From Syntrophaceae bacterium (GTDB lineage Bacteria; Desulfobacterota; Syntrophia; Syntrophales; PHBD01), in the NCBI GenBank assembly GCA_013177825.1, contig JABLXX010000002.1, positions 434,001-498,000 of the forward strand: DNA of 64,000 nucleotides. Reading direction: 5' to 3'. Below, piece by piece: positions 1 through 64,000 of this stretch (positions are counted from its first letter, which is position 1; each line of letters opens with the position of its first letter). Made by a program: the position numbers and the translations under genes. The notes under the pieces are model-generated. The model had not been told where the DNA came from. It ran no database searches and worked only from the letters and a program-made list of their open reading frames with translations.

Positions 1-657
1 GCCGCCCAGGTCGTCATGGCTGACCTCCTCGCCGATGACGGCCTTGATGACGTCCGGACCGGTGATGTACATGTAGCTCGATTTCTTGACCATGAAGACC
101 CAGTCGGTGAGTGCCGGCGAATAGACGGCGCCGCCCGCCGTGGGGCCCATGATGGCCGTGATCTGGGGGATGTAGCCCGAAGCGATGGTGTTGCGGTAGA
201 AGATCCCGCCGTAGCCGTCCAGGGCGGGAACGCCTTCCTGGATCCGGGCGCCGCCGGAGTCGTTCAGGGCCACGAAAGGCTTCCGGGCGTCGACGGCCAT
301 GTCCATGACCTTCCAGATCTTCTTGGCGTGCATCTCCCCGAGGCTGCCGCCGGAGCTGGTGAAGTCCTGGGCGGCCACGAAAACAGTGCGGCCGTTCACC
401 TGGCCCACGCCGGTGACGACGCCGTCGGCGTTGATCTCCTTCTTGTCCAGGCCGAACAGGGTGGAGCGGTGCTTTACGAAGAGCTGAACCTCCTGGAAGG
501 TTCCCTTGTCGAAGAACCGGTCCAGCCTCTCCCGGGCCGTCAGTTTTCCCAACTCGTGCTGCTTTTTGACGAGCGCCTCGCCGCCCATGGTCAAGAGGGC
601 GCTCCGCCTGGCCTCAAAGGCCTCGATTTTCTGCTGCGTCAGACTCTTCTTTTCCAT
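1..657 (-). CDS. acyl-CoA carboxyltransferase (propionyl/methylmalonyl-CoA type), N-terminal part
   Basis: This is the beta-type carboxyltransferase subunit of a biotin-dependent acyl-CoA carboxylase, or the alpha subunit of a related decarboxylase. It moves CO2 between carboxybiotin and a short acyl-CoA. Only the first 219 residues lie in the window, because the 3' end runs off base 1. Seen in the sequence: a start ATG at 657-655 preceded by AGGAGA, an N-terminal LTARERLDRFFD segment typical of the family, then FVAAQDFTSSGGSLGE and the oxyanion-hole type motifs NDSGGARIQEG and MGPTAGGAVYSPA. The acyl substrate cannot be settled from this part. A biotin carboxylase (accC) lies about 58 kb away and could be the partner enzyme; that link is inference. 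Confidence 0.93.
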   Translation of the reverse strand, partial: MEKKSLTQQKIEAFEARRSALLTMGGEALVKKQHELGKLTARERLDRFFDKGTFQEVQLFVKHRSTLFGLDKKEINADGVVTGVGQVNGRTVFVAAQDFTSSGGSLGEMHAKKIWKVMDMAVDARKPFVALNDSGGARIQEGVPALDGYGGIFYRNTIASGYIPQITAIMGPTAGGAVYSPALTDWVFMVKKSSYMYITGPDVIKAVIGEEVSHDDLGG

Positions 658-737
658 TGCCTGCAGTCTCCTTCTCTCTCGTATTGGATCGGTGACAGAC
701 ACCAATGTCCGTTCAGAGGGCCCGGGCGACTTCCGCC

Positions 738-767
738 TTGACCTGGGAAGGGTTCGAGGTATATATA
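738..767 (+). promoter_or_regulatory. sigma70-type promoter of pgk
   Basis: TTGACC at 738-743 is followed by an alternating TATATATAT tract at 760-768, giving a -10 TATATA with 16 or 18 bp spacing. It would give a leader of about 115 nt before the pgk GTG. The leader contains a perfect 7-bp hairpin (arms 815-821 and 827-833). The match is good but was read by eye. Confidence 0.55.
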
Positions 768-886
768 TGTCCCGGTCAATCGGCGGGAGCGCGTCCAACT
801 AGCTGATTTTTAATGGAGAAATAGCGTTTCTCCGCGGAAGTCGGCTGTCTTTTATCACGTCTTTGTGAAATGGGCAAGGAGGAGCT

Positions 887-2086
887 GTGAAATTCATCGA
901 CACATTGGATCTCAAAGGGAAAAGGGTTCTCTTCCGGTTTGATTACAATGTACCCCTCGACGGGTCGGGCAACATCACCGACGACATCCGGATCCGGTCG
1001 ACCCTTCCCACCATCAATTACGCCCTCGACGAGGGCGCGAAGGTCGTTATCATGTCCCACCTGGGGCGTCCCAAGGGAAAGCATGACCCCAAGTACAGCC
1101 TGGCCCCGGTGGCCAAGCGCCTGTCCCGTCTCCTGGAAAAGCAGGTGAAGATGGCCGGCGACTGCATTGGCGATGACGTCCGGCAACTTGTTGCCGGCAT
1201 GAGTCCGGGCGACGTGGTTCTCCTGGAAAACCTCCGGTTTCACCCGGAGGAGGAAAAGAACGACGAGGCCTTCGCCCGCGAGCTGGCAACCCTTGGGGAC
1301 GTTTACATCGACGACGCCTTCGGGAACGCCCACCGGAGCCACGCCTCCAACGTGGCCATCACGCGTTTCGTCCCCGAATGCGCGGCCGGGTTCCTCATCA
1401 AGAAGGAGCTGAACTACTTCCAGAAGGTCATCGACAATCCGCCGCGGCCCTTTGTCTTCATCGTCGGCGGCTCCAAGGTCTCCGACAAGTTGGCGGCGCT
1501 CAGCAACCTCGCGACGAAGGTCGACAAGATGATCGTCGGCGGCGGGATGGCCTTCACGTTTCTGAAGGCCCTCGGATACAACGTCGGCCGCTCCATCGTG
1601 GAGGACGAACTCATCCCCAAGGCCGAGGAAATCCTGGCCATGGTCAAGGAGAGGGGCGTCAAGTTCTATCTGCCCATCGACGTTGTGATCGCCGAGGAGA
1701 AAAGCGCCGAGGCGGAGACGAAGATCGTCCCGGTGCAGGAGATGAACTCCCACTGGCTGGGCCTCGACATCGGGCCGGCGACGATCACCCTCTTTGCGGA
1801 GGCCCTGGCCAATGCCAAGACGATCGTCTGGAACGGCCCCATGGGGGTTTTCGAGATCGACGCCTTCGGGCGCGGAACCGCCGCGCTGGCCCACAGCGTG
1901 GCCAATTCCTACGCCCTGACGATCGTCGGCGGCGGCGACACCGACGTGGCCATCCACAAAACCGGAGAGAGCGACAAGATTACCTATATTTCGACCGGAG
2001 GCGGCGCCTCCCTGGAGCTCCTGGAAGGGAAAGTCCTGCCGGGGATCGCAGCCCTGGAAGAATGCGGCGCGGCGACCCGTCCCTAG
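887..2086 (+). CDS. pgk: phosphoglycerate kinase
   Basis: This cytosolic glycolytic enzyme transfers phosphate between 1,3-bisphosphoglycerate and ADP. Its 399 residues are the normal full bacterial length. The N-terminal substrate site is clear: [13 protein letters not shown], the conserved SHLGRPKG and [12 protein letters not shown]. The C-terminal nucleotide site has WNGPMGVFE and a glycine-rich GGGDTDVA in place of the usual GGGDSAAA. Translation starts at a GTG placed just after AAGGAGGAG; no in-frame ATG gives a better N-terminus. An intrinsic terminator follows the stop, so pgk appears to be transcribed alone. A typical pgk neighbour such as gap or tpiA is not adjacent. Confidence 0.98.
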
Positions 2087-2117
2087 CCACGGAGAGGGCC
2101 TTCGGCACCGAACGGAC

Positions 2118-2151
2118 AAAGGGAAGGACAAGGACGCCTTCCCTTTTTTTT
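2118..2151 (+). terminator. intrinsic terminator after pgk
   Basis: A perfect 10-bp stem (AAAGGGAAGG at 2118-2127, CCTTCCCTTT at 2137-2146) with a 9-nt loop runs into eight T residues (2144-2151). It ends only four bases before the truA ATG, so the terminator occupies the place where a truA ribosome-binding site would be. Confidence 0.85.
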
Positions 2152-2155
2152 GCCT

Positions 2156-2896
2156 ATGCGAAACATCCGGATGATCCTCGAATACGACGGAGCGGCCTAT
2201 GCCGGCTGGCAGCGTCAGAAGAACGGCCTGTCGATCCAGCAGGTCCTGGAGGAGAAGATCGCCGTCATGACCGGAGAGGCCGTGAAGGTGATCGGCTCCG
2301 GGCGGACCGACGCGGGGGTCCACGCCCTGGCCCAGGTGGCCCATTTCCGGACGGCCTCGGCGGTCCCGGTTCGGAATTTCCTCCTGGGCCTCAACAGCCT
2401 CTTGCCCCGGGACATCGCGGTGATCCGGCTCGACGAAGCGCCGGAGGATTTCCACGCCCGCCACAGCGCCACCGGCAAGATCTACCTTTACCGGATTCTC
2501 AACCGGCCCGTTCGCTCGGCCCTTCACCGGCACTTTGCCTGGGAGATCTTCCGGCCCCTCCTGATCGCACCGATGCAGGAAGCGGCCGGGTATCTGGCCG
2601 GCACCCACGACTTCACGTCCTTCAGCACGATCCACTCCGACGCCCCCCACCGGGTCCGGACGATCCGGGAGATTTCCGTCGTCCGGAACGAGGAGGGCTT
2701 TATCGACATCACCGTGGAAGCCGAAGGTTTTTTGCGCTACATGGTCCGGATCATCACCGGAACCCTTGTGGAGGTCGGCAAGGGCCGGAGACAACCCGGC
2801 GACATCCCGGCCGTCCTGGCGGCGAAGGACCGGGCCGCCGCCGGCATCACCGCCCCCGCCCGGGGACTTTTTCTCAAGGAGGTCCGGTACGCATGA
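2156..2896 (+). CDS. truA: tRNA pseudouridine(38-40) synthase
   Basis: TruA converts U38-U40 of the tRNA anticodon stem to pseudouridine. The 246 residues contain the catalytic aspartate in GSGRTDAGVHA, the N-terminal ILEYDGAAYAGWQRQ and the C-terminal FLRYMVRIITGTLVEVG, all diagnostic. I place the start at ATG 2156. An upstream TTG at 2150 and an internal ATG at 2171 are possible alternatives, because no Shine-Dalgarno sequence is visible: the pgk terminator fills that space. The last codon overlaps the next gene (ATGA at 2893-2896), so truA and rfbD are translationally coupled. Confidence 0.96.
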   Translation: MRNIRMILEYDGAAYAGWQRQKNGLSIQQVLEEKIAVMTGEAVKVIGSGRTDAGVHALAQVAHFRTASAVPVRNFLLGLNSLLPRDIAVIRLDEAPEDFHARHSATGKIYLYRILNRPVRSALHRHFAWEIFRPLLIAPMQEAAGYLAGTHDFTSFSTIHSDAPHRVRTIREISVVRNEEGFIDITVEAEGFLRYMVRIITGTLVEVGKGRRQPGDIPAVLAAKDRAAAGITAPARGLFLKEVRYA

Positions 2897-3768
2897 ATAT
2901 TCTGGTCGTCGGCCACAAGGGAATGCTTGGGGGTGACCTCCTGGTCCGCCTTGCAATGGCGGGCCATGAAGTGACCGGCATGGACATCGACGAACTGGAC
3001 ATCACGTCCCGGGAGGCCTGCCGGGATGCTGTCGCGGAAACCGGCCCGGACGCCGTGGTCAATGCAGCCGCCTACACGAATGTCGACGGCTGCGAATCCG
3101 ACCGGGACGGCTGCTTCTCCGTCAACGCCCGGGGGGTCGAGAACCTTGCCCTGGCATGCAGGGAGAGGGGTGTCCGGATCGTCCATTTCAGCACGGACTA
3201 CATCTTCGACGGCCGGAAAGGCACACCCTACGCGGAGGATGACCCCGGCGCCCCCCTGAACGTCTACGGGGAATCCAAGCTCGAAGGGGAGCGCCTGCTC
3301 CTGGAGGCGACGGAGAACGTTCTCCTGGTCCGGACGTCCTGGCTTTACGGGAAGGGGGGGAAGAACTTCGTCCGCACGATCCTGGAGAAGGCCGCCATTA
3401 CGGACCGCCTGGAGGTGGTGGACGATCAGATCGGCTGCCCGACCTATTCATGGGACCTGGCCGGGGCGGTCAACCTTCTCCTGGAAGGGGGGCACCGTGG
3501 CATCTTCCACGTGACGAACCGGGGTTCCGTAAGCTGGTACTCCTTCGCCTGCAAAATCATGGAGATGGCCGGGAAGACGGGTGTAACGGTGTCGCCTGTG
3601 CCGACGGAGCGTTTTCCCCGGCCGGCGGTCCGTCCCCGGTACAGCGTCCTCTCCGGCAGGAAATTTCTCGAGGCGACGGGCAAGACCCTCCGTTTCTGGC
3701 AACTGGCCCTTGTGGAATATTTATCCCATGCCGGCTTTCCGGCGGATCCCGGGGTGTCGAGGCATTAA
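2893..3768 (+). CDS. rfbD: dTDP-4-dehydrorhamnose reductase
   Basis: RfbD (RmlD) carries out the last step of dTDP-L-rhamnose synthesis, the NAD(P)H reduction of dTDP-4-dehydrorhamnose, and so supplies rhamnose for surface polysaccharide. The 291-residue protein is an extended SDR. It has the N-terminal Rossmann motif VVGHKGMLGGDL, NAAAYTNVDGCE, STDYIFDG and the catalytic YGESKLEGE (Tyr-x3-Lys). It starts in the ATGA overlap with truA. The other rml genes are not in this window, which is unusual as they commonly cluster. Confidence 0.94.
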   Translation: MNILVVGHKGMLGGDLLVRLAMAGHEVTGMDIDELDITSREACRDAVAETGPDAVVNAAAYTNVDGCESDRDGCFSVNARGVENLALACRERGVRIVHFSTDYIFDGRKGTPYAEDDPGAPLNVYGESKLEGERLLLEATENVLLVRTSWLYGKGGKNFVRTILEKAAITDRLEVVDDQIGCPTYSWDLAGAVNLLLEGGHRGIFHVTNRGSVSWYSFACKIMEMAGKTGVTVSPVPTERFPRPAVRPRYSVLSGRKFLEATGKTLRFWQLALVEYLSHAGFPADPGVSRH

Positions 3769-3773
3769 AAGCG

Positions 3774-3806
3774 CCGGGGGCGGATTTCCAGTCCGCGCCC
3801 CGTTTT
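3774..3806 (+). repeat. REP-like palindrome, possible terminator after rfbD
   Basis: An imperfect hairpin (GGGGGCGGA, loop, TCCGCGCCCC at 3776-3801) is followed by GTTTTC and could end rfbD transcription. Its sequence closely resembles the palindrome at 63121-63145: both have GGGG, CGGATTTC and TCCG followed by CCCC, so they are probably two copies of one dispersed intergenic repeat. A second related block, ACTCAACTCTGCCCCC, follows at about 3825-3840. Confidence 0.5.
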
Positions 3807-3889
3807 CATTCCCCCGGGACAAAACTCAACTCTGCCCCCTTTTCATGAGGAAGTTCGCTGCCCACGCCTGTCACTGCGGGACATTCGCC

Positions 3890-3918
3890 TTGACACTGCA
3901 GGGGGACCTGCGTATATT
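3890..3918 (+). promoter_or_regulatory. strong sigma70-type promoter of the envelope cluster
   Basis: A consensus TTGACA (3890-3895) is separated by exactly 17 bp from TATATT (3913-3918). It lies 72 bp before the proposed ATG of the first envelope-cluster gene. This is among the best promoter matches in the window. Confidence 0.75.
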
Positions 3919-3989
3919 GGCGACCTTGCTGGTCAATCCATCCCAATCGTGAGGCCATGGCTCTTTTCCCGAAGCACGGAACGCATTCC

Positions 3990-5111
3990 ATGAACTGGAA
4001 GATCTGGACGATCCTGACCGCCGTCCTCCTCGTGATCCTCCCCGCCTCTCCGGGCTTTCCGCAAAACAGGATCCGCGCCGAAGGATCGGCAACCATTCAC
4101 AAAAATTTCAAGGACATCGCCCGGGACCGGGCTGTCGAAAACGCGCAGCGGAACGCCGTGGAACAGGCCGTCGGCGTGATGATCAGCTCCCGGACGGAGG
4201 TCGAGAATTACACCGTCAAGCTGGACCAGATCCTGGCCGAGGCGGACGGCTTCATCAATGCCTATTCCATCGTTTCGGAGAAGCAGGACGGGAAGACCTA
4301 CACGGTGGTCATCGACGCCGACGTCGGCACCGGCCGCCTGCAGGAGCGGATGAAGGCGATCCGGCTCATCGTGTCCCGCAAGGCGAAGCCCCGCCTGATG
4401 ATCCGCTTCAGCGGCGGGGAGGCGAAGGATGCCCTGGCCGAGTCCGTCATGTCCCGGTATTTCATGGAGCAGGGATTTCATGTCGTGGATGCCGAGACAG
4501 TGAAAAAAAATAGCGATGTCGACGAAATGGACAAGGCCGAGGGGGACCGGCGCAAACTCTCCCGAATGGCCCGCGGAATCGGGGCGGAAGTCCTGGTGGC
4601 CGGCCGGGTGGAGACGGCCACCAGCGCATTCACCATCAGCAACATCGAGATGCATTCCAACAAGGTGACCGTCTCGGCCAAGGTCATCAACGGCGACACG
4701 GGAGAAGTCATTGCCGCCGACTCCGCCGCCGCCTCAAAGCCCGGTGTGAAAGGCGACTGGAAGGAGATCACCGAGGATGCCACGGGCAGGCTGTCCCGGG
4801 CCCTCTTCGACGGGATCCTGAGCCGGTGGACCGCCGACCTCGTGAAGGCCTCCACGTTCAAGCTCGTCATATCGGGCCTCGATTCCTACGATGATCTGGT
4901 CTCTTTCAAGGAGCTGATGTCTCATGAAGTCAAAGGGTATCGGGAGGCTCATCAACGTTCCTTCAGCAGGGGGCAGGTTGACCTGGACGTCGAGGTGAGG
5001 GGCACCATCCGGGGATTTGCCGACGATCTTGCCGCCCTGTCCTTCAAATCCCGCAAGGTCAAGATTGTCGAAATTACACAGAACCGGATTCGGGCGAGGC
5101 TCGTCCACTGA
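3990..5111 (+). CDS. secreted LPP20/FlgT-like protein, first gene of the envelope cluster
   Basis: This is an exported protein of 373 residues with an N-terminal signal peptide (NWKIWTILTAVLLVILPASP, cleaved near GFPQN). Residues about 30-120 (EGSATIHKNFKDIARDRAVE through VVIDADV) resemble the LPP20/FlgT N-terminal fold found in outer-membrane-associated proteins. The middle region around IGAEVLVAGRVET looks like the nucleotide-independent CsgG/TolB-N type alpha-beta domain, and the C-terminal stretch (FKLVISGLDSYDDL) is a further small domain. An ATG 33 bases upstream (3957) is in frame, but its GAGG is only two bases away and it would put charged residues before the signal peptide. ATG 3990 is therefore preferred. 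The function is unknown; the context is cell-envelope assembly. Confidence 0.8.
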   Translation: MNWKIWTILTAVLLVILPASPGFPQNRIRAEGSATIHKNFKDIARDRAVENAQRNAVEQAVGVMISSRTEVENYTVKLDQILAEADGFINAYSIVSEKQDGKTYTVVIDADVGTGRLQERMKAIRLIVSRKAKPRLMIRFSGGEAKDALAESVMSRYFMEQGFHVVDAETVKKNSDVDEMDKAEGDRRKLSRMARGIGAEVLVAGRVETATSAFTISNIEMHSNKVTVSAKVINGDTGEVIAADSAAASKPGVKGDWKEITEDATGRLSRALFDGILSRWTADLVKASTFKLVISGLDSYDDLVSFKELMSHEVKGYREAHQRSFSRGQVDLDVEVRGTIRGFADDLAALSFKSRKVKIVEITQNRIRARLVH

Positions 5112-5185
5112 TCCTGCCCTCAGGTCGTTACGGGGGAAGTGCCCGGGTACTTCCCGGCCGATGAATCAACGCGAAGGAGGTTGCC

Positions 5186-7168
5186 ATGCACCGGACTCAC
5201 TGGAAGGAATTCCTGCTCCTGACCGCCCTGCTCCTGCTGGCCGGATGCGCCATGAGCGAGAACTACAAGATGGGCCAGGATCTGATGGGCCAGAACCGTC
5301 CGGAGGAGGCGATCGCCTATTTCGAGGCCGCTGTACTGGAGAGCCGCGACAACACCGAGTATCAGGCCGCCCTTCAGCAGGCGCGGCAGAAGGGCGCCGC
5401 GGGCCGTCTGGAGCGGGTCCGGAAGGCATACGAAGCCCTGAAGGAGCCCGACGCCACGGTCCTCGACCGGGTTTTGAAGGATGCCGATTCCTTGGCCGCA
5501 ATGGATCCCTCCAGCCGCGAGATCAAGGCGTTTCGGGATTCCGTGAAGAATCGGCTCGATGCCCTCCTGGGCCAGGCAAAGAACCTCTATGCCCAGGCGG
5601 ACCTGGACATTCAGAAAGAAGACTGGAACGCGGCCCGCACAAAGCTCCTCCAGGTCAACCGGATTTTCCCGAACTACGAGGAGACCGCAACCAGACTGGC
5701 GCGGGTAAACCAGGAGGGGGCAAGGCAGCTTTACCAGCAGGGGGTTTCCCTCAGCAAGCAGGAGGACTGGAAGACGGCCGCCCAGGCCTTCCAGGCCGCC
5801 ATGGAGATGAACCCCAACTTCCTCGACGTGGCCGCCCTGTACAAAATCGCCGTGGCCAACGACAATGCGGCCTACTTCCTGGGGGAAGGGGAGAAGGCCG
5901 AGAAGGCAAAGCAATGGGACCGGGCGATCTTCTGCTACCAGCGGGCCCGGGAATACGAGCCGAGCAACCAGGATCTCGCCAAGAAGCTGGAAAACCTGAG
6001 AGTGAAAACCGGCCAGATCTTCTTCGAGGAAGCGGAGAAACTGGTGAGCCAGGGAAGATTGAACCCGGCCGTCCGGAAGATCGAATCCGTGAAGCGCTAC
6101 CTGCCGTCCATGCAGGAGGAACCGGTCTTCCGGGACCTGCTGGCCAGGGCGACGTCCCGGCTCATTGAACGGGGCAACCGGTTCAACGAACGGGAGCTGT
6201 GGGGAAACGCCCTGATGTGGTACCAGAAGGCCGAATCCCTGAGTCCGAATCACCCGGAACTCTTCCAGAAAATTCAGGACGCCCGGGAGCGGATCGGCAA
6301 GCGGATCCGCAAGTCCATCGCCGTCTTCGATTTTTCAAGCCCCAGCAACGACAAGGACGCCGGCAAGATGGCGGCGGACAAGCTCGTGGCGTACCTCTAC
6401 CAGAAGGCCAGCAGCGATCTCCGGATCATTGAGCGGGAAAACCTCCAGAACATCCTTCGGGAGATGCAACTCGGCCAGACCGGCCTCGTGGACGTGAAAT
6501 CCGCCCAGGCCATCAAGATGCGCGGCATCGACACCTTTATCATGGGGAACGTCCTGAAGGTCATGGCCACCAAGGCGGATACGGCCAGCAACAACCAGGT
6601 GCGGGTCCTGCTGGACGAGGAGGACGTCCCCAACCCGGAGTGGCAGACCTGGCTGATCATGCATCCCAGGCCCACGAGCGAGGAAATGAAGACGGCTCCG
6701 CCGAAGACGATGAAGAAGCGCAATTACCAGTTCGTCACGTACAAGCAGGGCAACGCACGGATCGTGGCCCTCTTCGACGTATCCTACAAGCTGGTGGACA
6801 CGACCACCGGAGAAAACATCTTCACGAACACCATCGAGGGGCGCCTGATCAAGGAAGACAAATACCAGGACGGCGTTCCCATGGCGAACATCCCCCAGGA
6901 TCCGCTGCAGCTTCCCACGGAAGCGGAGGTCCTGTCCGAGCTGACGAACGGAAAAATCTCGGAGATGGGCCAGAGCGTCCTGAGGCATTTCCAGAGCCTC
7001 GAAGTGGAATACTTCAATGCGGGGGAGCAGCTTCGCAAACGGCGCAAGTTTGAGGAGGCGGTGGAGAAATACGTGGACGCTCTTTACGACATCAAGCTGA
7101 AGGGAATCTCCACGGCGGTGGCCCAGAAATCCCAGGAGATGATCGACGGCCTTCTCCAGGAACAGTAA
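5186..7168 (+). CDS. TPR-CsgG lipoprotein
   Basis: This is a 660-residue lipoprotein. A signal peptide ends in the lipobox LLAGC (Cys22). Residues 25-310 are TPR-like helical repeats (for example NRPEEAIAYFEAAVLE and KQWDRAIFCYQRAREYEP). A CsgG-type domain follows (about 375-570), seen as KSIAVFDFSSPSNDKDAGK, RIIERENLQNILREMQ and GIDTFIMGNV. A final TPR-like helix pair ends the protein. CsgG family proteins form outer-membrane export channels for curli, but many relatives are periplasmic, and pore formation here is not shown. The start has AAGGAGG eight bases ahead. The gene follows the LPP20/FlgT-like gene by 74 bp and precedes a second CsgG-like gene by 13 bp, so the three are probably one operon. 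Confidence 0.88.
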   Translation: MHRTHWKEFLLLTALLLLAGCAMSENYKMGQDLMGQNRPEEAIAYFEAAVLESRDNTEYQAALQQARQKGAAGRLERVRKAYEALKEPDATVLDRVLKDADSLAAMDPSSREIKAFRDSVKNRLDALLGQAKNLYAQADLDIQKEDWNAARTKLLQVNRIFPNYEETATRLARVNQEGARQLYQQGVSLSKQEDWKTAAQAFQAAMEMNPNFLDVAALYKIAVANDNAAYFLGEGEKAEKAKQWDRAIFCYQRAREYEPSNQDLAKKLENLRVKTGQIFFEEAEKLVSQGRLNPAVRKIESVKRYLPSMQEEPVFRDLLARATSRLIERGNRFNERELWGNALMWYQKAESLSPNHPELFQKIQDARERIGKRIRKSIAVFDFSSPSNDKDAGKMAADKLVAYLYQKASSDLRIIERENLQNILREMQLGQTGLVDVKSAQAIKMRGIDTFIMGNVLKVMATKADTASNNQVRVLLDEEDVPNPEWQTWLIMHPRPTSEEMKTAPPKTMKKRNYQFVTYKQGNARIVALFDVSYKLVDTTTGENIFTNTIEGRLIKEDKYQDGVPMANIPQDPLQLPTEAEVLSELTNGKISEMGQSVLRHFQSLEVEYFNAGEQLRKRRKFEEAVEKYVDALYDIKLKGISTAVAQKSQEMIDGLLQEQ

Positions 7169-7181
7169 CAAGGCGGGACCC

Positions 7182-9209
7182 ATGGCCGGATTGGAACGTG
7201 ACAAGGGCCCGTCGGGATCCCCGGGCCGATTTCGGATTCGCGGGATACCCCGTCTGCTCCTGGCGACGCTCGTTATCGCCCTGCTGGCCGTCCCTTCGTC
7301 GAGCCGGTCGGCGGTTCCCGTCAAGACCGCCGTCTTCAATTTCAGCGCCCGCAACCTGGAGGCCTCCGGCTATGGAACGACGGTCACCAACACACTCCTT
7401 GTCCATCTCAAGAACCGGGGAGAATTTTCCGTTCTCGACAGGAAGGAACTGGAGAGCTTTCTTGCGATGAACGATCTCCGGCAGGACGAGCACCTGGACA
7501 ACGTGGCCCTCATCGGGAACCGCCTCGGTCTGAACATCATCGTGACGGGGAGCGTGGAGCGAAACGGGACGATCCTGACGATCCGCTGCAACGTGGTACA
7601 GGTCGAACAGAAAAAGCCCATTCTGGACGTCCGGCTGACCGCCTTCGGAGACGAGGGGCTTGCCCGGGAACTGAACAGCCTGGGTGACATGATCGCCGGC
7701 GCCGTGACGGACCTGGGGCGGGAGCGGGAAGATGCCTTCTCCCTCCGGGCGCCCGTCAACATCCGGAAGAAGTCGGGGAACATGAAGATCCAGCTGTCCT
7801 GGGAGAACCCGCCCGGAGCGGCGGCCATCGCCGGCTGGGAAGTGTTCCGGGGCACCTCCCCGGAAGGACCCTTCGCGCGGATCGCCCAGGTCAACCGCTC
7901 CGAGTTCTGGGACCAGGCGGTGGAACGGAACCGGACGTATCATTACAAGGTCCGCTCCTTCAGCAGCCGGGGCGGATACAGTGAGTTTTCCGCCGTCGTC
8001 GCCGCCGAGTCGGCTCCCACACCGAACCCGCCGGTCATCCTGAGGGCCGACTCACGGGTCCGGAGTGTTCAGCTGGTTCTGCTGCCCAGCCCGGCGCGCG
8101 GCGACGATCCGTTTCGGTTCAAGGGATACAGGCTGTATCGTGCCGGGGAGGAAGGCCCGTTCCGCGAGCTGAAAAACATCCCCGTTCCGGACGCGAGGCC
8201 GGGCATGGACGCCGTGGAGGCGGGCAAAGTGATCGCCGTCGATTCGGCGATCCGGGACGGAGAGCGGTATTATTACCGGGCGACGGCGTACAACGAAAAG
8301 GAACTGGAGAGCGATTATTCCCGCGCCCTCATCGGCTCCGCTCTGCCTCGTGTACAGGATGTCCGGGCGGAGGGGGAGAGGATCCGGGAGATTCCCCTGT
8401 CCTGGAGGGCCGTCCCGTCGCCGTTCATTCGCGGATACCACGTCTACCGGAGCGAGAGCCCCGGCGGAAATTTCGCCGTGATTCTGAGCATCCCAACCAC
8501 CGAGGCCGGAACGGACAGTCGTGTCTCGGTGGTCGATGCGAAAGGGCTGGGAGACAGGAAAACCTATTATTACCGGGTAACGGCCTATGAGGAAGGCGGA
8601 GCCGAAACGACGCCCTCGGAAACCGCGTCGGCGGTCACCCGGGGCAGGCCTCCGACACCCAGGGATTTCAGGGCGGAAGTGGGCCGGGTGAAGCGCATCC
8701 CCCTCGCGTGGCAACCGAGTGCCCTGGATGATGTGCTGGGATACCGCATTTACCGGTCGGTCCGGAAGGAGGGTCCGTTCGAGTCCCTCCGCGTGATATC
8801 GGGCCGACAGTCCGACGGTTACGTTGACGACGGCGGCGCCCTCGGAGACGGGACTGCGTATTTTTACCGGATCACTGCATACAATCGGGTGGACGCCGAG
8901 AGCGAGCCGTCGGAGGTTGTAACGGCGGCGACGAAGGCAAGGCCGAAGCCTCCCGCCGGGTTCCGGGGCGAAACGGAGGGCGGCAAGGCCGTTCTCCGCT
9001 GGCAGGCCAATGCGGAGCCCGATATCGCACGGTACGACATCTTCGAACGGAGTTATTTCGGCCTGGAGAAGATTGCAGCCGCAACCGGTACGTTCCATTC
9101 GCTGGGGGACATGACCAAGGGAAAAAGCAGGGTTTTCTGCCTCCGGGCGGTGGACCGGAGCGGCCTGGAAAGCGAAGCAAGCCCGGAGATCACCGTCACA
9201 GCGCCATAA
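7182..9209 (+). CDS. CsgG-like domain protein with five fibronectin type III repeats
   Basis: This 675-residue exported protein has a hydrophobic signal segment (residues about 25-45, LLLATLVIALLAVPSSS). A CsgG/TolB-N-like domain follows (about 46-180), with VKTAVFNFSARNLE, EFSVLDRKELESFL and NIIVTGSVERNG. The remainder is five consecutive FN3 modules (about 190-275, 285-385, 390-485, 490-585, 588-672). Each carries the recurring GYxVYRSxxxxGPF strand and a YYYRVTAY-type strand. The FN3 array suggests a binding scaffold in the periplasm or at the surface. The start ATG has only a weak purine-rich SD (GGCGGGA), as expected for a gene translated from an operon. No enzyme signature is visible. 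Confidence 0.85.
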   Translation: MAGLERDKGPSGSPGRFRIRGIPRLLLATLVIALLAVPSSSRSAVPVKTAVFNFSARNLEASGYGTTVTNTLLVHLKNRGEFSVLDRKELESFLAMNDLRQDEHLDNVALIGNRLGLNIIVTGSVERNGTILTIRCNVVQVEQKKPILDVRLTAFGDEGLARELNSLGDMIAGAVTDLGREREDAFSLRAPVNIRKKSGNMKIQLSWENPPGAAAIAGWEVFRGTSPEGPFARIAQVNRSEFWDQAVERNRTYHYKVRSFSSRGGYSEFSAVVAAESAPTPNPPVILRADSRVRSVQLVLLPSPARGDDPFRFKGYRLYRAGEEGPFRELKNIPVPDARPGMDAVEAGKVIAVDSAIRDGERYYYRATAYNEKELESDYSRALIGSALPRVQDVRAEGERIREIPLSWRAVPSPFIRGYHVYRSESPGGNFAVILSIPTTEAGTDSRVSVVDAKGLGDRKTYYYRVTAYEEGGAETTPSETASAVTRGRPPTPRDFRAEVGRVKRIPLAWQPSALDDVLGYRIYRSVRKEGPFESLRVISGRQSDGYVDDGGALGDGTAYFYRITAYNRVDAESEPSEVVTAATKARPKPPAGFRGETEGGKAVLRWQANAEPDIARYDIFERSYFGLEKIAAATGTFHSLGDMTKGKSRVFCLRAVDRSGLESEASPEITVTAP

Positions 9210-9241
9210 CGGGGTGGATCCGGTTCCCGGATCAGGAGGAA

Positions 9242-9598
9242 ATGATGACAGACCGGAAGCTGCAAAAAGCGAGTCGGCGAATCGCCGGAGTCGTGAAAAT
9301 TCTGGCTGCGATCGCCGTTGCGGCGGCGTTCCTGGCGGCGTCTCCGATTGCGGGAGCGGCCGAAGGAAGGTATCAGGTCGTGGCCGGAACCGACGAGAAG
9401 GCCTACCTGGTGGACACGAGTACAGGGGCCGTATGGATCCTGACACACCGGGCCATGGCCACGGGCCGCGAGCCCATCGCCATTCCCTACAAGTTCATCA
9501 AGGTATCTCCGAAAATGGCAAATCCGTTCCTGGATGTCGAGACGATCCGGGAGGTTTCCATGCCTCCCGAGAAAGGCAGGGATCGGGAAGCCCGATAG
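9242..9598 (+). CDS. small exported protein
   Basis: This protein of 118 residues has a long N-terminal signal segment (AGVVKILAAIAVAAAFLAA, ending near AGAAEG). It is followed by about 75 exported residues that include YQVVAGTDEKAYLVDTSTG. AGGAGGA sits just ahead of two tandem ATGs (9242 and 9245), and the second has the better spacing. It lies 32 bp after the CsgG-FN3 gene and is probably cotranscribed. I do not recognise the family. The TDEKAYLVDTSTGAVWIL stretch suggests a small beta-rich domain such as one propeller-like blade. Confidence 0.65.
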   Translation: MMTDRKLQKASRRIAGVVKILAAIAVAAAFLAASPIAGAAEGRYQVVAGTDEKAYLVDTSTGAVWILTHRAMATGREPIAIPYKFIKVSPKMANPFLDVETIREVSMPPEKGRDREAR

Positions 9599-9687
9599 CC
9601 TTCGAGTGCGCATGTCCGCATCAAGACAAACCATCCCGCGAAGCGCCGCAGGGCTGGCGGCGAAGCAGACAGACCGGATCGACTGAT

Positions 9688-10455
9688 ATGGTCCATTGTA
9701 TTCCTCCATGCGGGTTCGCCCGCTGCTATGTCCTGTCGGACCGTGAGGGTCTGGCGGTGGTTGACGTCGGCAGTGTCGGCGCGGCGGACGACGTGGTCGG
9801 CTTCATCGGCAGCCAGCCCGGTCTGTCCATGGCCCAGGTCCGTTTTGTCCTGGCCACTCACTTTCACGTCGACCACATCGGGGGAGTGGCCCGTTTCCTC
9901 GAATTCTGCGCTCCCGGCACGAAGGTTTTCCTCCATCCCCTGGCGATGCAATACCTGCAGGGGAAGCGGGAACTCTGCTTCCTCAAGGGGTGGGTTCCGG
10001 GCTTTCTCTCCGCTGCCCTGGTATCGATGGGCTATGTCCGCCGCCTGTCCCATCTGGATTTCGGTCCCCTGGCGGGGATCCCGTTGCCCATCCTGAGGGA
10101 CCGTCGCAGCTTCGGGGTGGATGCGGACAGGCTTCTGGCGCTGAACGGCGGGGGCCGGACGCGTTATCCCCTCGGTTTTGGGGGATGGGAGGTCCTGGAA
10201 ACCCCGGGGCACACGGAAGACTCGATCTGCCTCTACCAGGAGGCGGAGGGACGGCTCCTGACCGGGGATACGATCCTGAATCTGGACGGGATACGGGGAC
10301 CCGAACTGAATCGCTTCTGCTGGAACAAGCGGGAAATCCGCCGTTCCTTCGACATGTTGAAAGCGGAATTGTCGCCCCGGACGCTCTATCCGGGACATGG
10401 GGAAGTATACTCGAGCAACGGGGAGAACGTCCTGTCATTCGTCCGGGCAGCCTGA
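9688..10455 (+). CDS. metallo-beta-lactamase fold hydrolase
   Basis: This is a 255-residue cytosolic-looking hydrolase without a signal peptide. The zinc-binding set of the MBL superfamily is present: THFHVDHIGG, TPGHTEDS (third His), LLTGDTIL (bridging Asp) and LYPGHGEV (last His). Family members include glyoxalase II-like thioesterases and phosphodiesterases; the substrate is unknown. The start is ATG 9688 with no strong SD. It sits among envelope genes but carries no export signal, so it may be a passenger in this cluster. Confidence 0.85.
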   Translation: MVHCIPPCGFARCYVLSDREGLAVVDVGSVGAADDVVGFIGSQPGLSMAQVRFVLATHFHVDHIGGVARFLEFCAPGTKVFLHPLAMQYLQGKRELCFLKGWVPGFLSAALVSMGYVRRLSHLDFGPLAGIPLPILRDRRSFGVDADRLLALNGGGRTRYPLGFGGWEVLETPGHTEDSICLYQEAEGRLLTGDTILNLDGIRGPELNRFCWNKREIRRSFDMLKAELSPRTLYPGHGEVYSSNGENVLSFVRAA

Positions 10456-10570
10456 AGGGAGCAGATGCTCCTTCACCCGGCCGGGACGGGTGGCTCCTGA
10501 TCGGGGCCCGTCCCCCGGATGCACCAGGACGGAATGAGTGAAAAAGACACGGGTTCTGCAAGGAGGAGAC

Positions 10571-13342
10571 ATGAACGACAAGCATCCTGTACCGTGGAAA
10601 GTCCTGGCGGTCGTTTTGCTGCTGCTGATCTGCCAGGGGTGCGCCGTTGTTACCGAGAGCACGGTGGTCACTCCGCCGATCCGGAGCCTGTTCGAGGGCA
10701 CGTACAAGACGGATCCGTTCATGGCCCGGAACATGCCCAAAACCGTGGCCGTCCTTCCCTTCGTCAACGAGGCCGAGAGCCAGAAGGGGTCGGAGGAGGT
10801 CCGCCGGGGATTCTACAACCATTTCAGCTCTCTGCCGTTCGCGGACATGCAACTGCAGCGGGTGGACAGCCTGCTCCGCAAGGCGGATCTGATGGGGGAC
10901 CCGAAGGAACTGTCAAAGAAGACGCCCCAGGAACTGGGGAAGATCCTCGGGGTCGATGCCGTCGTCTACGGGACCGTCTCCAACTTCGACAAGCTCTTCC
11001 TGGCCCTGTACTCCCAGGTCTCCGTGGGGGCCGACGTGAAGATGTACGACACGAAAACGGGCCATTTCCTCTGGAGCGGCAAGCATACGGCCCGGATCCA
11101 TGAGGGCGGCATCTCCACGACGCCCGTGGGAATCGTCGCCGTCGTCATCGCCACGTCCCTCAACATGCGGGACATCCAGCTGCTGCGGGCGTGCGACGAC
11201 CTCTTCCGGGACATGGTGAAGACGATTCCGATACCGAGCCTGGCGGAGGCACTGCGGCCGCCCGCCATCGCACTCCTGACCCAGGACACGAAAAACCTGC
11301 CGAAGAAGGCCGGCGACGAGATCAAGGTGGTCCTCCAGGGTACGCCGAAGATGATGGCCTCCTTCTCGATCGGAGATTACCGGAAGCACATCGACATGCA
11401 GGAGACGGAACCGGGATGGTACCTGGGGACCTACCGGGTGGTTCCGGGGGACAACGTCCGCCAGGCCATCATCACCGGGAGGCTGGCCCTCGCCAACGAT
11501 CCCGGCAACTTCTCCGAGTGGGTGGACGCCGTCGGGTCCGTTTCCCTCAAGACGACGCCGCCCGACGCCCCGGCGAACGCCGCCGCGGTGGGGAGGGACC
11601 GCATCGTCCAGCTTCGCTGGAACCGGTCCACCGATCCGGATCTGGCTGGATACCGGGTCTACCGGAGCGCAACTCCGCTCAGCGGCTATGTCGAGGCGGC
11701 GAAGACGGAATTCACGGAGTTCACGGACAGGGATCCGTCCCTCAGGAACGGAACCGCGTACTACTACCAGATAACCGCCGTCGATCTGGCGGGAAACGAG
11801 AGCACGCGGAAGGGTGCCGTTGCCGGCATGCCCGTCGCGCCGGGACCCACCCCGGTTTCGGGGATCATCGAGGCCGACACCACATGGCACGCCGGTGCCA
11901 GTCCCTATGTCCTGGAAGGGCCGGTGACGGTCCGGGACCAGGCGGTCCTGACCATTCAGCCGGGTACGGAAATCCGCTCCAAGGATGCGCCCCTGACGGT
12001 GGAGGGGCGGTTGATGGCCCGGGGGGACTCGGAGCACATCATCGTCTTCGACTCCGCCCAGGAGGGGAAGATGTGGCCCGGCATCCACTTCCGGAACGTG
12101 AAGGACAAGGAGAACGCCCTGAGCTACGTCCGGATCCGGAACGCCCGGCGGGCCGTCGACTGCGAGGCGTCGTCGCCCGTCGTGGAGTCCTCGGAGCTGA
12201 CGGAAAATGACACGGCCTTCCGGGCCTCCGGGGCCTTTTCCAAACCGCGCCTCCTGAAATCTCGTGTTGCCCGGAACCGGCAATCCGCCGTGATTGCCGT
12301 CGACGGCGCGGAGCCCCTGATTGCGGACAACGCCATCGAGGACAACCTGAACGCAGGCATCCTCGTGGAGCGGGCAGCCCCGGTGATTCAGAGGAACAGC
12401 GTCTCCCGGAACCACGGCTCCGGAATCGTCGTGGCGGGAGGAAATCCCTCCATTACGGAGAACAACGTTTCGGACAACCAGCCGTTCAACGCCCTGGCCC
12501 CCTCCTCCGGCGATTCCGTGAAGGCCCGCGGCAACTGGTGGGGTAGCGCCAAGGGACTGGACGTGCTGGCGGGAGTCCAGGGGAAGGTGGATGTGCAGAG
12601 CATCCTGGGCTCCCCCTGGCCGGGAGGGAAATCCCTTGAACTTCCGGTTCTTCCCTCACGGATCGGAGGCCGCGTAACGGCGGATGCCTATCTGATCCAG
12701 TCGAACAGCCCCTACACGGTCACGAAGGACCTGATCCTCGACGAAGGGGCCGTCCTCACCATCGAGCGGGGCGTCACCGTCCGGTTCGACCAGAACACGG
12801 CCATCGTGGCCGAGAATGGCGGGGTGATCGCCCGGGGCACCCGGGACCTGCCGATCCTGTTCACCGCCTCCGGGGCGTCTCCCTCGCCGGGCTTCTATGT
12901 CAGCGCTTTCCGCCAGGCGAAACCCACGACGGTCAACAGCGCCTTCTCCTGGTGTGTCGTGAAGTACGCCGAGACAGCCTTCGACATTCACTTCGGCAGC
13001 CCCGAGATCAGCCACTGCCACGTGGCCGAGAACAGCCAGTGCGGGGTCTTCTGCCGGAACGACGCCTCCCCCCGCATCTCTTACAACACCTTCACGGGGA
13101 ACCGGGGAGAGGGAGCGGTCAAGTGCGTCGGGGCGTCGCGTCCCCTGATCCAGCGGAACAACTTTGAAAGGAACGAGGTGGCCATTCAGAGCTTCTCTTC
13201 CCTGTACATCGATGCGCGGCAGAACTGGTGGGGCAAGAGCCCGCCGGACATGCGGATGATCTTCGGCGACCCGGAAAAGAACGTGAATATCCGTCCCTGG
13301 CTGGAGAAGCCGGAGCCGGATGCCTTTCGGGAAACGAGATAG
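10571..13342 (+). CDS. GNA1162-like lipoprotein fused to FN3 and right-handed beta-helix modules
   Basis: This is a 923-residue lipoprotein (signal peptide ending ICQGC, Cys22). Residues about 50-230 resemble the GNA1162/DUF799 lipoprotein family (MPKTVAVLPFVNE, GVDAVVYGTVSNF, DTKTGHFLWSGK). A linker with an Ig-like look follows, then one FN3 module (about 335-425: GYRVYRSATPLSGY, YYYQITAVDLAGN). The C-terminal half is two parallel beta-helix blocks (about 440-660 and 685-905). Each opens with a capping segment (LTIQPGTEIRSKD, LTIERGVTVRFDQ), and each ends near the same ARGNWWG or ARQNWWG motif. The start is ATG 10571 with AGGAGGAG four bases ahead. The fusion of a GNA1162-like head to a NosD-like beta-helix is unusual. 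Confidence 0.85.
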   Translation: MNDKHPVPWKVLAVVLLLLICQGCAVVTESTVVTPPIRSLFEGTYKTDPFMARNMPKTVAVLPFVNEAESQKGSEEVRRGFYNHFSSLPFADMQLQRVDSLLRKADLMGDPKELSKKTPQELGKILGVDAVVYGTVSNFDKLFLALYSQVSVGADVKMYDTKTGHFLWSGKHTARIHEGGISTTPVGIVAVVIATSLNMRDIQLLRACDDLFRDMVKTIPIPSLAEALRPPAIALLTQDTKNLPKKAGDEIKVVLQGTPKMMASFSIGDYRKHIDMQETEPGWYLGTYRVVPGDNVRQAIITGRLALANDPGNFSEWVDAVGSVSLKTTPPDAPANAAAVGRDRIVQLRWNRSTDPDLAGYRVYRSATPLSGYVEAAKTEFTEFTDRDPSLRNGTAYYYQITAVDLAGNESTRKGAVAGMPVAPGPTPVSGIIEADTTWHAGASPYVLEGPVTVRDQAVLTIQPGTEIRSKDAPLTVEGRLMARGDSEHIIVFDSAQEGKMWPGIHFRNVKDKENALSYVRIRNARRAVDCEASSPVVESSELTENDTAFRASGAFSKPRLLKSRVARNRQSAVIAVDGAEPLIADNAIEDNLNAGILVERAAPVIQRNSVSRNHGSGIVVAGGNPSITENNVSDNQPFNALAPSSGDSVKARGNWWGSAKGLDVLAGVQGKVDVQSILGSPWPGGKSLELPVLPSRIGGRVTADAYLIQSNSPYTVTKDLILDEGAVLTIERGVTVRFDQNTAIVAENGGVIARGTRDLPILFTASGASPSPGFYVSAFRQAKPTTVNSAFSWCVVKYAETAFDIHFGSPEISHCHVAENSQCGVFCRNDASPRISYNTFTGNRGEGAVKCVGASRPLIQRNNFERNEVAIQSFSSLYIDARQNWWGKSPPDMRMIFGDPEKNVNIRPWLEKPEPDAFRETR

Positions 13343-13356
13343 GACCGGACGAGGGT

Positions 13357-13388
13357 GCTTTTTCCTCCTTGAATTGGGAAAAAGCTTT
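13357..13388 (+). terminator. probable terminator after the beta-helix lipoprotein gene
   Basis: A perfect 9-bp stem (GCTTTTTCC at 13357-13365, GGAAAAAGC at 13377-13385) with an 11-nt loop is followed by only three T residues. The stem is A/T-rich, so termination may be partial. Confidence 0.5.
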
Positions 13389-13447
13389 GTGCTACCCTCC
13401 CTCCCCGACACGAACAAAATTGACTGTATCATCATCAGGAGGTTGAA

Positions 13448-14365
13448 ATGAGATCGAAGGTTCTGGTTTTCGCGGGAGTCCTCGCGGGTGTACTGTTTGT
13501 TCTGACCGGCGCTGGCTTCTGCCAGCAGGGGCAGGCGGCGGGTGACGGCAAGGTAACCCTGGACAAGTGGAACAAGATCATCGAGGCCAAGGTGGCGGAA
13601 ACCACGCCGGACGGAAAGGGTCTCATCAACTATGAGGAAGGCTACATCGAGTCCGTCGGGATCGGAGCTCCTCCCGAGAAGTATTACGGCAAGCCCCAGG
13701 CGCGGCCGATGGCTCTCCGGGCGGCCCAGGTGGACGCATACCGGAACCTCCTGGAGGTGACCAAAGGAGTCCAGATCGATTCCCAGACGACCGTGAAAGA
13801 TTTCGTCACCGAGAGCGACATCATCAGTGCCAGCGTCTCCGGCCTCGTGAAGAACGCCAAGGTAACGAACCGGGAGTACATGTCCGACGGAACGGTTGAA
13901 GTGACCGTGCGGATGTACATGTCCGGGTCGTTCGTCAGGACGATCCTGCCGAAGGCCATCGCCGACGACAAGAAGACCGACATGCCGCCCATGCCCTTGA
14001 GGCCAAAGCCCGGAAAGGCGGAGGATATCTTCACGGGGCTGGTCATTGACGCCCGGGGGCTCGGCGCCCGTCCGGCCATGTCCCCCAAGGTGTTTGACGA
14101 GAACGGGAAGGAAGTGTACGGCACCCTCGTGGTGAACAAGGAATACGCCGTTCAGCAGGGCATCAGCGGGTATGCCCGGGATCTTTCCGCCGCCCAGGGG
14201 AATCCCAGGGTGACGAACAATCCCATAACGGTCAAGGCCATGAGTGCCGAGGGCGCGGGCAAGTCGGATCTGAAGATCGCCTCCGAAGACGCCCAGAAGC
14301 TCCGTGCCGTGAAAGAGAACGTGGCCTTTCTCCAGAAGTGCCGCGTCATGATCGTGCTGGATTGA
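13448..14365 (+). CDS. secreted LPP20-like protein
   Basis: This is a 305-residue exported protein. The signal peptide (VLVFAGVLAGVLFVLTGAG) ends near FCQQG; the cysteine there might be lipidated, but the lipobox is poor. Residues about 80-170 (ARPMALRAAQVDAYRNLLEV, then DGTVEVTVRMYMSG) match the LPP20-type domain, with the alternating helix and strand pattern also seen in the first gene of the cluster. The C-terminal half starts with GLVIDARGLGARPAMSPKVF, a motif often seen downstream of LPP20 domains. AGGAGG lies six bases ahead of the ATG. A hairpin separates it from the beta-helix gene, so it may be partly independent. Confidence 0.8.
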   Translation: MRSKVLVFAGVLAGVLFVLTGAGFCQQGQAAGDGKVTLDKWNKIIEAKVAETTPDGKGLINYEEGYIESVGIGAPPEKYYGKPQARPMALRAAQVDAYRNLLEVTKGVQIDSQTTVKDFVTESDIISASVSGLVKNAKVTNREYMSDGTVEVTVRMYMSGSFVRTILPKAIADDKKTDMPPMPLRPKPGKAEDIFTGLVIDARGLGARPAMSPKVFDENGKEVYGTLVVNKEYAVQQGISGYARDLSAAQGNPRVTNNPITVKAMSAEGAGKSDLKIASEDAQKLRAVKENVAFLQKCRVMIVLD

Positions 14366-14422
14366 TCCCGATCCGGTCAAACCATGCCGGCGGGCGGAAA
14401 ATCGACGGCAGATCAATAGGAT

Positions 14423-14473
14423 AAAAGGAAACCGCAGTCTGCCCTTTGACGGGATCGGCTGCGGTTTCCTTTT
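14423..14473 (+). terminator. 15-bp hairpin ending at the mutL ribosome-binding site
   Basis: Two perfect complementary 15-base arms (AAAAGGAAACCGCAG at 14423-14437 and CTGCGGTTTCCTTTT at 14459-14473) enclose a 21-nt loop. The T run is inside the stem, and GGAGGAA of mutL follows directly. It can act as an intrinsic terminator for the LPP20-like gene. It may also affect mutL initiation if transcription reads through. Confidence 0.7.
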
Positions 14474-14483
14474 GGAGGAACCC

Positions 14484-16289
14484 GTGCCGGGAAAGATTCA
14501 CCTGCTTCCGGAAGAGCTGACCTCCCGCATCGCCGCGGGCGAGGTCGTCGAGCGCCCCGCTTCCATCGTCAAGGAGCTCCTGGAGAACGCTCTGGACGCG
14601 GGGGCGACGGATCTGCTGGTGGTCCTCGAGGGGGGGGGAGCCGTCTCCATCCGTATTGCAGACAACGGCACCGGTATCGACCCTGAAGAGGCGCCGCTTG
14701 CTTTTCAGCGCTACGCCACCAGCAAGATCACCCATTTCGAGGATCTCTGGTCGGTCCGTTCCTTCGGATTCCGCGGCGAGGCCCTGCCCAGCATCGCCTC
14801 CATCGCCCGGGTGGAGATGACAACCCGGACGCGGTCGCAGCCGGGGGGCACCCGGATCGTTGTCCAGGACGGCGAAATCCTGGAGGTATCCGAAGCAGGA
14901 GGGGCGCCGGGAACGACCATCTTCGTGAGCCGGATCTTTGAGGCTGTCCCGGTCCGGAAGAAGTTCCTCCGGTCGGAGAAGACGGAGCAGGGAGCCTGTC
15001 TCGACGTCGTTCTCCGGATCGCCCTGGCCCATCCCCGGGTCCGGATCCGGGTGACGGCGTCCGGCAAGGATCTCCTGAACCTTCCCGCTACGGAGGACCC
15101 GGCGGAGCGAAGCGCCCTCGTCCTGGGGCCCGATTTTACCGGGGAGGCGGTCGCCCTGTCGGGGTCTGCCGGCGGCTCGTCGCTGGCAGGATTCATTTCC
15201 CGACCCGAGCGGACGCGGTCCTCGACCAGGCAGATGCTCTTTTTCGTCAACGGGCGCTATGTCCGCGACGCCCTGCTCCACCGGGCCGTCATGACGGCCT
15301 GCCGGCGCCGGATCGAGGCGCGCCGTTATCCTTCGGCCCTTCTGTTCCTGGACATGGCACCCGCCGAGGTTGACGTGAACGTTCATCCCGCCAAGATGGA
15401 GGTACGTTTCCGAAAGCCCGGCGAGGTCTTTCAGCTTGTCCATGACTGCATCGAGCGGGCTCTCTCACGCTTTTCACCGGTTTTCCCGGCCGGTGAATCC
15501 CCGGACGGCGGAGCTTTCCGCACACCTGCCGCATCCGGGCGCGTTGAGGAGGCCCTTCGCCGCTATGTGATCCGCAGCGAGGGGGAGCCTTCCCATAGGG
15601 AGGGCGGGAGAATCCCGGCGCCCATGCTGCCGCTTGCTCCGGAGGCGCCGTACCGGCCGGCGGGGGGTACGCCCACCGTATCGGAGAGCCGGCCCGGCGG
15701 GGCATCGGATCCATCCTGCGGCTACATCGGCCAGTTGGCGGGAACCTACCTTCTCTTTGAAGCCGCCGATGGCCTGCTGATCGTGGACCAGCACGCCGCC
15801 CACGAACGGCTCCTCTACGAGCGCCTCCATCGACAGGAGCAGGATCGGCCCCCGGAAAGCCAGCGGCTCCTGATTCCCGAGGTCGTCGCCCTGCCGCGGA
15901 AAGAGCTCCGGTTTCTCGTGGAAAACGCAGCTGTCCTGGAAGACGCGGGTGTCCTCCTGGAGCCCTTCGGAGGCGACTCCGTCGTCGTCAAGGCGCTCCC
16001 GGTGTTCCTGGCGGCCGGGGACATCCGGTCGTTTCTGCTGGATCTGGCGGAAGAGGTCGGAGGCGACGATCCTTCCGGCCGGGGAATTTCTCCCTTGAGG
16101 GACCGGATGCTCGTGTTTCTGGCCTGCCGGGGCGCCGTCAAGGCCCGCCGGGAGATGAGCCGCGAAGAGGCGATTGCCCTCCTCACGGCTCTGGGCGACG
16201 AGCCCCAGGCCGCTACGTGTCCCCATGGCCGGCCCGTCGTCGTCCGATTCGGGACGGCGGATCTGGAAAAACTGTTCCGCCGCCGCTGA
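14484..16289 (+). CDS. mutL: DNA mismatch repair protein MutL
   Basis: MutL couples MutS mismatch recognition to strand incision. This 601-residue protein has the GHKL ATPase motifs ENALDAGATDL, DNGTGIDPEE and FRGEALPSIAS. The C-terminal dimerisation domain carries the metal-binding endonuclease motif DQHAAHERLLYE, together with ACRGAVKA and CPHGRPVVVRF. It is therefore predicted to be a nicking MutL, as in bacteria without MutH. The start is GTG 14484 with GGAGGAA directly upstream; an earlier TTG (14472) lies inside the hairpin and is unlikely. miaA follows after 10 bp, the common mutL-miaA order. Confidence 0.97.
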   Translation: MPGKIHLLPEELTSRIAAGEVVERPASIVKELLENALDAGATDLLVVLEGGGAVSIRIADNGTGIDPEEAPLAFQRYATSKITHFEDLWSVRSFGFRGEALPSIASIARVEMTTRTRSQPGGTRIVVQDGEILEVSEAGGAPGTTIFVSRIFEAVPVRKKFLRSEKTEQGACLDVVLRIALAHPRVRIRVTASGKDLLNLPATEDPAERSALVLGPDFTGEAVALSGSAGGSSLAGFISRPERTRSSTRQMLFFVNGRYVRDALLHRAVMTACRRRIEARRYPSALLFLDMAPAEVDVNVHPAKMEVRFRKPGEVFQLVHDCIERALSRFSPVFPAGESPDGGAFRTPAASGRVEEALRRYVIRSEGEPSHREGGRIPAPMLPLAPEAPYRPAGGTPTVSESRPGGASDPSCGYIGQLAGTYLLFEAADGLLIVDQHAAHERLLYERLHRQEQDRPPESQRLLIPEVVALPRKELRFLVENAAVLEDAGVLLEPFGGDSVVVKALPVFLAAGDIRSFLLDLAEEVGGDDPSGRGISPLRDRMLVFLACRGAVKARREMSREEAIALLTALGDEPQAATCPHGRPVVVRFGTADLEKLFRRR

Positions 16290-16299
16290 GGTCGGGTCC

Positions 16300-17235
16300 A
16301 TGTCCCTCCCTGCTGAAAAGCCGCGCATCGCCGTTCTGGTCGGTCCGACGGGTGTCGGGAAGTCCGCCCTGGCCCTCCGTCTGGCGTCCCACCGGGGCGC
16401 CGAGATCGTCAGCGCCGATTCCATGCAGGTCTATTGCTGCATGGACATCGGCACGGCCAAACCGTCCGCGGCCGACCGCGCCGCCGTTCCCCACCACCTG
16501 CTCGACCTCGTCCGGCCTGACCAGCCGTTCAATGCCGCCCTGTACCGGGAGCATGCCCGGCAGGTCATTTCCGATCTTCACCGCCGGGGGAAGCCGATCC
16601 TGGTGGTGGGCGGTACGGGCCTGTACGTGAAGGTCCTGCTGGGCGGCCTGGTCGACGGACCGGGGCCCGACGAGGCCCTGCGGCACCATTACCGGGACCT
16701 GCTGGAACGCCGCGGCAGGGAATTTCTGCACGACCTCCTGACCCGGCGGGATCCCAGGGCCGCCGCCGCCGTCCGGCCGACCGACGCGGTCCGCGTCATC
16801 CGCGCCCTGGAGGTCCTCGATCAGACGGGCCGGTCCATCGTAGACATCCGGGCGGATCACCGGTTCTCCGACAGGCCTTACGATTCCCTGCAGATCGGCC
16901 TGGCGATGGAGCGTCCGGACCTGTTCGCCGCCATCGACCGCCGCGTGGACGCCATGCTCGGAGCGGGGCTTGTGGAGGAGACGGAGCGGCTCCTGGCGAT
17001 GGGGTTCGGCGAGGAGCTCCGGCCCATGCAGGCCCTCGGGTACCGGCAGATCGTCGATTTTCTCTGCTGCCGTTCCAGCCTTCCGGAAGCCGTCGAGAAG
17101 ATGCGGAGGGAAACGAAGGCCTTCGCCAAGCGACAGGGAACCTGGTTCCGGGCGGACACCGGAATCCGCTGGTTCACCCCCGGGCAGGAGGAGGCCGTCG
17201 AGGCGGAAGTCTCGCAATTCTGGGGTGTCCCGTAG
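16300..17235 (+). CDS. miaA: tRNA dimethylallyltransferase
   Basis: MiaA adds the dimethylallyl group to N6 of A37 in tRNAs reading codons that start with U. The 311 residues include the P-loop GPTGVGKSA, SADSMQVY, the substrate-binding GGTGLYVKVLL and the C-terminal ALGYRQIVDF and KRQGTWFR. The start is ATG 16300, 10 bp after the mutL stop. The pair is probably an operon. Confidence 0.96.
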   Translation: MSLPAEKPRIAVLVGPTGVGKSALALRLASHRGAEIVSADSMQVYCCMDIGTAKPSAADRAAVPHHLLDLVRPDQPFNAALYREHARQVISDLHRRGKPILVVGGTGLYVKVLLGGLVDGPGPDEALRHHYRDLLERRGREFLHDLLTRRDPRAAAAVRPTDAVRVIRALEVLDQTGRSIVDIRADHRFSDRPYDSLQIGLAMERPDLFAAIDRRVDAMLGAGLVEETERLLAMGFGEELRPMQALGYRQIVDFLCCRSSLPEAVEKMRRETKAFAKRQGTWFRADTGIRWFTPGQEEAVEAEVSQFWGVP

Positions 17236-17254
17236 AGCGCACCCGCCATTCTCC

Positions 17255-17283
17255 TTGACTTCGGGCGGGGTTCTATGTAGAAA
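17255..17283 (+). promoter_or_regulatory. possible promoter of the TPR-SLH lipoprotein gene
   Basis: TTGACT at 17255-17260 and TAGAAA at 17278-17283 are 17 bp apart, between miaA and the lipoprotein gene. The -35 element is good and the -10 is weak. Confidence 0.4.
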
Positions 17284-17358
17284 CAACCCCTGTTTGTTCG
17301 GCTGTTCCGGGGTTCCCCGGTCCCAAAGAATCCTATGCGCTGGAAAGGAGCAGGAATC

Positions 17359-18513
17359 ATGAACCGCCTACGGTTGGAAAGATGGATGACGGCCCTCTTG
17401 ATCGCATTGCTGGCGGCCGGGATCGCTGCCTGCGGGCTGATGCCGGTCAAACCGGTCAGTGAGATGGATACGCCGGAACATCATTTCTTCCTTGGTCAAA
17501 AAGCCCTGGACGAGGGGCGGATTCAGGATGCGGGAGCCAGCTTCGACCGGGCCCTCCAGCTGGACCCGAAATACTCCAAGGCTCATGCCGGCAAGGGCAT
17601 TGTCGCGGCGTACATGAAGGACCCGAACGGCGCCCTGAAAAACGTGGACAAGGCCTGGTGGCACGCAAGCACGAACGACCAGAAGGCCTACGCCGATATC
17701 GCCTACATCCGGGTCTATACCCTCAACCAGTCCCCTGTGAACTGGCTTGACCTGGCCCGGGAAAAGTTCGATTTCGCCGTTCAGTTCGATCCCCGTTCCT
17801 CCGGTGCCTATTATTTCATGGGGATGGCCTACCGGGCGGCCCTGGAGTTCGAGAAGGCCCGGGGCATGTTCGCCAAGGTGGCCGAGCTGAAGGGGGACTA
17901 CACCGCGCAGGCGGCGGCCCAGTGGGAACTGATGGACAAGATCCAGCGCGCCATGCCGGGAACCGTCACGGGCAGGAAGATCGCCCTCCTGGAGAAGATC
18001 AGCCGGGCCGATGCGGCCGCCCTGTTCATGGAAGAACTGAAAATCGACACGCTCTATGAGCGGCGGACCGTCAAGACCTTCGATACGTCCTTCCGGGAAC
18101 CCGGAAAACTGGCGAAAAAGAGCGTCGCGACCCCGAAGGACGTGGCCGGCCATCCCCTGAAAGCCGACGTTGAGGGACTCCTGAAATACGGCGTGCGGGG
18201 CCTCGAGGTCTATCCCGACGGAACGTTCGATCCCGCGGGTCTCGTGTCACGGGCGGCTTATGCCATGATGATCGAGGACATCCTCATCAAGGTGACGGGG
18301 GACGAGAAACTGGCGACCAAGTTCATCGGCAGCACGTCCACCTTCGGCGACCTGAGGTCCGATCTCCCCTATTTCAACGCCGTCATGGTCGTGACAAGCA
18401 GGGGGATCATGAAGGGAAACCTCGCGACGGGACAGTTCAGCCCGGACGGCGCAGTATCCGGTGTGGATGCGCTCCTGATCATCAAGGAATTCAAGGAGCA
18501 GCTGAAGTTCTGA
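17359..18513 (+). CDS. lipoprotein with TPR and S-layer homology-like domain
   Basis: This is a 384-residue lipoprotein (lipobox IAAC, Cys21). Residues about 35-205 form TPR-like repeats (HHFFLGQKALDEGRIQDAGA, GAYYFMGMAYRAALEFEKAR). The C-terminus from about residue 275 resembles S-layer homology motifs: GLEVYPDGTFDPAGLVSRA, then a second unit GIMKGNLATGQFSPDGAVSG. SLH domains bind cell-wall polymers in Gram-positives and peptidoglycan in some Gram-negatives. An outer-membrane-to-wall tether role is inferred. AAGGAG precedes ATG 17359 by eight bases; an ATG at 17335 is in frame but has no SD. Confidence 0.8.
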   Translation: MNRLRLERWMTALLIALLAAGIAACGLMPVKPVSEMDTPEHHFFLGQKALDEGRIQDAGASFDRALQLDPKYSKAHAGKGIVAAYMKDPNGALKNVDKAWWHASTNDQKAYADIAYIRVYTLNQSPVNWLDLAREKFDFAVQFDPRSSGAYYFMGMAYRAALEFEKARGMFAKVAELKGDYTAQAAAQWELMDKIQRAMPGTVTGRKIALLEKISRADAAALFMEELKIDTLYERRTVKTFDTSFREPGKLAKKSVATPKDVAGHPLKADVEGLLKYGVRGLEVYPDGTFDPAGLVSRAAYAMMIEDILIKVTGDEKLATKFIGSTSTFGDLRSDLPYFNAVMVVTSRGIMKGNLATGQFSPDGAVSGVDALLIIKEFKEQLKF

Positions 18514-18653
18514 CAGGCTGCCGGGCTGTCTCCAACCGCCTGAAATAATGATCGTTACAGCAACCTGCTGAATCACATTCCGCAATGGGCAGGGGGTGGC
18601 GGGTTCTCGCAGGGGAACCGCCGCCCCCTCGCATTGCCTGGGAGAGCCGAGCC

Positions 18654-21311
18654 ATGGAAGGAAAGACCATCGGGAAGGTGTTTGAACCGCATGCCGCGGA
18701 GGCGAAATGGTACCAGTACTGGCTGGACCGGAATTACTTTCACGCCCAGGATTCGAGCGACCGGCCCCCGTTCTCCATCGTCATTCCCCCTCCCAACGTG
18801 ACCGGCATGCTCCATATGGGGCACGCCCTGAACAACACCCTTCAGGACATCATGATCCGCTACCGCCGCATGCAGGGATGCAACACCCTGTGGATGCCCG
18901 GGACGGACCATGCCGGTATCGCCACGCAGAACGTGGTCGAGCAGGAGCTGGCCCGGGAGGGCAAGAACCGCCATGACCTGGGACGGGAGAAGTTCATCGA
19001 GCGGGTCTGGGAATGGAAGCACAAGTACGGCGGCGTCATCACCAACCAGCTCAAGCGGATCGGCTCTTCCTGCGACTGGCCCCGGGAACGGTTCACCATG
19101 GACGAGGGGCTGTCCCGGGCGGTCCGTGAGGCCTTCGTCCGGCTTTACAACGACGGGCTCATCTACCAGGGAGACTATATTGTCAACTGGTGTCCCCGCT
19201 GCCACACGGCCATCTCCGATCTCGAAGTGGAATACAAGGAGGAGCAGGGCTCTCTCTGGGACATCCGCTATCCCTATGCCGACGGGAGCGGCGACATCGT
19301 CGTCGCCACGACCCGTCCGGAGACGATGCTGGGCGACACCGCGGTGGCGGTCAACCCCCAGGACTCCCGCTATACCGACAAGATCGGCAAAGAAGTGATC
19401 CTTCCCCTGGTGAACAAAAAAATCCCGGTCATCGCCGACGACTACGTCACCATGGACTTCGGATCCGGCGCCGTGAAGATCACCCCCGCGTGCGACCCCG
19501 CCGACTTCGCCATCGCCCAGCGCCATCCCATCGGACTCGTCATGATCATGGACGGCAGCGCCGTCATGAACGAGAACTGCGGCGTCTACCAGGGGCAGGA
19601 CCGCTACGAGTGCCGGAAGAACGTCATTGCGGACCTGGAGAAGGGCGGCTACCTCCTGAAGACGGAGCCCTACACTCACAACGTGGGCAAATGCTACCGG
19701 TGCAAGACCGACATCGAGCCCTACGTCTCGAAGCAGTGGTTCGTGAAGGTCAAGCCCCTCGCCAAAGCAGCGACGGCGGCGGTCATCAAGGGGAAAACGA
19801 AAATCATTCCCTCCATGTGGGAGGCCACCTATTTCGACTGGATGGACAACATCCGCGACTGGTGCATCTCCCGGCAGATCTGGTGGGGTCACCGGATTCC
19901 CGTCTGGTACTGTGACAGCTGCTCCGGGACGATCGTCTCCACGGAAGATCCCGCGTCCTGCCCCACCTGCAAGAACACGGACCTCCGCCAGGAAGAGGAC
20001 GTCCTCGACACCTGGTTCAGCTCCGCCCTCTGGCCCTTCTCGACCCTCGGCTGGCCCGACCAGACGCCGGCGCTGAAGACCTTCTACCCGACGTCGCTTC
20101 TGATCACGGGTTTCGACATCCTCTTCTTCTGGGTGGCCCGCATGATGATGATGGGCCTCTACATCATGAAGGACGTGCCGTTCAAGGACGTGTACCTGCA
20201 CGCGCTGGTGCGGGACGAGCACGGCGACAAGATGAGCAAGTCCAAGGGCAACAGCATCGACCCGCTGGAGATGGTGGACAAGTTCGGCGCCGATGCGTTC
20301 CGCTTCACCCTGGCGGCCTTTACGGCCCAGGGGCGTGACGTGCGGATGTCGGAGGAGCGGATCCAGGGATATAAATTCTTCGTCAACAAGCTCTGGAACG
20401 CCGCCCGGTTCTCCCTGATGAACCTGGAGGACGCCCCCGCGGGCGAGCAGCGCCGCAACCGGGCCGCGGAGTCGCTCGCGGACCGCTGGATCCAGGCTCG
20501 CCTGAACCGGACCGTGGCGGAGGTCATCCGGACCCTCGACGAGTACAAGTTCAACGAGGCGTCGGCGGCGGTGTACCAGTTCATCTGGCATGAACTGTGT
20601 GACTGGTACCTGGAGATGGGCAAGCCGGTGCTTTACGGCAAGAATGCCCCGGAGCAGCGGCAGGCGGCCCAGAAGACCCTCTTCGCGGTACTGAAGGCAT
20701 CGCTTCAGCTACTCCATCCCTTCATGCCCTTCGTGACGGAGGAGATCTGGGAGGCCCTCGTGGGAGACGGAGGCTCCATCATGGTGAGCCGCTTCCCCGC
20801 GCCCGACGCCTCGCTGGAGGATCCCGAGGCGGAAGAGCAGATGGGGCTGGTCATGGATATCATCGGCCGGGTCCGGAATATCCGCGGAGAGATGAACATC
20901 CCTCCGTCCAAAAAGCTCAAGATCATCGTATCCGCTGCGGACGCCTCCCTGCGGGCCGTGGCGGAGCAGCAACGCACCCTGATCGTTCACCTGGCAAACC
21001 TGGAGAGCCTCGATACCGCCGGCGCCATGGATGAGCCGAAAGGGGCCGCCACGGGCGTCATCGGAGCCGTCCGGGTATTCGTCCTCCTGGAGGGAACGGT
21101 CGACTGGGCGGGGGAAAAGGCCCGTCTCGAGAAGGAAGCCGCCCGGGTTCAGAAGGACCTGGCCCAGACGCAGCGCAAGCTCTCCAGCAGCGACTTCCGG
21201 GAACGGGCCGCCGAGGCGGTGGTGAAGAAGGAAGAACAGAAACAGCGGGAGCTGACGGAAAAACTGACGGCTCTCGAGAGAGCCCTGAAGAAGATCCGGT
21301 CCCTGGTGTAA
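18654..21311 (+). CDS. valS: valine--tRNA ligase
   Basis: This class I aminoacyl-tRNA synthetase charges tRNA-Val. The 885 residues contain the HIGH-like motif PPNVTGMLHMGHALN, the CP1 editing domain (around TTRPETMLGDTAVAVNP), zinc-like cysteine pairs (NWCPRCHT, CDSCSG with CPTCKN), the KMSKS motif DKMSKSKGN and a C-terminal coiled-coil arm ending KKIRSLV. The start is ATG 18654 after GGGAGAG. In-frame upstream ATG 18585 would add 23 proline-rich residues not expected in ValS. An intrinsic terminator follows. Confidence 0.98.
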   Translation: MEGKTIGKVFEPHAAEAKWYQYWLDRNYFHAQDSSDRPPFSIVIPPPNVTGMLHMGHALNNTLQDIMIRYRRMQGCNTLWMPGTDHAGIATQNVVEQELAREGKNRHDLGREKFIERVWEWKHKYGGVITNQLKRIGSSCDWPRERFTMDEGLSRAVREAFVRLYNDGLIYQGDYIVNWCPRCHTAISDLEVEYKEEQGSLWDIRYPYADGSGDIVVATTRPETMLGDTAVAVNPQDSRYTDKIGKEVILPLVNKKIPVIADDYVTMDFGSGAVKITPACDPADFAIAQRHPIGLVMIMDGSAVMNENCGVYQGQDRYECRKNVIADLEKGGYLLKTEPYTHNVGKCYRCKTDIEPYVSKQWFVKVKPLAKAATAAVIKGKTKIIPSMWEATYFDWMDNIRDWCISRQIWWGHRIPVWYCDSCSGTIVSTEDPASCPTCKNTDLRQEEDVLDTWFSSALWPFSTLGWPDQTPALKTFYPTSLLITGFDILFFWVARMMMMGLYIMKDVPFKDVYLHALVRDEHGDKMSKSKGNSIDPLEMVDKFGADAFRFTLAAFTAQGRDVRMSEERIQGYKFFVNKLWNAARFSLMNLEDAPAGEQRRNRAAESLADRWIQARLNRTVAEVIRTLDEYKFNEASAAVYQFIWHELCDWYLEMGKPVLYGKNAPEQRQAAQKTLFAVLKASLQLLHPFMPFVTEEIWEALVGDGGSIMVSRFPAPDASLEDPEAEEQMGLVMDIIGRVRNIRGEMNIPPSKKLKIIVSAADASLRAVAEQQRTLIVHLANLESLDTAGAMDEPKGAATGVIGAVRVFVLLEGTVDWAGEKARLEKEAARVQKDLAQTQRKLSSSDFRERAAEAVVKKEEQKQRELTEKLTALERALKKIRSLV

Positions 21312-21356
21312 ACACCACCGACCGGTCCGGACCGTATCCGATCGGAAAGCATCCGG

Positions 21357-21390
21357 CCGGGTGGGCGACCCTGAACCCCACCCGGTTTTT
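21357..21390 (+). terminator. intrinsic terminator after valS
   Basis: A perfect 9-bp stem (CCGGGTGGG at 21357-21365, CCCACCCGG at 21377-21385) runs into five T residues. It separates valS from the nadC-led set of genes, whose promoter must be within or just after it or rely on read-through. Confidence 0.85.
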
Positions 21391-21408
21391 CGTCATCCTC
21401 GATCCATC

Positions 21409-22272
21409 ATGCAGGAATCCCTACCCGGCCACGTGCTGGAACCCATCATCCGCAGAGCCCTCGCCGAGGACATCGGCCCGGGTGACCTGACGACGTCCTC
21501 CATCCTCGGCGGCGAGGAAAGGGGGGAGGGGTGCGCCTTGGCGAAATCGGATCTGGTCGTGGCGGGCATCGACGTCTTCATCACGGCGTTCCGCCTGCTG
21601 GATCCGCAGGCCGCGCTGAAGGAATCTCTGAAAGACGGGACGGAGGCCCGACCGGGGCAGACGGTCGCAGTCGTGACCGGATCCCTCTCCGCCCTGCTCT
21701 CCGCAGAGCGGACGGCCCTGAACTTCCTCCAGCGCATGAGCGGCATCGCCACCATGACCAGGCAGTTCGTCGATGCCGTGTCAGGAACGAGCGCTCGCAT
21801 CCTCGACACCCGCAAAACCGTTCCGGGGCTCCGGGTCCTTGACAAGTACGCCGTCCGGTCCGGAGGCGGCACGAACCACCGGTTTGCCCTCTATGACGGC
21901 GTCCTCGTCAAGGAGAACCATGTCGCCGCCGCCGGCGGAATCGGGAGCGCCGTTCAGCGGGTCCGCCTGCGGGTGCCCCGCACCGTCCGCGTGGAAGTGG
22001 AGGTGAGGAATCTGGTGGAGCTGCAGGAGGCCCTGGATGCCGGCGCGGACATGGTCATGCTGGACAACATGGACGTGGAGGCGATGCGGGAGGCCGTCCG
22101 ACGGGTCGGCGGGCGGATCCCCCTCGAGGCCTCGGGGAACGTCTCGCTGGCCAACGTCAGGACCATCGCGGAGACGGGCGTGGACTTCATCTCCGTGGGC
22201 TCCCTGACCCACTCGGTCCGGGCGGCGGACATTTCCCTGCTGATCTCCCCGGAGCCGTCGCCCGAAGGATGA
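21409..22272 (+). CDS. nadC: nicotinate-nucleotide pyrophosphorylase (quinolinate phosphoribosyltransferase)
   Basis: NadC converts quinolinate and PRPP to nicotinate mononucleotide, a late step of de novo NAD synthesis. The 287 residues include LAEDIGPGDLTTSSI, SAERTALNFLQRMSGIAT, DTRKTVPGLRVLDKYAVRSGG (substrate-binding Arg and Lys), KENHV and EVEVRNLVEL. The start is ATG 21409; an in-frame ATG at 21361 lies inside the terminator. The genes that follow (biotin ligase, coaX, coaE) are also cofactor genes. Confidence 0.96.
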   Translation: MQESLPGHVLEPIIRRALAEDIGPGDLTTSSILGGEERGEGCALAKSDLVVAGIDVFITAFRLLDPQAALKESLKDGTEARPGQTVAVVTGSLSALLSAERTALNFLQRMSGIATMTRQFVDAVSGTSARILDTRKTVPGLRVLDKYAVRSGGGTNHRFALYDGVLVKENHVAAAGGIGSAVQRVRLRVPRTVRVEVEVRNLVELQEALDAGADMVMLDNMDVEAMREAVRRVGGRIPLEASGNVSLANVRTIAETGVDFISVGSLTHSVRAADISLLISPEPSPEG

Positions 22273-22285
22273 TACGGTCCCGATC

Positions 22286-23083
22286 ATGACGCCGCTGAAC
22301 GGAAAAACCTTTCAGAACATGCCGGCCGGCGGGAGGTTCGGCCGCCCGCTTCATCTGTTCGGCTCCGTGGAATCCACGAACCTGGCGGCGTTGAAGCTTG
22401 CAGCGGCAGGTGCTCCGGAAGGGACTGCCGTCATCGCCGAAGAACAGACGGCGGGCAGGGGGCGTCTCAACCGGACCTGGCAGTCCCCTCCGGGCTGCAA
22501 CCTGTATCTCTCGCTGGTCCTGAGGCCCGCGGTGGAACCGGCAGCGGCACCCCAGTTGACCCTCTTGGCCGGTGCGGCCGTCGCAAAGGCCCTGAACCGC
22601 TGGTGTCCCGGCATCGTCGGCGTAAAATGGCCGAACGACGTGCTGATCCGGGATCGCAAGGTCTGCGGCATCCTCACGGAGCTCCGGCTCTCCGGCGGAG
22701 GGATCTCCTCGGTGATCGTGGGAATCGGCGTCAACGTGAACATCCGGCGCGAAGAGCTGGATCCGGCATTCCGGGACGCCGCCACGTCGCTCCTGGAGGA
22801 GACCGGGACGGAAACGGACCGGACGGCCGTGGCAGCCGCCCTCCTGGAGGAGCTGGAGAACCTCTACGATCTCTGGATCCGGGAGGGATTCGAAGCGGTT
22901 CGGCCGCACTGGCTGCCCTATTCCGTCCTGACGGGAAAGCGCATCCGGGTCGCATTCCAGGACGAAGTGGAGGAAGGCACCGCAGTGGGGCTGGACGAGG
23001 ACGGAGCGCTGATTCTGGAGGAACCCACGGGCGCCCGGAAGCGCGTCCTGGCGGGAGACGCAACCATCTTGAAGGAGTCCTGA
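22286..23083 (+). CDS. biotin--[acetyl-CoA-carboxylase] ligase without DNA-binding domain
   Basis: This enzyme attaches biotin, via biotinyl-AMP, to a lysine on carboxyl carrier proteins. Its 265 residues correspond to the catalytic and C-terminal SH3-like domains only. The biotinyl-AMP loop GRGRLNRTW, the KWPNDVLI motif and CGILTEL are present. There is no N-terminal winged helix, so it cannot act as a repressor. A second ligase with that domain (birA, 27076-28095) lies 4 kb away. One base separates the stop from coaX, so the two are cotranscribed, a pairing seen in many bacteria. Confidence 0.93.
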
Positions 23084-23084
23084 C

Positions 23085-23849
23085 ATGCTTTTGGTCATCG
23101 ATGTGGGAAACACCAATACGGTGCTGGGGGTCTTTGACGGCGACGAGCTGGTCCACGACTGGCGGATCCGGACCGTGACGGACCATACGGTGGACGAATA
23201 CGGGATGCTCATCTACAACCTGTACAAGTCGAGCCGGATCAGCTCCAAGGCCATCTCGGCCATCATCATCTCCTGCGTGGTTCCGCCCATGCTGAACATC
23301 CTGGAGCCGCTGTGCCTGAAGTATTTCAACGTCCGGCCCTTGATTGTCGGACCGGGCATCAAAACGGGGATGCCCATCTACTACGACAATCCCAAGGAAG
23401 TGGGCGCCGACCGGATCGTCAACGCCGTGGCGGCCTACGAGAAATACCGCCGCGACCTGATCATCGTCGACTTCGGCACGGCGACGACCTTCGACTACGT
23501 CTCGAAAAAGGGCGAGTACATGGGCGGGTGCATCTCGCCGGGCCTCATGATCTCCAGCGAGGCCCTCTTCGAGCGGGCCGCCAAGCTGCCCCGGGTCGAG
23601 CTGAGCAAGCCCCGGTCGGTCGTAGCCAAGGATACCGTCAGCAGCATGCAGGCGGGGATCGTGTACGGGTACGCGGGGCTTGTGGACGGCATCGTGAACC
23701 GGATGAAAGCAGAGGTGAAATCGGATCCCTACGTCGTCGCCACGGGGGGACTGGCCAAGGTCGTGTCCACGGAGGCGAAGTCCATCGACGAGGTGGATGA
23801 CATGCTGACCCTCCAGGGGCTCCGGATCATCTACGACAGGAACCGCTGA
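23085..23849 (+). CDS. coaX: type III pantothenate kinase
   Basis: CoaX phosphorylates pantothenate, the first step of coenzyme A synthesis. The 254-residue ASKHA-fold protein shows the phosphate motif [27 protein letters not shown] and DFGTATTFD, the type III signature set. AAGGAG lies ahead of the ATG, inside the end of the biotin ligase gene. coaE, the last enzyme of the same pathway, follows 35 bp later. Confidence 0.97.
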
Positions 23850-23884
23850 GACGGGGCCCGACGCAGGGAAAGGAACACGGAAAC

Positions 23885-24514
23885 ATGCTGAACGTCGGCC
23901 TGACGGGTGGAATCGGCTGCGGGAAATCGACGGTGGCCCGGATGCTGCTCCGGAAAGGGGCTTACATTGTCGATTTCGACCGGGTGGCCCACGAGGTGCA
24001 GGAACCGGACGGCGCGGCCTGGAAGGCCGTCGTCGCCGAATTCGGACCGGAGGTCCTCCGGCCGGACCGGACCCTCGACCGGGAGAAACTGGGCGCCATC
24101 GTCTTCAACGACGGGGCGAAACGGTGCCGTCTCAACGAGATCGTCCATCCCGCCGTCTTCGATGAGTGGCGCGGACGCGTGGAAGCGATCCGGCGGGAGA
24201 AGCCCGATGCCGTCGTCATTGCCGACGTGCCTCTCCTGTTCGAGGTGGGGATGCAGACGATGCTGGACCTGGTGGTCCTGGTGTACCTGAGCCCGGAGGG
24301 GCAGATCCGGCGCATCATGAAGAGAAACGGCTACACCCGCGAGGATGCGGCCCTCCGGCTGGCCTCCCAGATGCCCATCGACGAGAAGGTCCCTCTGGCC
24401 GACTTCGTTGTCAACAACGAGGGGACCTTCAAGGAAACAGAGATCCAGGTCGATGACATCTGGCGCAGACTGACGGAGAGGGAAGAAGAAAAACGGCTGG
24501 GAAGCGCCGCATAG
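23885..24514 (+). CDS. coaE: dephospho-CoA kinase
   Basis: CoaE phosphorylates the 3'-hydroxyl of dephospho-CoA, the final step of CoA synthesis. The 209 residues have the P-loop GLTGGIGCGKST, the DFDRVAHEVQ region and ADVPLLFEVGM, typical of the family. It starts at ATG 23885 after AAAGGAAC. It belongs with coaX in a cofactor operon. Confidence 0.96.
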   Translation: MLNVGLTGGIGCGKSTVARMLLRKGAYIVDFDRVAHEVQEPDGAAWKAVVAEFGPEVLRPDRTLDREKLGAIVFNDGAKRCRLNEIVHPAVFDEWRGRVEAIRREKPDAVVIADVPLLFEVGMQTMLDLVVLVYLSPEGQIRRIMKRNGYTREDAALRLASQMPIDEKVPLADFVVNNEGTFKETEIQVDDIWRRLTEREEEKRLGSAA

Positions 24515-24565
24515 CGGCCTTTTTGAACAGCCTGACAACCATCAACGGGGAGGAAGGAAAAGGGT

Positions 24566-25180
24566 ATGATCGAGAAAAACGTGAAGACGGATTTCAGCGG
24601 CAAGGTGTCCGAGCCGGTCGTCGATTCGACGGCGTATGTACATCCCCTGGCCGCCGTCATCGGGAACGTGACCCTGGGGAAGAACGTAATGGTCTCCCCC
24701 TGTGCGGCCGTCCGGGGAGACGAGGGGCAGCCCCTCCACGTCGGCGACAACGCCAATGTCCAGGACGGTGTAGTGATCCATGCACTGGAGACGGAGATGA
24801 ACGGCCAGCCGATCGAGAAGAACCTGGTCGAGGTGGAGGGGAAAAAATACGCCGTCTACGTCGGAAACAGGGTTTCCCTGGCCCACCAGGTCCAGATTCA
24901 CGGGCCCGCCGCGGTCCTGGACGACACCTTTGTGGGGATGAAGACCCTGGTGTTCCGGGCGATGGTCGGCCGGGGCTGCGTCATCGAGCCGGGCTGCATC
25001 CTGATGGGAGTGACCGTTGCGGACCGGCGCGTGGTCCCCGCCGGTTCCGTTGTCAAGACCCAGGCCCAGGCGGACGCCCTGCCGGAGGTTACCGACGACT
25101 ATCCCCTGAAGGACCTCAACAAGGGTGTGGTGCATGTGAACACGAACCTGGCGAAGGGGTACCTGGCGGTGAAGAAATAG
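24566..25180 (+). CDS. gamma-class carbonic anhydrase (Cam-like, left-handed beta-helix)
   Basis: This is a 204-residue hexapeptide-repeat protein with the three zinc histidines of gamma-carbonic anhydrases, in DGVVIHALE and SLAHQVQIHGP. An insertion between them (EMNGQPIEKNLVEVEGKKYA) resembles the loop of the archaeal Cam type. It would interconvert CO2 and bicarbonate, which could feed the biotin-dependent carboxylases encoded nearby. No signal peptide is seen, so it is cytosolic, unlike secreted Cam. AGGAAGG precedes the ATG. Enzymatic activity is likely but not certain, as many hexapeptide homologues are inactive. Confidence 0.85.
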   Translation: MIEKNVKTDFSGKVSEPVVDSTAYVHPLAAVIGNVTLGKNVMVSPCAAVRGDEGQPLHVGDNANVQDGVVIHALETEMNGQPIEKNLVEVEGKKYAVYVGNRVSLAHQVQIHGPAAVLDDTFVGMKTLVFRAMVGRGCVIEPGCILMGVTVADRRVVPAGSVVKTQAQADALPEVTDDYPLKDLNKGVVHVNTNLAKGYLAVKK

Positions 25181-25203
25181 CGGGCCGAGGGCGAAGAAGT
25201 CAT

Positions 25204-25259
25204 GAAAAAAGACCGGAGGAGAGAGGAGGATTCCCCTCTCCCGCCGGCCTTTTCTTTTT
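25204..25259 (+). terminator. terminator between converging genes
   Basis: A long imperfect stem formed by AAAAAAGACCGGAGG...GAGAGG and CCTCTCCCGCCGGCCTTTTC ends in a T-rich run (25251-25259). It closes the gamma-carbonic anhydrase transcript. The A-rich left side may also stop transcripts from the minus-strand gene that ends at 25374. Confidence 0.65.
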
Positions 25260-25373
25260 GGAGAGCCTCGATCCGCCCGCATCCTGCAGGGAGGCCCTGC
25301 TTGCTATCCGTTCCGGATCCGTTCGGGCGGAGATGCGGTGGCGGGCCCTTGCGAATTCGAGACGGCCTTTTCG

Positions 25374-25724
25374 TTATTTGAAGAGCGAAGACAGGGCGCC
25401 GGTGATCTTGGAGAAGCCGCCGTCCTGTTTCTTCAACTCCAGTTCGCAGGCCTCCAGCTCGCCCGGGTCCAGGTGTACGGCGCCGCACCCCTTGTTGATG
25501 CAGACGTCGATGGTCACGCCTCCGCGCTTGATTTCCGCCAGGCTCTTCGTCCCGCAGCGGAAGCAGTGGCCCTTGTGGTCCTCCCGGTACTTGGCGTCGG
25601 CCTCCTTCGCCGCCTTTTCCCGCAGGGCCATGATCAGCTTCCTGTCGTTTTCCTTGAAGAACACGTCTTCCGAGTCCCCTTCCGGGGGGAGTAGTACCTT
25701 TACCTTTTCTCTGTCGTCCGCCAT
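25374..25724 (-). CDS. small zinc-ribbon protein (zf-TFIIB type)
   Basis: This 116-residue cytosolic protein has a central zinc ribbon: HCFRCGTKSL, then VCINKGCGAVHLDPGELEA, matching the zf-TFIIB pattern (Cx2C, then CxxxC with a following LDxGEL). The N-terminal region (NDRKLIMALREKAAKEADAK) is a charged helix. AGGAGGA lies directly ahead of the ATG. Its function is unknown; such proteins may bind nucleic acid or zinc. It is transcribed divergently from bioB, with the BirA operator between them, so co-regulation is possible but unproven. Confidence 0.8.
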   Translation of the reverse strand: MADDREKVKVLLPPEGDSEDVFFKENDRKLIMALREKAAKEADAKYREDHKGHCFRCGTKSLAEIKRGGVTIDVCINKGCGAVHLDPGELEACELELKKQDGGFSKITGALSSLFK

Positions 25725-25910
25725 ATCTTCCTCCTGATGGATTTCGGTGTCGTCTCCGGAGCCCCGCGAGGCTCCCGTGCCTTATCATCTTTCCAGCGAT
25801 TTTTCAACGGGATCGAAAGTCTCGAAGGAGTCCGCCCGCGGCGTCGCTCCCGGCGGCAGGGCTCCGGCCCGCAGCCGATCCCCGATCCGTTGCAGGGCAG
25901 ACGTTCGCCA

Positions 25911-25942
25911 TTATCAACCAGGAAGCACGAATCGGTTGACAA
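25911..25942. promoter_or_regulatory. BirA operator upstream of bioB
   Basis: An inverted repeat TTATCAACC (25911-25919), 14 bp, GGTTGACAA (25934-25942) has the half-site sequence, spacing and orientation of proteobacterial BirA sites (family consensus TTGTAAACC, 14-15 bp, GGTTTACAA). The arms differ by a single base. The right arm contains the -35 hexamer of the bioB promoter, so bound BirA would block RNA polymerase. The regulator with a helix-turn-helix is the second gene of the operon. Confidence 0.85.
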
Positions 25943-25964
25943 TCGGGACGGATTTTCCTATGTA
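25936..25964 (+). promoter_or_regulatory. bioB promoter
   Basis: A perfect TTGACA (25936-25941) is followed after 17 bp by TATGTA (25959-25964). The -10 is only moderate, but the -35 lies within the BirA operator and the distance to the GTG start (25997) leaves a short leader with GGAAGGAA as SD. Confidence 0.65.
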
Positions 25965-25996
25965 GCGGGCACATTCGAAATTGGAAGGAACCTCAC

Positions 25997-27079
25997 GTGG
26001 ACGTCATCGACAGGCTGCAGAAGTGGGCGATCAGGAAAGGGGATCTCGGGACGGAAGAAGGACTGGCCCTTTTCGAGGAGGGCATGGGGCGCCCTTTCCG
26101 CCTCATGGCGGCGGCCTCTGAAATCCGCCGGCACTTCAAGGGCGATGCCGTCGGTCTCTGCGTCATCTCCAATGCAAAATCCGGCCGGTGCCCCGAGGAC
26201 TGCGCCTTCTGCGCCCAGTCTTCCCATTATGCAACCGAGGCGGCGATCTATCCGCTGAAGAAGGCGGCGCAGATTGTCGTCGAGGCCGCAGATGCCCGGC
26301 GGGCCGGGGCCGAGATGTTCGGCATCGTCACGAGCGGCAAGCGGATCGGGGTCGCGCGGGAGTGGGCGGAGATCCGGAAGGCCGTCGGCGGAATCAGCGA
26401 CCTGGGCCTCAAGGCCTGTGCCTCCCTGGGGATCCTCGACGCCGGACGGGCGCGGGACCTGAAGGAGGCGGGTCTCTACCGCTACCATCACAACCTGGAG
26501 ACGTCCCGCAGCTTCTTCCCGAAGATCTGTACGACCCACGACTACCAAGAAGACGTGGAAACGATCCGGACGGCGAAGCGGGCCGGACTGTCCGTCTGCT
26601 CGGGCGGGCTGATCGGCCTGGGGGAGGGCGTCACCCACCGGATCGAGATGGCCCTGACCCTGCGGGAACTGGACGTGGACTCGGTGCCGATCAACATCCT
26701 CCATCCCGTTAAGGGAACGCCCCTTGGAGGAAGCAGGCCTCTGCCGCCCCTGGAGATCCTGGTCACCGTCGCCGTGTTCCGCTTTCTCCTGCCGGACCGG
26801 GACCTGAAGCTCTGCGGGGGGAAGGAAAGGAACCTGCGCCAGCTTCTTCCCCTGGGCCTCGTAGCGGGCTGCAACTCCCTGATGACGGGGAATTACCTGA
26901 CGACCACCGGGCGGGAGAGCTCCCTCGACCACGAGATGATCGCGGACCTCGGCCTCCAGCCGACCCGGGAACAGGACCTGTGCCGCTGCGGTGCGGGGGG
27001 AGGGGGGTGCGCCTCCGAATCCTGCGGGACCGTACCCGATCTCCGGTCCCGGAAGGCCCGAAAGGAGCGGATCGCGTGA
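25997..27079 (+). CDS. bioB: biotin synthase, atypical auxiliary-cluster site
   Basis: BioB inserts sulfur into dethiobiotin using S-adenosylmethionine radicals. The radical SAM cluster motif is intact (Cys65, Cys69, Cys72 in GRCPEDCAFC), and HHNLETS and VCSGGLIGLGE are conserved. Of the residues that hold the [2Fe-2S] sulfur donor in E. coli BioB (Cys97, Cys128, Cys188, Arg260), the equivalents of Cys128 and Cys188 are present (Cys141, Cys201). The Cys97 equivalent is Gly109 and the Arg260 equivalent is Lys271. The last 35 residues add four cysteines (329, 331, 338, 343) in a glycine-rich tail. The protein is 360 residues. It starts at GTG 25997 after GGAAGGAA, and its stop overlaps the birA start (GTGA). 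Confidence 0.93.
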   Translation: MDVIDRLQKWAIRKGDLGTEEGLALFEEGMGRPFRLMAAASEIRRHFKGDAVGLCVISNAKSGRCPEDCAFCAQSSHYATEAAIYPLKKAAQIVVEAADARRAGAEMFGIVTSGKRIGVAREWAEIRKAVGGISDLGLKACASLGILDAGRARDLKEAGLYRYHHNLETSRSFFPKICTTHDYQEDVETIRTAKRAGLSVCSGGLIGLGEGVTHRIEMALTLRELDVDSVPINILHPVKGTPLGGSRPLPPLEILVTVAVFRFLLPDRDLKLCGGKERNLRQLLPLGLVAGCNSLMTGNYLTTTGRESSLDHEMIADLGLQPTREQDLCRCGAGGGGCASESCGTVPDLRSRKARKERIA

Positions 27080-28095
27080 CGGCAGCCGGTTCCGGATCCG
27101 TTTCGGGAAGGGAGCTCCTGCTGCTCCACTTGAAGCAGGGCCGGGGGGCCTGGGTCTCCGGCCAGTTCCTGAGCGAGCGGATGGCCATGACCCGGTCCGC
27201 CGTCTGGAAGCAGATCGGCGCCCTGAAGGCGGACGGATACGTGATCGAGTCGTCCACCCGCAAGGGGTACCGTCTCATCGGCGTTCCCGATCTGCTCCGG
27301 ATCGAAGAGGTGCGGGACGGGCTTCGGACGCGGGTCCTGGGACGGACGGAGGCCCGGCATTACCGGGAGACCGATTCCACGAACTCCAGGGCCCGGGAGC
27401 TGGCCGCCGGGGGAGCCCCGGAGGGGACGCTGGTGGTGGCGGAGGAGCAGAGCAGCGGGCGGGGAAGAAGGGAGCGAACCTGGTTTTCGCCTCCCTTCCT
27501 GGGAATCTATGCATCCCTGGTCCTGCGGCCCTCCATTCCGCCCGGCGAGGCGCCCCGCATGGCCATCCTGGCAGCGGTGGCCGTGGCCGACGCCCTCCGT
27601 TCGGAGACGGGCCTCCCGGTGACCATCAAGTGGCCCAACGACATCCTGGCGGGGGGGCGGAAGATCGCCGGCATCCTCATGGAACTGGCCACGGACATGG
27701 GCGCCGTCGACTACCTGGTGATCGGTACGGGGATCAACGTGAACGTTCCGGCCGGAGTGTTCCCACGGGAGATCCGCCCCCTGGCGACGAGCGTCCTCGT
27801 CGAGACGGGGAAGCCGTTTCCGCGGGTGCGGCTGTTGCGCCGCTGTCTCGAATCATTCGAATCCTGCTGCGATCTCTTCGCGGCGGAGGGGTTCTCCCCC
27901 CTCCTGGCGCGCTGGAAGTCCATGAGCAGCATGATCGGAAAACCGGTCGTCGTCCATGTCCCCGGCCGGGACCTGGCGGGCATTGTGGCCGATATCGATG
28001 AAAACGGGTTTCTGCTGCTCCGGGACGACGGGGGCCGCGACCACCGGATCTTCTCCGGCGATGTGACCCTCCCGACTGGAATCGAGAAAGGATAA
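27076..28095 (+). CDS. birA: bifunctional biotin ligase / biotin operon repressor
   Basis: This 339-residue protein has an N-terminal winged helix-turn-helix (about 10-70: SERMAMTRSAVWKQIGALKA, then STRKGYRL), followed by the ligase core (EEQSSGRGRRERTW, IKWPNDILAGG, KIAGILMEL) and the C-terminal SH3-like domain. It is predicted to biotinylate carboxylases and, as a biotinyl-AMP-bound dimer, to bind the operator at 25911-25942 and repress its own operon. Its GTG overlaps the bioB stop, with AAAGGAGCGG as SD. It is one of two biotin ligases in the window and the only one with a DNA-binding domain. Confidence 0.95.
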   Translation: MTAAGSGSVSGRELLLLHLKQGRGAWVSGQFLSERMAMTRSAVWKQIGALKADGYVIESSTRKGYRLIGVPDLLRIEEVRDGLRTRVLGRTEARHYRETDSTNSRARELAAGGAPEGTLVVAEEQSSGRGRRERTWFSPPFLGIYASLVLRPSIPPGEAPRMAILAAVAVADALRSETGLPVTIKWPNDILAGGRKIAGILMELATDMGAVDYLVIGTGINVNVPAGVFPREIRPLATSVLVETGKPFPRVRLLRRCLESFESCCDLFAAEGFSPLLARWKSMSSMIGKPVVVHVPGRDLAGIVADIDENGFLLLRDDGGRDHRIFSGDVTLPTGIEKG

Positions 28096-28102
28096 CGCTG
28101 CA

Positions 28103-28639
28103 ATGGCAAAACGCGAAACCTCGCTCCGCGGCATGGCCTATGCCGCAATGTTCGGCGCCCTGACGGCCTTGGGGGCCTACATCATGATTCCCCTGCCCCC
28201 GGTGCCGGTGACGATGCAGACTTTTTTTGTCTTCCTGTCGGGATCCCTCCTGGGAGGATACCTGGGGGCCATGAGTCAGGTGGTTTACATCCTGCTGGGC
28301 GTCATCGGCCTGCCCGTCTTCGCCGGGGGAAAGGCCGGGGCGGGGGTCCTCCTCGGGCCGACCGGAGGATATCTGATCGGATTCGTCCTCGGCGCCTATG
28401 TCCTGGGCCGGCTGGCGGACCCCCGGGTCAAGCCCGGGTTCTTCGTGCTTCTCGTCTGCATGTTCACGGGGCTGGTCGTGATCTATGCGTGCGGCGTGAT
28501 TCAGCTGATGTACGTGGCCAAACTCGGCCTTCGCAAGGCCCTGATTGTGGGCGTCCTGCCCCCCCTGCCGGGGGACGCCGTGAAGATGGTTGTTGCGGCC
28601 CTGATCACCGTGCGGATCCGGCGCTACCTGAAACTTTGA
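28103..28639 (+). CDS. bioY: biotin transporter S component
   Basis: BioY is the membrane subunit that binds biotin. The 178 residues form about six hydrophobic helices with the family pattern: IPLPPVPVTMQTFFVFLSG, GGYLGAMSQVVYILLGVIGLPVF and GPTGGYLIGF. With the ATPase and transmembrane coupling subunits encoded next, it makes a complete ECF-type importer. It starts 7 bp after birA. Confidence 0.95.
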   Translation: MAKRETSLRGMAYAAMFGALTALGAYIMIPLPPVPVTMQTFFVFLSGSLLGGYLGAMSQVVYILLGVIGLPVFAGGKAGAGVLLGPTGGYLIGFVLGAYVLGRLADPRVKPGFFVLLVCMFTGLVVIYACGVIQLMYVAKLGLRKALIVGVLPPLPGDAVKMVVAALITVRIRRYLKL

Positions 28640-28655
28640 AGGGGTTGGGAAAACG

Positions 28656-29498
28656 ATGATCGTTCTGAACAAGGTTTCATTTCGCTACGGGGAGGACGGT
28701 CCGGAGGTCCTCCGTAACGTGGACCTCCGCCTCGGCGAGGGAGAATACGTCGCCCTGGCCGGGCACAACGGCTGCGGGAAGAGCACGCTCCTGAAGCATC
28801 TGAACGCCCTCCTCGTTCCGACGGAGGGGACCGTGACCGTGGACGGTCTCGATACCCGGGACGCTTCCTCGCAGCGCGGGATCCGCCGGGCCGTGGGCAT
28901 GGTGTTCCAGAACCCGGATCACCAGATCGTAGGCATGACCGTGGAGGAGGACGTGGCCTTCGGCCCGGCCAATCTGGCCCTGCCGCCCCGGGAGGTCCGG
29001 GAGTGCGTGGCGGATGCCTTGGCCCGGGTGGGGCTGGAGGGGTACGAATCGCGGGCTCCCCATACGCTTTCCGGCGGAGAGAAGCGGCTCGTTTCCATCG
29101 CCGGGGTCCTGGCCATGAAACCGCGCTTCATCGCCTTTGACGAGCCGACTGCCTATCTCGATCCCGTCTCCCGGCGGCGAGTCCTCGACCTCATCGCGGG
29201 GCTCCACAGCCAGGGCATGGGCATTCTCCACGTGACGCACAGCATCGGCAACGTAGCGGACGCCGACCGGCTCCTGGTCATGGAGCGGGGATCGATCGCC
29301 CTGGACGACAGTCCGGAGGCCGCCTGCGCCGTTCTGGCGTCGGGGCGATTCCCCGGGCTGGAGGCCCCCCCCGTTGCGGTCCTGATGGCGGAGCTGAAAA
29401 ACCTCGGGTGGGGGGTAAACGCAAACGTCCTGTCCGTCCCGGAGGCCTGCCGGGAGATCGATGCCTGCCTTGCCCGGCATCCCGGAGAACGCCCGTAA
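28656..29498 (+). CDS. bioM: biotin ECF transporter ATPase
   Basis: This is the energising ATPase (BioM/EcfA) of the biotin importer. The 280 residues have Walker A GHNGCGKSTLLKH, Q-loop FQNPDHQIVG, the signature LSGGEKRLVSIAG, Walker B FIAFDEPTAYLD and a switch histidine in HVTHSIGN. A single ATPase gene is present, as is usual for dedicated BioMNY systems. Its stop and the next start share a base (TAATG). Confidence 0.94.
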   Translation: MIVLNKVSFRYGEDGPEVLRNVDLRLGEGEYVALAGHNGCGKSTLLKHLNALLVPTEGTVTVDGLDTRDASSQRGIRRAVGMVFQNPDHQIVGMTVEEDVAFGPANLALPPREVRECVADALARVGLEGYESRAPHTLSGGEKRLVSIAGVLAMKPRFIAFDEPTAYLDPVSRRRVLDLIAGLHSQGMGILHVTHSIGNVADADRLLVMERGSIALDDSPEAACAVLASGRFPGLEAPPVAVLMAELKNLGWGVNANVLSVPEACREIDACLARHPGERP

Positions 29499-30292
29499 TG
29501 AAGCATTTCCGGTTCGGCCTCTTCGTCCCCGGCGACTCGTCCCTCCACCGCCTCGACCCGCGGGTCAAGATCGTCTCCGTCGTCGTCCTCGGCGTCCTCT
29601 CATTCCGGGCGTCCGCAGGGGCGGCGACCCTGGTCACGCTTCTCCTCCTGGTCCTGACGGGTCTTTCCGGCCTGCGGCCGCGCCATATCCTGGACGCCCT
29701 GAAGCCCCTGATGGTCTTCGCCGCACTCCTGTTTCTCATCCATCTTTTCTTTACCGACGGAGAGGCCCTGGTGTCCCTTTCCGCGGGGCCGTTCCGGATC
29801 ACCCGGGAGGGACTGCGTCAGGGCGGATTCGTCGTCTGGCAGTTCTTCGCCCTGGTTTCCATGGGCGTTCTGCTGACCATGACGACCGGACCGTCCGACC
29901 TGGTCGCCGCCCTGGAGAATATCCTGAGCCCGCTGAAAGTTCTCCGCGTTCCCACACAGGACCTGGCGATCATGGTCTCCCTGGCCCTGCGGTTTCTGCC
30001 GACCTTCCTGGAGGAAATGGAAAAGCTGAAGACGGCCCGCCTCGCCCGGGGGGCCGACTGGCGGCGGGGAGGATCTGTCCACAGGGTAAAGACCGCGGCA
30101 TCCCTTTTGGTGCCTCTCCTGCTGGGAGCGGCGCGAAGGGCCGACGATCTCGCGGAGGCCATGGAGGCCCGGGGCTACGCCCGGGGGCCCCGGACGGGAC
30201 TCCGGGAGCTGCGCATGGCCCGGCCGGATTATGCCGCCCTGGTTATTCTCACGGTGTTTTCGGGCATGGTTCTGGTGGCGGGGTTGCTCTGA
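29498..30292 (+). CDS. bioN: biotin ECF transporter T component
   Basis: BioN/EcfT links the ATPase to BioY in the membrane. The 264 residues include several hydrophobic helices. The two cytoplasmic coupling motifs with Ala-Arg-Gly are ARLARGADWRRGG and AMEARGYARGP. Translation is coupled to bioM through TAATG. It ends the biotin operon; no clear terminator is seen, only an 8-bp hairpin without a T run at 30506-30524, which overlaps the convergent rdgC stop. Confidence 0.92.
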   Translation: MKHFRFGLFVPGDSSLHRLDPRVKIVSVVVLGVLSFRASAGAATLVTLLLLVLTGLSGLRPRHILDALKPLMVFAALLFLIHLFFTDGEALVSLSAGPFRITREGLRQGGFVVWQFFALVSMGVLLTMTTGPSDLVAALENILSPLKVLRVPTQDLAIMVSLALRFLPTFLEEMEKLKTARLARGADWRRGGSVHRVKTAASLLVPLLLGAARRADDLAEAMEARGYARGPRTGLRELRMARPDYAALVILTVFSGMVLVAGLL

Positions 30293-30505
30293 CTCTCTAT
30301 TCCCGTCGTCAAGTCCGGACGGGAAAGGAATGGGCGAAACGGGAGGCGCTGCATGAGAACCGTGCGAATTTGCGTGGGGAACGCCGCCCTGGCGATCGTT
30401 CTTGCCCTTGCGCCGCAGAAGCATGTGTACAGACGGCTCGGTACCGGAAGCACGTTCCGTTACGAAACGAATGGCCCCGATCAGGTAAGGGCGGAGGGTT
30501 TCCGC

Positions 30506-30524
30506 TAGCGAGCGTGGCTCGCTA
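30506..30524. other. short perfect inverted repeat between bioN and rdgC
   Basis: TAGCGAGC (30506-30513), GTG, GCTCGCTA (30517-30524) is a perfect 8-bp hairpin in the gap between the converging bioN and rdgC genes. The right end is the rdgC stop codon. It has no T run on either strand and may be a weak bidirectional stop or a chance palindrome. The rest of the gap (30293-30505) shows nothing recognisable. Confidence 0.4.
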
Positions 30525-31592
30525 TGGCTGGAGCCAGCGGGTCATCCGGGGGATCTCCTCGGCCGTCCAGGCGGGGGTCCGGCGGATGGCGAAGAAGAGG
30601 GCGAAGAGACGCTCCATGACGGCGACGGCCTGCTCCGTAAGGTGGATGCGCTCCAGGAGCCGTCCCGCCTCGTCCTTCATCCCCGTCTCCTCCTCCGAGT
30701 CGGCCGGGAGTTTCATGGACTGGAAACGGAACCGGTCCGCCTTGAAGGTGAACTCCCAGACGTCCGCATCCTGCCTCAGAGACAGGCGGGCCTCCCGGAT
30801 CTTCTTGCCGCGCCGGAGGGCCTCCCGGCCTTCCTTCAGCTCTGCGTTCAGTCCGTGGCAGACCACCGTTTCCGCATAGTCCCCCTCGCCGCCCTCGAGG
30901 ACGACGCGCCGGATGAATGCCAGTTCCACCTCCTCCTTGCTGTTCAGGGCGATGGTGCCGGCCCGCTCCTCGCTTTTGAACCAGAGCCACGTCAGGAATT
31001 CCCGGCCCAGGGAAAAGGGAGCCGGTCCCTCGGGGCCGAGGGCCGCCGCGGCTTCGTCCCAGGGGTTGTAGGGTTCGAGGATCGTGGAGAAGGTGTCACG
31101 GAAGAGCAGTGTGAAATCGTCGCAGATCTTGTCCGTATGCGTGCAGAAGAGGACCCGTTTCTCCGGGAGGAACCAGCAGGCCTCATACAGGGCGGGGACA
31201 GCCGGGGCGCCGGCCAGGAGCTCCTCCCGGACCGTCTCCCGGAGCAAGCCCTGCTGGTGGCGGCTGAGGCGCTCCTGCTTGTTTTCTTCCTTGACGCGCC
31301 TTTGGGCCTCGAGGGTCCGGAAGCGGAGCAGGGCGGGGGAAATCTGTTTCCGGTCGATCCGGAGGCAGAACAGGGCCAAGTGCCCCCGCACGGGGGGATA
31401 ACGGCTGAAATCCCGATCCAGGATGTCCTCCAGGCCGGTCCAGCCGATCGTTTTTTCCTCCGAGCGGGAGACGGCCTCCCGGAAGGAGAAGGACCGCAGC
31501 CGGTCCGTCAGGACTTCCGGGTCCGGGGGTGCGGGGGCCTCGCGGGTTGGCCGGAACAGGGAAAAAGTGAGGGGACCTTTCTGGATGGGCAT
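30522..31592 (-). CDS. rdgC: recombination-associated protein RdgC family
   Basis: RdgC is a ring-forming DNA-binding protein that limits RecA activity. This 356-residue protein shows the family N-terminus (QKGPLTFSLFRPTR, then FSFREAVSRSEEKTIGWTGL) and a middle region with EACWFLPEKRVLFCTHTDKI and EFLTWLWFKSEE. GGAGG lies six bases ahead of the ATG. It is divergent from nadK and recN; recN is another repair gene, so this stretch has a DNA-repair flavour. The family assignment is from motif memory. Confidence 0.82.
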   Translation of the reverse strand: MPIQKGPLTFSLFRPTREAPAPPDPEVLTDRLRSFSFREAVSRSEEKTIGWTGLEDILDRDFSRYPPVRGHLALFCLRIDRKQISPALLRFRTLEAQRRVKEENKQERLSRHQQGLLRETVREELLAGAPAVPALYEACWFLPEKRVLFCTHTDKICDDFTLLFRDTFSTILEPYNPWDEAAAALGPEGPAPFSLGREFLTWLWFKSEERAGTIALNSKEEVELAFIRRVVLEGGEGDYAETVVCHGLNAELKEGREALRRGKKIREARLSLRQDADVWEFTFKADRFRFQSMKLPADSEEETGMKDEAGRLLERIHLTEQAVAVMERLFALFFAIRRTPAWTAEEIPRMTRWLQP

Positions 31593-31802
31593 GGGAACCT
31601 CCGGGGTGAAATGGCCGGGACGGGTCGGCGGGAATGCCGCGGGTTGTCCCGGAGGGCCGGACAGACCGGCCGGGTGCCTCTGTAGCGCACAGCCTGCCGC
31701 GTGTCAAGGCGCGTGCTCAAGGTGAATTGCCCGTGGACAACAGGCCGCTTTTGTGATAGCGATTCACCCAATCTTTCCGATAGGATCGGAGTTTAGAGCC
31801 CT

Positions 31803-32690
31803 ATGGCCATCCGGAAAATCGGCATCATCGCCAACACCGACAAGGAACGATCGCCCGAGTATGTCGCCCAGCTCAAGGACTGGCTCCGTGAGCGGGGTCT
31901 GGAGGTATTCCTCGACGAGGGGATCGCCGAGAAAATGGCCGGCGCCACCGGCTGTTCCCGGAAGGAACTGGCCGCCCGGGCGGACCTCCTGGTCGTGTTC
32001 GGCGGCGACGGGACCATGCTCCGGACGGCTCGCTCGGTGGCGGAGTTCGACATTCCCATCGTGGGGATCAACACGGGCGGACTGGGATACCTGACGGAAG
32101 TGAACCTCAACGAGATGACCGAGGCCCTCGACCAGATCCTCCGGGGGGATTTCTCCATTGAGAAGCGGATGATGCTCGACGTCCTCATCCGCCGCCAGGG
32201 ACGGGACCCCGTCCGGGAAAGCCACATCCTCAACGACGTGGTCATCAACCGGGCCGACCTGTCCCGCATCGTCGAATTGGAGACGGCGGTGAACGACCGC
32301 TTTCTCACGACCTTCAAGGCCGACGGGCTCATCCTCGCCACCCCGACGGGCTCCACGGCCTATTCCCTCTCGGCGGGGGGGCCCATCGTCTTTCCCGACC
32401 AGGACTCGATCATCCTCAATCCGATCTGTCCCCATGCCCTGTCCAACCGGCCCATCATCCTGCCCGATTCGGCGGTGATGAAGGTCACCCTGTGGACGAA
32501 AGAGGCCGGGGCCACTGTCAGCCTGGACGGCCAGACCACCTTTACCTTGAGGGCCGGGGACTCCGTCACGGTCCAGAAGTCGCCCTTCGTAACGACCCTT
32601 GTCGCCTCCCCCCACCGGGATTACCTGGAGATTCTGCGGACCAAGCTGGGGTGGGGAGTGGGACCGGGGCGAGAGAAACCCCTACCGTAG
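31803..32690 (+). CDS. nadK: NAD kinase
   Basis: NadK phosphorylates NAD to NADP. The 295 residues have the catalytic GGDG motif (VVFGGDGTMLR), GINTGGLGYLTEV, NDVVINR and the glycine-rich TPTGSTAYSLSAGGPIV. It starts at ATG 31803 with a rather distant GGAG. recN follows after 24 bp, and the nadK-recN pairing is widespread in bacteria. Confidence 0.97.
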   Translation: MAIRKIGIIANTDKERSPEYVAQLKDWLRERGLEVFLDEGIAEKMAGATGCSRKELAARADLLVVFGGDGTMLRTARSVAEFDIPIVGINTGGLGYLTEVNLNEMTEALDQILRGDFSIEKRMMLDVLIRRQGRDPVRESHILNDVVINRADLSRIVELETAVNDRFLTTFKADGLILATPTGSTAYSLSAGGPIVFPDQDSIILNPICPHALSNRPIILPDSAVMKVTLWTKEAGATVSLDGQTTFTLRAGDSVTVQKSPFVTTLVASPHRDYLEILRTKLGWGVGPGREKPLP

Positions 32691-32714
32691 CCGGGAGAGC
32701 CCTGAACAGGGACC

Positions 32715-34403
32715 ATGCTTGCCGAGCTCAGCATCCAGAACTTCGCCATCATCGACGCGCTGGAAATCTCGTTTCATCCGGGCCTGAATGTCCTGTCCGG
32801 CGAGACGGGGGCCGGCAAGTCCATCATCGTCGGGGCCTTGAGCCTTCTCCTGGGCGACCGGGCCTCCGCCGAGATGATCCGGACCGCCGCGGACGCGGCC
32901 GTGGTGGAGGCGGTCTTCCAGGTCCGGAACAACGGGGAGCTTTTGAAGCGGATGGCCGGGATGGGACTGGATCCGGCGGAGGAACTGGTGATCCGGCGCA
33001 GCGTTTCCCGTGGCGGGAAGAACCGCATCCATGTCAACGGGCACCCGGTGAGCCTGTCCATGCTGGCGGCGCTGGGAGAGTGCCTGGTGGACATCTGCAG
33101 CCAGCACGAGCACCAGGTTCTCCTGAACCCGGACCGGCACCTGGATCTCCTGGACGCCTATGCCGGCCTGGCGGAGGAGCGGGAGGCCTTCGGGCTCCTG
33201 TACGACGAATACCAGGGAGTCCTGGCCCGGCTCCGGGAGATCGAGGGGGTCCGCCGGCGGCGACTGGAGCGGGAGGAATGGCTTCGTTTCTCGATCCGGG
33301 AGATCCGGGAGGCGGGACTGTCGTCCGGGGAGGAGGCGGCCCTCAAAAACGAGCGGCAGGTACTTGGGAACGTCCGGAAGCTGCAGGAGCTGGCGGGGCG
33401 GGCCCATGAGAGCCTGCACGGACGGGACGGAGCCGTCCTCGATGTCCTCCGCGGGATCATGGCTGACGTCCGGGAGATCCGGCGGATCGACGGCGCCTTC
33501 GACCTTTCCGAGGCCAACCTGGATTCGTTCTATTACGGTCTTGAAGAGGCGGCCGCGACCCTCCGGGTGTACCGCGACGGGCTGACCGTCGATCCGGGGC
33601 GCATGGAAGCCGTCGAGGAGCGCCTCGAGCTGCTCCGCAGGCTCAAACGCAAATACGACGGCGACGAAGCGGCGATCCTGGGCCGGGCGGACGAGATGGA
33701 ACAGGAACTCCTGGCCATCTCCCGGGTCGAGGAGGACGCGGAGCGGCTGGCCCACGAGGAGACGCGCCTGCGCGGAGCACTGGAGGAGAGGGCGCAGATG
33801 CTGTCGGAACGGCGCCGGCAGGGCGCGCCGGGCCTTCAGCAAAGCCTGGAGGAGGAGATCCGCTCCCTCCGGATGGATCCCGCGCAGTTCGAGATTCTGT
33901 TCCGTCCGGCCGGGAACGGGGAGGCGCCGGCGGTCGGTCCGCGTGGCTGGGACGACGTGGAGTTCCTCCTGTCCACCAACGTCGGGGAGGAGCCGAAGCC
34001 GCTGCACCGGATCGCCTCCGGCGGCGAGCTTTCCCGCATCATCCTGGCGATGAAGAAAGTCCTGGTCCGCGGCGGGTCCGTGGGGACCATCGTCTTCGAC
34101 GAGGTGGACAGCGGGATCGGCGGGGCGACGGCGGAAGTGGTGGGAGAGCGGATCCGGGAAGTCTCCGGACGGCACCAGGTCGTCTGCATCACCCACCTGC
34201 CCCAGATCGCCTGTTTCGCCCAGCGGCATTTCCGGGTATCCAAGGCCCTCGCGGAAGAGCGGACGGCCTCCCGGGTGGAGGTCCTTACCGAGGCGGAGCG
34301 CCTGGAGGAGGTGGCCCGGATGCTGGGAGGCGTGCGGATCACCGAGAAGACCCGGGCCCATGCCCGCGAGATGCTGGGCCGTGCCGCCGGGGGGACCTCT
34401 TGA
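32715..34403 (+). CDS. recN: DNA repair protein RecN
   Basis: RecN is an SMC-like ATPase acting in double-strand break repair. The 562 residues carry Walker A SGETGAGKSIIVGAL, a coiled-coil middle region (about 160-390), the ABC signature IASGGELSRIILAMK and Walker B TIVFDEVDSGIGG followed by QVVCITHLPQIA. It is full-length and cotranscribed with nadK. Confidence 0.97.
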   Translation: MLAELSIQNFAIIDALEISFHPGLNVLSGETGAGKSIIVGALSLLLGDRASAEMIRTAADAAVVEAVFQVRNNGELLKRMAGMGLDPAEELVIRRSVSRGGKNRIHVNGHPVSLSMLAALGECLVDICSQHEHQVLLNPDRHLDLLDAYAGLAEEREAFGLLYDEYQGVLARLREIEGVRRRRLEREEWLRFSIREIREAGLSSGEEAALKNERQVLGNVRKLQELAGRAHESLHGRDGAVLDVLRGIMADVREIRRIDGAFDLSEANLDSFYYGLEEAAATLRVYRDGLTVDPGRMEAVEERLELLRRLKRKYDGDEAAILGRADEMEQELLAISRVEEDAERLAHEETRLRGALEERAQMLSERRRQGAPGLQQSLEEEIRSLRMDPAQFEILFRPAGNGEAPAVGPRGWDDVEFLLSTNVGEEPKPLHRIASGGELSRIILAMKKVLVRGGSVGTIVFDEVDSGIGGATAEVVGERIREVSGRHQVVCITHLPQIACFAQRHFRVSKALAEERTASRVEVLTEAERLEEVARMLGGVRITEKTRAHAREMLGRAAGGTS

Positions 34404-34502
34404 ATTGCTGCCGGAGGTTTACAAGGGCGGCTTCGCATGGTAGAAGATCACGGTTTTCCGAACGGCATGCGGACCGGAACAAACTTTGCGGGAGGGGGTT
34501 TC

Positions 34503-34634
34503 ATGGGCAGACACAAGAAATCCGAGCGCAGGAAGGAACTGGACCGGCGCCGGAAGCGGCGGAAGGAGAGCCTGAGGCTGCGCCGGAAGGAGGCGCCGAA
34601 GGGCCAGGACGGAACACTGAAAAAAACGAAGTAG
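34503..34634 (+). CDS. very basic 43-residue protein
   Basis: A short gene encodes a 43-residue protein dominated by Lys and Arg (GRHKKSERRKELDRRRKR, then ESLRLRRKE). A GGAGG about eight bases ahead of ATG 34503 supports translation. An in-frame ATG at 34437 would add 22 residues without a better SD. The composition suggests nucleic-acid or ribosome binding, but no family is recognised. Confidence 0.55.
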   Translation: MGRHKKSERRKELDRRRKRRKESLRLRRKEAPKGQDGTLKKTK

Positions 34635-34671
34635 CGGCCCCCTATCGCGCAGCCGGGCCGGGAGGGCGGAC

Positions 34672-35130
34672 ATGCTGAGAAAGGCCCGCATCAGCGATGT
34701 ACGGACGATTCACCGGATGATCAACGTCTCGTCCGGACAGGGGGAAATGCTCCCCCGGTCGCTCATGGACATCTACGGGAACATCCGGGATTTCTTCGTC
34801 TATCTCGAGGACGACGGGGAAACGCTGGTGGGAGTTTGCGCCATGAACATCATCTGGGAGAACCTGGCGGAGGTTCGCTCCCTCTATGTCGAGGAAAGGG
34901 GCCGCAAGCGCGGCATCGGACGGATGCTGGTGGAAGCCTGCATCTCCGAGGCCATTACGCTGGAACTCTTCCGCATCTTCACCTTGACGTACAGGCCGGA
35001 ATTCTTCCGAGCCCTCGGTTTCCGGGAGGTCGAGCGCCAGAACCTCTCCGAGAAGATCTGGTCGGACTGTTTTCGCTGTCCGAAATATCCCGATTACTGT
35101 GACGAAGTGGCGATGATCATTGAACTCTGA
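34672..35130 (+). CDS. GNAT N-acetyltransferase, short ArgA-like
   Basis: This 152-residue GNAT protein has the acetyl-CoA site VRSLYVEERGRKRGIGRML (the Q/RxxGxG/A loop) and a C-terminal segment with a cysteine cluster (SDCFRCPKYPDYCDEV). It resembles the stand-alone N-acetylglutamate synthase-like acetyltransferases of deltaproteobacteria that start arginine synthesis, though an arginine role is not supported by neighbours here. GGAGGGC precedes the ATG. The end overlaps mltA by 11 bases. Confidence 0.8.
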   Translation: MLRKARISDVRTIHRMINVSSGQGEMLPRSLMDIYGNIRDFFVYLEDDGETLVGVCAMNIIWENLAEVRSLYVEERGRKRGIGRMLVEACISEAITLELFRIFTLTYRPEFFRALGFREVERQNLSEKIWSDCFRCPKYPDYCDEVAMIIEL

Positions 35131-36331
35131 TTGCTGCCGGAGCATCCGGTTCGTCCTCTTGTGCGTGCTCGTGTCCGCCGCTCTGGCCGCCTGCAGCGCC
35201 CGGAAGGAGGCGCAGGCGCTGTCCCCTCCGCCGGGAGCCCCGCCCGCTCAGGCCTTCGGCTCCCCAGCCCTGGTGCCCGTATCCTGGGACACCCTCGCCG
35301 TCCTGGACGATGACCTGGATTTTCCTTCCCTGAAACTCGCCATCGGGAGAAGCCTGGACTATTACGACCGCCCCGGCGTCGGCCCTGTCCGCATCGGTGC
35401 GGAGTCCTTTTCGCCGCAGGAGATGAAGGAAGCCCTGCGGGAACTCCTGGAGATCCTGCAGGCGGAAGGTTCGCCGGAGGAGAAGCGGGGAAGGATTGCC
35501 GGGCGGTTTCACCTGTACCGGGCATCCGGACTCGACGGGCGGGGCACCGTGCTTTTTACCGGGTATTACGTTCCCGAGCTTACGGGATCCCGGTTCCGGA
35601 CGGAACGCTTCCGCCATCCGATTTACGGACCGCCGCAGGAAGTCCTGGGTGGGAGCGGCCGGCCGGGCAACGGGAACGGAAAGCCGTCCCGGTCGTGGAG
35701 CCGGAAGGCAATCGACGGAGAAGGAGTGCTCCAGGACCGGGGATTGGAGATCGCCTGGGTGGAAGATCCCACGGGACTCTTCTTTCTCCACATCCAGGGA
35801 TCGGGAACGATCCGCCTGCCCGACGGCGGCATCCTGACGGTGGGGTATGCCGCCTCCAACGGCCGCCCCTTCCGGAGCATCGGCCCTTTCATGGCGAACC
35901 GGGGGATGATACCGGCGGGGAACCTTTCCCACGCCACGATCCGGAACTATCTGGACAATCACCCGGAAGAGCGGCAGGAAATCTTCAACGAGAACGAACG
36001 GTACATCTTTTTCCGGGTGCTGGAGGGGGAGCCGGTGGGATCCCTTGGAGTGCCCGTCACGGCGGGTCGTTCCATCGCCGTGGACGCGGGATGCTTTCCT
36101 CCCGGGGCGGTATCCTTCATCCGGCTCCGCAAACCGGTAACGGATGAAACAGGGAGAATCCGCTGGACGCCGTTTTCGCGGATCGTCGTGGCGCAGGATG
36201 CCGGGGCCGCCATCAAGGGGCCGGGGCGGGTGGATCTTTTCTGCGGCGCCGGGGACGAGGCGGGCCGGATGGCGGGCAGCCTCAAGGAAAAAGGGGAGCT
36301 TTACTTCCTGATTCCCAAACGGCCCCGCTGA
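35120..36331 (+). CDS. mltA: membrane-bound lytic murein transglycosylase A
   Basis: MltA cleaves peptidoglycan glycan strands to 1,6-anhydro-muropeptides. The 403-residue lipoprotein has a lipobox AAC (Cys25). The MltA core includes VLFTGYYVPELTGSR, FFLHIQGSG, GRPFRSIGPFMANRGMIP and NERYIFFRVLEGEPVGSLG. The C-terminal 3D domain contains the catalytic aspartate region, around RSIAVDAGCFPPGA and RIVVAQDAGAAIKGPGRVD. The start overlaps the acetyltransferase gene, showing translational coupling. Confidence 0.95.
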   Translation: MNSDCCRSIRFVLLCVLVSAALAACSARKEAQALSPPPGAPPAQAFGSPALVPVSWDTLAVLDDDLDFPSLKLAIGRSLDYYDRPGVGPVRIGAESFSPQEMKEALRELLEILQAEGSPEEKRGRIAGRFHLYRASGLDGRGTVLFTGYYVPELTGSRFRTERFRHPIYGPPQEVLGGSGRPGNGNGKPSRSWSRKAIDGEGVLQDRGLEIAWVEDPTGLFFLHIQGSGTIRLPDGGILTVGYAASNGRPFRSIGPFMANRGMIPAGNLSHATIRNYLDNHPEERQEIFNENERYIFFRVLEGEPVGSLGVPVTAGRSIAVDAGCFPPGAVSFIRLRKPVTDETGRIRWTPFSRIVVAQDAGAAIKGPGRVDLFCGAGDEAGRMAGSLKEKGELYFLIPKRPR

Positions 36332-36354
36332 GCAGACGATCGCTCCGCCGTCGA

Positions 36355-37170
36355 TCAGTGCCGGGAGCGCCCTGTCCAGGTGTCGTTGGCGTCGGCCATC
36401 CCCAGGGCTGCGTTCAGCCAGTCCATGGCCTTGATCGGCAGGAGCACCTTCATCAGCGGCGTTACGAACTTCACGGGCACCGACGGGACGGCCACCATGG
36501 CCCGGTTCCGCCGGATCGCCTCCACCACGCGGGCCGTCACGTCCCCGGGTTTCAGCATCTGCGTTCCCGCCACCATCTTCGAGCCCTCGAACATTCCCGT
36601 ATTGACGGTATTCGGGCAGACCACCGTGACGCCGATGCCGGCTCGCAGCTTTCGCATCTCCTGCCGCAGGCTGTCGGTGAAGCCGATGACACCGAATTTG
36701 CTGGCGCAGTAAGCCGAGAGGTTCGGGATCGCCAGGATGCCCCCGGCGGAGGCGAAGTTGACGATGTGTCCCTCTCCGCGGCGCAGCATGGCCGGCAGGA
36801 AGGCTTTGCAGGTCCAGAAGAGCGCCGTCAGGTTGACCCGGATCATCCGCTCGATGGCGGCGTCGTCCAGGTCCAGGAGCGGCGCGGCGGTGACGATGCC
36901 GGCGTTGTTCACCAGGATGGCCGGAGGCTCCATGTCCGCCTCGATTTTATGAGCCAGATCGTAAACGGCCTGCCGGTCGGAGATGTCGCAGACGTAGCCC
37001 CGGCAAGGCCCGAGGTGGCGGAGTTCCTTCTCCGCGGCCTGCAGGCTTTCCGGCCTGACGTCCACCAGGGCCACGGAGCAGCCCTCCTGGAGGAGCTTCC
37101 TCGAAAGGTCCAGCCCCATACCCATGCCGGCGCCCGTCACGACGGCGGTCTTTCCCTTCAGCTCTTTCAT
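36355..37170 (-). CDS. short-chain dehydrogenase/reductase
   Basis: This 271-residue SDR has the cofactor motif TGAGMGMGLD, NNAGIV, a catalytic Ser in NFASAGGIL and the Tyr-x3-Lys pair in YCASKFG. The Asp at the end of the second strand (VALVDVRPE) suggests a preference for NAD. It lies 36 bp downstream of the acyl-CoA synthetase gene on the same strand, so a role in fatty or aromatic acyl metabolism is plausible. The substrate is unknown. Confidence 0.87.
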   Translation of the reverse strand: MKELKGKTAVVTGAGMGMGLDLSRKLLQEGCSVALVDVRPESLQAAEKELRHLGPCRGYVCDISDRQAVYDLAHKIEADMEPPAILVNNAGIVTAAPLLDLDDAAIERMIRVNLTALFWTCKAFLPAMLRRGEGHIVNFASAGGILAIPNLSAYCASKFGVIGFTDSLRQEMRKLRAGIGVTVVCPNTVNTGMFEGSKMVAGTQMLKPGDVTARVVEAIRRNRAMVAVPSVPVKFVTPLMKVLLPIKAMDWLNAALGMADANDTWTGRSRH

Positions 37171-37206
37171 GGCTGCCTCCTCTCCCGTTCCGGGATGGAA
37201 CCCGGA

Positions 37207-39012
37207 TCAGTCGCCTCCGGCGGGGTACATTTCCTCGATGACGTCCCGGTACTTCTCTTGGATCACTTTCCGTTTGATCTTGAGGGACGGCGTCAGCTCG
37301 CCCGTCTGTTCCGAAAAGGAGTGGCGGAGGATGCGATAATACTTGATCGTCTCGACCCGCGCCAGGTGTTCGTTCACCGCCTGGACGTGCCGGTCGACGA
37401 TCCGGCCGAATCCCGGATTGTCATAGAGATCTTCCGGTTTCGCGAAGGCCAACCCCTCCTCTTTCGCCAGGCGGGCCGCCTCTGCCAGGTTGAGCGTGAT
37501 GATGGCCGTGAGGTATTTCCGGCGGTCGCCGATGCTTACGACGTGTTCGAAGAGGGGGTCCTTCATGAAGAGCCCCTCGATGTTCTGCGGGGCGATGTTC
37601 TTTCCGCCGGCGGTGATGATGAGGTCTTTCTTCCGGTCGGTGATGATCAGAAACCCCTCCTCGTCGAGTCTGCCGATGTCCCCTGTCATGAGCCAGCCGT
37701 CATCGGTGAAGGCCTCCTTTGTCTGCACCGGCATCCGCCAGTATCCGCTGATGATGTTTCCGCCCTTCACCAGGATCTCGCCGTCCGGTGCGATCTTGAC
37801 CTCGTTGCAGGGCAGGGGGCGACCGGTCGTGCCGTGGCGATAGCTGCCGATGACGTTCAGGCTGATGGGGGCGGTGCTCTCCGTCATGCCGTATCCCTCG
37901 ATGACGAAGACGCCGGCGGAGTTGAAGAAATCGGCGATCTCCCGGGACAGGGGCGCACCGGCGGCGGTCATCCAGCGGACCCGGCCTCCCAGCCGCTCAT
38001 TCAGCTTCCGGTAGACGAGCCGGTAGGCGAGGCGATACTGGAAGTCCAGGAACAGGGGGACAGGCTTCTCACGCTCTTTCAGGATGCTCACCTGCCCGCC
38101 GACCTTCGTCGCCCACTGGAACACCCGCTGCTTCCAGGGGGGCTCTTCCTTGACCTGGCCCAGGATCCGGGCGTAGATCTTTTCGCAGACCCGGGGCACC
38201 GCCAGGACGATGGTGGGCCGTTTTGCGGCGATGTCGTCGATGATCGTGTCGAAACTCTGGGCATAGTGGGTTGTGATGCCCACCTTCATCCCGTAAAAAT
38301 GGCCGGCGATCCGCTCGAACACGTGGGACAGGGGCAGGAACGGGACCGTTTCGTCCGTGTCGAAGGCCGGGACGCAGGTGTCGAGGGCGTCGAAGACCGC
38401 CAGGATATTGCTGTGGCTGATCATGGCCCCCTTGGGGTGCCCCGTCGTTCCGGACGTGTAGACGATCGTCGCCAGGTCCTCGACGTCGATGGCGTCGCCA
38501 AGGCTCTCGAAGAGATTCGGTTCGCGGCGGGCCAGATCGCGGCCCTGCTTGAGAAGCTCGTCGAACGTCATGAGCAGGGGGTTGGACAGGTCGCATCCCT
38601 CCGGGTCGATGACGACAATCTTCTCCAGGGCTGGAAGTCCCGGCGCCTCCTGGAGGGCCTTGTCCGACACAGTCCTGTTTTCGGCGATGAAGACCCGGGA
38701 TTCGGAATTGCCGATGATGTAGGCGATCTCCGGGGCCGGAAGGGTCGTGTAGAGTGGAACCATGCAGGCCCCGATCCCGATGCTGCCCATGTCGGAAGCG
38801 ACCCACTCGAGGCGGTTTTCGCTCAGGATGGCCACCCGGTCCCCCTTGCGGACGCCCAGGATATGGAGGCCGAGGCCGACGGCCCGGGATGCCTCGAAAT
38901 ACTCCCGCCAGGTCCATCCCTCCCACCGGCCGCCCCTGCGTTTCTCCATGGCGAGGCGGTCTCCGTATTTGTATGACTGGTTTCTGAAGATCTGGGCCAG
39001 ATTGGCCTTCAT
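37207..39012 (-). CDS. long-chain acyl-CoA synthetase (AMP-forming)
   Basis: This FadD15-like enzyme activates a carboxylic acid to its CoA thioester through an acyl-adenylate. The 601 residues contain the ATP motif IVYTSGTTGHPKG, the YGMTESTAPIS motif, GWLMTGDIG and the hinge DRKKDLIITAGGKNIAPQ. It is full-length. AGGAGG precedes the ATG (39012-39010). It is first in an operon with the SDR. Upstream lies a perfect palindrome (39166-39185) in the region shared with the divergent Fe-S gene, a candidate operator site. Confidence 0.93.
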   Translation of the reverse strand: MKANLAQIFRNQSYKYGDRLAMEKRRGGRWEGWTWREYFEASRAVGLGLHILGVRKGDRVAILSENRLEWVASDMGSIGIGACMVPLYTTLPAPEIAYIIGNSESRVFIAENRTVSDKALQEAPGLPALEKIVVIDPEGCDLSNPLLMTFDELLKQGRDLARREPNLFESLGDAIDVEDLATIVYTSGTTGHPKGAMISHSNILAVFDALDTCVPAFDTDETVPFLPLSHVFERIAGHFYGMKVGITTHYAQSFDTIIDDIAAKRPTIVLAVPRVCEKIYARILGQVKEEPPWKQRVFQWATKVGGQVSILKEREKPVPLFLDFQYRLAYRLVYRKLNERLGGRVRWMTAAGAPLSREIADFFNSAGVFVIEGYGMTESTAPISLNVIGSYRHGTTGRPLPCNEVKIAPDGEILVKGGNIISGYWRMPVQTKEAFTDDGWLMTGDIGRLDEEGFLIITDRKKDLIITAGGKNIAPQNIEGLFMKDPLFEHVVSIGDRRKYLTAIITLNLAEAARLAKEEGLAFAKPEDLYDNPGFGRIVDRHVQAVNEHLARVETIKYYRILRHSFSEQTGELTPSLKIKRKVIQEKYRDVIEEMYPAGGD

Positions 39013-39165
39013 GGCGCTCCTCCTTCCCTATCTTTTCCCGCCGGGGCGGTACGTTGTCGATGAAGGTCCCGGAAACGGATCCACCCCGGGCGGGATGGCT
39101 TCGAGGGACACTGGAAAAAGGTACGACAAAGGAAAACCGAACTTGGCGATAGTTACTGCCAGACA

Positions 39166-39185
39166 TTGATTGATTTGTCAATCAA
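39166..39185. promoter_or_regulatory. perfect palindrome TTGATTGA-N4-TCAATCAA, candidate operator
   Basis: Two perfect 8-bp arms (39166-39173 and 39178-39185) flank TTTG in the 441-bp region between the divergent acyl-CoA synthetase gene and the Fe-S/cobB pair. TTGTCA (39175-39180) within it, followed after 19 bp by TAGAAT (39200-39205), may be the promoter for the plus-strand genes. If so, a bound repressor would cover the -35. The form suits a TetR- or MarR-type regulator of fatty-acid genes, but no such gene is in the window. Confidence 0.55.
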
Positions 39186-39406
39186 CATCTTCCGCTGCGT
39201 AGAATTTTTCGTCCATGCTCCGAAAATCAATGGTACGGGGCTTTCCCGTCCCGACCGAATGAAGACGATATCAGGCGCGGAAGGGATTGCAATTGACCTT
39301 TGGGGGAGGAATGAGGTAGTCCACCGGTACAGGCAGGGGGCCGGCGCCGTTCCGTGCCCGAACATATCCGCCGGGGCATTGGCCCCCGGAACCGTATGCG
39401 CGCAAT

Positions 39407-39432
39407 TCCCGCCTTCGCAAAGGAAGGCGGGA
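39407..39432 (+). other. stable hairpin in the leader of the Fe-S protein gene
   Basis: TCCCGCCTTC (39407-39416), GCAAAG, GAAGGCGGGA (39423-39432) is a perfect 10-bp GC-rich stem ending 21 bases before the ATG at 39454, just ahead of the AAGGGAG ribosome-binding site. No T run follows. It could protect the mRNA or modulate translation. Confidence 0.45.
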
Positions 39433-39453
39433 CCAGGCGAGAAGGGAGACGAG

Positions 39454-40473
39454 ATGTTCGATCCGGTGAAATGCGATTTCTGTGGAGAGTGCCTTGGGCG
39501 CTGTGCCTATATCGACTTCGATCGTGAGGAGGGTGGACGGCAGTTCGAGAAGCTGGTGAAGGGGGAACCCGTCGACTGGCTCCGGAAATGCATCACCTGC
39601 TTTGCCTGCAACGAGTTCTGTCCCCGGGACGCCCGTCCGTTTGACCTGATCCTCCAGAGAATGGAGGCCTTGGGAGATTACGTGGACCCGAACCTGTTCG
39701 CGGCGATCAAGGGAAAATTCGCCGCACCGGAAGGCTTTTCTCCGCCGAAGGTGAAGTCCCCCATCCTGTCGGTCTGCACCATCGAGCCCATCGCGCCCTG
39801 GGCGTTCAAGGGTTCCCTCTTCGACGGCCTCGACGTCCTCAAGGGCCGCTTCTGGTTCTGCAATGTCCTGTTCCCCCACCTGGGCAACGAAACGGTCATG
39901 ATCGAAGGCGTCAAGCCGCTTCTGGACCGCTATGCCGCCCTGGGCGTGGACGAGGTGATCTTCGCCCACGACGACTGTTACGCCCTCATGGCCGACTGGG
40001 TTCCGCGGCTGGGACTGACGCTGCCCTTCAAGGCGACCCACCTCTTCGAATTCCTCGCCCGCTCCCTGAAGGCGCGCCGGGCCGAGATCCGGCCGCTGGG
40101 CATGAAGGTCGCCTACCAGCGGCCCTGCGCCTCCCGGGGCACACCCGGCAAGGAGGCCTACCTGGACGAGATCTTCGCTCTCATCGGCGTGGAGCGGGTC
40201 GCCCGGAAGTACGACCGGGAGGAGGCGCTCTGCTGCGGACAGGCGATGAAGGGATTCATGCAGCGGGGGGAGAAGTATCCCGGCTACCAGACCCTGAACA
40301 TCGAAGACGCGAAGGCTCATGGGGCCTCGGCGATGGCTTTCCTGTGTCCCATGTGCCTGGACGCGCTGAAAAAGACCTGCCGGGAGGCGGGCCTGGAGAT
40401 GTACATGGTGAGCGACCTCTGCCGACTGGCCCTGGGGGAGGATCTGCAACGGGAAGCGCCCAAGGCCGGCTGA
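39454..40473 (+). CDS. Fe-S protein with two [4Fe-4S] sites and a CCG domain (Hdr-like)
   Basis: This is a 339-residue electron-transfer protein. The N-terminus has two ferredoxin-type cysteine groups (CDFCGECLGRC and CITCFACNEFCPRD). The C-terminal half resembles the CCG domain of heterodisulfide reductase and glycolate oxidase Fe-S subunits (ALCCGQAMKGFMQRG, later FLCPMCLDALKKTC). It probably passes electrons between a soluble oxidoreductase and another carrier; the partner is unknown. ATG 39454 with AAGGGAG is the natural start, although the frame is open far upstream. cobB follows after 21 bp. Confidence 0.85.
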   Translation: MFDPVKCDFCGECLGRCAYIDFDREEGGRQFEKLVKGEPVDWLRKCITCFACNEFCPRDARPFDLILQRMEALGDYVDPNLFAAIKGKFAAPEGFSPPKVKSPILSVCTIEPIAPWAFKGSLFDGLDVLKGRFWFCNVLFPHLGNETVMIEGVKPLLDRYAALGVDEVIFAHDDCYALMADWVPRLGLTLPFKATHLFEFLARSLKARRAEIRPLGMKVAYQRPCASRGTPGKEAYLDEIFALIGVERVARKYDREEALCCGQAMKGFMQRGEKYPGYQTLNIEDAKAHGASAMAFLCPMCLDALKKTCREAGLEMYMVSDLCRLALGEDLQREAPKAG

Positions 40474-40494
40474 CGGGTATCCGGGGAGCCGTTC

Positions 40495-41196
40495 ATGAAG
40501 AAGATTCGTCCGGAAGACCATCGCCATATCCTGTTCTTCACGGGGGCGGGGATGTCCGCGGAAAGCGGCGTCCCCACCTACCGGGGGGCCGGGGGCGTCT
40601 GGAGATCCTATCGCTGGGAGGAATACGCCTGCCAGGAGGCCTTCGACGCCAATCCGGAAAAGGTCCTCCGCTTTCACGAATTGCGGCGGAAATCCGTCCT
40701 GGCCTGCCAGCCCCATGCCGGCCACGAAGCCGTTACCCGGCTTGAGGGAGAGCACCCGCAGGTGACGGTGGTGACGCAGAACATCGACGGCATGCACCAG
40801 CGGGCGGGGAGCCGGCGGGTCCTGGAGCTCCACGGCAGCCTATGGCGCCTGAGGTGCCCGCAGCATGGCATCCGGGAAGACATCGGGGAGGCCTACCGGC
40901 GATACCGGTGCGAGGATTGCGGAAACTGGCTCAGGCCCGACATCACCTGGTTCGGCGACATGCTCGACGCTTTCGTCATGGGGCAGGCCGTGCAGGCGAT
41001 CCGGTCCTGCGACCTCTTCGTCGGCATCGGAACCTCCGGCGTCGTCTGGCCTGCTGCAGGGTTTCCCCAGGCCGCCCGGGACGGCGGGGCCCGGTGCATC
41101 GAGATCAATCCGGAAGCGAGCGAGATGTCTTCCGTGTACCATGAATCGATCAGGGGAAAGGCGGGCGATGTCCTGCCGGCCCTGTTCGCGGGTTGA
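40495..41196 (+). CDS. cobB: NAD-dependent protein deacylase, CobB sirtuin
   Basis: CobB removes acyl groups from lysine using NAD. The 233-residue protein has GAGMSAESGVPTYRG, the catalytic TQNIDGMHQRAGS and HG(S), zinc-type cysteines (RCPQHG, RCEDCG), RPDITWFGDM and GTSGVVWPAAGF. The class III Tyr-x2-Arg pair that favours succinyl-lysine (YNAR in E. coli) appears here as His-x2-Arg (HELR). It is cotranscribed with the Fe-S gene and divergent from an acyl-CoA synthetase, an enzyme type often controlled by lysine acetylation. Confidence 0.92.
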   Translation: MKKIRPEDHRHILFFTGAGMSAESGVPTYRGAGGVWRSYRWEEYACQEAFDANPEKVLRFHELRRKSVLACQPHAGHEAVTRLEGEHPQVTVVTQNIDGMHQRAGSRRVLELHGSLWRLRCPQHGIREDIGEAYRRYRCEDCGNWLRPDITWFGDMLDAFVMGQAVQAIRSCDLFVGIGTSGVVWPAAGFPQAARDGGARCIEINPEASEMSSVYHESIRGKAGDVLPALFAG

Positions 41197-41268
41197 TGGA
41201 AGGGAGCCGGTTCCGGATGGGCCAAGCCGGCACGCGATCCGGCCCGGGCATTCCGTCACGAACGATGA

Positions 41269-41787
41269 TCACAGGGGCTTCCGCCAGACGGGCGTCCGCG
41301 AGCCCACCCCGAAAAAGTCCTCCAGGATCCCCACGGGTTCCCCCGCCAGGACGGTGTAGAAGTTCCAGGCCGTATTCCGGTAGCGGGGATTGCTCGACCA
41401 GAGCATTTCCGTCCATCCCGCTTCCCCCGCCGCCTTGAAGAGGGACTCCATGAGCTGTTTCCCGAGGCCTCTCCCGCGGACGTCAGGCGACAGGAACGCC
41501 GTCTTCAGACCTGCTGCCCGGGCATGCGGCGACGACCGGTAGGGCAGAAAACGGTCGTCCGGCATTCCGCATCCCATGACCCCGGCCGGTTTCCCGTCCG
41601 GCTCCCGGGCCACGAGGTACAAGTCGCCGTTTCCTCCGGCCGCCGCCTTCAGGACCGCCACGGTCTGCTCGATCTCCTCCGCGATGGGCTGTCCGTCCTT
41701 CCGGATCCAGGCCTCGATGATCTTCCGCAGGTCCGGGATGTCCCGCGCCATGAGCCCGTCGATTCGGAACGGCTTCCCATCGTCCAT
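41269..41787 (-). CDS. GNAT family N-acetyltransferase
   Basis: This 172-residue acetyltransferase has the acetyl-CoA motif LSPDVRGRGLGKQLMESLF, the preceding beta-4 strand (AAGLKTAF) and a C-terminal NTAWNFYTVL segment that resembles the usual GFY end motif. The substrate is unknown. The start is ATG 41787, chosen because it begins a complete GNAT domain; the frame is open for 33 more codons upstream. It converges with cobB and diverges from the cysteine desulfurase gene. Confidence 0.82.
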   Translation of the reverse strand: MDDGKPFRIDGLMARDIPDLRKIIEAWIRKDGQPIAEEIEQTVAVLKAAAGGNGDLYLVAREPDGKPAGVMGCGMPDDRFLPYRSSPHARAAGLKTAFLSPDVRGRGLGKQLMESLFKAAGEAGWTEMLWSSNPRYRNTAWNFYTVLAGEPVGILEDFFGVGSRTPVWRKPL

Positions 41788-41963
41788 GACCCGATTATCC
41801 TTTCCGTGGCGGCCGCCGGGTGCCGGAACATCCCATGGCTTGGCCCTCCGCCCCCGGAACCTGCCACAGAGCGGCCCGTCCGTCAAGGAGGAGGCTTTTT
41901 TGGTGGGAAAAGAGGCGCGATCCGTCTATAATTTCAGCCTTCATTTCCGAGGAAGGAGCGATC

Positions 41964-43145
41964 ATGGAACCCGTCTACCTGGACCACAGCGCCACCACTC
42001 CCGTCGATGCGGAAGTGCTGGCAGCGATGATGCGATACTTTGCCAATGTTTTCGGCAACCCCTCCAGCATCCACCGGTTCGGCCGGGAGGCCCGGAGCGC
42101 CGTGGATGAGGCCCGGGAGAAGGTGGCCCGCCTTCTGGGCGCCGACCCCGATGAGATCGTTTTCACCGGCGGGGGAACCGAGGCGGACAATCTCGCCATC
42201 CTGGGGACGGCGTGGGCGAGGGAGCAGGGAAAGAACCACATCGTTACCTCTTCCATCGAGCATCCGGCCGTCCTGAACGCCTGCCGCTTTCTCGAGGGGC
42301 GGGGATTCCGGGTGACCTGCGTGCCCGTAGACGGCCACGGCCTCGTTGACCCGGATGACGTCCGGAAGGCCCTGACGGATCAAACCTTCCTCGTTTCCGT
42401 CATGCACGGGAACAACGAGACCGGCGCCATCGAGCCCGTCGCCGCCATCGGCGCCCTGGCCCGGGAGCGGGGCATTCTCCTGCATACCGACGCCGTCCAG
42501 ACGGCTGGGAAGATTCCCTACGAGGTGTCCGACCTGGCGGTGGATCTCCTCTCCATTGCGGGGCACAAGATCCATGCCCCGAAGGGAGTCGGGGCCCTCT
42601 ATGTCCGAAAGGGCACCCCGCTGAAGGCGGTTCAGTTCGGCGGTCATCAGGAGGCGGAGCGCCGGGCGGGGACGGAGAATGTCCCGGCCATCGTAGGCCT
42701 CGGGAAGGCCTGCGAGATCGCCTTCCGGGACATGGCCGTTCATCTGGACCGCCTCGGGGCCCTGCGGGACCGGCTGGAGCGGGCGCTCCTGGATGCCGTG
42801 GAGGATGTCCGCGTCAACACCCACCCGGTGCATCGCCTGCCTCACATCCTCAATGTCTCCTTCCGGGGGATCAAGGGGGACGAACTGGTCCGGGAGCTGG
42901 ACGGCCGGGGAATCGCCGTCTCCGCGGGAGCCGCCTGCGGCGCCGGGACGGTGAAGATCTCCCACGTCATCGAGGCCCTCGGGGTCCCGCGGGAGTGGGC
43001 GACGGGGACGGTCCGGTTCAGCCTGGGAAAGGGCAACACAGGGGAAGAGATCGGCCGCGCCTCCGCAGCCGTCATCGAGAGCGTCGACAAACTGCGCCGG
43101 ATCGCCGAGCTGGAATCGACCCTCGGCGGCCGGGGCTGCCGATAG
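41964..43145 (+). CDS. nifS: cysteine desulfurase (NifS/IscS type)
   Basis: This PLP enzyme releases sulfur from cysteine for Fe-S clusters and thio-cofactors. The 393 residues show YLDHSATTPVD, EADNLAILG, the PLP lysine in SIAGHKIHAPKGVG and the active-site cysteine in SAGAACGAGTVK, slightly changed from the usual SxGSAC. GGAAGGAG precedes ATG 41964. It has no iscU or nifU next to it. It could supply sulfur for clusters such as those of BioB, as an inference. Confidence 0.93.
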   Translation: MEPVYLDHSATTPVDAEVLAAMMRYFANVFGNPSSIHRFGREARSAVDEAREKVARLLGADPDEIVFTGGGTEADNLAILGTAWAREQGKNHIVTSSIEHPAVLNACRFLEGRGFRVTCVPVDGHGLVDPDDVRKALTDQTFLVSVMHGNNETGAIEPVAAIGALARERGILLHTDAVQTAGKIPYEVSDLAVDLLSIAGHKIHAPKGVGALYVRKGTPLKAVQFGGHQEAERRAGTENVPAIVGLGKACEIAFRDMAVHLDRLGALRDRLERALLDAVEDVRVNTHPVHRLPHILNVSFRGIKGDELVRELDGRGIAVSAGAACGAGTVKISHVIEALGVPREWATGTVRFSLGKGNTGEEIGRASAAVIESVDKLRRIAELESTLGGRGCR

Positions 43146-43421
43146 GAAAGAGGGACCATTAGGACCGCGGCAGGGGACGAGGCGCAATTTCTTTTTTTTC
43201 TTGTTCCGTCGGACATGCCGCCGTGAAAGGCCGTCCCCGCGCCACCGGGGCCATCCGTGCGGACGGTTGCAGTCCGGCCTGCATCAAGGACCCTCTCAGC
43301 AGCAGCAAATTGTCTCTTCATGGCAAATGATGAGAATGCGGGTCACGATGGACAAGATTTGTTGCAGATTTCAAGGAAGAGACCTGTTCATCATCCATCT
43401 TAGTCCAGAAAGGAGCATGAC

Positions 43422-44417
43422 ATGGTGAAAAAAGGAATACTATTTATCAAGATCATCGTCATTCTCGTTGCTGTAGCACTCGTCAGTGGATGCAGTCTTA
43501 GTTTAGTAGTCAAGGATCCCATTCTCTCATCCATCAACTAAGGTAGGCAAGAGGTCTCACAGGTAGCGATAGACATCGTCGATAAGAGAAGCGGTACAGA
43601 TGCTGTTTACATCCTTTTTCTTCGTGGCAAAACTGTTATGACTGACTTTCCACTCAAATTGAAAAACATGGAAGACCCCGTGGGATATTTTGCCAAGAAC
43701 CTGGAAAAAGAATTGAATAATCGTTCCATTCCCGTGAAGTGCATTGTGGGGAAGACAGATGCAGCAAGGATAACCTTGGAGATCCTCAAATATCAGATCG
43801 TCAACACGCGGGCCACCGGCTTTTCACCATGGGAATCCGTCCATTTGTTCAGCGGCGTGCTCATTAACAATGACCAGAAAATACCCATCAAGGCATACTT
43901 TTACAATGGAAAGGTTCCCGTTTGGAGCATGGACGAGATCGAGGAACCCTGTTTCAATACGCCAATATCTGTCATCATTAAAGAAGTCGCCTCAAAGATT
44001 AATCGAGAGGTTTTCAAGTTCTCCATCCCTGACGAGAAGGTGGAGCAGTTGAAAAGCGAAATCAAAACTGAACTTGAAAAAAAGAATAGCGAAACATTCT
44101 GGAAAGTTCTTGAGTTAGGCTATACCAACAATACAAAGGCTATGCCGTCGCTTAAGGAATATGCACAATCGGATCAGGATCAGTTTTTCAGGTCCTGTGC
44201 CTTGACGGCTATCGGTACCCTCGGTGCGGCGGGTGAATTTGCATTCCTGAGGGAACAATTCCGCGTGGGTAATTTCAATGACCGCTATATGGCAGCCAAG
44301 GCGATCGGCGACATCGGCACCCCAGAAGCAATAAAAGCACTCCAGGAGATGAAGAAGGACGATTCTTACGGTCGTGAAATTGGTTTGAGATATTGTGTCG
44401 ATTTTTATGTGCAGTAG
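43422..44417 (+). pseudogene. lipoprotein with HEAT-like repeats, interrupted by an in-frame stop
   Basis: A single reading frame from ATG 43422 (AGGAG ahead) encodes a signal peptide with lipobox VSGC (Cys25). It then meets TAA at 43539-43541 after 39 codons, and is open again to 44417. The second part continues directly (EVSQVAIDIVDKRSGTDAVY and onward) and ends in HEAT-like repeats (ALTAIGTLGAAGEFAFLREQ, YMAAKAIGDIGTPEAIKALQ). An ATG at 43638 could start the second part, but it would have no export signal. The region is lower in GC than its neighbours, suggesting acquisition. A nonsense mutation is the simplest reading; a sequencing error or stop read-through is possible. Confidence 0.75.
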
Positions 44418-44588
44418 TGCCCCCCATGACTTGCCCAAAAGCCGGTCCAGTTTCCCGGGAAGAAGATCACGGCAGGGGAAGAATGAGGATGAATGCTTAC
44501 AGCTGGAAGATTATATTCATATCGTAGCGAGTTGTAAAAGGTCTTGCCGCTGTATGCATTGCCGAGCCACGGACGGAAGGAAGCCGCC

Positions 44589-45854
44589 ATGTGGAAACGC
44601 CTCCGGAACCTGTTCCGCCGGGATCTCCACCGGCCCCGCCTGGGAGCCCTGGAGATCCTGAAGTACATCGGGCCGGGGCTGCTGGTGACGGTGGGGTTCA
44701 TCGATCCGGGCAACTGGGCCTCCAATGTAGCCGCCGGGGCGACTTACGGCTATACGCTGCTCTGGATGGTGACCCTCTCCACGGGGATGCTGATCCTCCT
44801 GCAGCACAACGCCGCCCACCTCGGAATCGCCACCGGGCTGTGCCTGTCCGAGGCGGCGACGGCGCACCTGAAGCCCGCCCTCTCCCGGGGAGTCCTGGCC
44901 ACGGCGGTTGCAGCATCGGTGTCCACCGCCCTGGCGGAGATCCTGGGAGGGGCCATCGCCCTGAACATGCTCTTCGGCCTGCCGGTGAAGGCCGGGGCGG
45001 TCCTGACCTTCCTCGTGGTCGCCTTTCTTCTCTATACCAACGCCTATCGGCGGCTGGAACGAATCATCATCGGCTTCGTCTCCCTCATCGGCCTGTCTTT
45101 CGTCTATGAGCTGACCCTGGTCAAAATCGACTGGGGCCTGGCGGCCGTGAGCTGGATCCGGCCGGAGATCCCCGACGGCTCCATGCTGATCGTCGTGAGC
45201 GTCCTCGGGGCCGTGGTCATGCCCCACAACCTGTTCCTGCACTCCGAGATCATCCAGAGCCGCCAGTGGAACCTGGAAGACGAGGAGGTCATCCGGCGCC
45301 AGCTCGATTATGAATACTTCGATACCCTCTTCTCGATGATCGTGGGCTGGGCCATCAACAGCGCGATGATTCTTCTTGCCGCCGCCACGTTTTTTGCCCA
45401 CGGAACCGCTGTGGGGGAGCTCCAGCAGGCGAAGACGATGCTGGAACCCCTGCTGGGCGGCGGTGCAGCGGTCGTTTTCGCCGTTGCACTCCTGTTCGCC
45501 GGCGTCGCCTCGAGCATCACCGCCGGCATGGCCGGCGGATCCATCGTTGCGGGCCTTTCCGGTGAGCCCTACGACATCCGGGACAACCACACCCGCCTGG
45601 GGATCGGAATCACACTGGCGGCGGCGCTGGGGCTCATCTTCTTCATTGGCGACCCTTTTCGCGGGTTGATCGTCTCGCAGGTGGTGCTCAGCCTCCAGCT
45701 CCCATTCACGATTCTTCTCCTGATCCGCCTGACGGCATCCCGGACCGTGATGGGATGCCACACCAACTCCCGGAGAACCACGCTGGGGTTGTCCGCGATC
45801 GGTCTCCTCGTGACATATCTGAATGTGCGCCTGCTGCTGTCCCTGCTTTCCTGA
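44589..45854 (+). CDS. mntH: Nramp-family divalent metal transporter
   Basis: This is a proton-coupled Mn(II)/Fe(II) importer of the inner membrane. The 421 residues form about eleven transmembrane helices with both metal-site motifs: FIDPGNWASNVAAG in helix 1 and VVMPHNLFLHSEI in helix 6, including the metal-binding methionine. The start is ATG 44589, as an in-frame ATG 45 bases earlier adds an unlikely hydrophilic N-terminus. No metal-regulator site was recognised upstream. Confidence 0.93.
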   Translation: MWKRLRNLFRRDLHRPRLGALEILKYIGPGLLVTVGFIDPGNWASNVAAGATYGYTLLWMVTLSTGMLILLQHNAAHLGIATGLCLSEAATAHLKPALSRGVLATAVAASVSTALAEILGGAIALNMLFGLPVKAGAVLTFLVVAFLLYTNAYRRLERIIIGFVSLIGLSFVYELTLVKIDWGLAAVSWIRPEIPDGSMLIVVSVLGAVVMPHNLFLHSEIIQSRQWNLEDEEVIRRQLDYEYFDTLFSMIVGWAINSAMILLAAATFFAHGTAVGELQQAKTMLEPLLGGGAAVVFAVALLFAGVASSITAGMAGGSIVAGLSGEPYDIRDNHTRLGIGITLAAALGLIFFIGDPFRGLIVSQVVLSLQLPFTILLLIRLTASRTVMGCHTNSRRTTLGLSAIGLLVTYLNVRLLLSLLS

Positions 45855-45929
45855 GGGGGCGGAATCCATTTTGACGGGGCTTTCCCCCGTCGAAAGGTTA
45901 TGCTATAGGGGCGCCCGGAGAATCAAACC

Positions 45930-46670
45930 ATGAATGCGCTGGTGCCGGTCAAAAAGAAGGCAAACGAGAAGAAAATCAACCGCTGCCTGTCCTGCGGGAC
46001 AACGGAAAACATGGGGCGGAAGCGGTACTGCTCCGCCGACTGCCGGCTGCGCCTCCGTTTGAAGCTGGACATGAGAACCGGCCTCATCCAGGCCCTGAAT
46101 ACCCGCTATGCCACGTTCTATTTTTCCGACCGGCTCATCATCATGGACCTCCTGCCCTACGGGTCCAACGAGGTCTTCAGCTTCTTCCACCCCCGCACGC
46201 CCGGGCAGAATCCCGCAGATGCCTTCAGCCGCATGGCGAACCTCCTGGGGGACATCTGGTGGGCCGAGAAGCGCCGGACGAACAAGCGTTACATGGCGTC
46301 CCGGATGGTTCTCGAACAGGCCATCCGCAACGACTGGACGGGGACATTCCGGCCGGAGGAAATCCGGATTCCCGCCGTCCGCGGCATCTCGCTGGTCCAC
46401 CTGAAACTGGACCGGGCCAGCCTCGAATCCGCCGACGTCCAGGAGGTCATCAAGAACGCCTACCGGAGGCAGGCCAAGGCCCACCATCCCGATAGGGGGG
46501 GGGATGCCGAGGCCTTCCGCCGGATCCACACGGCCTACGAGGACCTCCTGACCTGGACGGAGAACCCGACATTCCTGAAGAAGCGGGGATTTCCGGACAA
46601 ATGGTTCTATGACGGATACCGGAACAAGTGGCTCCAGCCCTCCCGGCTCCAGCGCACGCGCGTGCTCTGA
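45930..46670 (+). CDS. J-domain protein with N-terminal zinc finger
   Basis: This 246-residue cytosolic protein has an N-terminal CLSCG and YCSADC pair (residues about 19-38), which looks like a small zinc finger. A central region without recognised domain follows. A C-terminal J-domain contains the HPD motif (YRRQAKAHHPDRGGD, then AFRRIHTAYEDLLTW). J-domains recruit DnaK. The combination suggests a co-chaperone for a special client. GGAG lies nine bases before the ATG. Confidence 0.82.
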   Translation: MNALVPVKKKANEKKINRCLSCGTTENMGRKRYCSADCRLRLRLKLDMRTGLIQALNTRYATFYFSDRLIIMDLLPYGSNEVFSFFHPRTPGQNPADAFSRMANLLGDIWWAEKRRTNKRYMASRMVLEQAIRNDWTGTFRPEEIRIPAVRGISLVHLKLDRASLESADVQEVIKNAYRRQAKAHHPDRGGDAEAFRRIHTAYEDLLTWTENPTFLKKRGFPDKWFYDGYRNKWLQPSRLQRTRVL

Positions 46671-46802
46671 AGCACGCAGCTTCCTCCCTTATTTCATGGA
46701 GTTGAATGGTTCCCGGCAGTTGTTGCGAAAGGCCGCCCGGGTCTGTTCCGATGAAGATTGCGATTCCCGGGTGGGGGGACGCGGTGGGGAATTGCAGGTC
46801 CG

Positions 46803-47084
46803 TCAGGGCCGGCGGCGGATCATCAGGACGGGGATCCACACGGCCAGCCAGGCCGCAAAAAGCAGCCCCGCGAGGCCGTAGGCCGCCATGTTGGCCGGTT
46901 CGAAGGGGGACCAGTGAAAGGCCAGGTACTCCATGAAACCGCACGCCCGGGCGCTTTCCTGTCCCTGGCAGACGCCGTCGTACCCGGTGACGATCTTGAA
47001 CAGGAAGGCGGCGATGACGAACAGCGGCGGACCGGCGACGAACCAGGGCAGGTGGCGGGAGAAGAAGTTGTCGATGCGCGTCAT
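46803..47084 (-). CDS. small membrane protein
   Basis: This 93-residue protein has two strong hydrophobic segments (WFVAGPPLFVIAAFLFKIV and NMAAYGLAGLLFAAWLAVWI), separated by a loop with two cysteines (GVCQGQESARACGF). AGGAGA precedes ATG 47084-47082. It is not recognised. It is probably an inner-membrane protein with its loop in the periplasm, where the cysteines may form a disulfide. Confidence 0.65.
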   Translation of the reverse strand: MTRIDNFFSRHLPWFVAGPPLFVIAAFLFKIVTGYDGVCQGQESARACGFMEYLAFHWSPFEPANMAAYGLAGLLFAAWLAVWIPVLMIRRRP

Positions 47085-47300
47085 GGAATATCTCCTGGTA
47101 TCGCGGTTTCGCCGTCATGGCGTCGGATGAGGGGATTGAATCGACAAAACCGGTACGGATGAATCCGCCTCCGGATGATGCCGACATCTCCTCATACTGG
47201 AAACGGTAAAACGAATCAAATATTTCCGCCTGGACACCCGGATGAGGTTTGATCACGGCGGGTGGTACGCCCCTGAAGGGGCGGCGCCGTCCGGAGATGC

Positions 47301-47332
47301 AAAAAAGGGAAACGGTCGGTGCCGTCTCCCTT
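47301..47332 (-). terminator. intrinsic terminator of the minus-strand 60-residue gene
   Basis: Read on the minus strand, AAAGGGAGACGG, a short loop and CCGTTTCCCTTTTTT form a 12-bp stem with one mismatch ending in a T run. It lies about 60 bases past the stop at 47395. The remainder of the 310-bp gap 47085-47394 shows nothing else. Confidence 0.7.
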
Positions 47333-47394
47333 TCGTTCCGGTTCCCGGGGATATGTGCGGGAGCGCTGAAAACGCCCCCTTTCCCGTTGATTAT

Positions 47395-47577
47395 TCAGGC
47401 CCCCGCTTCCTTCAGCCGGACGATCATGTCCTTCATGAAGGCCTCTCTCGCTTTCAGTGCCCGTCGGAACTCCCGGTCGTCCGTGTTTACAACCTCGATC
47501 CGGAGGGACGGGTAGTAGCGTTCCAGAACCTCCAAAAGAAGTTTCGCCTCTTCCGGCGTCAATTCCACATTCGTCAT
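47395..47577 (-). CDS. 60-residue conserved-looking small protein
   Basis: A short gene with a strong AAGGAGG eight bases ahead of ATG 47577. The product is a mostly helical, charged protein (VELTPEEAKLLLEVLERYYP, then EFRRALKAREAFMKDMIVRL). A terminator follows. The pattern of one amphipathic helix pair with a TDDREF centre is seen in small uncharacterised deltaproteobacterial proteins. Its function is unknown. Confidence 0.6.
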   Translation of the reverse strand: MTNVELTPEEAKLLLEVLERYYPSLRIEVVNTDDREFRRALKAREAFMKDMIVRLKEAGA

Positions 47578-47619
47578 GGCGCATTCCTCCTTTCCGGAGC
47601 GACGGGGTCTGCGACCGCC

Positions 47620-47877
47620 TTACCCGGACAGCCTCCCTTTCGTTTCCCCGACAGGATACACGGGGAATATCTCGAACTGGAGCAGGTCGATCCACGCCGC
47701 TCGGGCGGCGATGAGCCCCTTGGCGTCCGTGTCGACCACGTAGATCGTCCGCAGGCCCTGGAGATCGTAAAACTCATAGATGACCTTGACATCCGGGGGC
47801 CATTCCCAGGTGGCCCTTCTTGTCCGGACTTCCCGTTCATCCTGGGGATCCCAGGTACAGATCATCATGAAGAGCAT
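47620..47877 (-). CDS. small ferredoxin-fold-like protein (DUF3303-like)
   Basis: This 85-residue protein begins LFMMICTWDPQDEREVRTRR, contains VKVIYEFYDLQGLRTIYVVD and ends with WIDLLQFEIFPVYPV, the pattern of the DUF3303 stress-type alpha-beta barrel proteins. It lies 42 bp upstream of the 60-residue gene on the same strand, so the two are probably cotranscribed. Its SD is weak (AAGGGGGTGAG). Function unknown. Confidence 0.65.
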   Translation of the reverse strand: MLFMMICTWDPQDEREVRTRRATWEWPPDVKVIYEFYDLQGLRTIYVVDTDAKGLIAARAAWIDLLQFEIFPVYPVGETKGRLSG

Positions 47878-48436
47878 GGTCTCACCCCCTTGGTTTCATG
47901 AAATGGATTTTGATGGGAGGGCGCATGCCTTCCCCTGGTTCCGGCGTTGCGGGGTATGCCCGGGAAGGCGCACTCCCTCTGTTTCCCCCGGGGACGGATC
48001 CTCTCCCCCGGGGTCCGGTGAAGGCAGTTTCCGGTACCATTGGTTCATGAAAGGACTCCAGCGATGAACCTAACGTCGGCGTAACCGAAAAAAACGCCTC
48101 CGGGGTTCAATAACGAAAGAAGAAAATCTTGAGTTTGCCAGGTGTCAGGAGGGACGGAAAACGGTTGCCGATAAAAAGAAATACAGAGGAAACACCTTAA
48201 CAGCATTCATCTTTAAAGATAATGTAACAAACGTCCGATAGATAGTCAATGAATGCCTTGGGTCTCCTGGACTCTTTTCCTTTCCCCTTTCCATTTCACT
48301 GACGATGCAGGACGCTCTCTCTTTTTTCTTTACCAGGTGGTCCGATTCGTTGTTGTATAGGCAGTCATAAGAGAAGAAAGTGGAGTCCAACGGTGGATTT
48401 ACCCGAATCGTAAAAAAAGTACGGAAAGGTATATAC
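47878..48436. other. 559-bp gap with no supported gene
   Basis: This region separates the minus-strand small genes from the DUF3141-type gene. It holds GC-rich inverted sequences around 47985-48025 (repeats of CCCCCGGGG) and an AT-rich stretch from 48160 to 48430 that should contain the promoter of the next gene; I see no clear -35/-10 pair. A frame open on the minus strand at 48145-48549 has no coding character. Confidence 0.5.
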
Positions 48437-50626
48437 ATGGAAAAGGAAAAACATCCCGAGGCCTTCACAGGCCGGACAGACGCGCACAAGGATGCCTGGG
48501 AATACTGGACGGACGCATGGCAGCGTTCGGTCCTTTTCCTGGACGTCATGCGAAAGCGCGGGAACGCCTATGTCGATCATCTCAAGGATGGCCAGCCGCC
48601 CGTCCTCACCTTCCGGTACGAGATGATTCTCGATGGCCGCCACTTCAAAAGGCCGGTGAATTATGCCCTGGTGCGCATCGTCGACCGGCGGGCCGAGGAG
48701 GAGCAGCGAAAAATCAGGAATGAGCGGCGGGCCGGGACTTACGTCAAGGTCCTCCCCAAGCGGCCCATCATCATTATCGACCCACGGGCCGGTCACGGGC
48801 CGGGGATCGGCGGCTCCAAGAGGGATTCGGAAATCGGCATGGCCCTTACCAATGGCCATCCGGTCTACTTCATCCTCTTTTTCACGGAGCCGATGCCCGG
48901 GCAGACACTGGCCGACGTGGAGGATGCCGAGGTCATGTTCGTAGAGGAAGTACTGGCGCGCCATCCGAACCTGGACAAGCCGGCCATCATGGGCAACTGC
49001 CAGGCGGGATGGGCGGCGGCGCTCCTGTGTGCCGACCGGCCGGACCTCGTAGGACCACTCGTTCTCAACGGTGCGCCCCTTTCCTACTGGGCCGGCGTCG
49101 AGGGCGCGAACCCCATGCGCTACAAGGGCGGTCTTGGCGGAGGGGTCTGGATGAATACCTTCCTCAGCGACCTGGGGAACGGCAAGTTCGACGGGGCCAA
49201 CCTGGTTGCCAATTTCGAGTCTCTCAATCCGGCGAATACATACTGGAGCAAACAGTACAATCTCTACTCCCAGATTGACTCGGAAGAGGAGCGCTACCTC
49301 AAGTTCGAGCGCTGGTGGGGCGGCTTCTTCATGATGAACAGTGAAGAGATCCACTTCATCGTCAACAACCTCTTCGTGGGCAACAAGCTGGAACGGGGCG
49401 ACCTGGAACTCCGGGAGGGGCAGAAATTGAGCCTCAAGCACATCCGCAGTCCCATCCTGGTCTTTGCCTCCCGGGGGGACAACATCACGCCGCCCCAGCA
49501 GGCCCTGGGCTGGATCACCCGGGTGTATGAATCGGCGGAGGACATCCGGCGGCACGGCCAGGTGATCGTTTACATCGTCCATTCCGACATCGGCCATCTG
49601 GGCATCTTCGTCTCCGGTGCCGTCGCCCAGAGGGAGCACAAGGAGATCATCGGCAATTTCGACATGATCGAATACCTTGCCCCGGGACTTTACGAGATGG
49701 TCATCGACGAGGGGAACGGCAGCCTCGGCAAGACGGACTTTAAGCCCCGCTTCGAGGAGCGGACCTTCGAAGACATCTACGCCCTGGGGACCGAAGGGGT
49801 CAAAGAGGAGGAAGACTTCCAGGTGGTCAAGGCCGTCTCGGAATGGAATGACACCCTATACAGGACGTTCGTCCGGCCGTGGCTCCAGATGACCGTCAAC
49901 GACCTGTCCGCGGAGATCTTCAAGCAGATGCATCCGCTGCGTTTTCAGAGGTACATCTTTTCAGACCTGAACCCCGCCGTCCGGCCTGTGAAGGCCCTTG
50001 CCGACATGGTCCGGAAGACGCGGCGCCCCGTTTCCCCCGACAATCCGTTCGTGGCGATTGAAAAGCAGATGAACGAAGGAGCCGTGGATGCGCTGAACCT
50101 CTACCGGGATACCCGGGACCGCCACCAGGAAACGCTCTTCCGCATGATCTACGGCCGGGAGTTTCTCCACCAGGCGTTTCTCGACGGGCGGCAAGACCTT
50201 TGCGATCCCTCGAAAGACATGCCGGCGTCCTGCGTTCCCGAGGAGATCGAGAAGGCCTTCGAGAGCGGGGGCCATGCCGAGGGGCTGATCCGGGTCATGA
50301 TGGCCGTCACAATGGCCGATCGGGTCTTCGACCGGACCGAGTACGCCGCCGCCGAGAAGGTTGCCCTGTCCCATCCGATCTTCAGTGAAATCAGGCCGGC
50401 CGTATTCAAGGATATCGTGAAGCGGCAGGCCATGGTGCTTCAGGCCGACAAGAAGCGGGCCCTCGCTGCCCTGGGTAAGCTGATCCGGAAGGAGGAGGAT
50501 CGGCGGGAGGCCCTGGCTCTGGGCAGGCAGATCGCCGATGCGGACGGTCATTTTTCGAGGACGGAAAAGGCGATCCTGGAGAAAATCCGTCAGGAACTGG
50601 GGATCGCGGGAAAAGCGGTGGCTTGA
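48437..50626 (+). CDS. PHA-synthase-like alpha/beta hydrolase (DUF3141 type) with C-terminal TerB-like domain
   Basis: The 729 residues begin with a large alpha/beta-hydrolase region similar to the DUF3141 family (to about 590). A PhaC-like cysteine nucleophile elbow is visible (GNCQAG, Cys188), with candidate acid Asp348 in SRGDNITPP and base His387 in SDIGHLGIF. The last about 125 residues form a helical TerB-like domain (AVTMADRVFDRTEYAAAEKV, later QIADADGHFSRTEKAILEKI), with the paired acidic motifs typical of TerB. GGAAAGG precedes ATG 48437. A role in polyhydroxyalkanoate metabolism or stress is inferred only. Confidence 0.82.
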   Translation: MEKEKHPEAFTGRTDAHKDAWEYWTDAWQRSVLFLDVMRKRGNAYVDHLKDGQPPVLTFRYEMILDGRHFKRPVNYALVRIVDRRAEEEQRKIRNERRAGTYVKVLPKRPIIIIDPRAGHGPGIGGSKRDSEIGMALTNGHPVYFILFFTEPMPGQTLADVEDAEVMFVEEVLARHPNLDKPAIMGNCQAGWAAALLCADRPDLVGPLVLNGAPLSYWAGVEGANPMRYKGGLGGGVWMNTFLSDLGNGKFDGANLVANFESLNPANTYWSKQYNLYSQIDSEEERYLKFERWWGGFFMMNSEEIHFIVNNLFVGNKLERGDLELREGQKLSLKHIRSPILVFASRGDNITPPQQALGWITRVYESAEDIRRHGQVIVYIVHSDIGHLGIFVSGAVAQREHKEIIGNFDMIEYLAPGLYEMVIDEGNGSLGKTDFKPRFEERTFEDIYALGTEGVKEEEDFQVVKAVSEWNDTLYRTFVRPWLQMTVNDLSAEIFKQMHPLRFQRYIFSDLNPAVRPVKALADMVRKTRRPVSPDNPFVAIEKQMNEGAVDALNLYRDTRDRHQETLFRMIYGREFLHQAFLDGRQDLCDPSKDMPASCVPEEIEKAFESGGHAEGLIRVMMAVTMADRVFDRTEYAAAEKVALSHPIFSEIRPAVFKDIVKRQAMVLQADKKRALAALGKLIRKEEDRREALALGRQIADADGHFSRTEKAILEKIRQELGIAGKAVA

Positions 50627-50814
50627 TCCGGAAATGCCCGCCTGCATTCCATGGGGCAGTCCGCAGGAAGGCTGGAGCGTAAAATCCGCGGCAGGAAGGG
50701 AATCCGGAAAACGCCGGAATGGCTGGCCGGAGGCAGATGCGCCGATTGCATCCGCTTCCGGCGATGATCACGTAGGGGAGACCGCGAATCCGGCGGGATG
50801 CGGTTCAGGGGGCG

Positions 50815-52224
50815 ATGATCGTCGATTATGCCTTTCTCTTCCAGAACCTGGGAAACCTCTCCCAAGTCTCCACGACTGCGCTCGCGGTGTCCATCACGGT
50901 GGTGGCCATCATCGTCGAGCTGGCCGCCACGCGCTATTCCCCGAAAATCAGCGACCTCTTCCTGAAAAACGGCGTGAACATCGCCGTCATGAGCTTCTTC
51001 ATCTTCATCATCGTCTTCAACGTCTGGATCATGGTGCCAAGGCTGGATCCGGCCTCGACGGCCATCAAGGCAGTTATCTGGTCCTACCTGATTCTGCTCA
51101 CCGTCAGTTTTGTCATCATCATTCCCTACCTGTTCTTCGTCTTTCACTTCCTGCGTCCCGACAGCATCATCCGTTCCCTGGAGAGGTCAGCCCGCGGTCA
51201 TTTGCGGGCCGCCCGCCGGAATCCGCTGCATCTGGCGGAGGCGCGGCGGAGATTCCTGGACACAGTGGAGCAGATCGGCGACATCGGTGTCAAATCCATT
51301 GCGAGCATGGACCGCTCGCTGGGACTGTCCTGCATCAGCGCCCTCCAGAGGATCCTGACCCACTACCTGAAAGTCAAGCGGGAGTACCCGCCCCACTGGC
51401 ACATGATGGAATCGGGCAGCTTTTATGGATTCTGCCACGATTCCATTGCCCGGATCGAGGCCACGAATACCTGGACGGAGATGGCCGTCCTGAAACAGTA
51501 TGAGTTCATCCTGACCACCGCGGCGGGATCCATCCGGGAAATGGTCCAGGAGATCTCCAACGCCATGGGGGAAATCGCCACATCCGCTGCAGTGGAGAAC
51601 CTGGAGGAGTCCGTCGAGCTGATCGTGGCCTATTTCAACACCTTTCTCCGCATCGGCCACAACGCCAGGGACCAGTACGGGATCTTCAACATCCTGAACC
51701 AGTATCGGATGTTCGCCGAGCACATGATGGACCGGGACGTGAAGCGGACCCTGGAGATCGCCGCCTACTTCCGCTATTACGCCCTCCTGGCCGTGGCGGC
51801 CGGACTGCCCTTTATCATGGTCACGGCATCCAGCGACCTCAGGATTCTCAACGAGAAGGCCTATGAACGGGGATTTGCGGGTCGCCGGGAGCTCCTTGAC
51901 ATCTTTCTGACCCTGGACAAGGAGCCGGAAACGGCCGTCGACGAGATCGCGTTCCTGGGCGTCCGGAAGAGCCAGGCCATCCTGGCGGGTTTTTACCTGG
52001 GACACGGGGAAGAGGAACTGGCGAGGCATATCTGGCGGGACATGCGGCACGAACCGCCGGAGCGGCTGGCCGCCATCCGCGACGAAATCCTGGCCCTGGA
52101 CAGGGAACGCTACTGGGAGGTCACGGACCGCTGGGTTAATTTCGACTACGTTCCGCCAAAACAGAAGGACAGGGTCCGCGAGTTCTTCAGCTGGTTCGAG
52201 GGTTCCGGCCCCGTAACGACATGA
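50815..52224 (+). CDS. uncharacterised membrane protein, DUF2254-like layout
   Basis: This 469-residue protein has three hydrophobic helices near the N-terminus (TALAVSITVVAIIVELAATR, IAVMSFFIFIIVFNVWIMV, YLILLTVSFVIIIPYLFFVF). A large cytoplasmic helical domain follows (ERSARGHLRAAR onward, with DIGVKSIASMDRSLGLSCIS). The layout resembles DUF2254 membrane proteins, but the match is not firm. It follows the TerB-tailed gene by 188 bp and may work with it. The start ATG 50815 has GGGGGCG upstream, a poor SD. Function unknown. Confidence 0.7.
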   Translation: MIVDYAFLFQNLGNLSQVSTTALAVSITVVAIIVELAATRYSPKISDLFLKNGVNIAVMSFFIFIIVFNVWIMVPRLDPASTAIKAVIWSYLILLTVSFVIIIPYLFFVFHFLRPDSIIRSLERSARGHLRAARRNPLHLAEARRRFLDTVEQIGDIGVKSIASMDRSLGLSCISALQRILTHYLKVKREYPPHWHMMESGSFYGFCHDSIARIEATNTWTEMAVLKQYEFILTTAAGSIREMVQEISNAMGEIATSAAVENLEESVELIVAYFNTFLRIGHNARDQYGIFNILNQYRMFAEHMMDRDVKRTLEIAAYFRYYALLAVAAGLPFIMVTASSDLRILNEKAYERGFAGRRELLDIFLTLDKEPETAVDEIAFLGVRKSQAILAGFYLGHGEEELARHIWRDMRHEPPERLAAIRDEILALDRERYWEVTDRWVNFDYVPPKQKDRVREFFSWFEGSGPVTT

Positions 52225-52324
52225 GCCCGGGACGTCACCGGGGCTTGACGGGCGGGGTGATGATGGCGGCTCCGGGGGATATAACGGCATGCTCCCGGGA
52301 ATCGGGAGTTCCTGAAGGGGATCT

Positions 52325-53401
52325 TCAGATCAACCGATACCCGTCTTCCCGGAAAACCCTCAGGCAGGCATCGACGACATAAGGATCGAAGCGGGTTCCC
52401 CGGTATTGAGCGATCTCTTCCAGCGCCCGCTCGATGCCCATGGCCGGCCGGTAGGGGCGATGGGAGGCGATGGCGTCGACCACGTCCGCCACGGCGATGA
52501 TCCGGGCCTCCAGCATGATGCCGTCTCCGGTCAGTCCCCGGGGATACCCCGAGCCGTCCAGGCGTTCGTGGTGCTGGAGTATGATCTCGGCGATGGGCCA
52601 GGGGAAGTCGATCTCCTTCAGAATGCAGTGGCCGGCCTCCGAATGGGTCCGGATCAGGCGCAGTTCGAGTTCGGATAGAGCGGCGGGCTTGCTGAGGATT
52701 TCCGCCGGGACGGAGATCTTCCCGATGTCATGAACCACGCCGGCCATGTGAATCCCATCGGTCCTGTCCGGGGCCAGTCCCATTTCCTCCGCAATGGAGC
52801 GGGACAGGTTTGCCACCTTCCTCTGATGTCCAGCCGTGTAGGGATCCCTTGATTCAACTACCAGAGTCATAGCCTGGATCACCGCTTCCATTGCCTTTCT
52901 CAGCTTCTTCAGGCTGGCGTCCAGAGCCTCACCGGTTTTCTCGAGCTCCATCGTCCGGTCCTGGACGAGTTCCTCCAGTATCTCCCTTTTTTCATTGACC
53001 ATCCGCTCCAGGAAAATATTGTGGGTGCTGCGGTCGATGGCCGAGAAAAGGCGCTCCTTGGCGATGGGCTTTATCACGTACTGGCTGATGTTGATGTCGA
53101 TGGCGTCCAGGAGATATCTCGTATCGTCGTGCGCCGAGGTGACGATGATTTCCGTCCGTGGAGACAAGGAGCGGATTTCCCTGGCCATTTCCAGGCCGCT
53201 CATAACGGGCATGCGAATGTCCGTGACGACGATATCGGGATGCCGCTCCTTGAAACAGTGCAGGCCCTCTCTCCCGTTTTTTGCAAGATTGATTTCGGTG
53301 ACCTTGTTTTTCAGGAGTTCGCCCACCGCTTCCAGGGTGTATTCCTCGTCTTCCACGTAGAGGAGGGAAATGTCGTGCAACGCTTTGTTCTCAGGATTCA
53401 T
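52325..53401 (-). CDS. response regulator with HD-GYP phosphodiesterase domain
   Basis: This 358-residue protein has a receiver domain (residues about 10-125; phospho-accepting Asp in DIVVTDIRMPVMSG). A coiled-coil linker follows, then an HD-GYP domain (about 185-355) with HDIGKISVPAEIL and HHERLDGSGYPRGL. It should hydrolyse cyclic di-GMP when phosphorylated. The start (ATG 53401) overlaps the end of the sensor kinase gene by 11 bases, so kinase and regulator are coupled partners. Confidence 0.94.
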   Translation of the reverse strand: MNPENKALHDISLLYVEDEEYTLEAVGELLKNKVTEINLAKNGREGLHCFKERHPDIVVTDIRMPVMSGLEMAREIRSLSPRTEIIVTSAHDDTRYLLDAIDINISQYVIKPIAKERLFSAIDRSTHNIFLERMVNEKREILEELVQDRTMELEKTGEALDASLKKLRKAMEAVIQAMTLVVESRDPYTAGHQRKVANLSRSIAEEMGLAPDRTDGIHMAGVVHDIGKISVPAEILSKPAALSELELRLIRTHSEAGHCILKEIDFPWPIAEIILQHHERLDGSGYPRGLTGDGIMLEARIIAVADVVDAIASHRPYRPAMGIERALEEIAQYRGTRFDPYVVDACLRVFREDGYRLI

Positions 53402-55328
53402 AAGGCACCTCGATTCGGAATTCCGCCCCGCCAGGGGCATTGCGGGCGGAGAGTGTTCCCGCCATGCTTTGTTCGATGATCGTCTTCGACATGTACAGGC
53501 CGATGCCGGTCCCTTTTCCTTCTTCCTTGGTTGAAAAATACGGATCGAAGACCCGGTCCAGGTATTCCTCGGCGATGCCGCCGCCGTTGTCGCCGATGAC
53601 GACCACGGCCTTCCCGTTCTCCGCAAAAGCGGAGACGGTGACTTCCGGATATTCGGTTTCCCGCTCGATCAGCACGTCCAGGGCGTTCTGCAGGATGTTC
53701 AGAATAACCTGGGCGTATTCGTTCGGAAACCCGTACAGGAGCGGATCGTCCTTGACCTGAAGAGCCAGAACGATTCCCCGGTTCTTGAATCCGCCATCGA
53801 GGAACGAAATCGCGCTCGTGATGACCTCCTGCAGGCGGAAGGACTGCTTCTCCTTGCGGGGCCGGAAAAAGTTGCGGAAGTCGTCGATCGTCCGGGACAT
53901 GAACTGGATCAGGTCCATCGCCTTCTTGGTCTGAAAATCCAGGTAACGGGACGTGAGGGTCCCGTGGCTCATGGCCTCCGGCAGGAGCTGGAACAGCGCG
54001 CCCACGGCGTTGAGGGGCTGCCGCCACTGGTGGGCGATGTTTCCGATCATCTGTCCCATGGCGGCCTGCCTGGACTGGGTGATGAGGAGAGCATCCTTTT
54101 CCCGGTTTTTCTGCAGCTCCTCCTGGACGCGTTCTTCGAGGGTCCGGTTGAGTTCCTCCAGTTCCTGCTGCTTTTCCTTGAGTTTCCGGTCGATCTCCTT
54201 CTTTTCTTCCAGGTTGCGGAGGAAGGTGTTGAACCAGAGAATCAGGTCTCCGATCTCGTCGCGGGAAGTCTCCTCCAGCCGGACACCGGGCCGGATCGTT
54301 CCGTTCTGAATTCTCCTGAACAGATCGGTCATTTTCTTCACGGGGCGGACGATGTTCCGGTACAGCAGGATGGAGAAAATAAGACACAGAACGAAGCAGG
54401 CCGCTGCGATGGCCAGGGTGTTGTGGCGGATTCCGGCCAGCGCGGTGGCGATTTCCCGTTCCGGCGTCAGGCTCAGGAGGATCCATCCGCTCTTTCCGGA
54501 GAGGCGATATGTGGCGGAGTAATCATGGTCGCCGATCCGGTCGCGGAATGGAACCATCGGCTTCTGCTTCAGGAGGTCCGCCGTGAAGTCCGGGTTCACC
54601 GAGGTCCCGATGAGTGTCCGGTCGGGGTGAAAGACGATCCGGGACTTTCTGTCGATCACCATGTAGGTCTGGGAGCGCGGTGTATCCTGCATGAAGCTGT
54701 CATGAAAGTGCCGGGCGTCGTAATTCACGATCAGAAGGCCCAGCGGTTCTTCGGCGAGTCTCTGCATGTTCATGGTCTTCAGGATGCGGACCGCCGTGAT
54801 GACGCGGGGATGCGCCGAATGGACGTTCACGTTTTCCTCGATGCCCGCCCAGTAGACCGGCCGGGATGAGGCGCGGGCGGCCTCGAACAGGGACTCCTTC
54901 CGTTCCAGTTTCGTGTTTTCGACGTTCAGCGTGTCGCCGACGTGATAGTGCGTTCCGGACAGGGAGAAGATGTCGATGGAGACGAGACCCCGCAGATTCA
55001 GGTAGCCGCTCAGGATGTAGCCGATCTTCGCCTGGGTGGACAGCTTGTTGAACGGCGACTTTTCCTCCCGGTCTTCCTTCAGGACGGCTGTAATGTCATC
55101 ATGCCCGGCAACGTTCGCCATCAGGCTCTCCACCTCGTCCATGACCAGTTCCAGGTAATTCATCTTGGCGCTCATCGTCATCCGGGTGAGATCATGGATG
55201 GATTGATTCATGGCGTGAAGGGAAACGTTGTAGGAGATGATCCCGAACAGGATGAGCGGGACGATGCCGGTCAGGGTCAGGTAGGCGAAGACCTTGAGCA
55301 GAATGGGGGATGGAATGCAGTGTTTCAT
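53391..55328 (-). CDS. membrane sensor histidine kinase
   Basis: The 645 residues form a transmembrane helix (about 11-33), a periplasmic Cache-like sensor region (about 35-300), a second helix (about 305-327), HAMP (about 328-382), a coiled coil, and HisKA with the phosphorylated histidine in GNIAHQWRQPLNAVGAL. The ATPase domain has N box ILNILQNALDVL, DNGGGI and GTGIGLYMSKTI. It is followed directly by an HD-GYP response regulator and preceded by a periplasmic binding-protein gene 38 bp upstream, which may supply its ligand. Confidence 0.94.
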   Translation of the reverse strand: MKHCIPSPILLKVFAYLTLTGIVPLILFGIISYNVSLHAMNQSIHDLTRMTMSAKMNYLELVMDEVESLMANVAGHDDITAVLKEDREEKSPFNKLSTQAKIGYILSGYLNLRGLVSIDIFSLSGTHYHVGDTLNVENTKLERKESLFEAARASSRPVYWAGIEENVNVHSAHPRVITAVRILKTMNMQRLAEEPLGLLIVNYDARHFHDSFMQDTPRSQTYMVIDRKSRIVFHPDRTLIGTSVNPDFTADLLKQKPMVPFRDRIGDHDYSATYRLSGKSGWILLSLTPEREIATALAGIRHNTLAIAAACFVLCLIFSILLYRNIVRPVKKMTDLFRRIQNGTIRPGVRLEETSRDEIGDLILWFNTFLRNLEEKKEIDRKLKEKQQELEELNRTLEERVQEELQKNREKDALLITQSRQAAMGQMIGNIAHQWRQPLNAVGALFQLLPEAMSHGTLTSRYLDFQTKKAMDLIQFMSRTIDDFRNFFRPRKEKQSFRLQEVITSAISFLDGGFKNRGIVLALQVKDDPLLYGFPNEYAQVILNILQNALDVLIERETEYPEVTVSAFAENGKAVVVIGDNGGGIAEEYLDRVFDPYFSTKEEGKGTGIGLYMSKTIIEQSMAGTLSARNAPGGAEFRIEVPYES

Positions 55329-55366
55329 GCCGGATGTCCTTCTCAGATGTCGGGTAAGACTTAGAT

Positions 55367-56389
55367 TCAGATGTCTTTCTCCGTGATCAGCCGCACATCG
55401 ACCAGCGTTTCCGCGGGAACTTCCGCTTTTCGGAGGAGGTTCACGGCGGCCTTGACCCCTTCGTAGCCCTGCAGCGCCGCCTGCTGATCGATCGTCACCC
55501 GCAGTTTCCCCGCGCGGAGGGCGTCCCCGACTTCGGAAAGATTGTCAAAGCCTGCAACGAGGACGTCTCTCCGTCTTTTTTCGTCCAGGTATTCGATCAC
55601 CCCCAGGGCCATCATGTCATTGGAGCAGAAGACCACGCCGATCCGGGGATGATTCCGGAAAATTTGCCCCGCGACTTTATAGGCCTCGTCGATCTTCCAG
55701 TTGGCTGTTTCCATGGCGACGACGGAGAGTTTCGGATTTTCGCGGAAAGCCTTCAACGCACCCTTTTTCCGCTGCTCGGCATTGTCCGCTCCCCGGATCC
55801 CTTCGATAATCGCCGCCTCCGTCGGCCTGGCAATCTGCCCGCTTACATGCTTCGCCGAGAGGTAGGCCCCCCGGTGGTTGTCCACGCTGATGAAGGGAAT
55901 GTCGTTCAGGCCTGCCTGTCGGGCATGTTCCCGGTCCAGGCGGTTGTCGATGTTGACGATCATGACTCCTTTTCCCCGGGCCTTGCGGAGGGCGGGAATC
56001 AGCCTGGTGGAATCGGCGGGGGCGATGACGATCGCGTCGATTTTCTGTTCCGTCAGCTCCTCGATGATGGCGATCTGCTGATCGACGGAGGTCTCCTTGG
56101 CGCCGGTCTTGACGATCAGCTCGACGTCCAGGTCCCGCTCCGCCCGCCGGGCGCCCTTCTCCATCTCTACAAAGAAGGGATTCGTCAGGGTCTTCATCAC
56201 CAGCGCGACCCGCTTCCGCTGGGTGACATGGGAGGGCTGTCCCGGCGGATCCTGAGCCTGCCGGTTGTTCAGGTACAGGTTGTCCTGATAAGGACTGGCG
56301 GATTCCCGATCTTTGCATCCCTCAAAGGCGGCCAGGATGGCCAGTGCGGTAAGCAGGGCCGTGGTGACGGCAAAGGCGACTTTCTTCAT
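55367..56389 (-). CDS. periplasmic sugar-type binding protein, orphan of ABC genes
   Basis: This 340-residue exported protein has a signal segment VAFAVTTALLTALAILAAF, and a cysteine (Cys25) in FEGC is a doubtful lipobox. The rest is a periplasmic-binding-protein-like fold of the ribose/LacI type: RVALVMKTLTNPFFVEMEKG, IDAIVIAPADSTRLIPAL, GKGVMIVNIDNRL and VVFCSNDMMALGVIEYL. No ABC permease or ATPase is adjacent. Its position, first in an operon with a sensor kinase, suggests it senses a sugar or similar ligand and signals through the kinase. Confidence 0.85.
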   Translation of the reverse strand: MKKVAFAVTTALLTALAILAAFEGCKDRESASPYQDNLYLNNRQAQDPPGQPSHVTQRKRVALVMKTLTNPFFVEMEKGARRAERDLDVELIVKTGAKETSVDQQIAIIEELTEQKIDAIVIAPADSTRLIPALRKARGKGVMIVNIDNRLDREHARQAGLNDIPFISVDNHRGAYLSAKHVSGQIARPTEAAIIEGIRGADNAEQRKKGALKAFRENPKLSVVAMETANWKIDEAYKVAGQIFRNHPRIGVVFCSNDMMALGVIEYLDEKRRRDVLVAGFDNLSEVGDALRAGKLRVTIDQQAALQGYEGVKAAVNLLRKAEVPAETLVDVRLITEKDI

Positions 56390-56603
56390 GATCGTATTTC
56401 TCCAGCTTGATGGATCCGGGAAGCGGGCCCCCGGAGATCGATCTCCGTCCCGGAGCCCCCGCCCCCGATCCGGGGTTTCCCTACCCGTTGAGCCGCACAG
56501 CGGCCGCCATGGCGTGACGGGTCCGGCGGTTTTCGTTTTTGCCTGTGATTATTTCAAAGTTGACGGTGCATGTTCCACGAAAAGCCTTGTGACTTCGCGG
56601 ATT

Positions 56604-56670
56604 GGATAGGATGGAATGGAGGGATAAACAATGCTGGTTATGCTCATACGTAATGTATAAGCATATTAGG
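56604..56670. repeat. degenerate direct repeat, left copy
   Basis: GGATAGGATGGAA (56604-56616) recurs exactly at 58826-58838, and CTCATAC (56643-56649) recurs at 58865-58871 with the same 39-bp offset, so the homology covers about 65-70 bp with scattered changes. The copies flank the frameshifted metallopeptidase gene and lie 2.2 kb apart. The remaining part of the 544-bp gap (56390-56933) is AT-rich and should hold the promoter of the binding-protein operon; I could not define it. Confidence 0.55.
56639..56665. promoter_or_regulatory. 27-bp imperfect palindrome upstream of the binding-protein operon
   Basis: TATGCTCATAC (56639-56649), GTAAT, GTATAAGCATA (56655-56665) is an inverted repeat with one mismatch in 11. 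It lies 250 bp upstream of the binding-protein start and within the left direct-repeat copy. The symmetry is not conserved in the right copy. It could be an operator. Confidence 0.4.
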
Positions 56671-56933
56671 TATATTGAGGTAGCGCTTTGAAATTGTAGG
56701 ATTTGTGCAGCGTAAAAGCAGGTAGAGTGAAGTCTTTCAAGGATGTATTATTTCTGAACTCACAGACCCGGAGGATTGAAGTCAGCGGGTCAGGGAAAAG
56801 ATCACTACCACGCCATACGTCCTGGCTAGACCGGGATTATCCTTCAAATGGCCGGAGCTTTCGATCTCCGCTTCAAAATGCAGGGAATTTGTGCCGAGCC
56901 CTTTATCGGATGGGATTCAATAACGGATTCAAC

Positions 56934-58594
56934 TCACTCTGTATTGCCTTGGCTTGGGGTTCCCGATTTCCATGCCGCTTCCGGAATTCCGGTGTATGCC
57001 GATACGTCAGGCTCCCAGACTTGTCCGCGCATAAGATCGCGATAGTACCCCATCCATCCGTCCGTGGAAGATTTCGTGTACCCATGCAATTTCATTCCAT
57101 CGGCGTCTTTCCGCGGCATTGGATATCCAGGTGTTCGGAAGAAATAGCACGCACCATGCAACCATTCATGCAAAAATGGCTCCCCGAAAGCTTCTCCAAT
57201 TCCTGTCCACCAGAAACTCCTGCCTGCAATGAGGCTGGAGAAGGTCGCAGTCCCATTGTTGACAGATGTGCCTCCCAATCCCCAATAGGCGTCAATGGAT
57301 CCATTGTTCCAGACAACATGCACCGCATCGTATTTACCCTTCGGAGCAAATTGATTTAACTCGGTTTGTATGTCCAGATTACTGAGCCAGTAATAGTTTC
57401 CGTTGTATTGGCTTATCTTTGTGACCGGCTTTGAAATTTCAACGATATCGTATGTGCTTGATATAACGCCATCTGAGCCGTCTGTGATTAAATTCGGCAG
57501 ATTCTTGAAGGCATTGACGACTGTCGTTCTGAGATCGTCACTCATGCTTCCTTTGTAGGTCCTTGTTTCGCCGTCTTTGACGTATTCAACATCCGTATGG
57601 GGATAAACAAGCAAAAGGTGATGATGGGTTGATGTTGAAACAGCATCATCCGACTGTGTCGTGACGCAGGCCAGGGTACTCGGCCGCGATTCACCGCCGG
57701 CCGCATCGAAGGCGGAGACCTGATAACAATATGGGGTTTGCGCAGCCAGGCCTGTGTCGCTTGCGGAGGTTCCCGTGACGGATATTAGATATGCGCCATC
57801 CCGGTAAATCTTGTAACCGGCGACACCTGCATTATCTGTCGATGCGGACCAGGAAAGATCGATCCGGATGACGAAAATGCCGCAATCAGAAAGTCTGTCG
57901 GCGTTGAAGGAGGCGACAACGAATCGAGAACAGGGTCTCCAGGGTCGGCGATATAGGACTGTATGTATGCGGTTGTCTGGCTCCGGGTTGGGATGGTCGA
58001 AGAGTCCAGGGTAACCGCATCGAGAAAGTCGCGAGCCGCCGGGAAATCGACACCGTCTGCGATGTAGGTGACCAGATAATCCCGACCGTCCAGCTCCGGA
58101 TCGACGGTCCATGTGAATTGATTCGCCGCAGCGAGCTTGTTGTTGATCGTTAAAAGGTCGTCACCCTGGGCATTGTTCAGGGCGGTCAGCATGATTGTGG
58201 CGGAGGTTAATCGGCCCGTATTGAAACCGTTGCTGTAGAAATTCAACTCTTCTGCTGTTGCATCGCGGTTAAACATCGTCAGGTGAATTTGGTTGATAAA
58301 GGCGGAGACGTTGCCGCCGTTGATTGTTCCATAGCGTGCCCGTGCTTCGGGGGAATTCGCAAACGCCTCGATAATGGCGGACATGTCTCCGCCCTTGCCG
58401 TCCAGCTTTTCGGTCCAGTAGATCAGCCCTCCCGGATCTGCCGGTCTGTGATAGAAACCGATATAGGACTTTTGCACCATATTGGCAGAATCGGATGTCA
58501 CTGCACTCGCAGTTGAATGCCATGTGAGCGCAAGAAGAAGAAAAAAGCGCAGAGGAGAAACAATGAGATAGAGATAATGAATGTCTCTATTCAT
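56934..58594 (-). pseudogene. secreted DUF4214-FN3-metallopeptidase-like gene with a frameshift
   Basis: Two overlapping minus-strand frames join into one protein. The first starts at ATG 58594 (GGAGG ahead) with a signal peptide (FFLLLALTWHSTASAV) and a DUF4214-type segment (SYIGFYHRPADPGGLIYWTE). It runs out of register near 57866. The second continues with an FN3 module (RIDLSWSASTDNAGVAGYK, YCYQVSAFDAAGG). It ends in a domain with HEWLHG (HExxH zinc-protease motif) and a following DGMKLHGYT. A one-base deletion near 57866 would restore SSSRIDLSW. The region is lower in GC than its surroundings. A real pseudogene and a sequencing error cannot be told apart here. Confidence 0.75.
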
Positions 58595-58825
58595 ACGTCC
58601 TCCGTAGACAGCTTTTTTGCTATAGGATTGGTGTTTCCCGGTATTCGGATTCATTTGCCGACAGCCTTCGTGATGGTTTCATTCATGGAAATTTCTTCAA
58701 TCAGCAGCCTTGATAAGAAGCCCGATATCGCCTGGCGTGCCGGCAAGCAGGACTTGCAGTCGCTCTGGATCATTCAGGTTGTGGACGGTTGAGGCTGATG
58801 GGGAAACAGTCAGAATTGGAGAATC

Positions 58826-58893
58826 GGATAGGATGGAAAGAATAGGTTATCAATACCTGATTTACTCATACACATCGCATAAACACATCCGGC
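58826..58893. repeat. degenerate direct repeat, right copy
   Basis: This is the partner of 56604-56670; exact blocks GGATAGGATGGAA (58826-58838) and CTCATAC (58865-58871) are collinear with the left copy. It lies in the 461-bp gap 58595-59055 between the pseudogene start and accC, where no gene is supported. Confidence 0.55.
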
Positions 58894-58966
58894 ATGATGG
58901 AGGAACGGACTGATTCTGTTTTTTTATTTCAGGCTTGGTGAGTGTTAAGATGGGGTCGTCTTGAAA

Positions 58967-59009
58967 GGAAAGAGGGAACGGATCTCAGATCCATCCCCTC
59001 TTCTCTTTC
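58967..59009 (-). terminator. hairpin after accC
   Basis: On the minus strand GAAAGAGAAGAGGGGATGGATC, a 3-nt loop and GATCCGTTCCCTCTTTCC form a long imperfect stem about 46 bases past the accC stop. The following tract is pyrimidine-rich but has few consecutive T residues. Confidence 0.45.
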
Positions 59010-59055
59010 AGCTTGCGTTGCCAGCATATCCTGCTGTTTCCGGAGCACGCTGTTT

Positions 59056-60414
59056 CTATGCCGTCAGGCGTTTCACGAACCGGGTCGTGTAGGTTCCGTC
59101 AATGAATTTTTCGCTTTCCAGGGCGCTCAGGTGGAAGGGAATCGTCGTGCGGACGCCTTCGACGACGGTTTCCCGGAGGGCGCGCTTCATGCGCATGACC
59201 GCCTCGTCGCGGGTTCGCCCCCAGGCCAGGAGTTTGAACAGCATCGGGTCGTAGAGAGGGGAGATCTCCGTTCCCTCCACGATCCCTTCGTCGACGCGCA
59301 CTCCCAGTCCATGGGGTAGATGGAGGCGGGTCACCCGGCCCGGGCTGGGGAGAAAGTTGTTCGCCGGGTCTTCCGCCGTGATCCTGCACTCGATGGCGTG
59401 CGTCTGGAAGCGGACATCCTCCTGGGAGCAGGGCAGGGCCTCCCCTGCGGCGATGCGGATCTGCTCCTTCACGATGTCGATGCCCGTGGCCAGCTCCGTG
59501 ATGCCGTGCTCCACCTGGAGGCGGCAGTTGACCTCGTTGAAGAAGAACTCCCGCGTATCCTGGCAGTAGAGGAACTCGACGGTCATCAGGCTGTCGCACT
59601 GGAGCGCCATGGCGATCTCCACGGCGGCGATGCCCATCTTCATGCTCAGCAGGTACGGCAGCCTCGGGCAGGGAGTCTCCTCGATCAGCTTCTGGAATCT
59701 CCGCTGGATCGAGCAGTCCCGGTGCCCGATGTTGAGGAAGTGCCCCATTTTGTCGGCCAGCACCTGGGACTCGATGTGCTTCGCCCCCGGCAGGAATTTT
59801 TCGATGTAGAAGCTGGAGATGCCGAAGGCCCTCTCCCCGCGGACCTGGGCATGGCGGATGGCCTTGAGCATCTCTTCCCGGTCTCTCGCGATCCGCATGC
59901 CGATTCCGCCGCCGCCGCCGGAGGGCTTGACGATGACGGGCCAGCCGATTCCCTCGGCGATCTCGACTGCATGCCGGATGCCCTCGGGATCGGAGCAGCG
60001 GATGGCCTCCTCGGAGCCCGGAACCACGGGAACGCCGATCATTTTCATCAGGCTGCGCGCCTTGTTCTTGGGTTTGGCGTTGCACATGGAGGCGTTGGAA
60101 GGGCCGATGAAGGCCAGTTGGTGAGCGTCGCACAATTCAATGAACCGTGGATTTTCCGCCAGGAAGCCATATCCCGGATGAATGGCTTCCGCGTGGGCTT
60201 TTTCGGCTATCGAAACGAGTTCCTGCATCTGGAGGTAGCCCTGCCCGGGGCCCCCCGCTTCGATCCGGCGGGCCTCGTCGGCCAGCCGGACGTGCAGTGC
60301 GTTTGCGTCGTCGTCCGTATAGACGGCGACAGTCCGTATCCCCATTTCCCGGCAGGTTCTCATGACCCGCACGGCGATTTCGCCCCTGTTGGCAACCAAT
60401 ATCTTGTCGAACAA
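59056..60414 (-). CDS. accC: biotin carboxylase
   Basis: This enzyme carboxylates biotin on its carrier protein with ATP and bicarbonate. The 452 residues match the stand-alone AccC length. Motifs include KILVANRGEIAVRVMRTC, IHPGYGFLAEN, the ATP-grasp glycine loop KPSGGGGGIGMR, HIESQVLAD, HRDCSIQRR and FFFNEVNCRLQVEHGITE. I place the start at TTG 60414, giving FDKILVANRG right after the initiator, with AAGGAG six bases ahead. An upstream ATG (60444) is in frame, but it has no such site and would lengthen the protein beyond the family norm. No accB or carboxyltransferase is adjacent; the partial carboxyltransferase at 1-657 is one candidate partner. Confidence 0.95.
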   Translation of the reverse strand: MFDKILVANRGEIAVRVMRTCREMGIRTVAVYTDDDANALHVRLADEARRIEAGGPGQGYLQMQELVSIAEKAHAEAIHPGYGFLAENPRFIELCDAHQLAFIGPSNASMCNAKPKNKARSLMKMIGVPVVPGSEEAIRCSDPEGIRHAVEIAEGIGWPVIVKPSGGGGGIGMRIARDREEMLKAIRHAQVRGERAFGISSFYIEKFLPGAKHIESQVLADKMGHFLNIGHRDCSIQRRFQKLIEETPCPRLPYLLSMKMGIAAVEIAMALQCDSLMTVEFLYCQDTREFFFNEVNCRLQVEHGITELATGIDIVKEQIRIAAGEALPCSQEDVRFQTHAIECRITAEDPANNFLPSPGRVTRLHLPHGLGVRVDEGIVEGTEISPLYDPMLFKLLAWGRTRDEAVMRMKRALRETVVEGVRTTIPFHLSALESEKFIDGTYTTRFVKRLTA

Positions 60415-60668
60415 TGCCCGCTCCTTCGGAACCTTCGATCGCATGAAAACCGGCCGAGGGAATGCAGGATGCATGCCCCTATGGCCGTCGGTATGATAGG
60501 CCATGCCAAGACATTGCAATATCGGCATTTCTCCAATAACGGGTTGGGCGATTGATGACGATTCGGATAGGAATCTGTGAAGATTTGTACGCACAAAACG
60601 GGAAGTCTTCTTCGCACCAGGATCGAAAGCCAAAAGGAGTCTAACCCCTTTTACTCCAGACCCCTTTC

Positions 60669-61283
60669 TCAAAGTGGGATTCTCCGATAGGTCCGTCGCT
60701 CCGTGTCCATGAGGGCGCACTCCCCCTCAGTGACTGCGCCGGCGATGATGATGTACCGTTCCTCCGCCAGCAAGGGGAGATCCTCCGCAGACGGTACGGG
60801 TTCCCGGATCACCTTTCCCCGCCTCAGGCGAAAGAGAACGGGGCTGTGGGAATGGCCACAGAAGAGGGCGGTAAAGGACGTCCGGGCGAAGACCTCGGCG
60901 GCCTTTTCCGTTCCTCCGTCGTCGATGGGGTCGTAGACGGAGCGGACCGTCCCGTCCGGCATGGAATGGGCAAAGAGCAGATCGTCCACGGCGACCCGCA
61001 GGGGCAGGTGCTTCAGGAAGGCGCGAGCCGTTTCTTCCTCTTCGTTCCGGGACGGGTTTTCGTCCAGCAGCCGTTCCACCGCCAGGTCATTGTTACCCTT
61101 GATGACCGTGAGTTCGTGGCGCCGGGCCAGCGCGAGCAGCGTACCGGTCAGCCTTCCCTCCATGGACTCGCACAGATCACCCAGATGGATCAGGCACACG
61201 GCGCCCTGTTCCAGGAGCGCCTCCACGGCCCGTTGGGTGGCCTCCTCGTTCCCGTGGCTGTCGGAGAGAATGCCGATCCGCAT
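60669..61283 (-). CDS. YfcE/MJ0936-like metallophosphoesterase
   Basis: This is a 204-residue cytosolic phosphodiesterase of the calcineurin-like superfamily. The dinuclear metal motifs are present: GILSDSHGNEEA, HLGDLCES, KGNNDLAVE and FCGHSHSPVLFR. The natural substrate is unknown. It starts two bases after the lctP stop, so the two genes are cotranscribed. A weak 5-bp hairpin with AAAA on the plus strand (60632-60657) may end the transcript. The gap 60415-60668 upstream of accC holds no gene. Confidence 0.88.
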   Translation of the reverse strand: MRIGILSDSHGNEEATQRAVEALLEQGAVCLIHLGDLCESMEGRLTGTLLALARRHELTVIKGNNDLAVERLLDENPSRNEEEETARAFLKHLPLRVAVDDLLFAHSMPDGTVRSVYDPIDDGGTEKAAEVFARTSFTALFCGHSHSPVLFRLRRGKVIREPVPSAEDLPLLAEERYIIIAGAVTEGECALMDTERRTYRRIPL

Positions 61284-61285
61284 CT

Positions 61286-62857
61286 TCAGGCCATCCAGAG
61301 CGCCATGACGGCGGCAACGAAGGTGATTGTAAGGGAGATGACAAAGGCCGTCCGAATAATACGGCTCTCGATCCCCAGGGCGTCGATGGTGGCGGCGGCG
61401 TTCTGGAGCTTCGCCGGCGAAATGACGCTGGCGAGCCCCCCGCCGATGGCCGTGGCGGCCGTCACGATCAGGGCATTCATGTCGAGCAGTTTGGACGTGA
61501 GGACGTGGTACTTCGTGAACATGGCGATGGTGGAGGCCTCGCTGCCGCTGACGAAACCGCCGAAGAGGCCCAGATAGGCGCTGACGAAGGGATAGAGCGT
61601 CCCGAAGGCCGTCGCCGATCCCTGGGCCAGGACCCAGATCATGTTGTTCGTGTTGTCGCTCACGACCTTCCAGGCCCCGTCGACCCAGTCGATGGAGGAG
61701 CCCGAGTTGTTCATGACGAAGGCGATGGCGAAAAAGATCGCCGCCGACAGGGCCGGCCGGGGTGCTCGTTTGAACCATTTCTTCAGGGTTTCCCGCAGGG
61801 CGGAGGCGGAGGGCCTGAGGAACGGGATCGCCAGGATCGTGCTGATGAGCACCCAGGTGTAGGCATTCCATAGCATCCGGGTCTTGACGGGCTGGCCGGG
61901 GAGGATCGAGACGGCCATGTCGATCTGCCGGTACAGGAGATCGAACGCCGGGGCATAGAAGTTGACGGCAAAGGACGCCGCCACGAGGATGATCCAGGGC
62001 GAGAGCGCCTTCCAGAGGGGCATGTCCTGTGCGATCCGGCGGTCCTCGGCGGTGAGGACGGAGCGGTCCATCACGGGCTGCCCCCGGAGGACAAGAAAGA
62101 GCACCATGACGGCGATCGTGCAGGCCCCGGAAATGACCCCCGTCAGGACGACGCCGGCCGCCAGGAACGGCGTGTAAGCCACCGCGACGGCCACGCCGCC
62201 GTTGGTCAGCCCGGCCAGGACGCAGGGGACGAAGCCCTCCTTCATGAGCTTCCCGCGCCCGACGATCCAGAGCATCCCGAATCCGATGAGCACGGAGACG
62301 ACCGGCAGGAAATGGGCGAAGACCTGGGCGGACTGGACCAGGGGTGTGCCGGTGAGGTCGGAGTAAACCACCAGGGGCGCCCCCAGGAGGGCAAACGTGC
62401 AGAGGCCGTCGTATCCGATGGCCGGCAGGGCGACGGCGACAAAGGTGGAGTAGCCCAGGGCGACCATGATCGGCGGCAGGATGGAGACCGGCGTGGCCCC
62501 CACTGCGACCAGGAGCGTACCGGCCCCGACGTTGATCATCATGATTTGGACCGCCCTGTTTCCGGGGGCAAGGGTCTTTACAAAGCCGGTGATGCGGTGC
62601 AGGGCCCCGGTCGCTTCCATGAAGGTGATTTGAAGGATGGATGTGACCACCATCAGCGAGACGGGAAAGGACGCGATGATGCCGGCCATGGTGGAACGAA
62701 GGCCCATCTCCGGGGAGGTCCCGAAAAACGCCACGGCGACGGCGAGCGTCAGGAGCCAGCCGATGACGCCGCTGGTATCGGCGGCGAACCCGCGGCGGAT
62801 CATCAGGTAGACGATGAGCGCGATGGGGAGAAGCGTCAGAAATACGGAGCCGAGCAT
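61286..62857 (-). CDS. lctP: L-lactate permease family transporter
   Basis: This inner-membrane carrier has 523 residues and about twelve or more hydrophobic helices. It resembles LctP: PEMGLRSTMAGIIASFPVSL, a conserved central region with VGAGTLLVAVGATPVSILPP, and FAIAFVMNNSGSSIDWVDG followed by GGFVSGSEASTIAMF and ASVISPAKLQNAAATID near the end. It probably takes up lactate, glycolate or a similar hydroxy acid with protons. The start is ATG 62857 with AAAGGT upstream; the frame stays open further upstream without coding character. Confidence 0.88.
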   Translation of the reverse strand: MLGSVFLTLLPIALIVYLMIRRGFAADTSGVIGWLLTLAVAVAFFGTSPEMGLRSTMAGIIASFPVSLMVVTSILQITFMEATGALHRITGFVKTLAPGNRAVQIMMINVGAGTLLVAVGATPVSILPPIMVALGYSTFVAVALPAIGYDGLCTFALLGAPLVVYSDLTGTPLVQSAQVFAHFLPVVSVLIGFGMLWIVGRGKLMKEGFVPCVLAGLTNGGVAVAVAYTPFLAAGVVLTGVISGACTIAVMVLFLVLRGQPVMDRSVLTAEDRRIAQDMPLWKALSPWIILVAASFAVNFYAPAFDLLYRQIDMAVSILPGQPVKTRMLWNAYTWVLISTILAIPFLRPSASALRETLKKWFKRAPRPALSAAIFFAIAFVMNNSGSSIDWVDGAWKVVSDNTNNMIWVLAQGSATAFGTLYPFVSAYLGLFGGFVSGSEASTIAMFTKYHVLTSKLLDMNALIVTAATAIGGGLASVISPAKLQNAAATIDALGIESRIIRTAFVISLTITFVAAVMALWMA

Positions 62858-63115
62858 CGAGCAGTACCTTTGCCGGGATCTGGACATTCCGGGAATCTCC
62901 AGGAACGGCGGAGACATGGATTCCGCCGGGCGCATGAGCGTATAAACGAGGGGCCGGCCGGCGTCAAGGGAAAAGCTCCCTGCCCGCCGCCGGTAAAATC
63001 GGGCGCGAATGCCCCGGCTGCATGGCGGGGAAGGACGCCCGGCATAGACTGGGTACTGGTTCACGTGGCCGTCCGATGGCATCCCGGCCGTTTCTCCCAT
63101 GAGAAAATTCCGCTG

Positions 63116-63150
63116 TTTCAGGGGACGGATTTCAACTCCGTCCCCTGAAA
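63116..63150. repeat. REP-like perfect palindrome upstream of lctP
   Basis: TTTCAGGGGACGGA (63116-63129), TTTCAAC, TCCGTCCCCTGAAA (63137-63150) is a perfect 14-bp stem. It resembles the intergenic palindrome at 3774-3806 and so appears to be a dispersed repeat. A-rich flanks on the plus strand mean it could act as a terminator on the minus strand, but it lies upstream of lctP, not after a minus-strand gene. The gap 62858-63241 holds nothing else I can support. Confidence 0.6.
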
Positions 63151-63201
63151 AATTCGGAGCGGCTCTACTTGTGAAAAAGGGGTGTACCCTGCAATCTGTA
63201 A

Positions 63202-63238
63202 CCGGACACAGGAAAAGAGAATGAAAGGAGGTGTCCGG
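63202..63238 (+). other. hairpin holding a strong ribosome-binding site in its loop
   Basis: CCGGACAC (63202-63209) and GTGTCCGG (63231-63238) pair perfectly over a 21-nt loop that contains AAAGGAG, part of an extended SD (AAAGGAGGTG at 63224-63233). The stem borders the possible start codon at 63242 and could control its translation. Confidence 0.4.
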
Positions 63239-63241
63239 ACC

Positions 63242-63436
63242 ATGATGAACGAAACCGGAATCATCGGCATGAGAACCGGCGGGCGGGAAGAGTTCAACCC
63301 CCAGCAGAATCTTCTGGGCAGGACGGTTTACCGTCTGGGGCATCATCCGGGGCGGCCGGGAGGCCATCCGACGGACACCGGACAAAATTACCTGAACCTG
63401 TGTTGCCGGCACGGAAAAAGCGTGGGTTTGCAATAA
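63242..63436 (+). CDS. doubtful 64-residue ORF with near-perfect SD
   Basis: ATG 63242 follows an extended anti-SD match (AAAGGAGGTG) at about eight bases. The frame encodes 64 residues (begins MNETGIIGMRTGGREEF after a doubled Met) with no hydrophobic segment, repeat or family resemblance; the end contains two adjacent cysteines (LNLCCRHG). The SD is the only good evidence, and the hairpin around it is suggestive. It may be a leader peptide, a real small protein or chance. Confidence 0.3.
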   Translation: MMNETGIIGMRTGGREEFNPQQNLLGRTVYRLGHHPGRPGGHPTDTGQNYLNLCCRHGKSVGLQ

Positions 63437-63610
63437 CGCCGCACCATACGGCGGCGGAAAGTGCCCGCTTTGCTCCACCCCTTTCCTCTCCGGATGGATT
63501 GATATGTTCCTGTCCCAGGTCCTTCTCCGCTGACGGGTTGCCCCACCAGCCCCCGTGTTTTCCGTATCCCCTCCTTCGATGTGCCGGAACAGGCAAACCT
63601 ACGGATTCCG

Positions 63611-63639
63611 TTGCATTTCTTCCGAACATGATGTATAAG
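63611..63639 (+). promoter_or_regulatory. possible promoter of a small RNA
   Basis: TTGCAT (63611-63616) and TATAAG (63634-63639) are spaced by 17 bp. They lie upstream of the non-coding stretch that ends in a strong intrinsic terminator. A second TTGACA at 63668-63673 lacks a convincing -10. Confidence 0.5.
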
Positions 63640-63645
63640 TAACCA

Positions 63646-63786
63646 TGTTCTTTGCCACGTATCATTCTTGACAGGCAGAAAACATGCATGATCGCAACGA
63701 AGGGGTCCGCGGATGCAGTGAATCCGCGGAGGTGTTCTGCAAATGGTCGGGCCGCCATCTGAGATCGTCGGATGGCGGCTTTTTTT
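63646..63786 (+). ncRNA. candidate small RNA of about 140 nt
   Basis: Between a promoter-like pair and a strong terminator there is no open reading frame, but two perfect hairpins: TCCGCGGAT with ATCCGCGGA (63706-63714 and 63722-63730, 7-nt loop) and the terminator GCCGCCATC with GATGGCGGC (63751-63759 and 63771-63779). The layout is typical of a stand-alone regulatory RNA or of an attenuator leader for a gene beyond the window. The sequence does not match any RNA family I can recall. The 5' end is estimated from the -10. Confidence 0.45.
63751..63786 (+). terminator. strong intrinsic terminator of the candidate small RNA
   Basis: A perfect 9-bp GC-rich stem (63751-63759 and 63771-63779, 11-nt loop) is followed by seven T residues (63780-63786). 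The preceding 300 bases on this strand contain no supported protein gene, so the stop signal needs an RNA-only transcript or a small ORF as its source. Confidence 0.85.
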
Positions 63787-64000
63787 ACCGGATGACAGTC
63801 AGAGAGCCGGGCGGGGATTCCCGAAATCGCGGCTGGCGGAAACGGCTGCGACGCCTGGTAAGGGGGCATTCCCGGGAACGCAGCCCCGAGAATCCCCGGC
63901 AGTTGTCTGGAGAGAGAGGTGGTCTGTGGCTTCCAGGATTTCCCTTTCGGAATCCCGACCGATCCGGCGTCCGGAAACGGAACGATGGCTCTGGATTTTC
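63787..64000. other. window end, no gene seen
   Basis: The last 214 bases after the terminator contain GC-rich inverted segments (around 63810-63900) but no open frame, tRNA or recognised RNA. The stretch 63437-63605 before the small-RNA promoter is likewise empty. Confidence 0.5.

Follow-up and report, generated by a model that had tools for sequence, protein, structure and literature searches.

The proteins FlgP, FlgO and FlgT have been known as accessories of the flagellum. Together, the three are described as making up the H ring of Vibrio (PMC6375700), and a 2025 account of the Campylobacter motor states that, within the FlgP family, the ability to form rings correlates with an insertion that separates the helix from the second strand of the SHS2 domain (PMC12222027). 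Another relevant structure is that of Treponema Tp0624 (PDB ID: 5jir), whose report calls the second domain previously uncharacterised and the third, C-terminal one OmpA-like (PMC5104382). According to a 2018 survey, homology search found none of the flagellar accessory proteins it sought in deltaproteobacteria (PMC5758724). Profile and fold comparison now finds FlgP- and FlgT-type proteins in these bacteria, where they occur irrespective of flagella and in tight linkage with a lipoprotein that has SLH domains. No paper describing the gene cluster that encodes them was found among the open-licence papers searched, as judged by titles or the beginnings of abstracts.

The cluster was analysed within a stretch of 64,000 nucleotides (contig C2, positions 434001-498000; hereafter the window) of a 4.24 Mb genome. 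It follows pgk, truA and rmlD, and mutL and miaA lie 3' of its gene G. A sequence-only reading of this DNA had listed seven open reading frames, here named A to G, and all of them are present on the plus strand at the same coordinates; an eighth gene that it overlooked, H, also belongs to the cluster. A sigma-70-like promoter sequence, TTGACA-17-TATATT (3890-3918, plus strand), precedes A, matches the consensus at 11 of 12 positions and is the best of four promoter-like sites, compared with 2.4 (sd 1.7) such sites in shuffled sequences. Its -35 element and flanks are conserved in the nearest relative, which has TTGACA upstream of A (L057), and its -10 element is less well kept. Signal-peptide-like N-termini are present in A, C, D and G, none of which has a conserved lipobox cysteine, and alignments of relatives reveal an invariant N-terminal cysteine in B (Cys21), F (Cys24) and H (Cys25). 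Elsewhere in the window, two genes of the biotin/lipoate protein ligase family (22286-23083 and 26980-28095) lie less than 6 kb apart on either side of a radical SAM BATS-domain gene.

Conservation was assessed over 27 distinct Syntrophales loci, that is, 31 loci minus L057, L058, L061 and L062, which repeat L037, L038, L039 and L042. In 23 of these, rmlD and mutL enclose the gene order A-B-C-(D)-(E)-F-G on a single strand, with A visible in 22 (it lies past the contig end in L054). These 23 comprise every locus showing both the A-B-C and the F-G parts, and order and strand are the same in all of them; F and G are on other contigs in L043 and L052, and the contig ends first in L055 and L059. 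In L047, L055 and L056 the frame of A, B or C is interrupted. The cluster is a real, conserved envelope unit of exported proteins, which supports this part of the sequence-only reading, and the retention of the order in relatives removes the objection it had itself foreseen, which required an order kept in no relative. B is 81% identical in the nearest named relative, the metagenome-assembled genome HGW-Deltaproteobacteria-19, and other matches are named Syntrophales or Syntrophaceae. Relative to the nearest relative, dN/dS ranges from 0.07 to 0.28 over all cluster genes, being lowest in G (0.07), H (0.10) and F (0.12) and highest in C (0.28); C is also the fastest-evolving gene by identity (67%) and F is among the slowest (93%).

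In three relatives lacking B (G018, G050 and G043), E and F follow rmlD at the corresponding position with A-D missing, and G-mutL is kept behind them in two of the three, which marks A-B-C-D as a separable cassette. Among 60 relatives, B is present in 24 (E < 1e-60, after five further genomes with weak CsgG-only matches at E <= 0.001 were dropped), F in 30 and both in 23 (Fisher p 3.4e-9, ignoring common descent). In one Syntrophales locus, G is present a second time behind mutL, inverted and split into two pieces (L041:16650-17557).

Across 395 sampled Desulfobacterota genomes, which are mostly fragmented and for which the statistics ignore shared descent, B was detected in 25 (E <= 1e-20), G in 75 (1e-15) and H in 78 (1e-20), and G and H occur together in 61. 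Outside the order, G and H lie within 600 bp of each other in at least 49 of the 53 genomes having both, some secondary G and partial H matches having been left out of this count, and the median gap is 122 bp. Within the order (8 genomes) the two are 2.9-3.9 kb apart in six and on different contigs in two; mutL and miaA lie between them wherever such a locus was read. In L136 and L137 mutL-miaA is directly followed by G-H. The A-B or A-B-C adjacency is kept in most of the stronger loci (L092-L103), and the weakest (L104-L106 and L108-L111) show only B; in 4 of the 25 genomes with B, no G match was obtained at the cut-off used. G-H is the most conserved unit, to which A-B-C-D is a separable addition. 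The sequence-only reading had also stated that CsgG-like and GNA1162 genes often sit together in proteobacteria, and genes of these two kinds are indeed adjacent at other loci of the phylum (L092, L093 and L137). Genomes of one family, f40 (G078, G115, G206, G230, G253 and G275), yield up to six matches to gene G each, some of them partial, so that the FlgP-like family may have expanded there.

In other families, genes for FecR-domain, DUF4384 and CHASE2-cyclase proteins lie beside the envelope genes (L099:12456-16622, L104:14266-17459 and L134:8180-10432), with FecR genes in this position also in L092, L102 and L133, and transglutaminase-like proteins are encoded beside the module outside the order (L099:2560-4227, L100:6313-7962 and L104:12250-14007). 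The recurrence of FecR, DUF4384 and CHASE2 neighbours suggests a sensing partner. No signalling role is proposed on account of these four kinds of neighbour (L092, L099, L100, L102, L104, L133 and L134), since they are absent from the window cluster and the DUF4384 and CHASE2 genes of the genome under study are located elsewhere.

G (13448-14365) encodes an exported protein with an SHS2 domain of the FlgP family and a second domain as in Tp0624. Its profile matches FlgP-type chains (9hmf_C, 1e-14; 9yec, 1.7e-9; 8z5n_2, labelled FlgP, 6.4e-9), of which 9hmf_C, labelled 'Lipoprotein, putative', is presumably Campylobacter FlgP, and also Tp0624 (1.7e-6), across both N-terminal domains of the latter. 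Judged by sequence, the alignments to 9hmf_C and 8z5n_2 are gapless over the hairpin between the SHS2 helix and the second strand. No conserved N-terminal cysteine, as in the FlgP-type lipid anchor, was found among 11 aligned G proteins. The partner of G, H (17359-18513, plus strand), separated from it here by mutL and miaA, is a lipoprotein with TPR and SLH matches in Pfam. SLH domains are able to bind polymers other than peptidoglycan. In one locus outside the order, a CsgG-TPR-SLH fusion protein is encoded next to G (L100).

The product of A (3990-5111; the reading frame opens at 3957) is exported and comprises an SHS2/FlgT_N domain, a TolB-N-like middle domain and a C-terminal alpha/beta domain. 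Pfam FlgT_N is matched at 38.6 bits (cut-off 28.8) and in all 11 relatives of A. G matches LPP20 at 22.7 bits, under the cut-off of 25.9, and 10 of the 11 relatives of G match that family. In Foldseek, the top PDB matches of the AlphaFold model of A are FlgT (3w1e, E 4.7e-12) and a chain of the LPHT ring (8z5n_0, E 7.5e-12), followed by GNA1162, CsgG, LptE and PelC, and the VIA Z scores are 12.7 for FlgT and 12.1 for PelC. The model has a pLDDT of 71.7, below 50 in the hairpin region, and its whole-chain TM-score against FlgT is only 0.31; the Foldseek alignment to FlgT spans the C-terminal domain, and the VIA alignment to 3w1e ends at residue 283. A is FlgT-like in its predicted fold, with FlgT_N followed by a TolB-N-like domain, as in FlgT, and its alignment to FlgP-type chains is gapless across the hairpin stretch. 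Since the fold of the middle domain fits FlgT, TolB-N and the ring-former PelC equally with CsgG, A may be able to oligomerise. Profile-profile comparison relates A to G with a probability of 83.7%, as against 4.2% for A and CsgG and 0.5% for A and B.

B (5186-7168) is a lipoprotein composed of a TPR solenoid and a CsgG-family domain with polar inserts; the CsgG match (31.7 bits, cut-off 20.8; found in 11 of 11 B relatives) covers only positions 18-99 of the 210 in the profile, and the structure model is reliable in the TPR solenoid alone, the CsgG-type domain being of low confidence. C (7182-9209, the true start probably lying further in) is exported and combines a TolB-N/CsgG-like domain, which scores slightly under the cut-off (19.7 against 20.8 bits; matched in 3 of 10 C relatives), with five FN3 repeats (Pfam fn3, 54.4 bits); most relatives are longer by about 95 residues, or one FN3. 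F (10571-13342; the reading frame opens at 10538) is a lipoprotein in which a GNA1162-like domain (50.6 bits, cut-off 25.9; present in 11 of 11 F relatives; profile match to the GNA1162 structure 4hrv at 1.1e-11) is joined to FN3 and two beta-helix blocks (Beta_helix in two stretches, and NosD). The probabilities from profile-profile comparison are low for B against C (6.5%), F (12.2%) and E. coli CsgG (1.2%) and for F against CsgG (1.4%), and reach 53% for C against CsgG; the low values, those of A included, probably reflect shallow alignments (Neff about 2). D (9242-9598), found in 15 of the 27 Syntrophales loci, encodes a small exported protein with no match to a Pfam family, and a cadherin-like assignment was set aside, the PDB matches being weak (E 0.0073 and worse). 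E (9688-10455) is the enzyme of the metallo-beta-lactamase fold (Pfam Lactamase_B) that the sequence-only reading had counted in the cluster. The gene is indeed there, but its product shows no visible signal sequence or lipobox cysteine and it is optional, occurring in 11 of the 27 loci; E is probably a neighbour of the cluster and not a component.

Our best reading, with a probability of about 0.5, is that the cluster encodes a periplasmic scaffold, probably ring-forming, with an anchor in the outer membrane and a link to the wall. Attachment to the outer membrane would be provided by the lipoproteins B, F and H, and attachment to peptidoglycan by the SLH domain of H. The SHS2 domains and hairpins of G, of the FlgP family, and of the FlgT-like A would let these two proteins assemble into rings or arcs, more ring or docking layers would come from the TolB-N/CsgG-type domains of A, B, C and F, and TPRs, FN3 strings and beta-helices would act as spacers and binding arms. 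Such a structure would brace the membrane against the wall or serve as a collar for another envelope machine. This reading is supported by the matches of G to FlgP-type chains and Tp0624 and of the A model to FlgT, by the gapless alignment of both proteins to FlgP-type chains over the hairpin, by the SLH domain of H, the G-H linkage, the fusion protein adjoining G in L100 and the OmpA-like end reported for Tp0624, and by the amidase genes beside F described below, the co-occurrence of B and F (23 of 60 relatives) and the lack of a link to FlgH. It is weakened by the middling quality of the A model, by the low confidence of the CsgG-type domain of B, by the missing FlgP lipid anchor of G, by the capacity of SLH domains for other polymers and by the genomes that have B without G.

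The scaffold has to be weighed against the export pore that the sequence-only reading favoured, in which the CsgG-like domains of B, C or both form an outer-membrane channel and the FN3 and beta-helix parts hold its cargo. The family match of B, the presence of CsgG among the fold matches of A and the precedent of PelC, described as a lipoprotein ring serving an exporter (PMC12141448), speak for such a pore. We took the positions of the CsgG membrane hairpins to be those of its known structure; in the alignment to E. coli CsgG, the strands of C follow one another directly and leave no space for the two hairpins, and B carries at the corresponding sites inserts of 68 and 24 residues that are 26% and 25% charged and contain 6 and 4 prolines, so that, as far as can be told from its residues, B lacks recognisable CsgG membrane hairpins. 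No evident membrane barrel was seen in any protein of the set, and CsgE was found in none of the 60 relatives, with the E. coli positive control detected. The pore was accordingly abandoned as the best reading, and we now regard it as improbable. A flagellar accessory is another candidate, given that A and G are homologous to H-ring proteins and that FlgH and flagellin occur in the same genome; those two genes, however, are on another contig (C4). FlgH is no commoner in carriers of the cluster, whether among the 60 relatives (14 of 24 B carriers against 20 of 36 others, p 1.0) or in the phylum (35 of 61 G+H carriers against 200 of 334 others, p 0.78), and neither FlgH nor flagellin is present in 10 of the 24 B carriers, with A adjoining B in these loci. 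The cluster genes are independent of flagella, and a flagellar accessory was rejected on co-occurrence; that they encode an accessory ring retained by some lineages after flagellum loss is very improbable.

The main rival, which we consider unlikely, is control of wall enzymes. B, C and F would use their TolB-N/LpoB-type domains to activate or inhibit peptidoglycan synthases or amidases from the outer membrane, the FN3 and beta-helix parts serving as spacers. This rival draws on a weak match of F to LpoB (TIGR02722, 1.3e-4, far under the cut-off), on matches to LpoB in the neighbouring CsgG and GNA1162 genes of L092, on a gene for TPRs and an N-acetylmuramoyl-L-alanine amidase (Amidase_3) adjoining F in L128 and L133, and on the SLH domain of H. 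On the other hand, there is no amidase or PBP gene among A-H of the window, which recur in 27 loci, the LpoB matches are weak, and the FlgP/FlgT-type domains are left unexplained. A surface adhesin or matrix module, in which F and C bind polysaccharide or partner cells at the cell surface with A, B, G and H as assembly factors, would account for the FN3 tandem, the beta-helix domains and the rapid evolution of C, but the slow evolution of F, which carries FN3 and beta-helix alike, is not what would be expected of a surface protein, and we give this explanation little credence.

The periplasmic scaffold is retained as the preferred reading: a cluster kept together in many anaerobic bacteria, some of them without flagellum genes, which probably encodes an unstudied, ring-forming scaffold lying between outer membrane and wall. 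In its boldest form, put forward only tentatively, it would be a flagellum-independent outer-membrane ring machine of Desulfobacterota, made of FlgP/FlgT-type ring proteins and a peptidoglycan-binding SLH lipoprotein, with CsgG/GNA1162 lipoproteins, FN3 strings and beta-helices as further layers. Were this true, flagellar H rings and basal disks would be one case in which an envelope ring of more general use had been borrowed. Should the FlgP- and FlgT-type proteins described here prove to form rings, it becomes possible to test where flagellar outer-membrane rings originated. It would also give a concrete hypothesis for an uncharacterised envelope system that is large, judging by the spread of G and H through the phylum.

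Among known systems, the CsgG curli pore shares the first half of the CsgG profile with B and, weakly, with C, but differs in its membrane hairpins, which are not recognisable in B and C, and in its CsgE, which the relatives lack. The PelBC exopolysaccharide exporter resembles the cluster in the TolB-N-type fold of PelC, as in the middle domain of A, and in TPRs, as in B, but the cluster has no PelB-type barrel. The N-terminal domain of F resembles the GNA1162 lipoprotein and LpoB, and F adds to it FN3 and two beta-helix blocks. A has the first two domains of Vibrio FlgT in the same order, yet adjoins TPR-CsgG and CsgG-FN3 genes and not flagellar ones. Tp0624 is matched by G in both N-terminal domains, but is reported to carry its own C-terminal OmpA-like domain, where G instead adjoins a separate SLH protein. 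The scaffold would work like the flagellar outer-membrane rings, and G shares with the FlgP of the basal disk and H ring (Vibrio, Campylobacter and Helicobacter) both export and the SHS2 domain with its hairpin insert; it differs in having neither a flagellar association nor a conserved lipid anchor, and in possessing an additional Tp0624-type second domain and an SLH lipoprotein as its partner.

Follow-up and report, generated by a model that had tools for sequence, protein, structure and literature searches.

A putative type II biotin synthase with a clade-specific CxC tail, encoded at the head of a biotin operon in a Syntrophaceae bacterium

How would a biotin synthase hold its auxiliary iron-sulfur cluster when two of the classical ligands are missing and four cysteines have been added at its C-terminus? 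In the Escherichia coli enzyme (BioB) the auxiliary site is formed by Cys97, Cys128, Cys188 and Arg260, and Ser43 is listed among the residues around the [2Fe-2S] cluster (PMC11099021). The question is raised by a bioB gene located in a 64,000-nucleotide stretch of the genome of a Syntrophaceae bacterium (hereafter the window). An initial annotation of this DNA described its product (the window BioB) as having an intact radical SAM motif and equivalents of Cys128 and Cys188, with Gly109 and Lys271 at the positions of Cys97 and Arg260, and proposed that it is either a member of the anaerobe class of biotin synthases that use a [4Fe-5S] cluster or a variant in which the tail cysteines serve as ligands. 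The features of the gene up to the end of the catalytic domain are as follows.

25997..27079, forward strand: bioB, assigned to the type II biotin synthases, 360 amino acids, GTG start (TIGR00433, Pfam Radical_SAM and BATS, PDB matches)
26159..26161, forward strand: Cys55 (E. coli Ser43), candidate auxiliary-cluster ligand from its conservation in relatives
26189..26212, forward strand: Cys65, Cys69 and Cys72, radical SAM CX3CX2C motif
26321..26323, forward strand: Gly109, at the position of E. coli Cys97
26417..26419, forward strand: Cys141 (E. coli Cys128), candidate auxiliary ligand
26528..26530, forward strand: Cys178 (E. coli Ile165), candidate auxiliary ligand
26597..26599, forward strand: Cys201 (E. 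coli Cys188), candidate auxiliary ligand
26807..26815, forward strand: Lys271 (E. coli Arg260 position) and Cys273 (E. coli Ser262)

Ligand positions were tabulated from an alignment of the window BioB with 233 relatives and with an E. coli BioB reference sequence that matches the stretch of 1r30 shown in the PDB alignment. The alignment bore out every residue number given before: radical SAM cysteines 65, 69 and 72 are intact, Cys128 and Cys188 correspond to Cys141 and Cys201, Gly109 and Lys271 occupy the Cys97 and Arg260 sites, and no cysteine falls on the Cys97 site. That inventory was nevertheless incomplete, as it had passed over three conserved cysteines of the catalytic domain (Cys55, Cys178 and Cys273), the first two of which identify the class of the enzyme. 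The tail cysteines 329, 331, 338 and 343 were likewise confirmed, and all four are found at identical positions in the BioB of the sister species (G001), which is 88% identical overall. The stop codon of bioB overlaps the start of birA in a GTGA (27076-27079), the ribosome-binding sequence of birA lying inside bioB. The retention of the tail in the sister species and the overlap with birA together show that the reading frame is real to its end and rule out a frame-shift artefact as the source of the tail.

Several lines of evidence place the window BioB among the type II enzymes. It contains the Pfam domains Radical_SAM and BATS and scores 376 bits against the curated profile TIGR00433 (cut-off 225). 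In a sequence search of the PDB, 8vdw (E 7e-86) and 8vcw (3e-63) outranked E. coli 1r30 (9e-54), and a fold search with the AF2 model (pLDDT 84, pTM 0.84) gave the same order, with 8vdw (TMt 0.92) and 8vcw (TMt 0.88) ranking first. The fold-search titles name these entries as the BioBs of Veillonella parvula and Blautia obeum, respectively, both released in January 2024; from species and date, they are presumably the structures of the type II BioB study (JACS 2024). At the positions of residues 55, 141, 178 and 201 of the window BioB both have cysteine, and at 109 serine; Cys55 and Cys178 are thus common to the three proteins and are lacking in E. coli. The nearest named relatives are Syntrophaceae, Syntrophus and deltaproteobacterial MAGs, groups generally regarded as anaerobic, so that the host is presumably an anaerobe as well. 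PMC11138216 and PMC11099021, citing the JACS 2024 study, state that the cluster used by biotin synthases from obligate anaerobes is of the [4Fe-5S] type and includes a ligated sulfide. Sequence and predicted fold together give good support to the assignment of the window BioB to this type II ([4Fe-5S]-class) group, which was the first of the two earlier proposals, the cluster type being predicted from class membership.

The type I signature (Cys97, Cys128, Cys188, Arg260) is interrupted in the window BioB by Gly109 and Lys271, as expected for a member of the known anaerobe class. These two absences are not a matter of chance, but they are not exceptional either: only 12 of the 233 relatives have cysteine at the Cys97 site (Gly in 127, Ser in 90), and the 260 site is variable (R 59, K 52, T 34, I 22, and also S, L and V). 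Both 8vdw and 8vcw have arginine there, and the 31 proteins that bear a tail like that of the window BioB have K (22) or R (9) at position 271. Because this residue varies freely among type II relatives, the Arg260 site does not seem to define the class. Cys273, the cysteine of an LCGG motif two residues from the Arg260 site, occurs in 207 of 233 relatives and is Ala in 8vdw and 8vcw.

Four cysteines of the barrel, Cys55, Cys141, Cys178 and Cys201, are most likely the auxiliary ligands of the window BioB, judging from their conservation, so that neither Cys97 nor Arg260 would be needed. Cys201 is invariant (233/233), Cys55 is cysteine in all 232 relatives that have a residue there (Ser in E. 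coli) and Cys178 in 230 of 233 (Ile in E. coli). Position 141 is more variable, with Cys in 171 relatives, Ser, Ala or Gly in 57 (Desulfuromonadia) and Asp in 5. In all 57 proteins with S/A/G at 141, position 107 (E. coli Arg95) is cysteine, as against 5 of 171 otherwise. The full sets are C55+C141+C178+C201 in 151 relatives and C55+C107+C178+C201 in 57 (including L134-L163, L068, L071, L072 and L075-L077), with Asp141 in 5. Seen across these aligned proteins, the barrel site reads as three fixed cysteines and one movable fourth ligand. On the tree, Cys141 was lost only once or twice, and the exchange between 141 and 107 is therefore a clade-level pattern, not a repeated event. The survey suggests that the fourth protein ligand is kept by exchange between these two barrel positions, and the natural variants provide a ready-made set for testing which residues hold the cluster. 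Aspartate at the Cys128 position is found in BioBs of Planctomycetota, Verrucomicrobia, Omnitrophota and Poribacteria (L110, L121, L129, L131, L133), where it is a possible ligand.

The remaining part of the protein is the tail, whose features are listed below.

26960..27076, forward strand: C-terminal tail, residues 322-360 (AF2 pLDDT)
26981..26989, forward strand: CxC motif of the tail, Cys329 and Cys331
27008..27025, forward strand: Cys338 (the variable third cysteine) and Cys343 (aligned only in the window genome G000 and in G001, i.e., the genus of the window)

All 31 proteins of one clade have the CxC pair, which lies about 12 residues past the last helix. On a FastTree phylogeny built with the tail columns excluded, the CxC tail appears as a single change that marks exactly one clade in the sample (local support 99). 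The 14 residues that follow it average 18% identity among the 31 tail-bearing proteins, compared with 72% for the barrel. A third cysteine occurs in 25 of the 31, most commonly as CxC-x7-C (18/31), the genus of the window having CxC-x6-C plus Cys343, and the tails often end in Lys/Arg-rich segments. In the AF2 model of the window BioB, pLDDT is about 80 for residues 321-330 and below 50 from 332, which predicts disorder beyond 331. The dN/dS ratio is about 0.19 for residues 322-345, equal to that of the barrel on a count of only 10 substitutions, and about 0.74 for residues 346-360, i.e., the distal tail evolves fast. A Pfam scan of 26 close relatives gave no credible match in the tail; the resemblance to a SEC-C zinc motif (CxCxSGKK) seen in two relatives was discarded for the same reason. 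Conservation in orthologues, on which the tail proposal had been made to depend, is divided: the CxC is kept throughout its clade and close relatives outside it that share the barrel cysteines are tail-less (L007, L010, L011, L061-L066, L102, L164-L176). The Desulfuromonadia have a different, shorter tail, in which 52 of 57 proteins end in a conserved cysteine (ETCS, APCGCS, EGCCE; e.g., L134, L135, L136) soon after the last helix; the model of a Desulfuromonadia protein is well ordered to this cysteine-bearing end (mean pLDDT 93.5, last block 79).

What the tail does has to be judged against this background. The second of the earlier proposals, that tail cysteines replace Cys97 and Arg260 as ligands of the auxiliary cluster, draws on the actual absence of these two residues, on the invariance of the CxC in its clade and on the C-terminal cysteine of the 52 Desulfuromonadia proteins without Cys141, which at one stage seemed proof that a tail can replace a lost ligand. 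However, the window BioB has the full set of type II barrel cysteines without calling on its tail, the tail-less L007, L010 and L011 share that site, and Cys107 accompanies S/A/G at 141 in every case, including five proteins devoid of tail cysteines; it is thus apparently Cys107 that stands in for Cys141, and a ligand from the tail is probably not required. The correlation between loss of Cys141 and tail cysteines is not independent evidence either, given its one or two origins. The proposal was set aside as very improbable, and the CxC probably lies outside the ligand set of the auxiliary cluster. A neutral or fortuitous tail would agree with the tail-less close relatives, whose site is otherwise identical, with the rapid evolution of residues 346-360 and with the variability of the third and fourth cysteines; against this, the CxC has never been lost in 31 species and residues 322-345 evolve as slowly as the barrel, so a neutral tail is unlikely. 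On the aligned sequences, the CxC pair is under strong constraint and is too conserved to be dismissed as decoration.

The tail is best viewed as a lineage-specific appendage whose CxC would probably form a peripheral metal- or sulfur-handling site, for instance one helping to rebuild the auxiliary cluster. A more specific version, by analogy with the actinobacterial helper protein BsaP, is that the tail acts as a built-in helper for replenishment of the auxiliary cluster or its sulfide, either as an arm that transfers persulfide or Fe-S or as a 2 x CxC metal site that bridges the dimer. Complete conservation of the CxC within a poorly conserved flank, the usual third cysteine and frequent Lys/Arg-rich ends are consistent with such a role, and BsaP itself is a precedent showing that a helper of this kind can exist (PMC11099021). 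However, the tail contains no Pfam domain, its part past residue 331 is predicted to be disordered and the spacing in BsaP is CxxC...C and not CxC, no homology being claimed; the helper role is put forward as the leading, though tentative, possibility. A still more doubtful reading makes the CxC tail an arm devoted to sulfur or Fe-S repair, perhaps dimer-bridging through 2 x CxC, which would put back the sulfide consumed from the [4Fe-5S] cluster between one turnover and the next. In that case, the CxC-tailed BioB of this clade would be a self-repairing, multi-turnover biotin synthase. It has long been asked how biotin synthase recovers the sulfur that it sacrifices, and deleting a conserved cysteine arm that is confined to a single natural clade would be a clean test.

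The genomic context of the gene indicates how the enzyme may be used. In the window, bioB heads the operon bioB-birA-bioY-ecfA-ecfT, which is preceded by putative control elements.

25911..25942, forward strand: BirA-type operator TTATCAACC-N14-GGTTGACAA upstream of bioB (palindrome score; also found as an inverted repeat)
25936..25964, forward strand: promoter-like TTGACA (25936-25941), 17-base spacer and TATGTA (25959-25964), predicted from reading the sequence
27076..28095, forward strand: birA, biotin-protein ligase with N-terminal HTH, likely start 27076 (Pfam HTH_11 and BPL; NCBIfam BirA models)
28103..28639, forward strand: bioY, biotin-family substrate-binding ECF component (PF02632 BioY, E 3.5e-46)
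28656..29498, forward strand: ecfA, transporter ATPase (PF00005; TIGR04520 282.8 bits, just under the cut-off of 315)
29408..30292, forward strand: ecfT, transmembrane component, true start perhaps further downstream (PF02361 CbiQ, E 8.9e-42)

At least nine relatives (G001, G033, G045, G063, G065, G059, G133, G151, G154) have this arrangement, either intact or as far as their contig extends. The operator matches 17 of 18 positions of the palindromic consensus (best of 200 shuffles, 14), and the promoter-like pair overlaps its right half. Upstream of bioB, the palindrome recurs with scores of 15-18 of 18 in L060 and in the relatives that have the operon, and also in L265, a relative whose stretch read does not include the operon; in the remaining relatives read, the score does not exceed 14. 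A BirA box of the form TTGTAAACC-N15-GGTTTACAA was not matched with up to three mismatches; the form with a 14-base spacer fits. No Rfam match to an RNA leader was found upstream. In the genome G066, to which L060 belongs, birA and ecfA/ecfT beside the CxC-tailed bioB look degraded and bioY was not found; this genome carries further bioB copies plus bioA and bioD. The window also encodes a second biotin-protein ligase about 4 kb away, lacking the HTH repressor domain (22286-23083, as compared with 27076-28095, which has it), both being present in the sister species. A 356-amino acid protein with a marginal RdgC match (E 8e-6) is encoded on the reverse strand (30522-31592) and adjoins the biotin operon in the sister species too.

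The window genome, which is 100% complete, contains no bioD, no bioF beyond E 1e-5 and, for bioA, only aminotransferases below the cut-off; the absence of these genes implies dethiobiotin salvage. BioB-only genomes are known, mostly with BioY, and have been read in this way (PMC6593275). In G000 and G001 a BioB-only pathway with a linked BioY-ECF transporter is accordingly predicted, as a case of dethiobiotin salvage in an environmental lineage. The tail itself is not tied to salvage, since in other clade members (e.g., G091, contig 3, 302935-307574; G106) the CxC-tailed bioB clusters with bioA, bioD and bioF, which also argues that the tailed enzyme is the biotin synthase of the pathway. Within the clade, 9 of 10 genomes with the operon lack bioD (Fisher p = 0.16), and no association is claimed. 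In G066, G073, G091, G094 and G106 a second, distant BioB (about 41-45% identical) occurs beside the CxC-tailed copy.

The missing bioF, bioA and bioD could also suggest that the window protein is a BioB-like radical SAM enzyme with another function. This is extremely improbable in view of its equivalog-level TIGR00433 score, the invariance among the relatives surveyed of the dethiobiotin-site residues Asn153 and Asn222 (E. coli numbering), the operon with BioY under predicted BirA control and the orthologues clustered with complete bio genes; a BioB-only genome with BioY is moreover an already known pattern (PMC6593275). The window BioB would then convert dethiobiotin to biotin. SAM would be cleaved at the [4Fe-4S] cluster of Cys65, Cys69 and Cys72, a step established for the family, and sulfur would be inserted from a 4Fe auxiliary cluster at Cys55, Cys141, Cys178 and Cys201, as predicted by homology to type II enzymes. 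Expression of the operon would be controlled by BirA at the operator, and dethiobiotin would be supplied through BioY-EcfAT.

Taken together, it is very probable that the locus encodes a type II BioB with a barrel-held auxiliary cluster and a peripheral, lineage-specific CxC tail, within a BirA-controlled salvage operon. The class of the enzyme is already known; the novelty that remains is the well-conserved CxC tail of one clade and the swap of a candidate ligand found elsewhere in the family.

Compared with known systems, the window BioB is closest to the enzymes of V. parvula (8vdw) and B. obeum (8vcw), with which it shares the radical SAM motif, cysteines 55, 141, 178 and 201, the lack of a cysteine at the Cys97 site, the fold and a presumably anaerobic lineage; it differs from them in having Lys at the 260 site, a cysteine (Cys273) where they have Ala, and the 39-residue CxC tail. 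With E. coli type I BioB (1r30) it has in common the fold, the radical SAM motif, the equivalents of Cys128 and Cys188, and Asn153 and Asn222, whereas it lacks Cys97 and Arg260, has cysteine at the Ser43 and Ile165 positions, and shows His and Glu in place of Asn151 and Asp155. Mycobacterial BioB depends on BsaP, a protein with conserved arginines and three conserved cysteines, and in Pseudonocardia BsaP and BioB form a single fused protein (PMC11099021). What the window BioB has in common with these systems is that a further element carrying cysteines and Arg/Lys accompanies the enzyme; however, BsaP is a separate, larger protein with CxxC...C as opposed to the CxC-x6-C of the window tail, and BsaP-dependent actinobacterial BioBs have Ala at Cys128 (PMC11099021). 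By its retained Cys141 and its CxC spacing, the window BioB is neither a BsaP-dependent enzyme nor a BioB-BsaP fusion. Finally, the BioB-only (A1) salvage variant also combines BioB and BirA with BioY in the absence of BioF, BioA and BioD (PMC6593275); that variant was described from human gut genomes, whereas in the Syntrophaceae-related bacteria considered here these genes are joined in a single operon preceded by a BirA-type operator.
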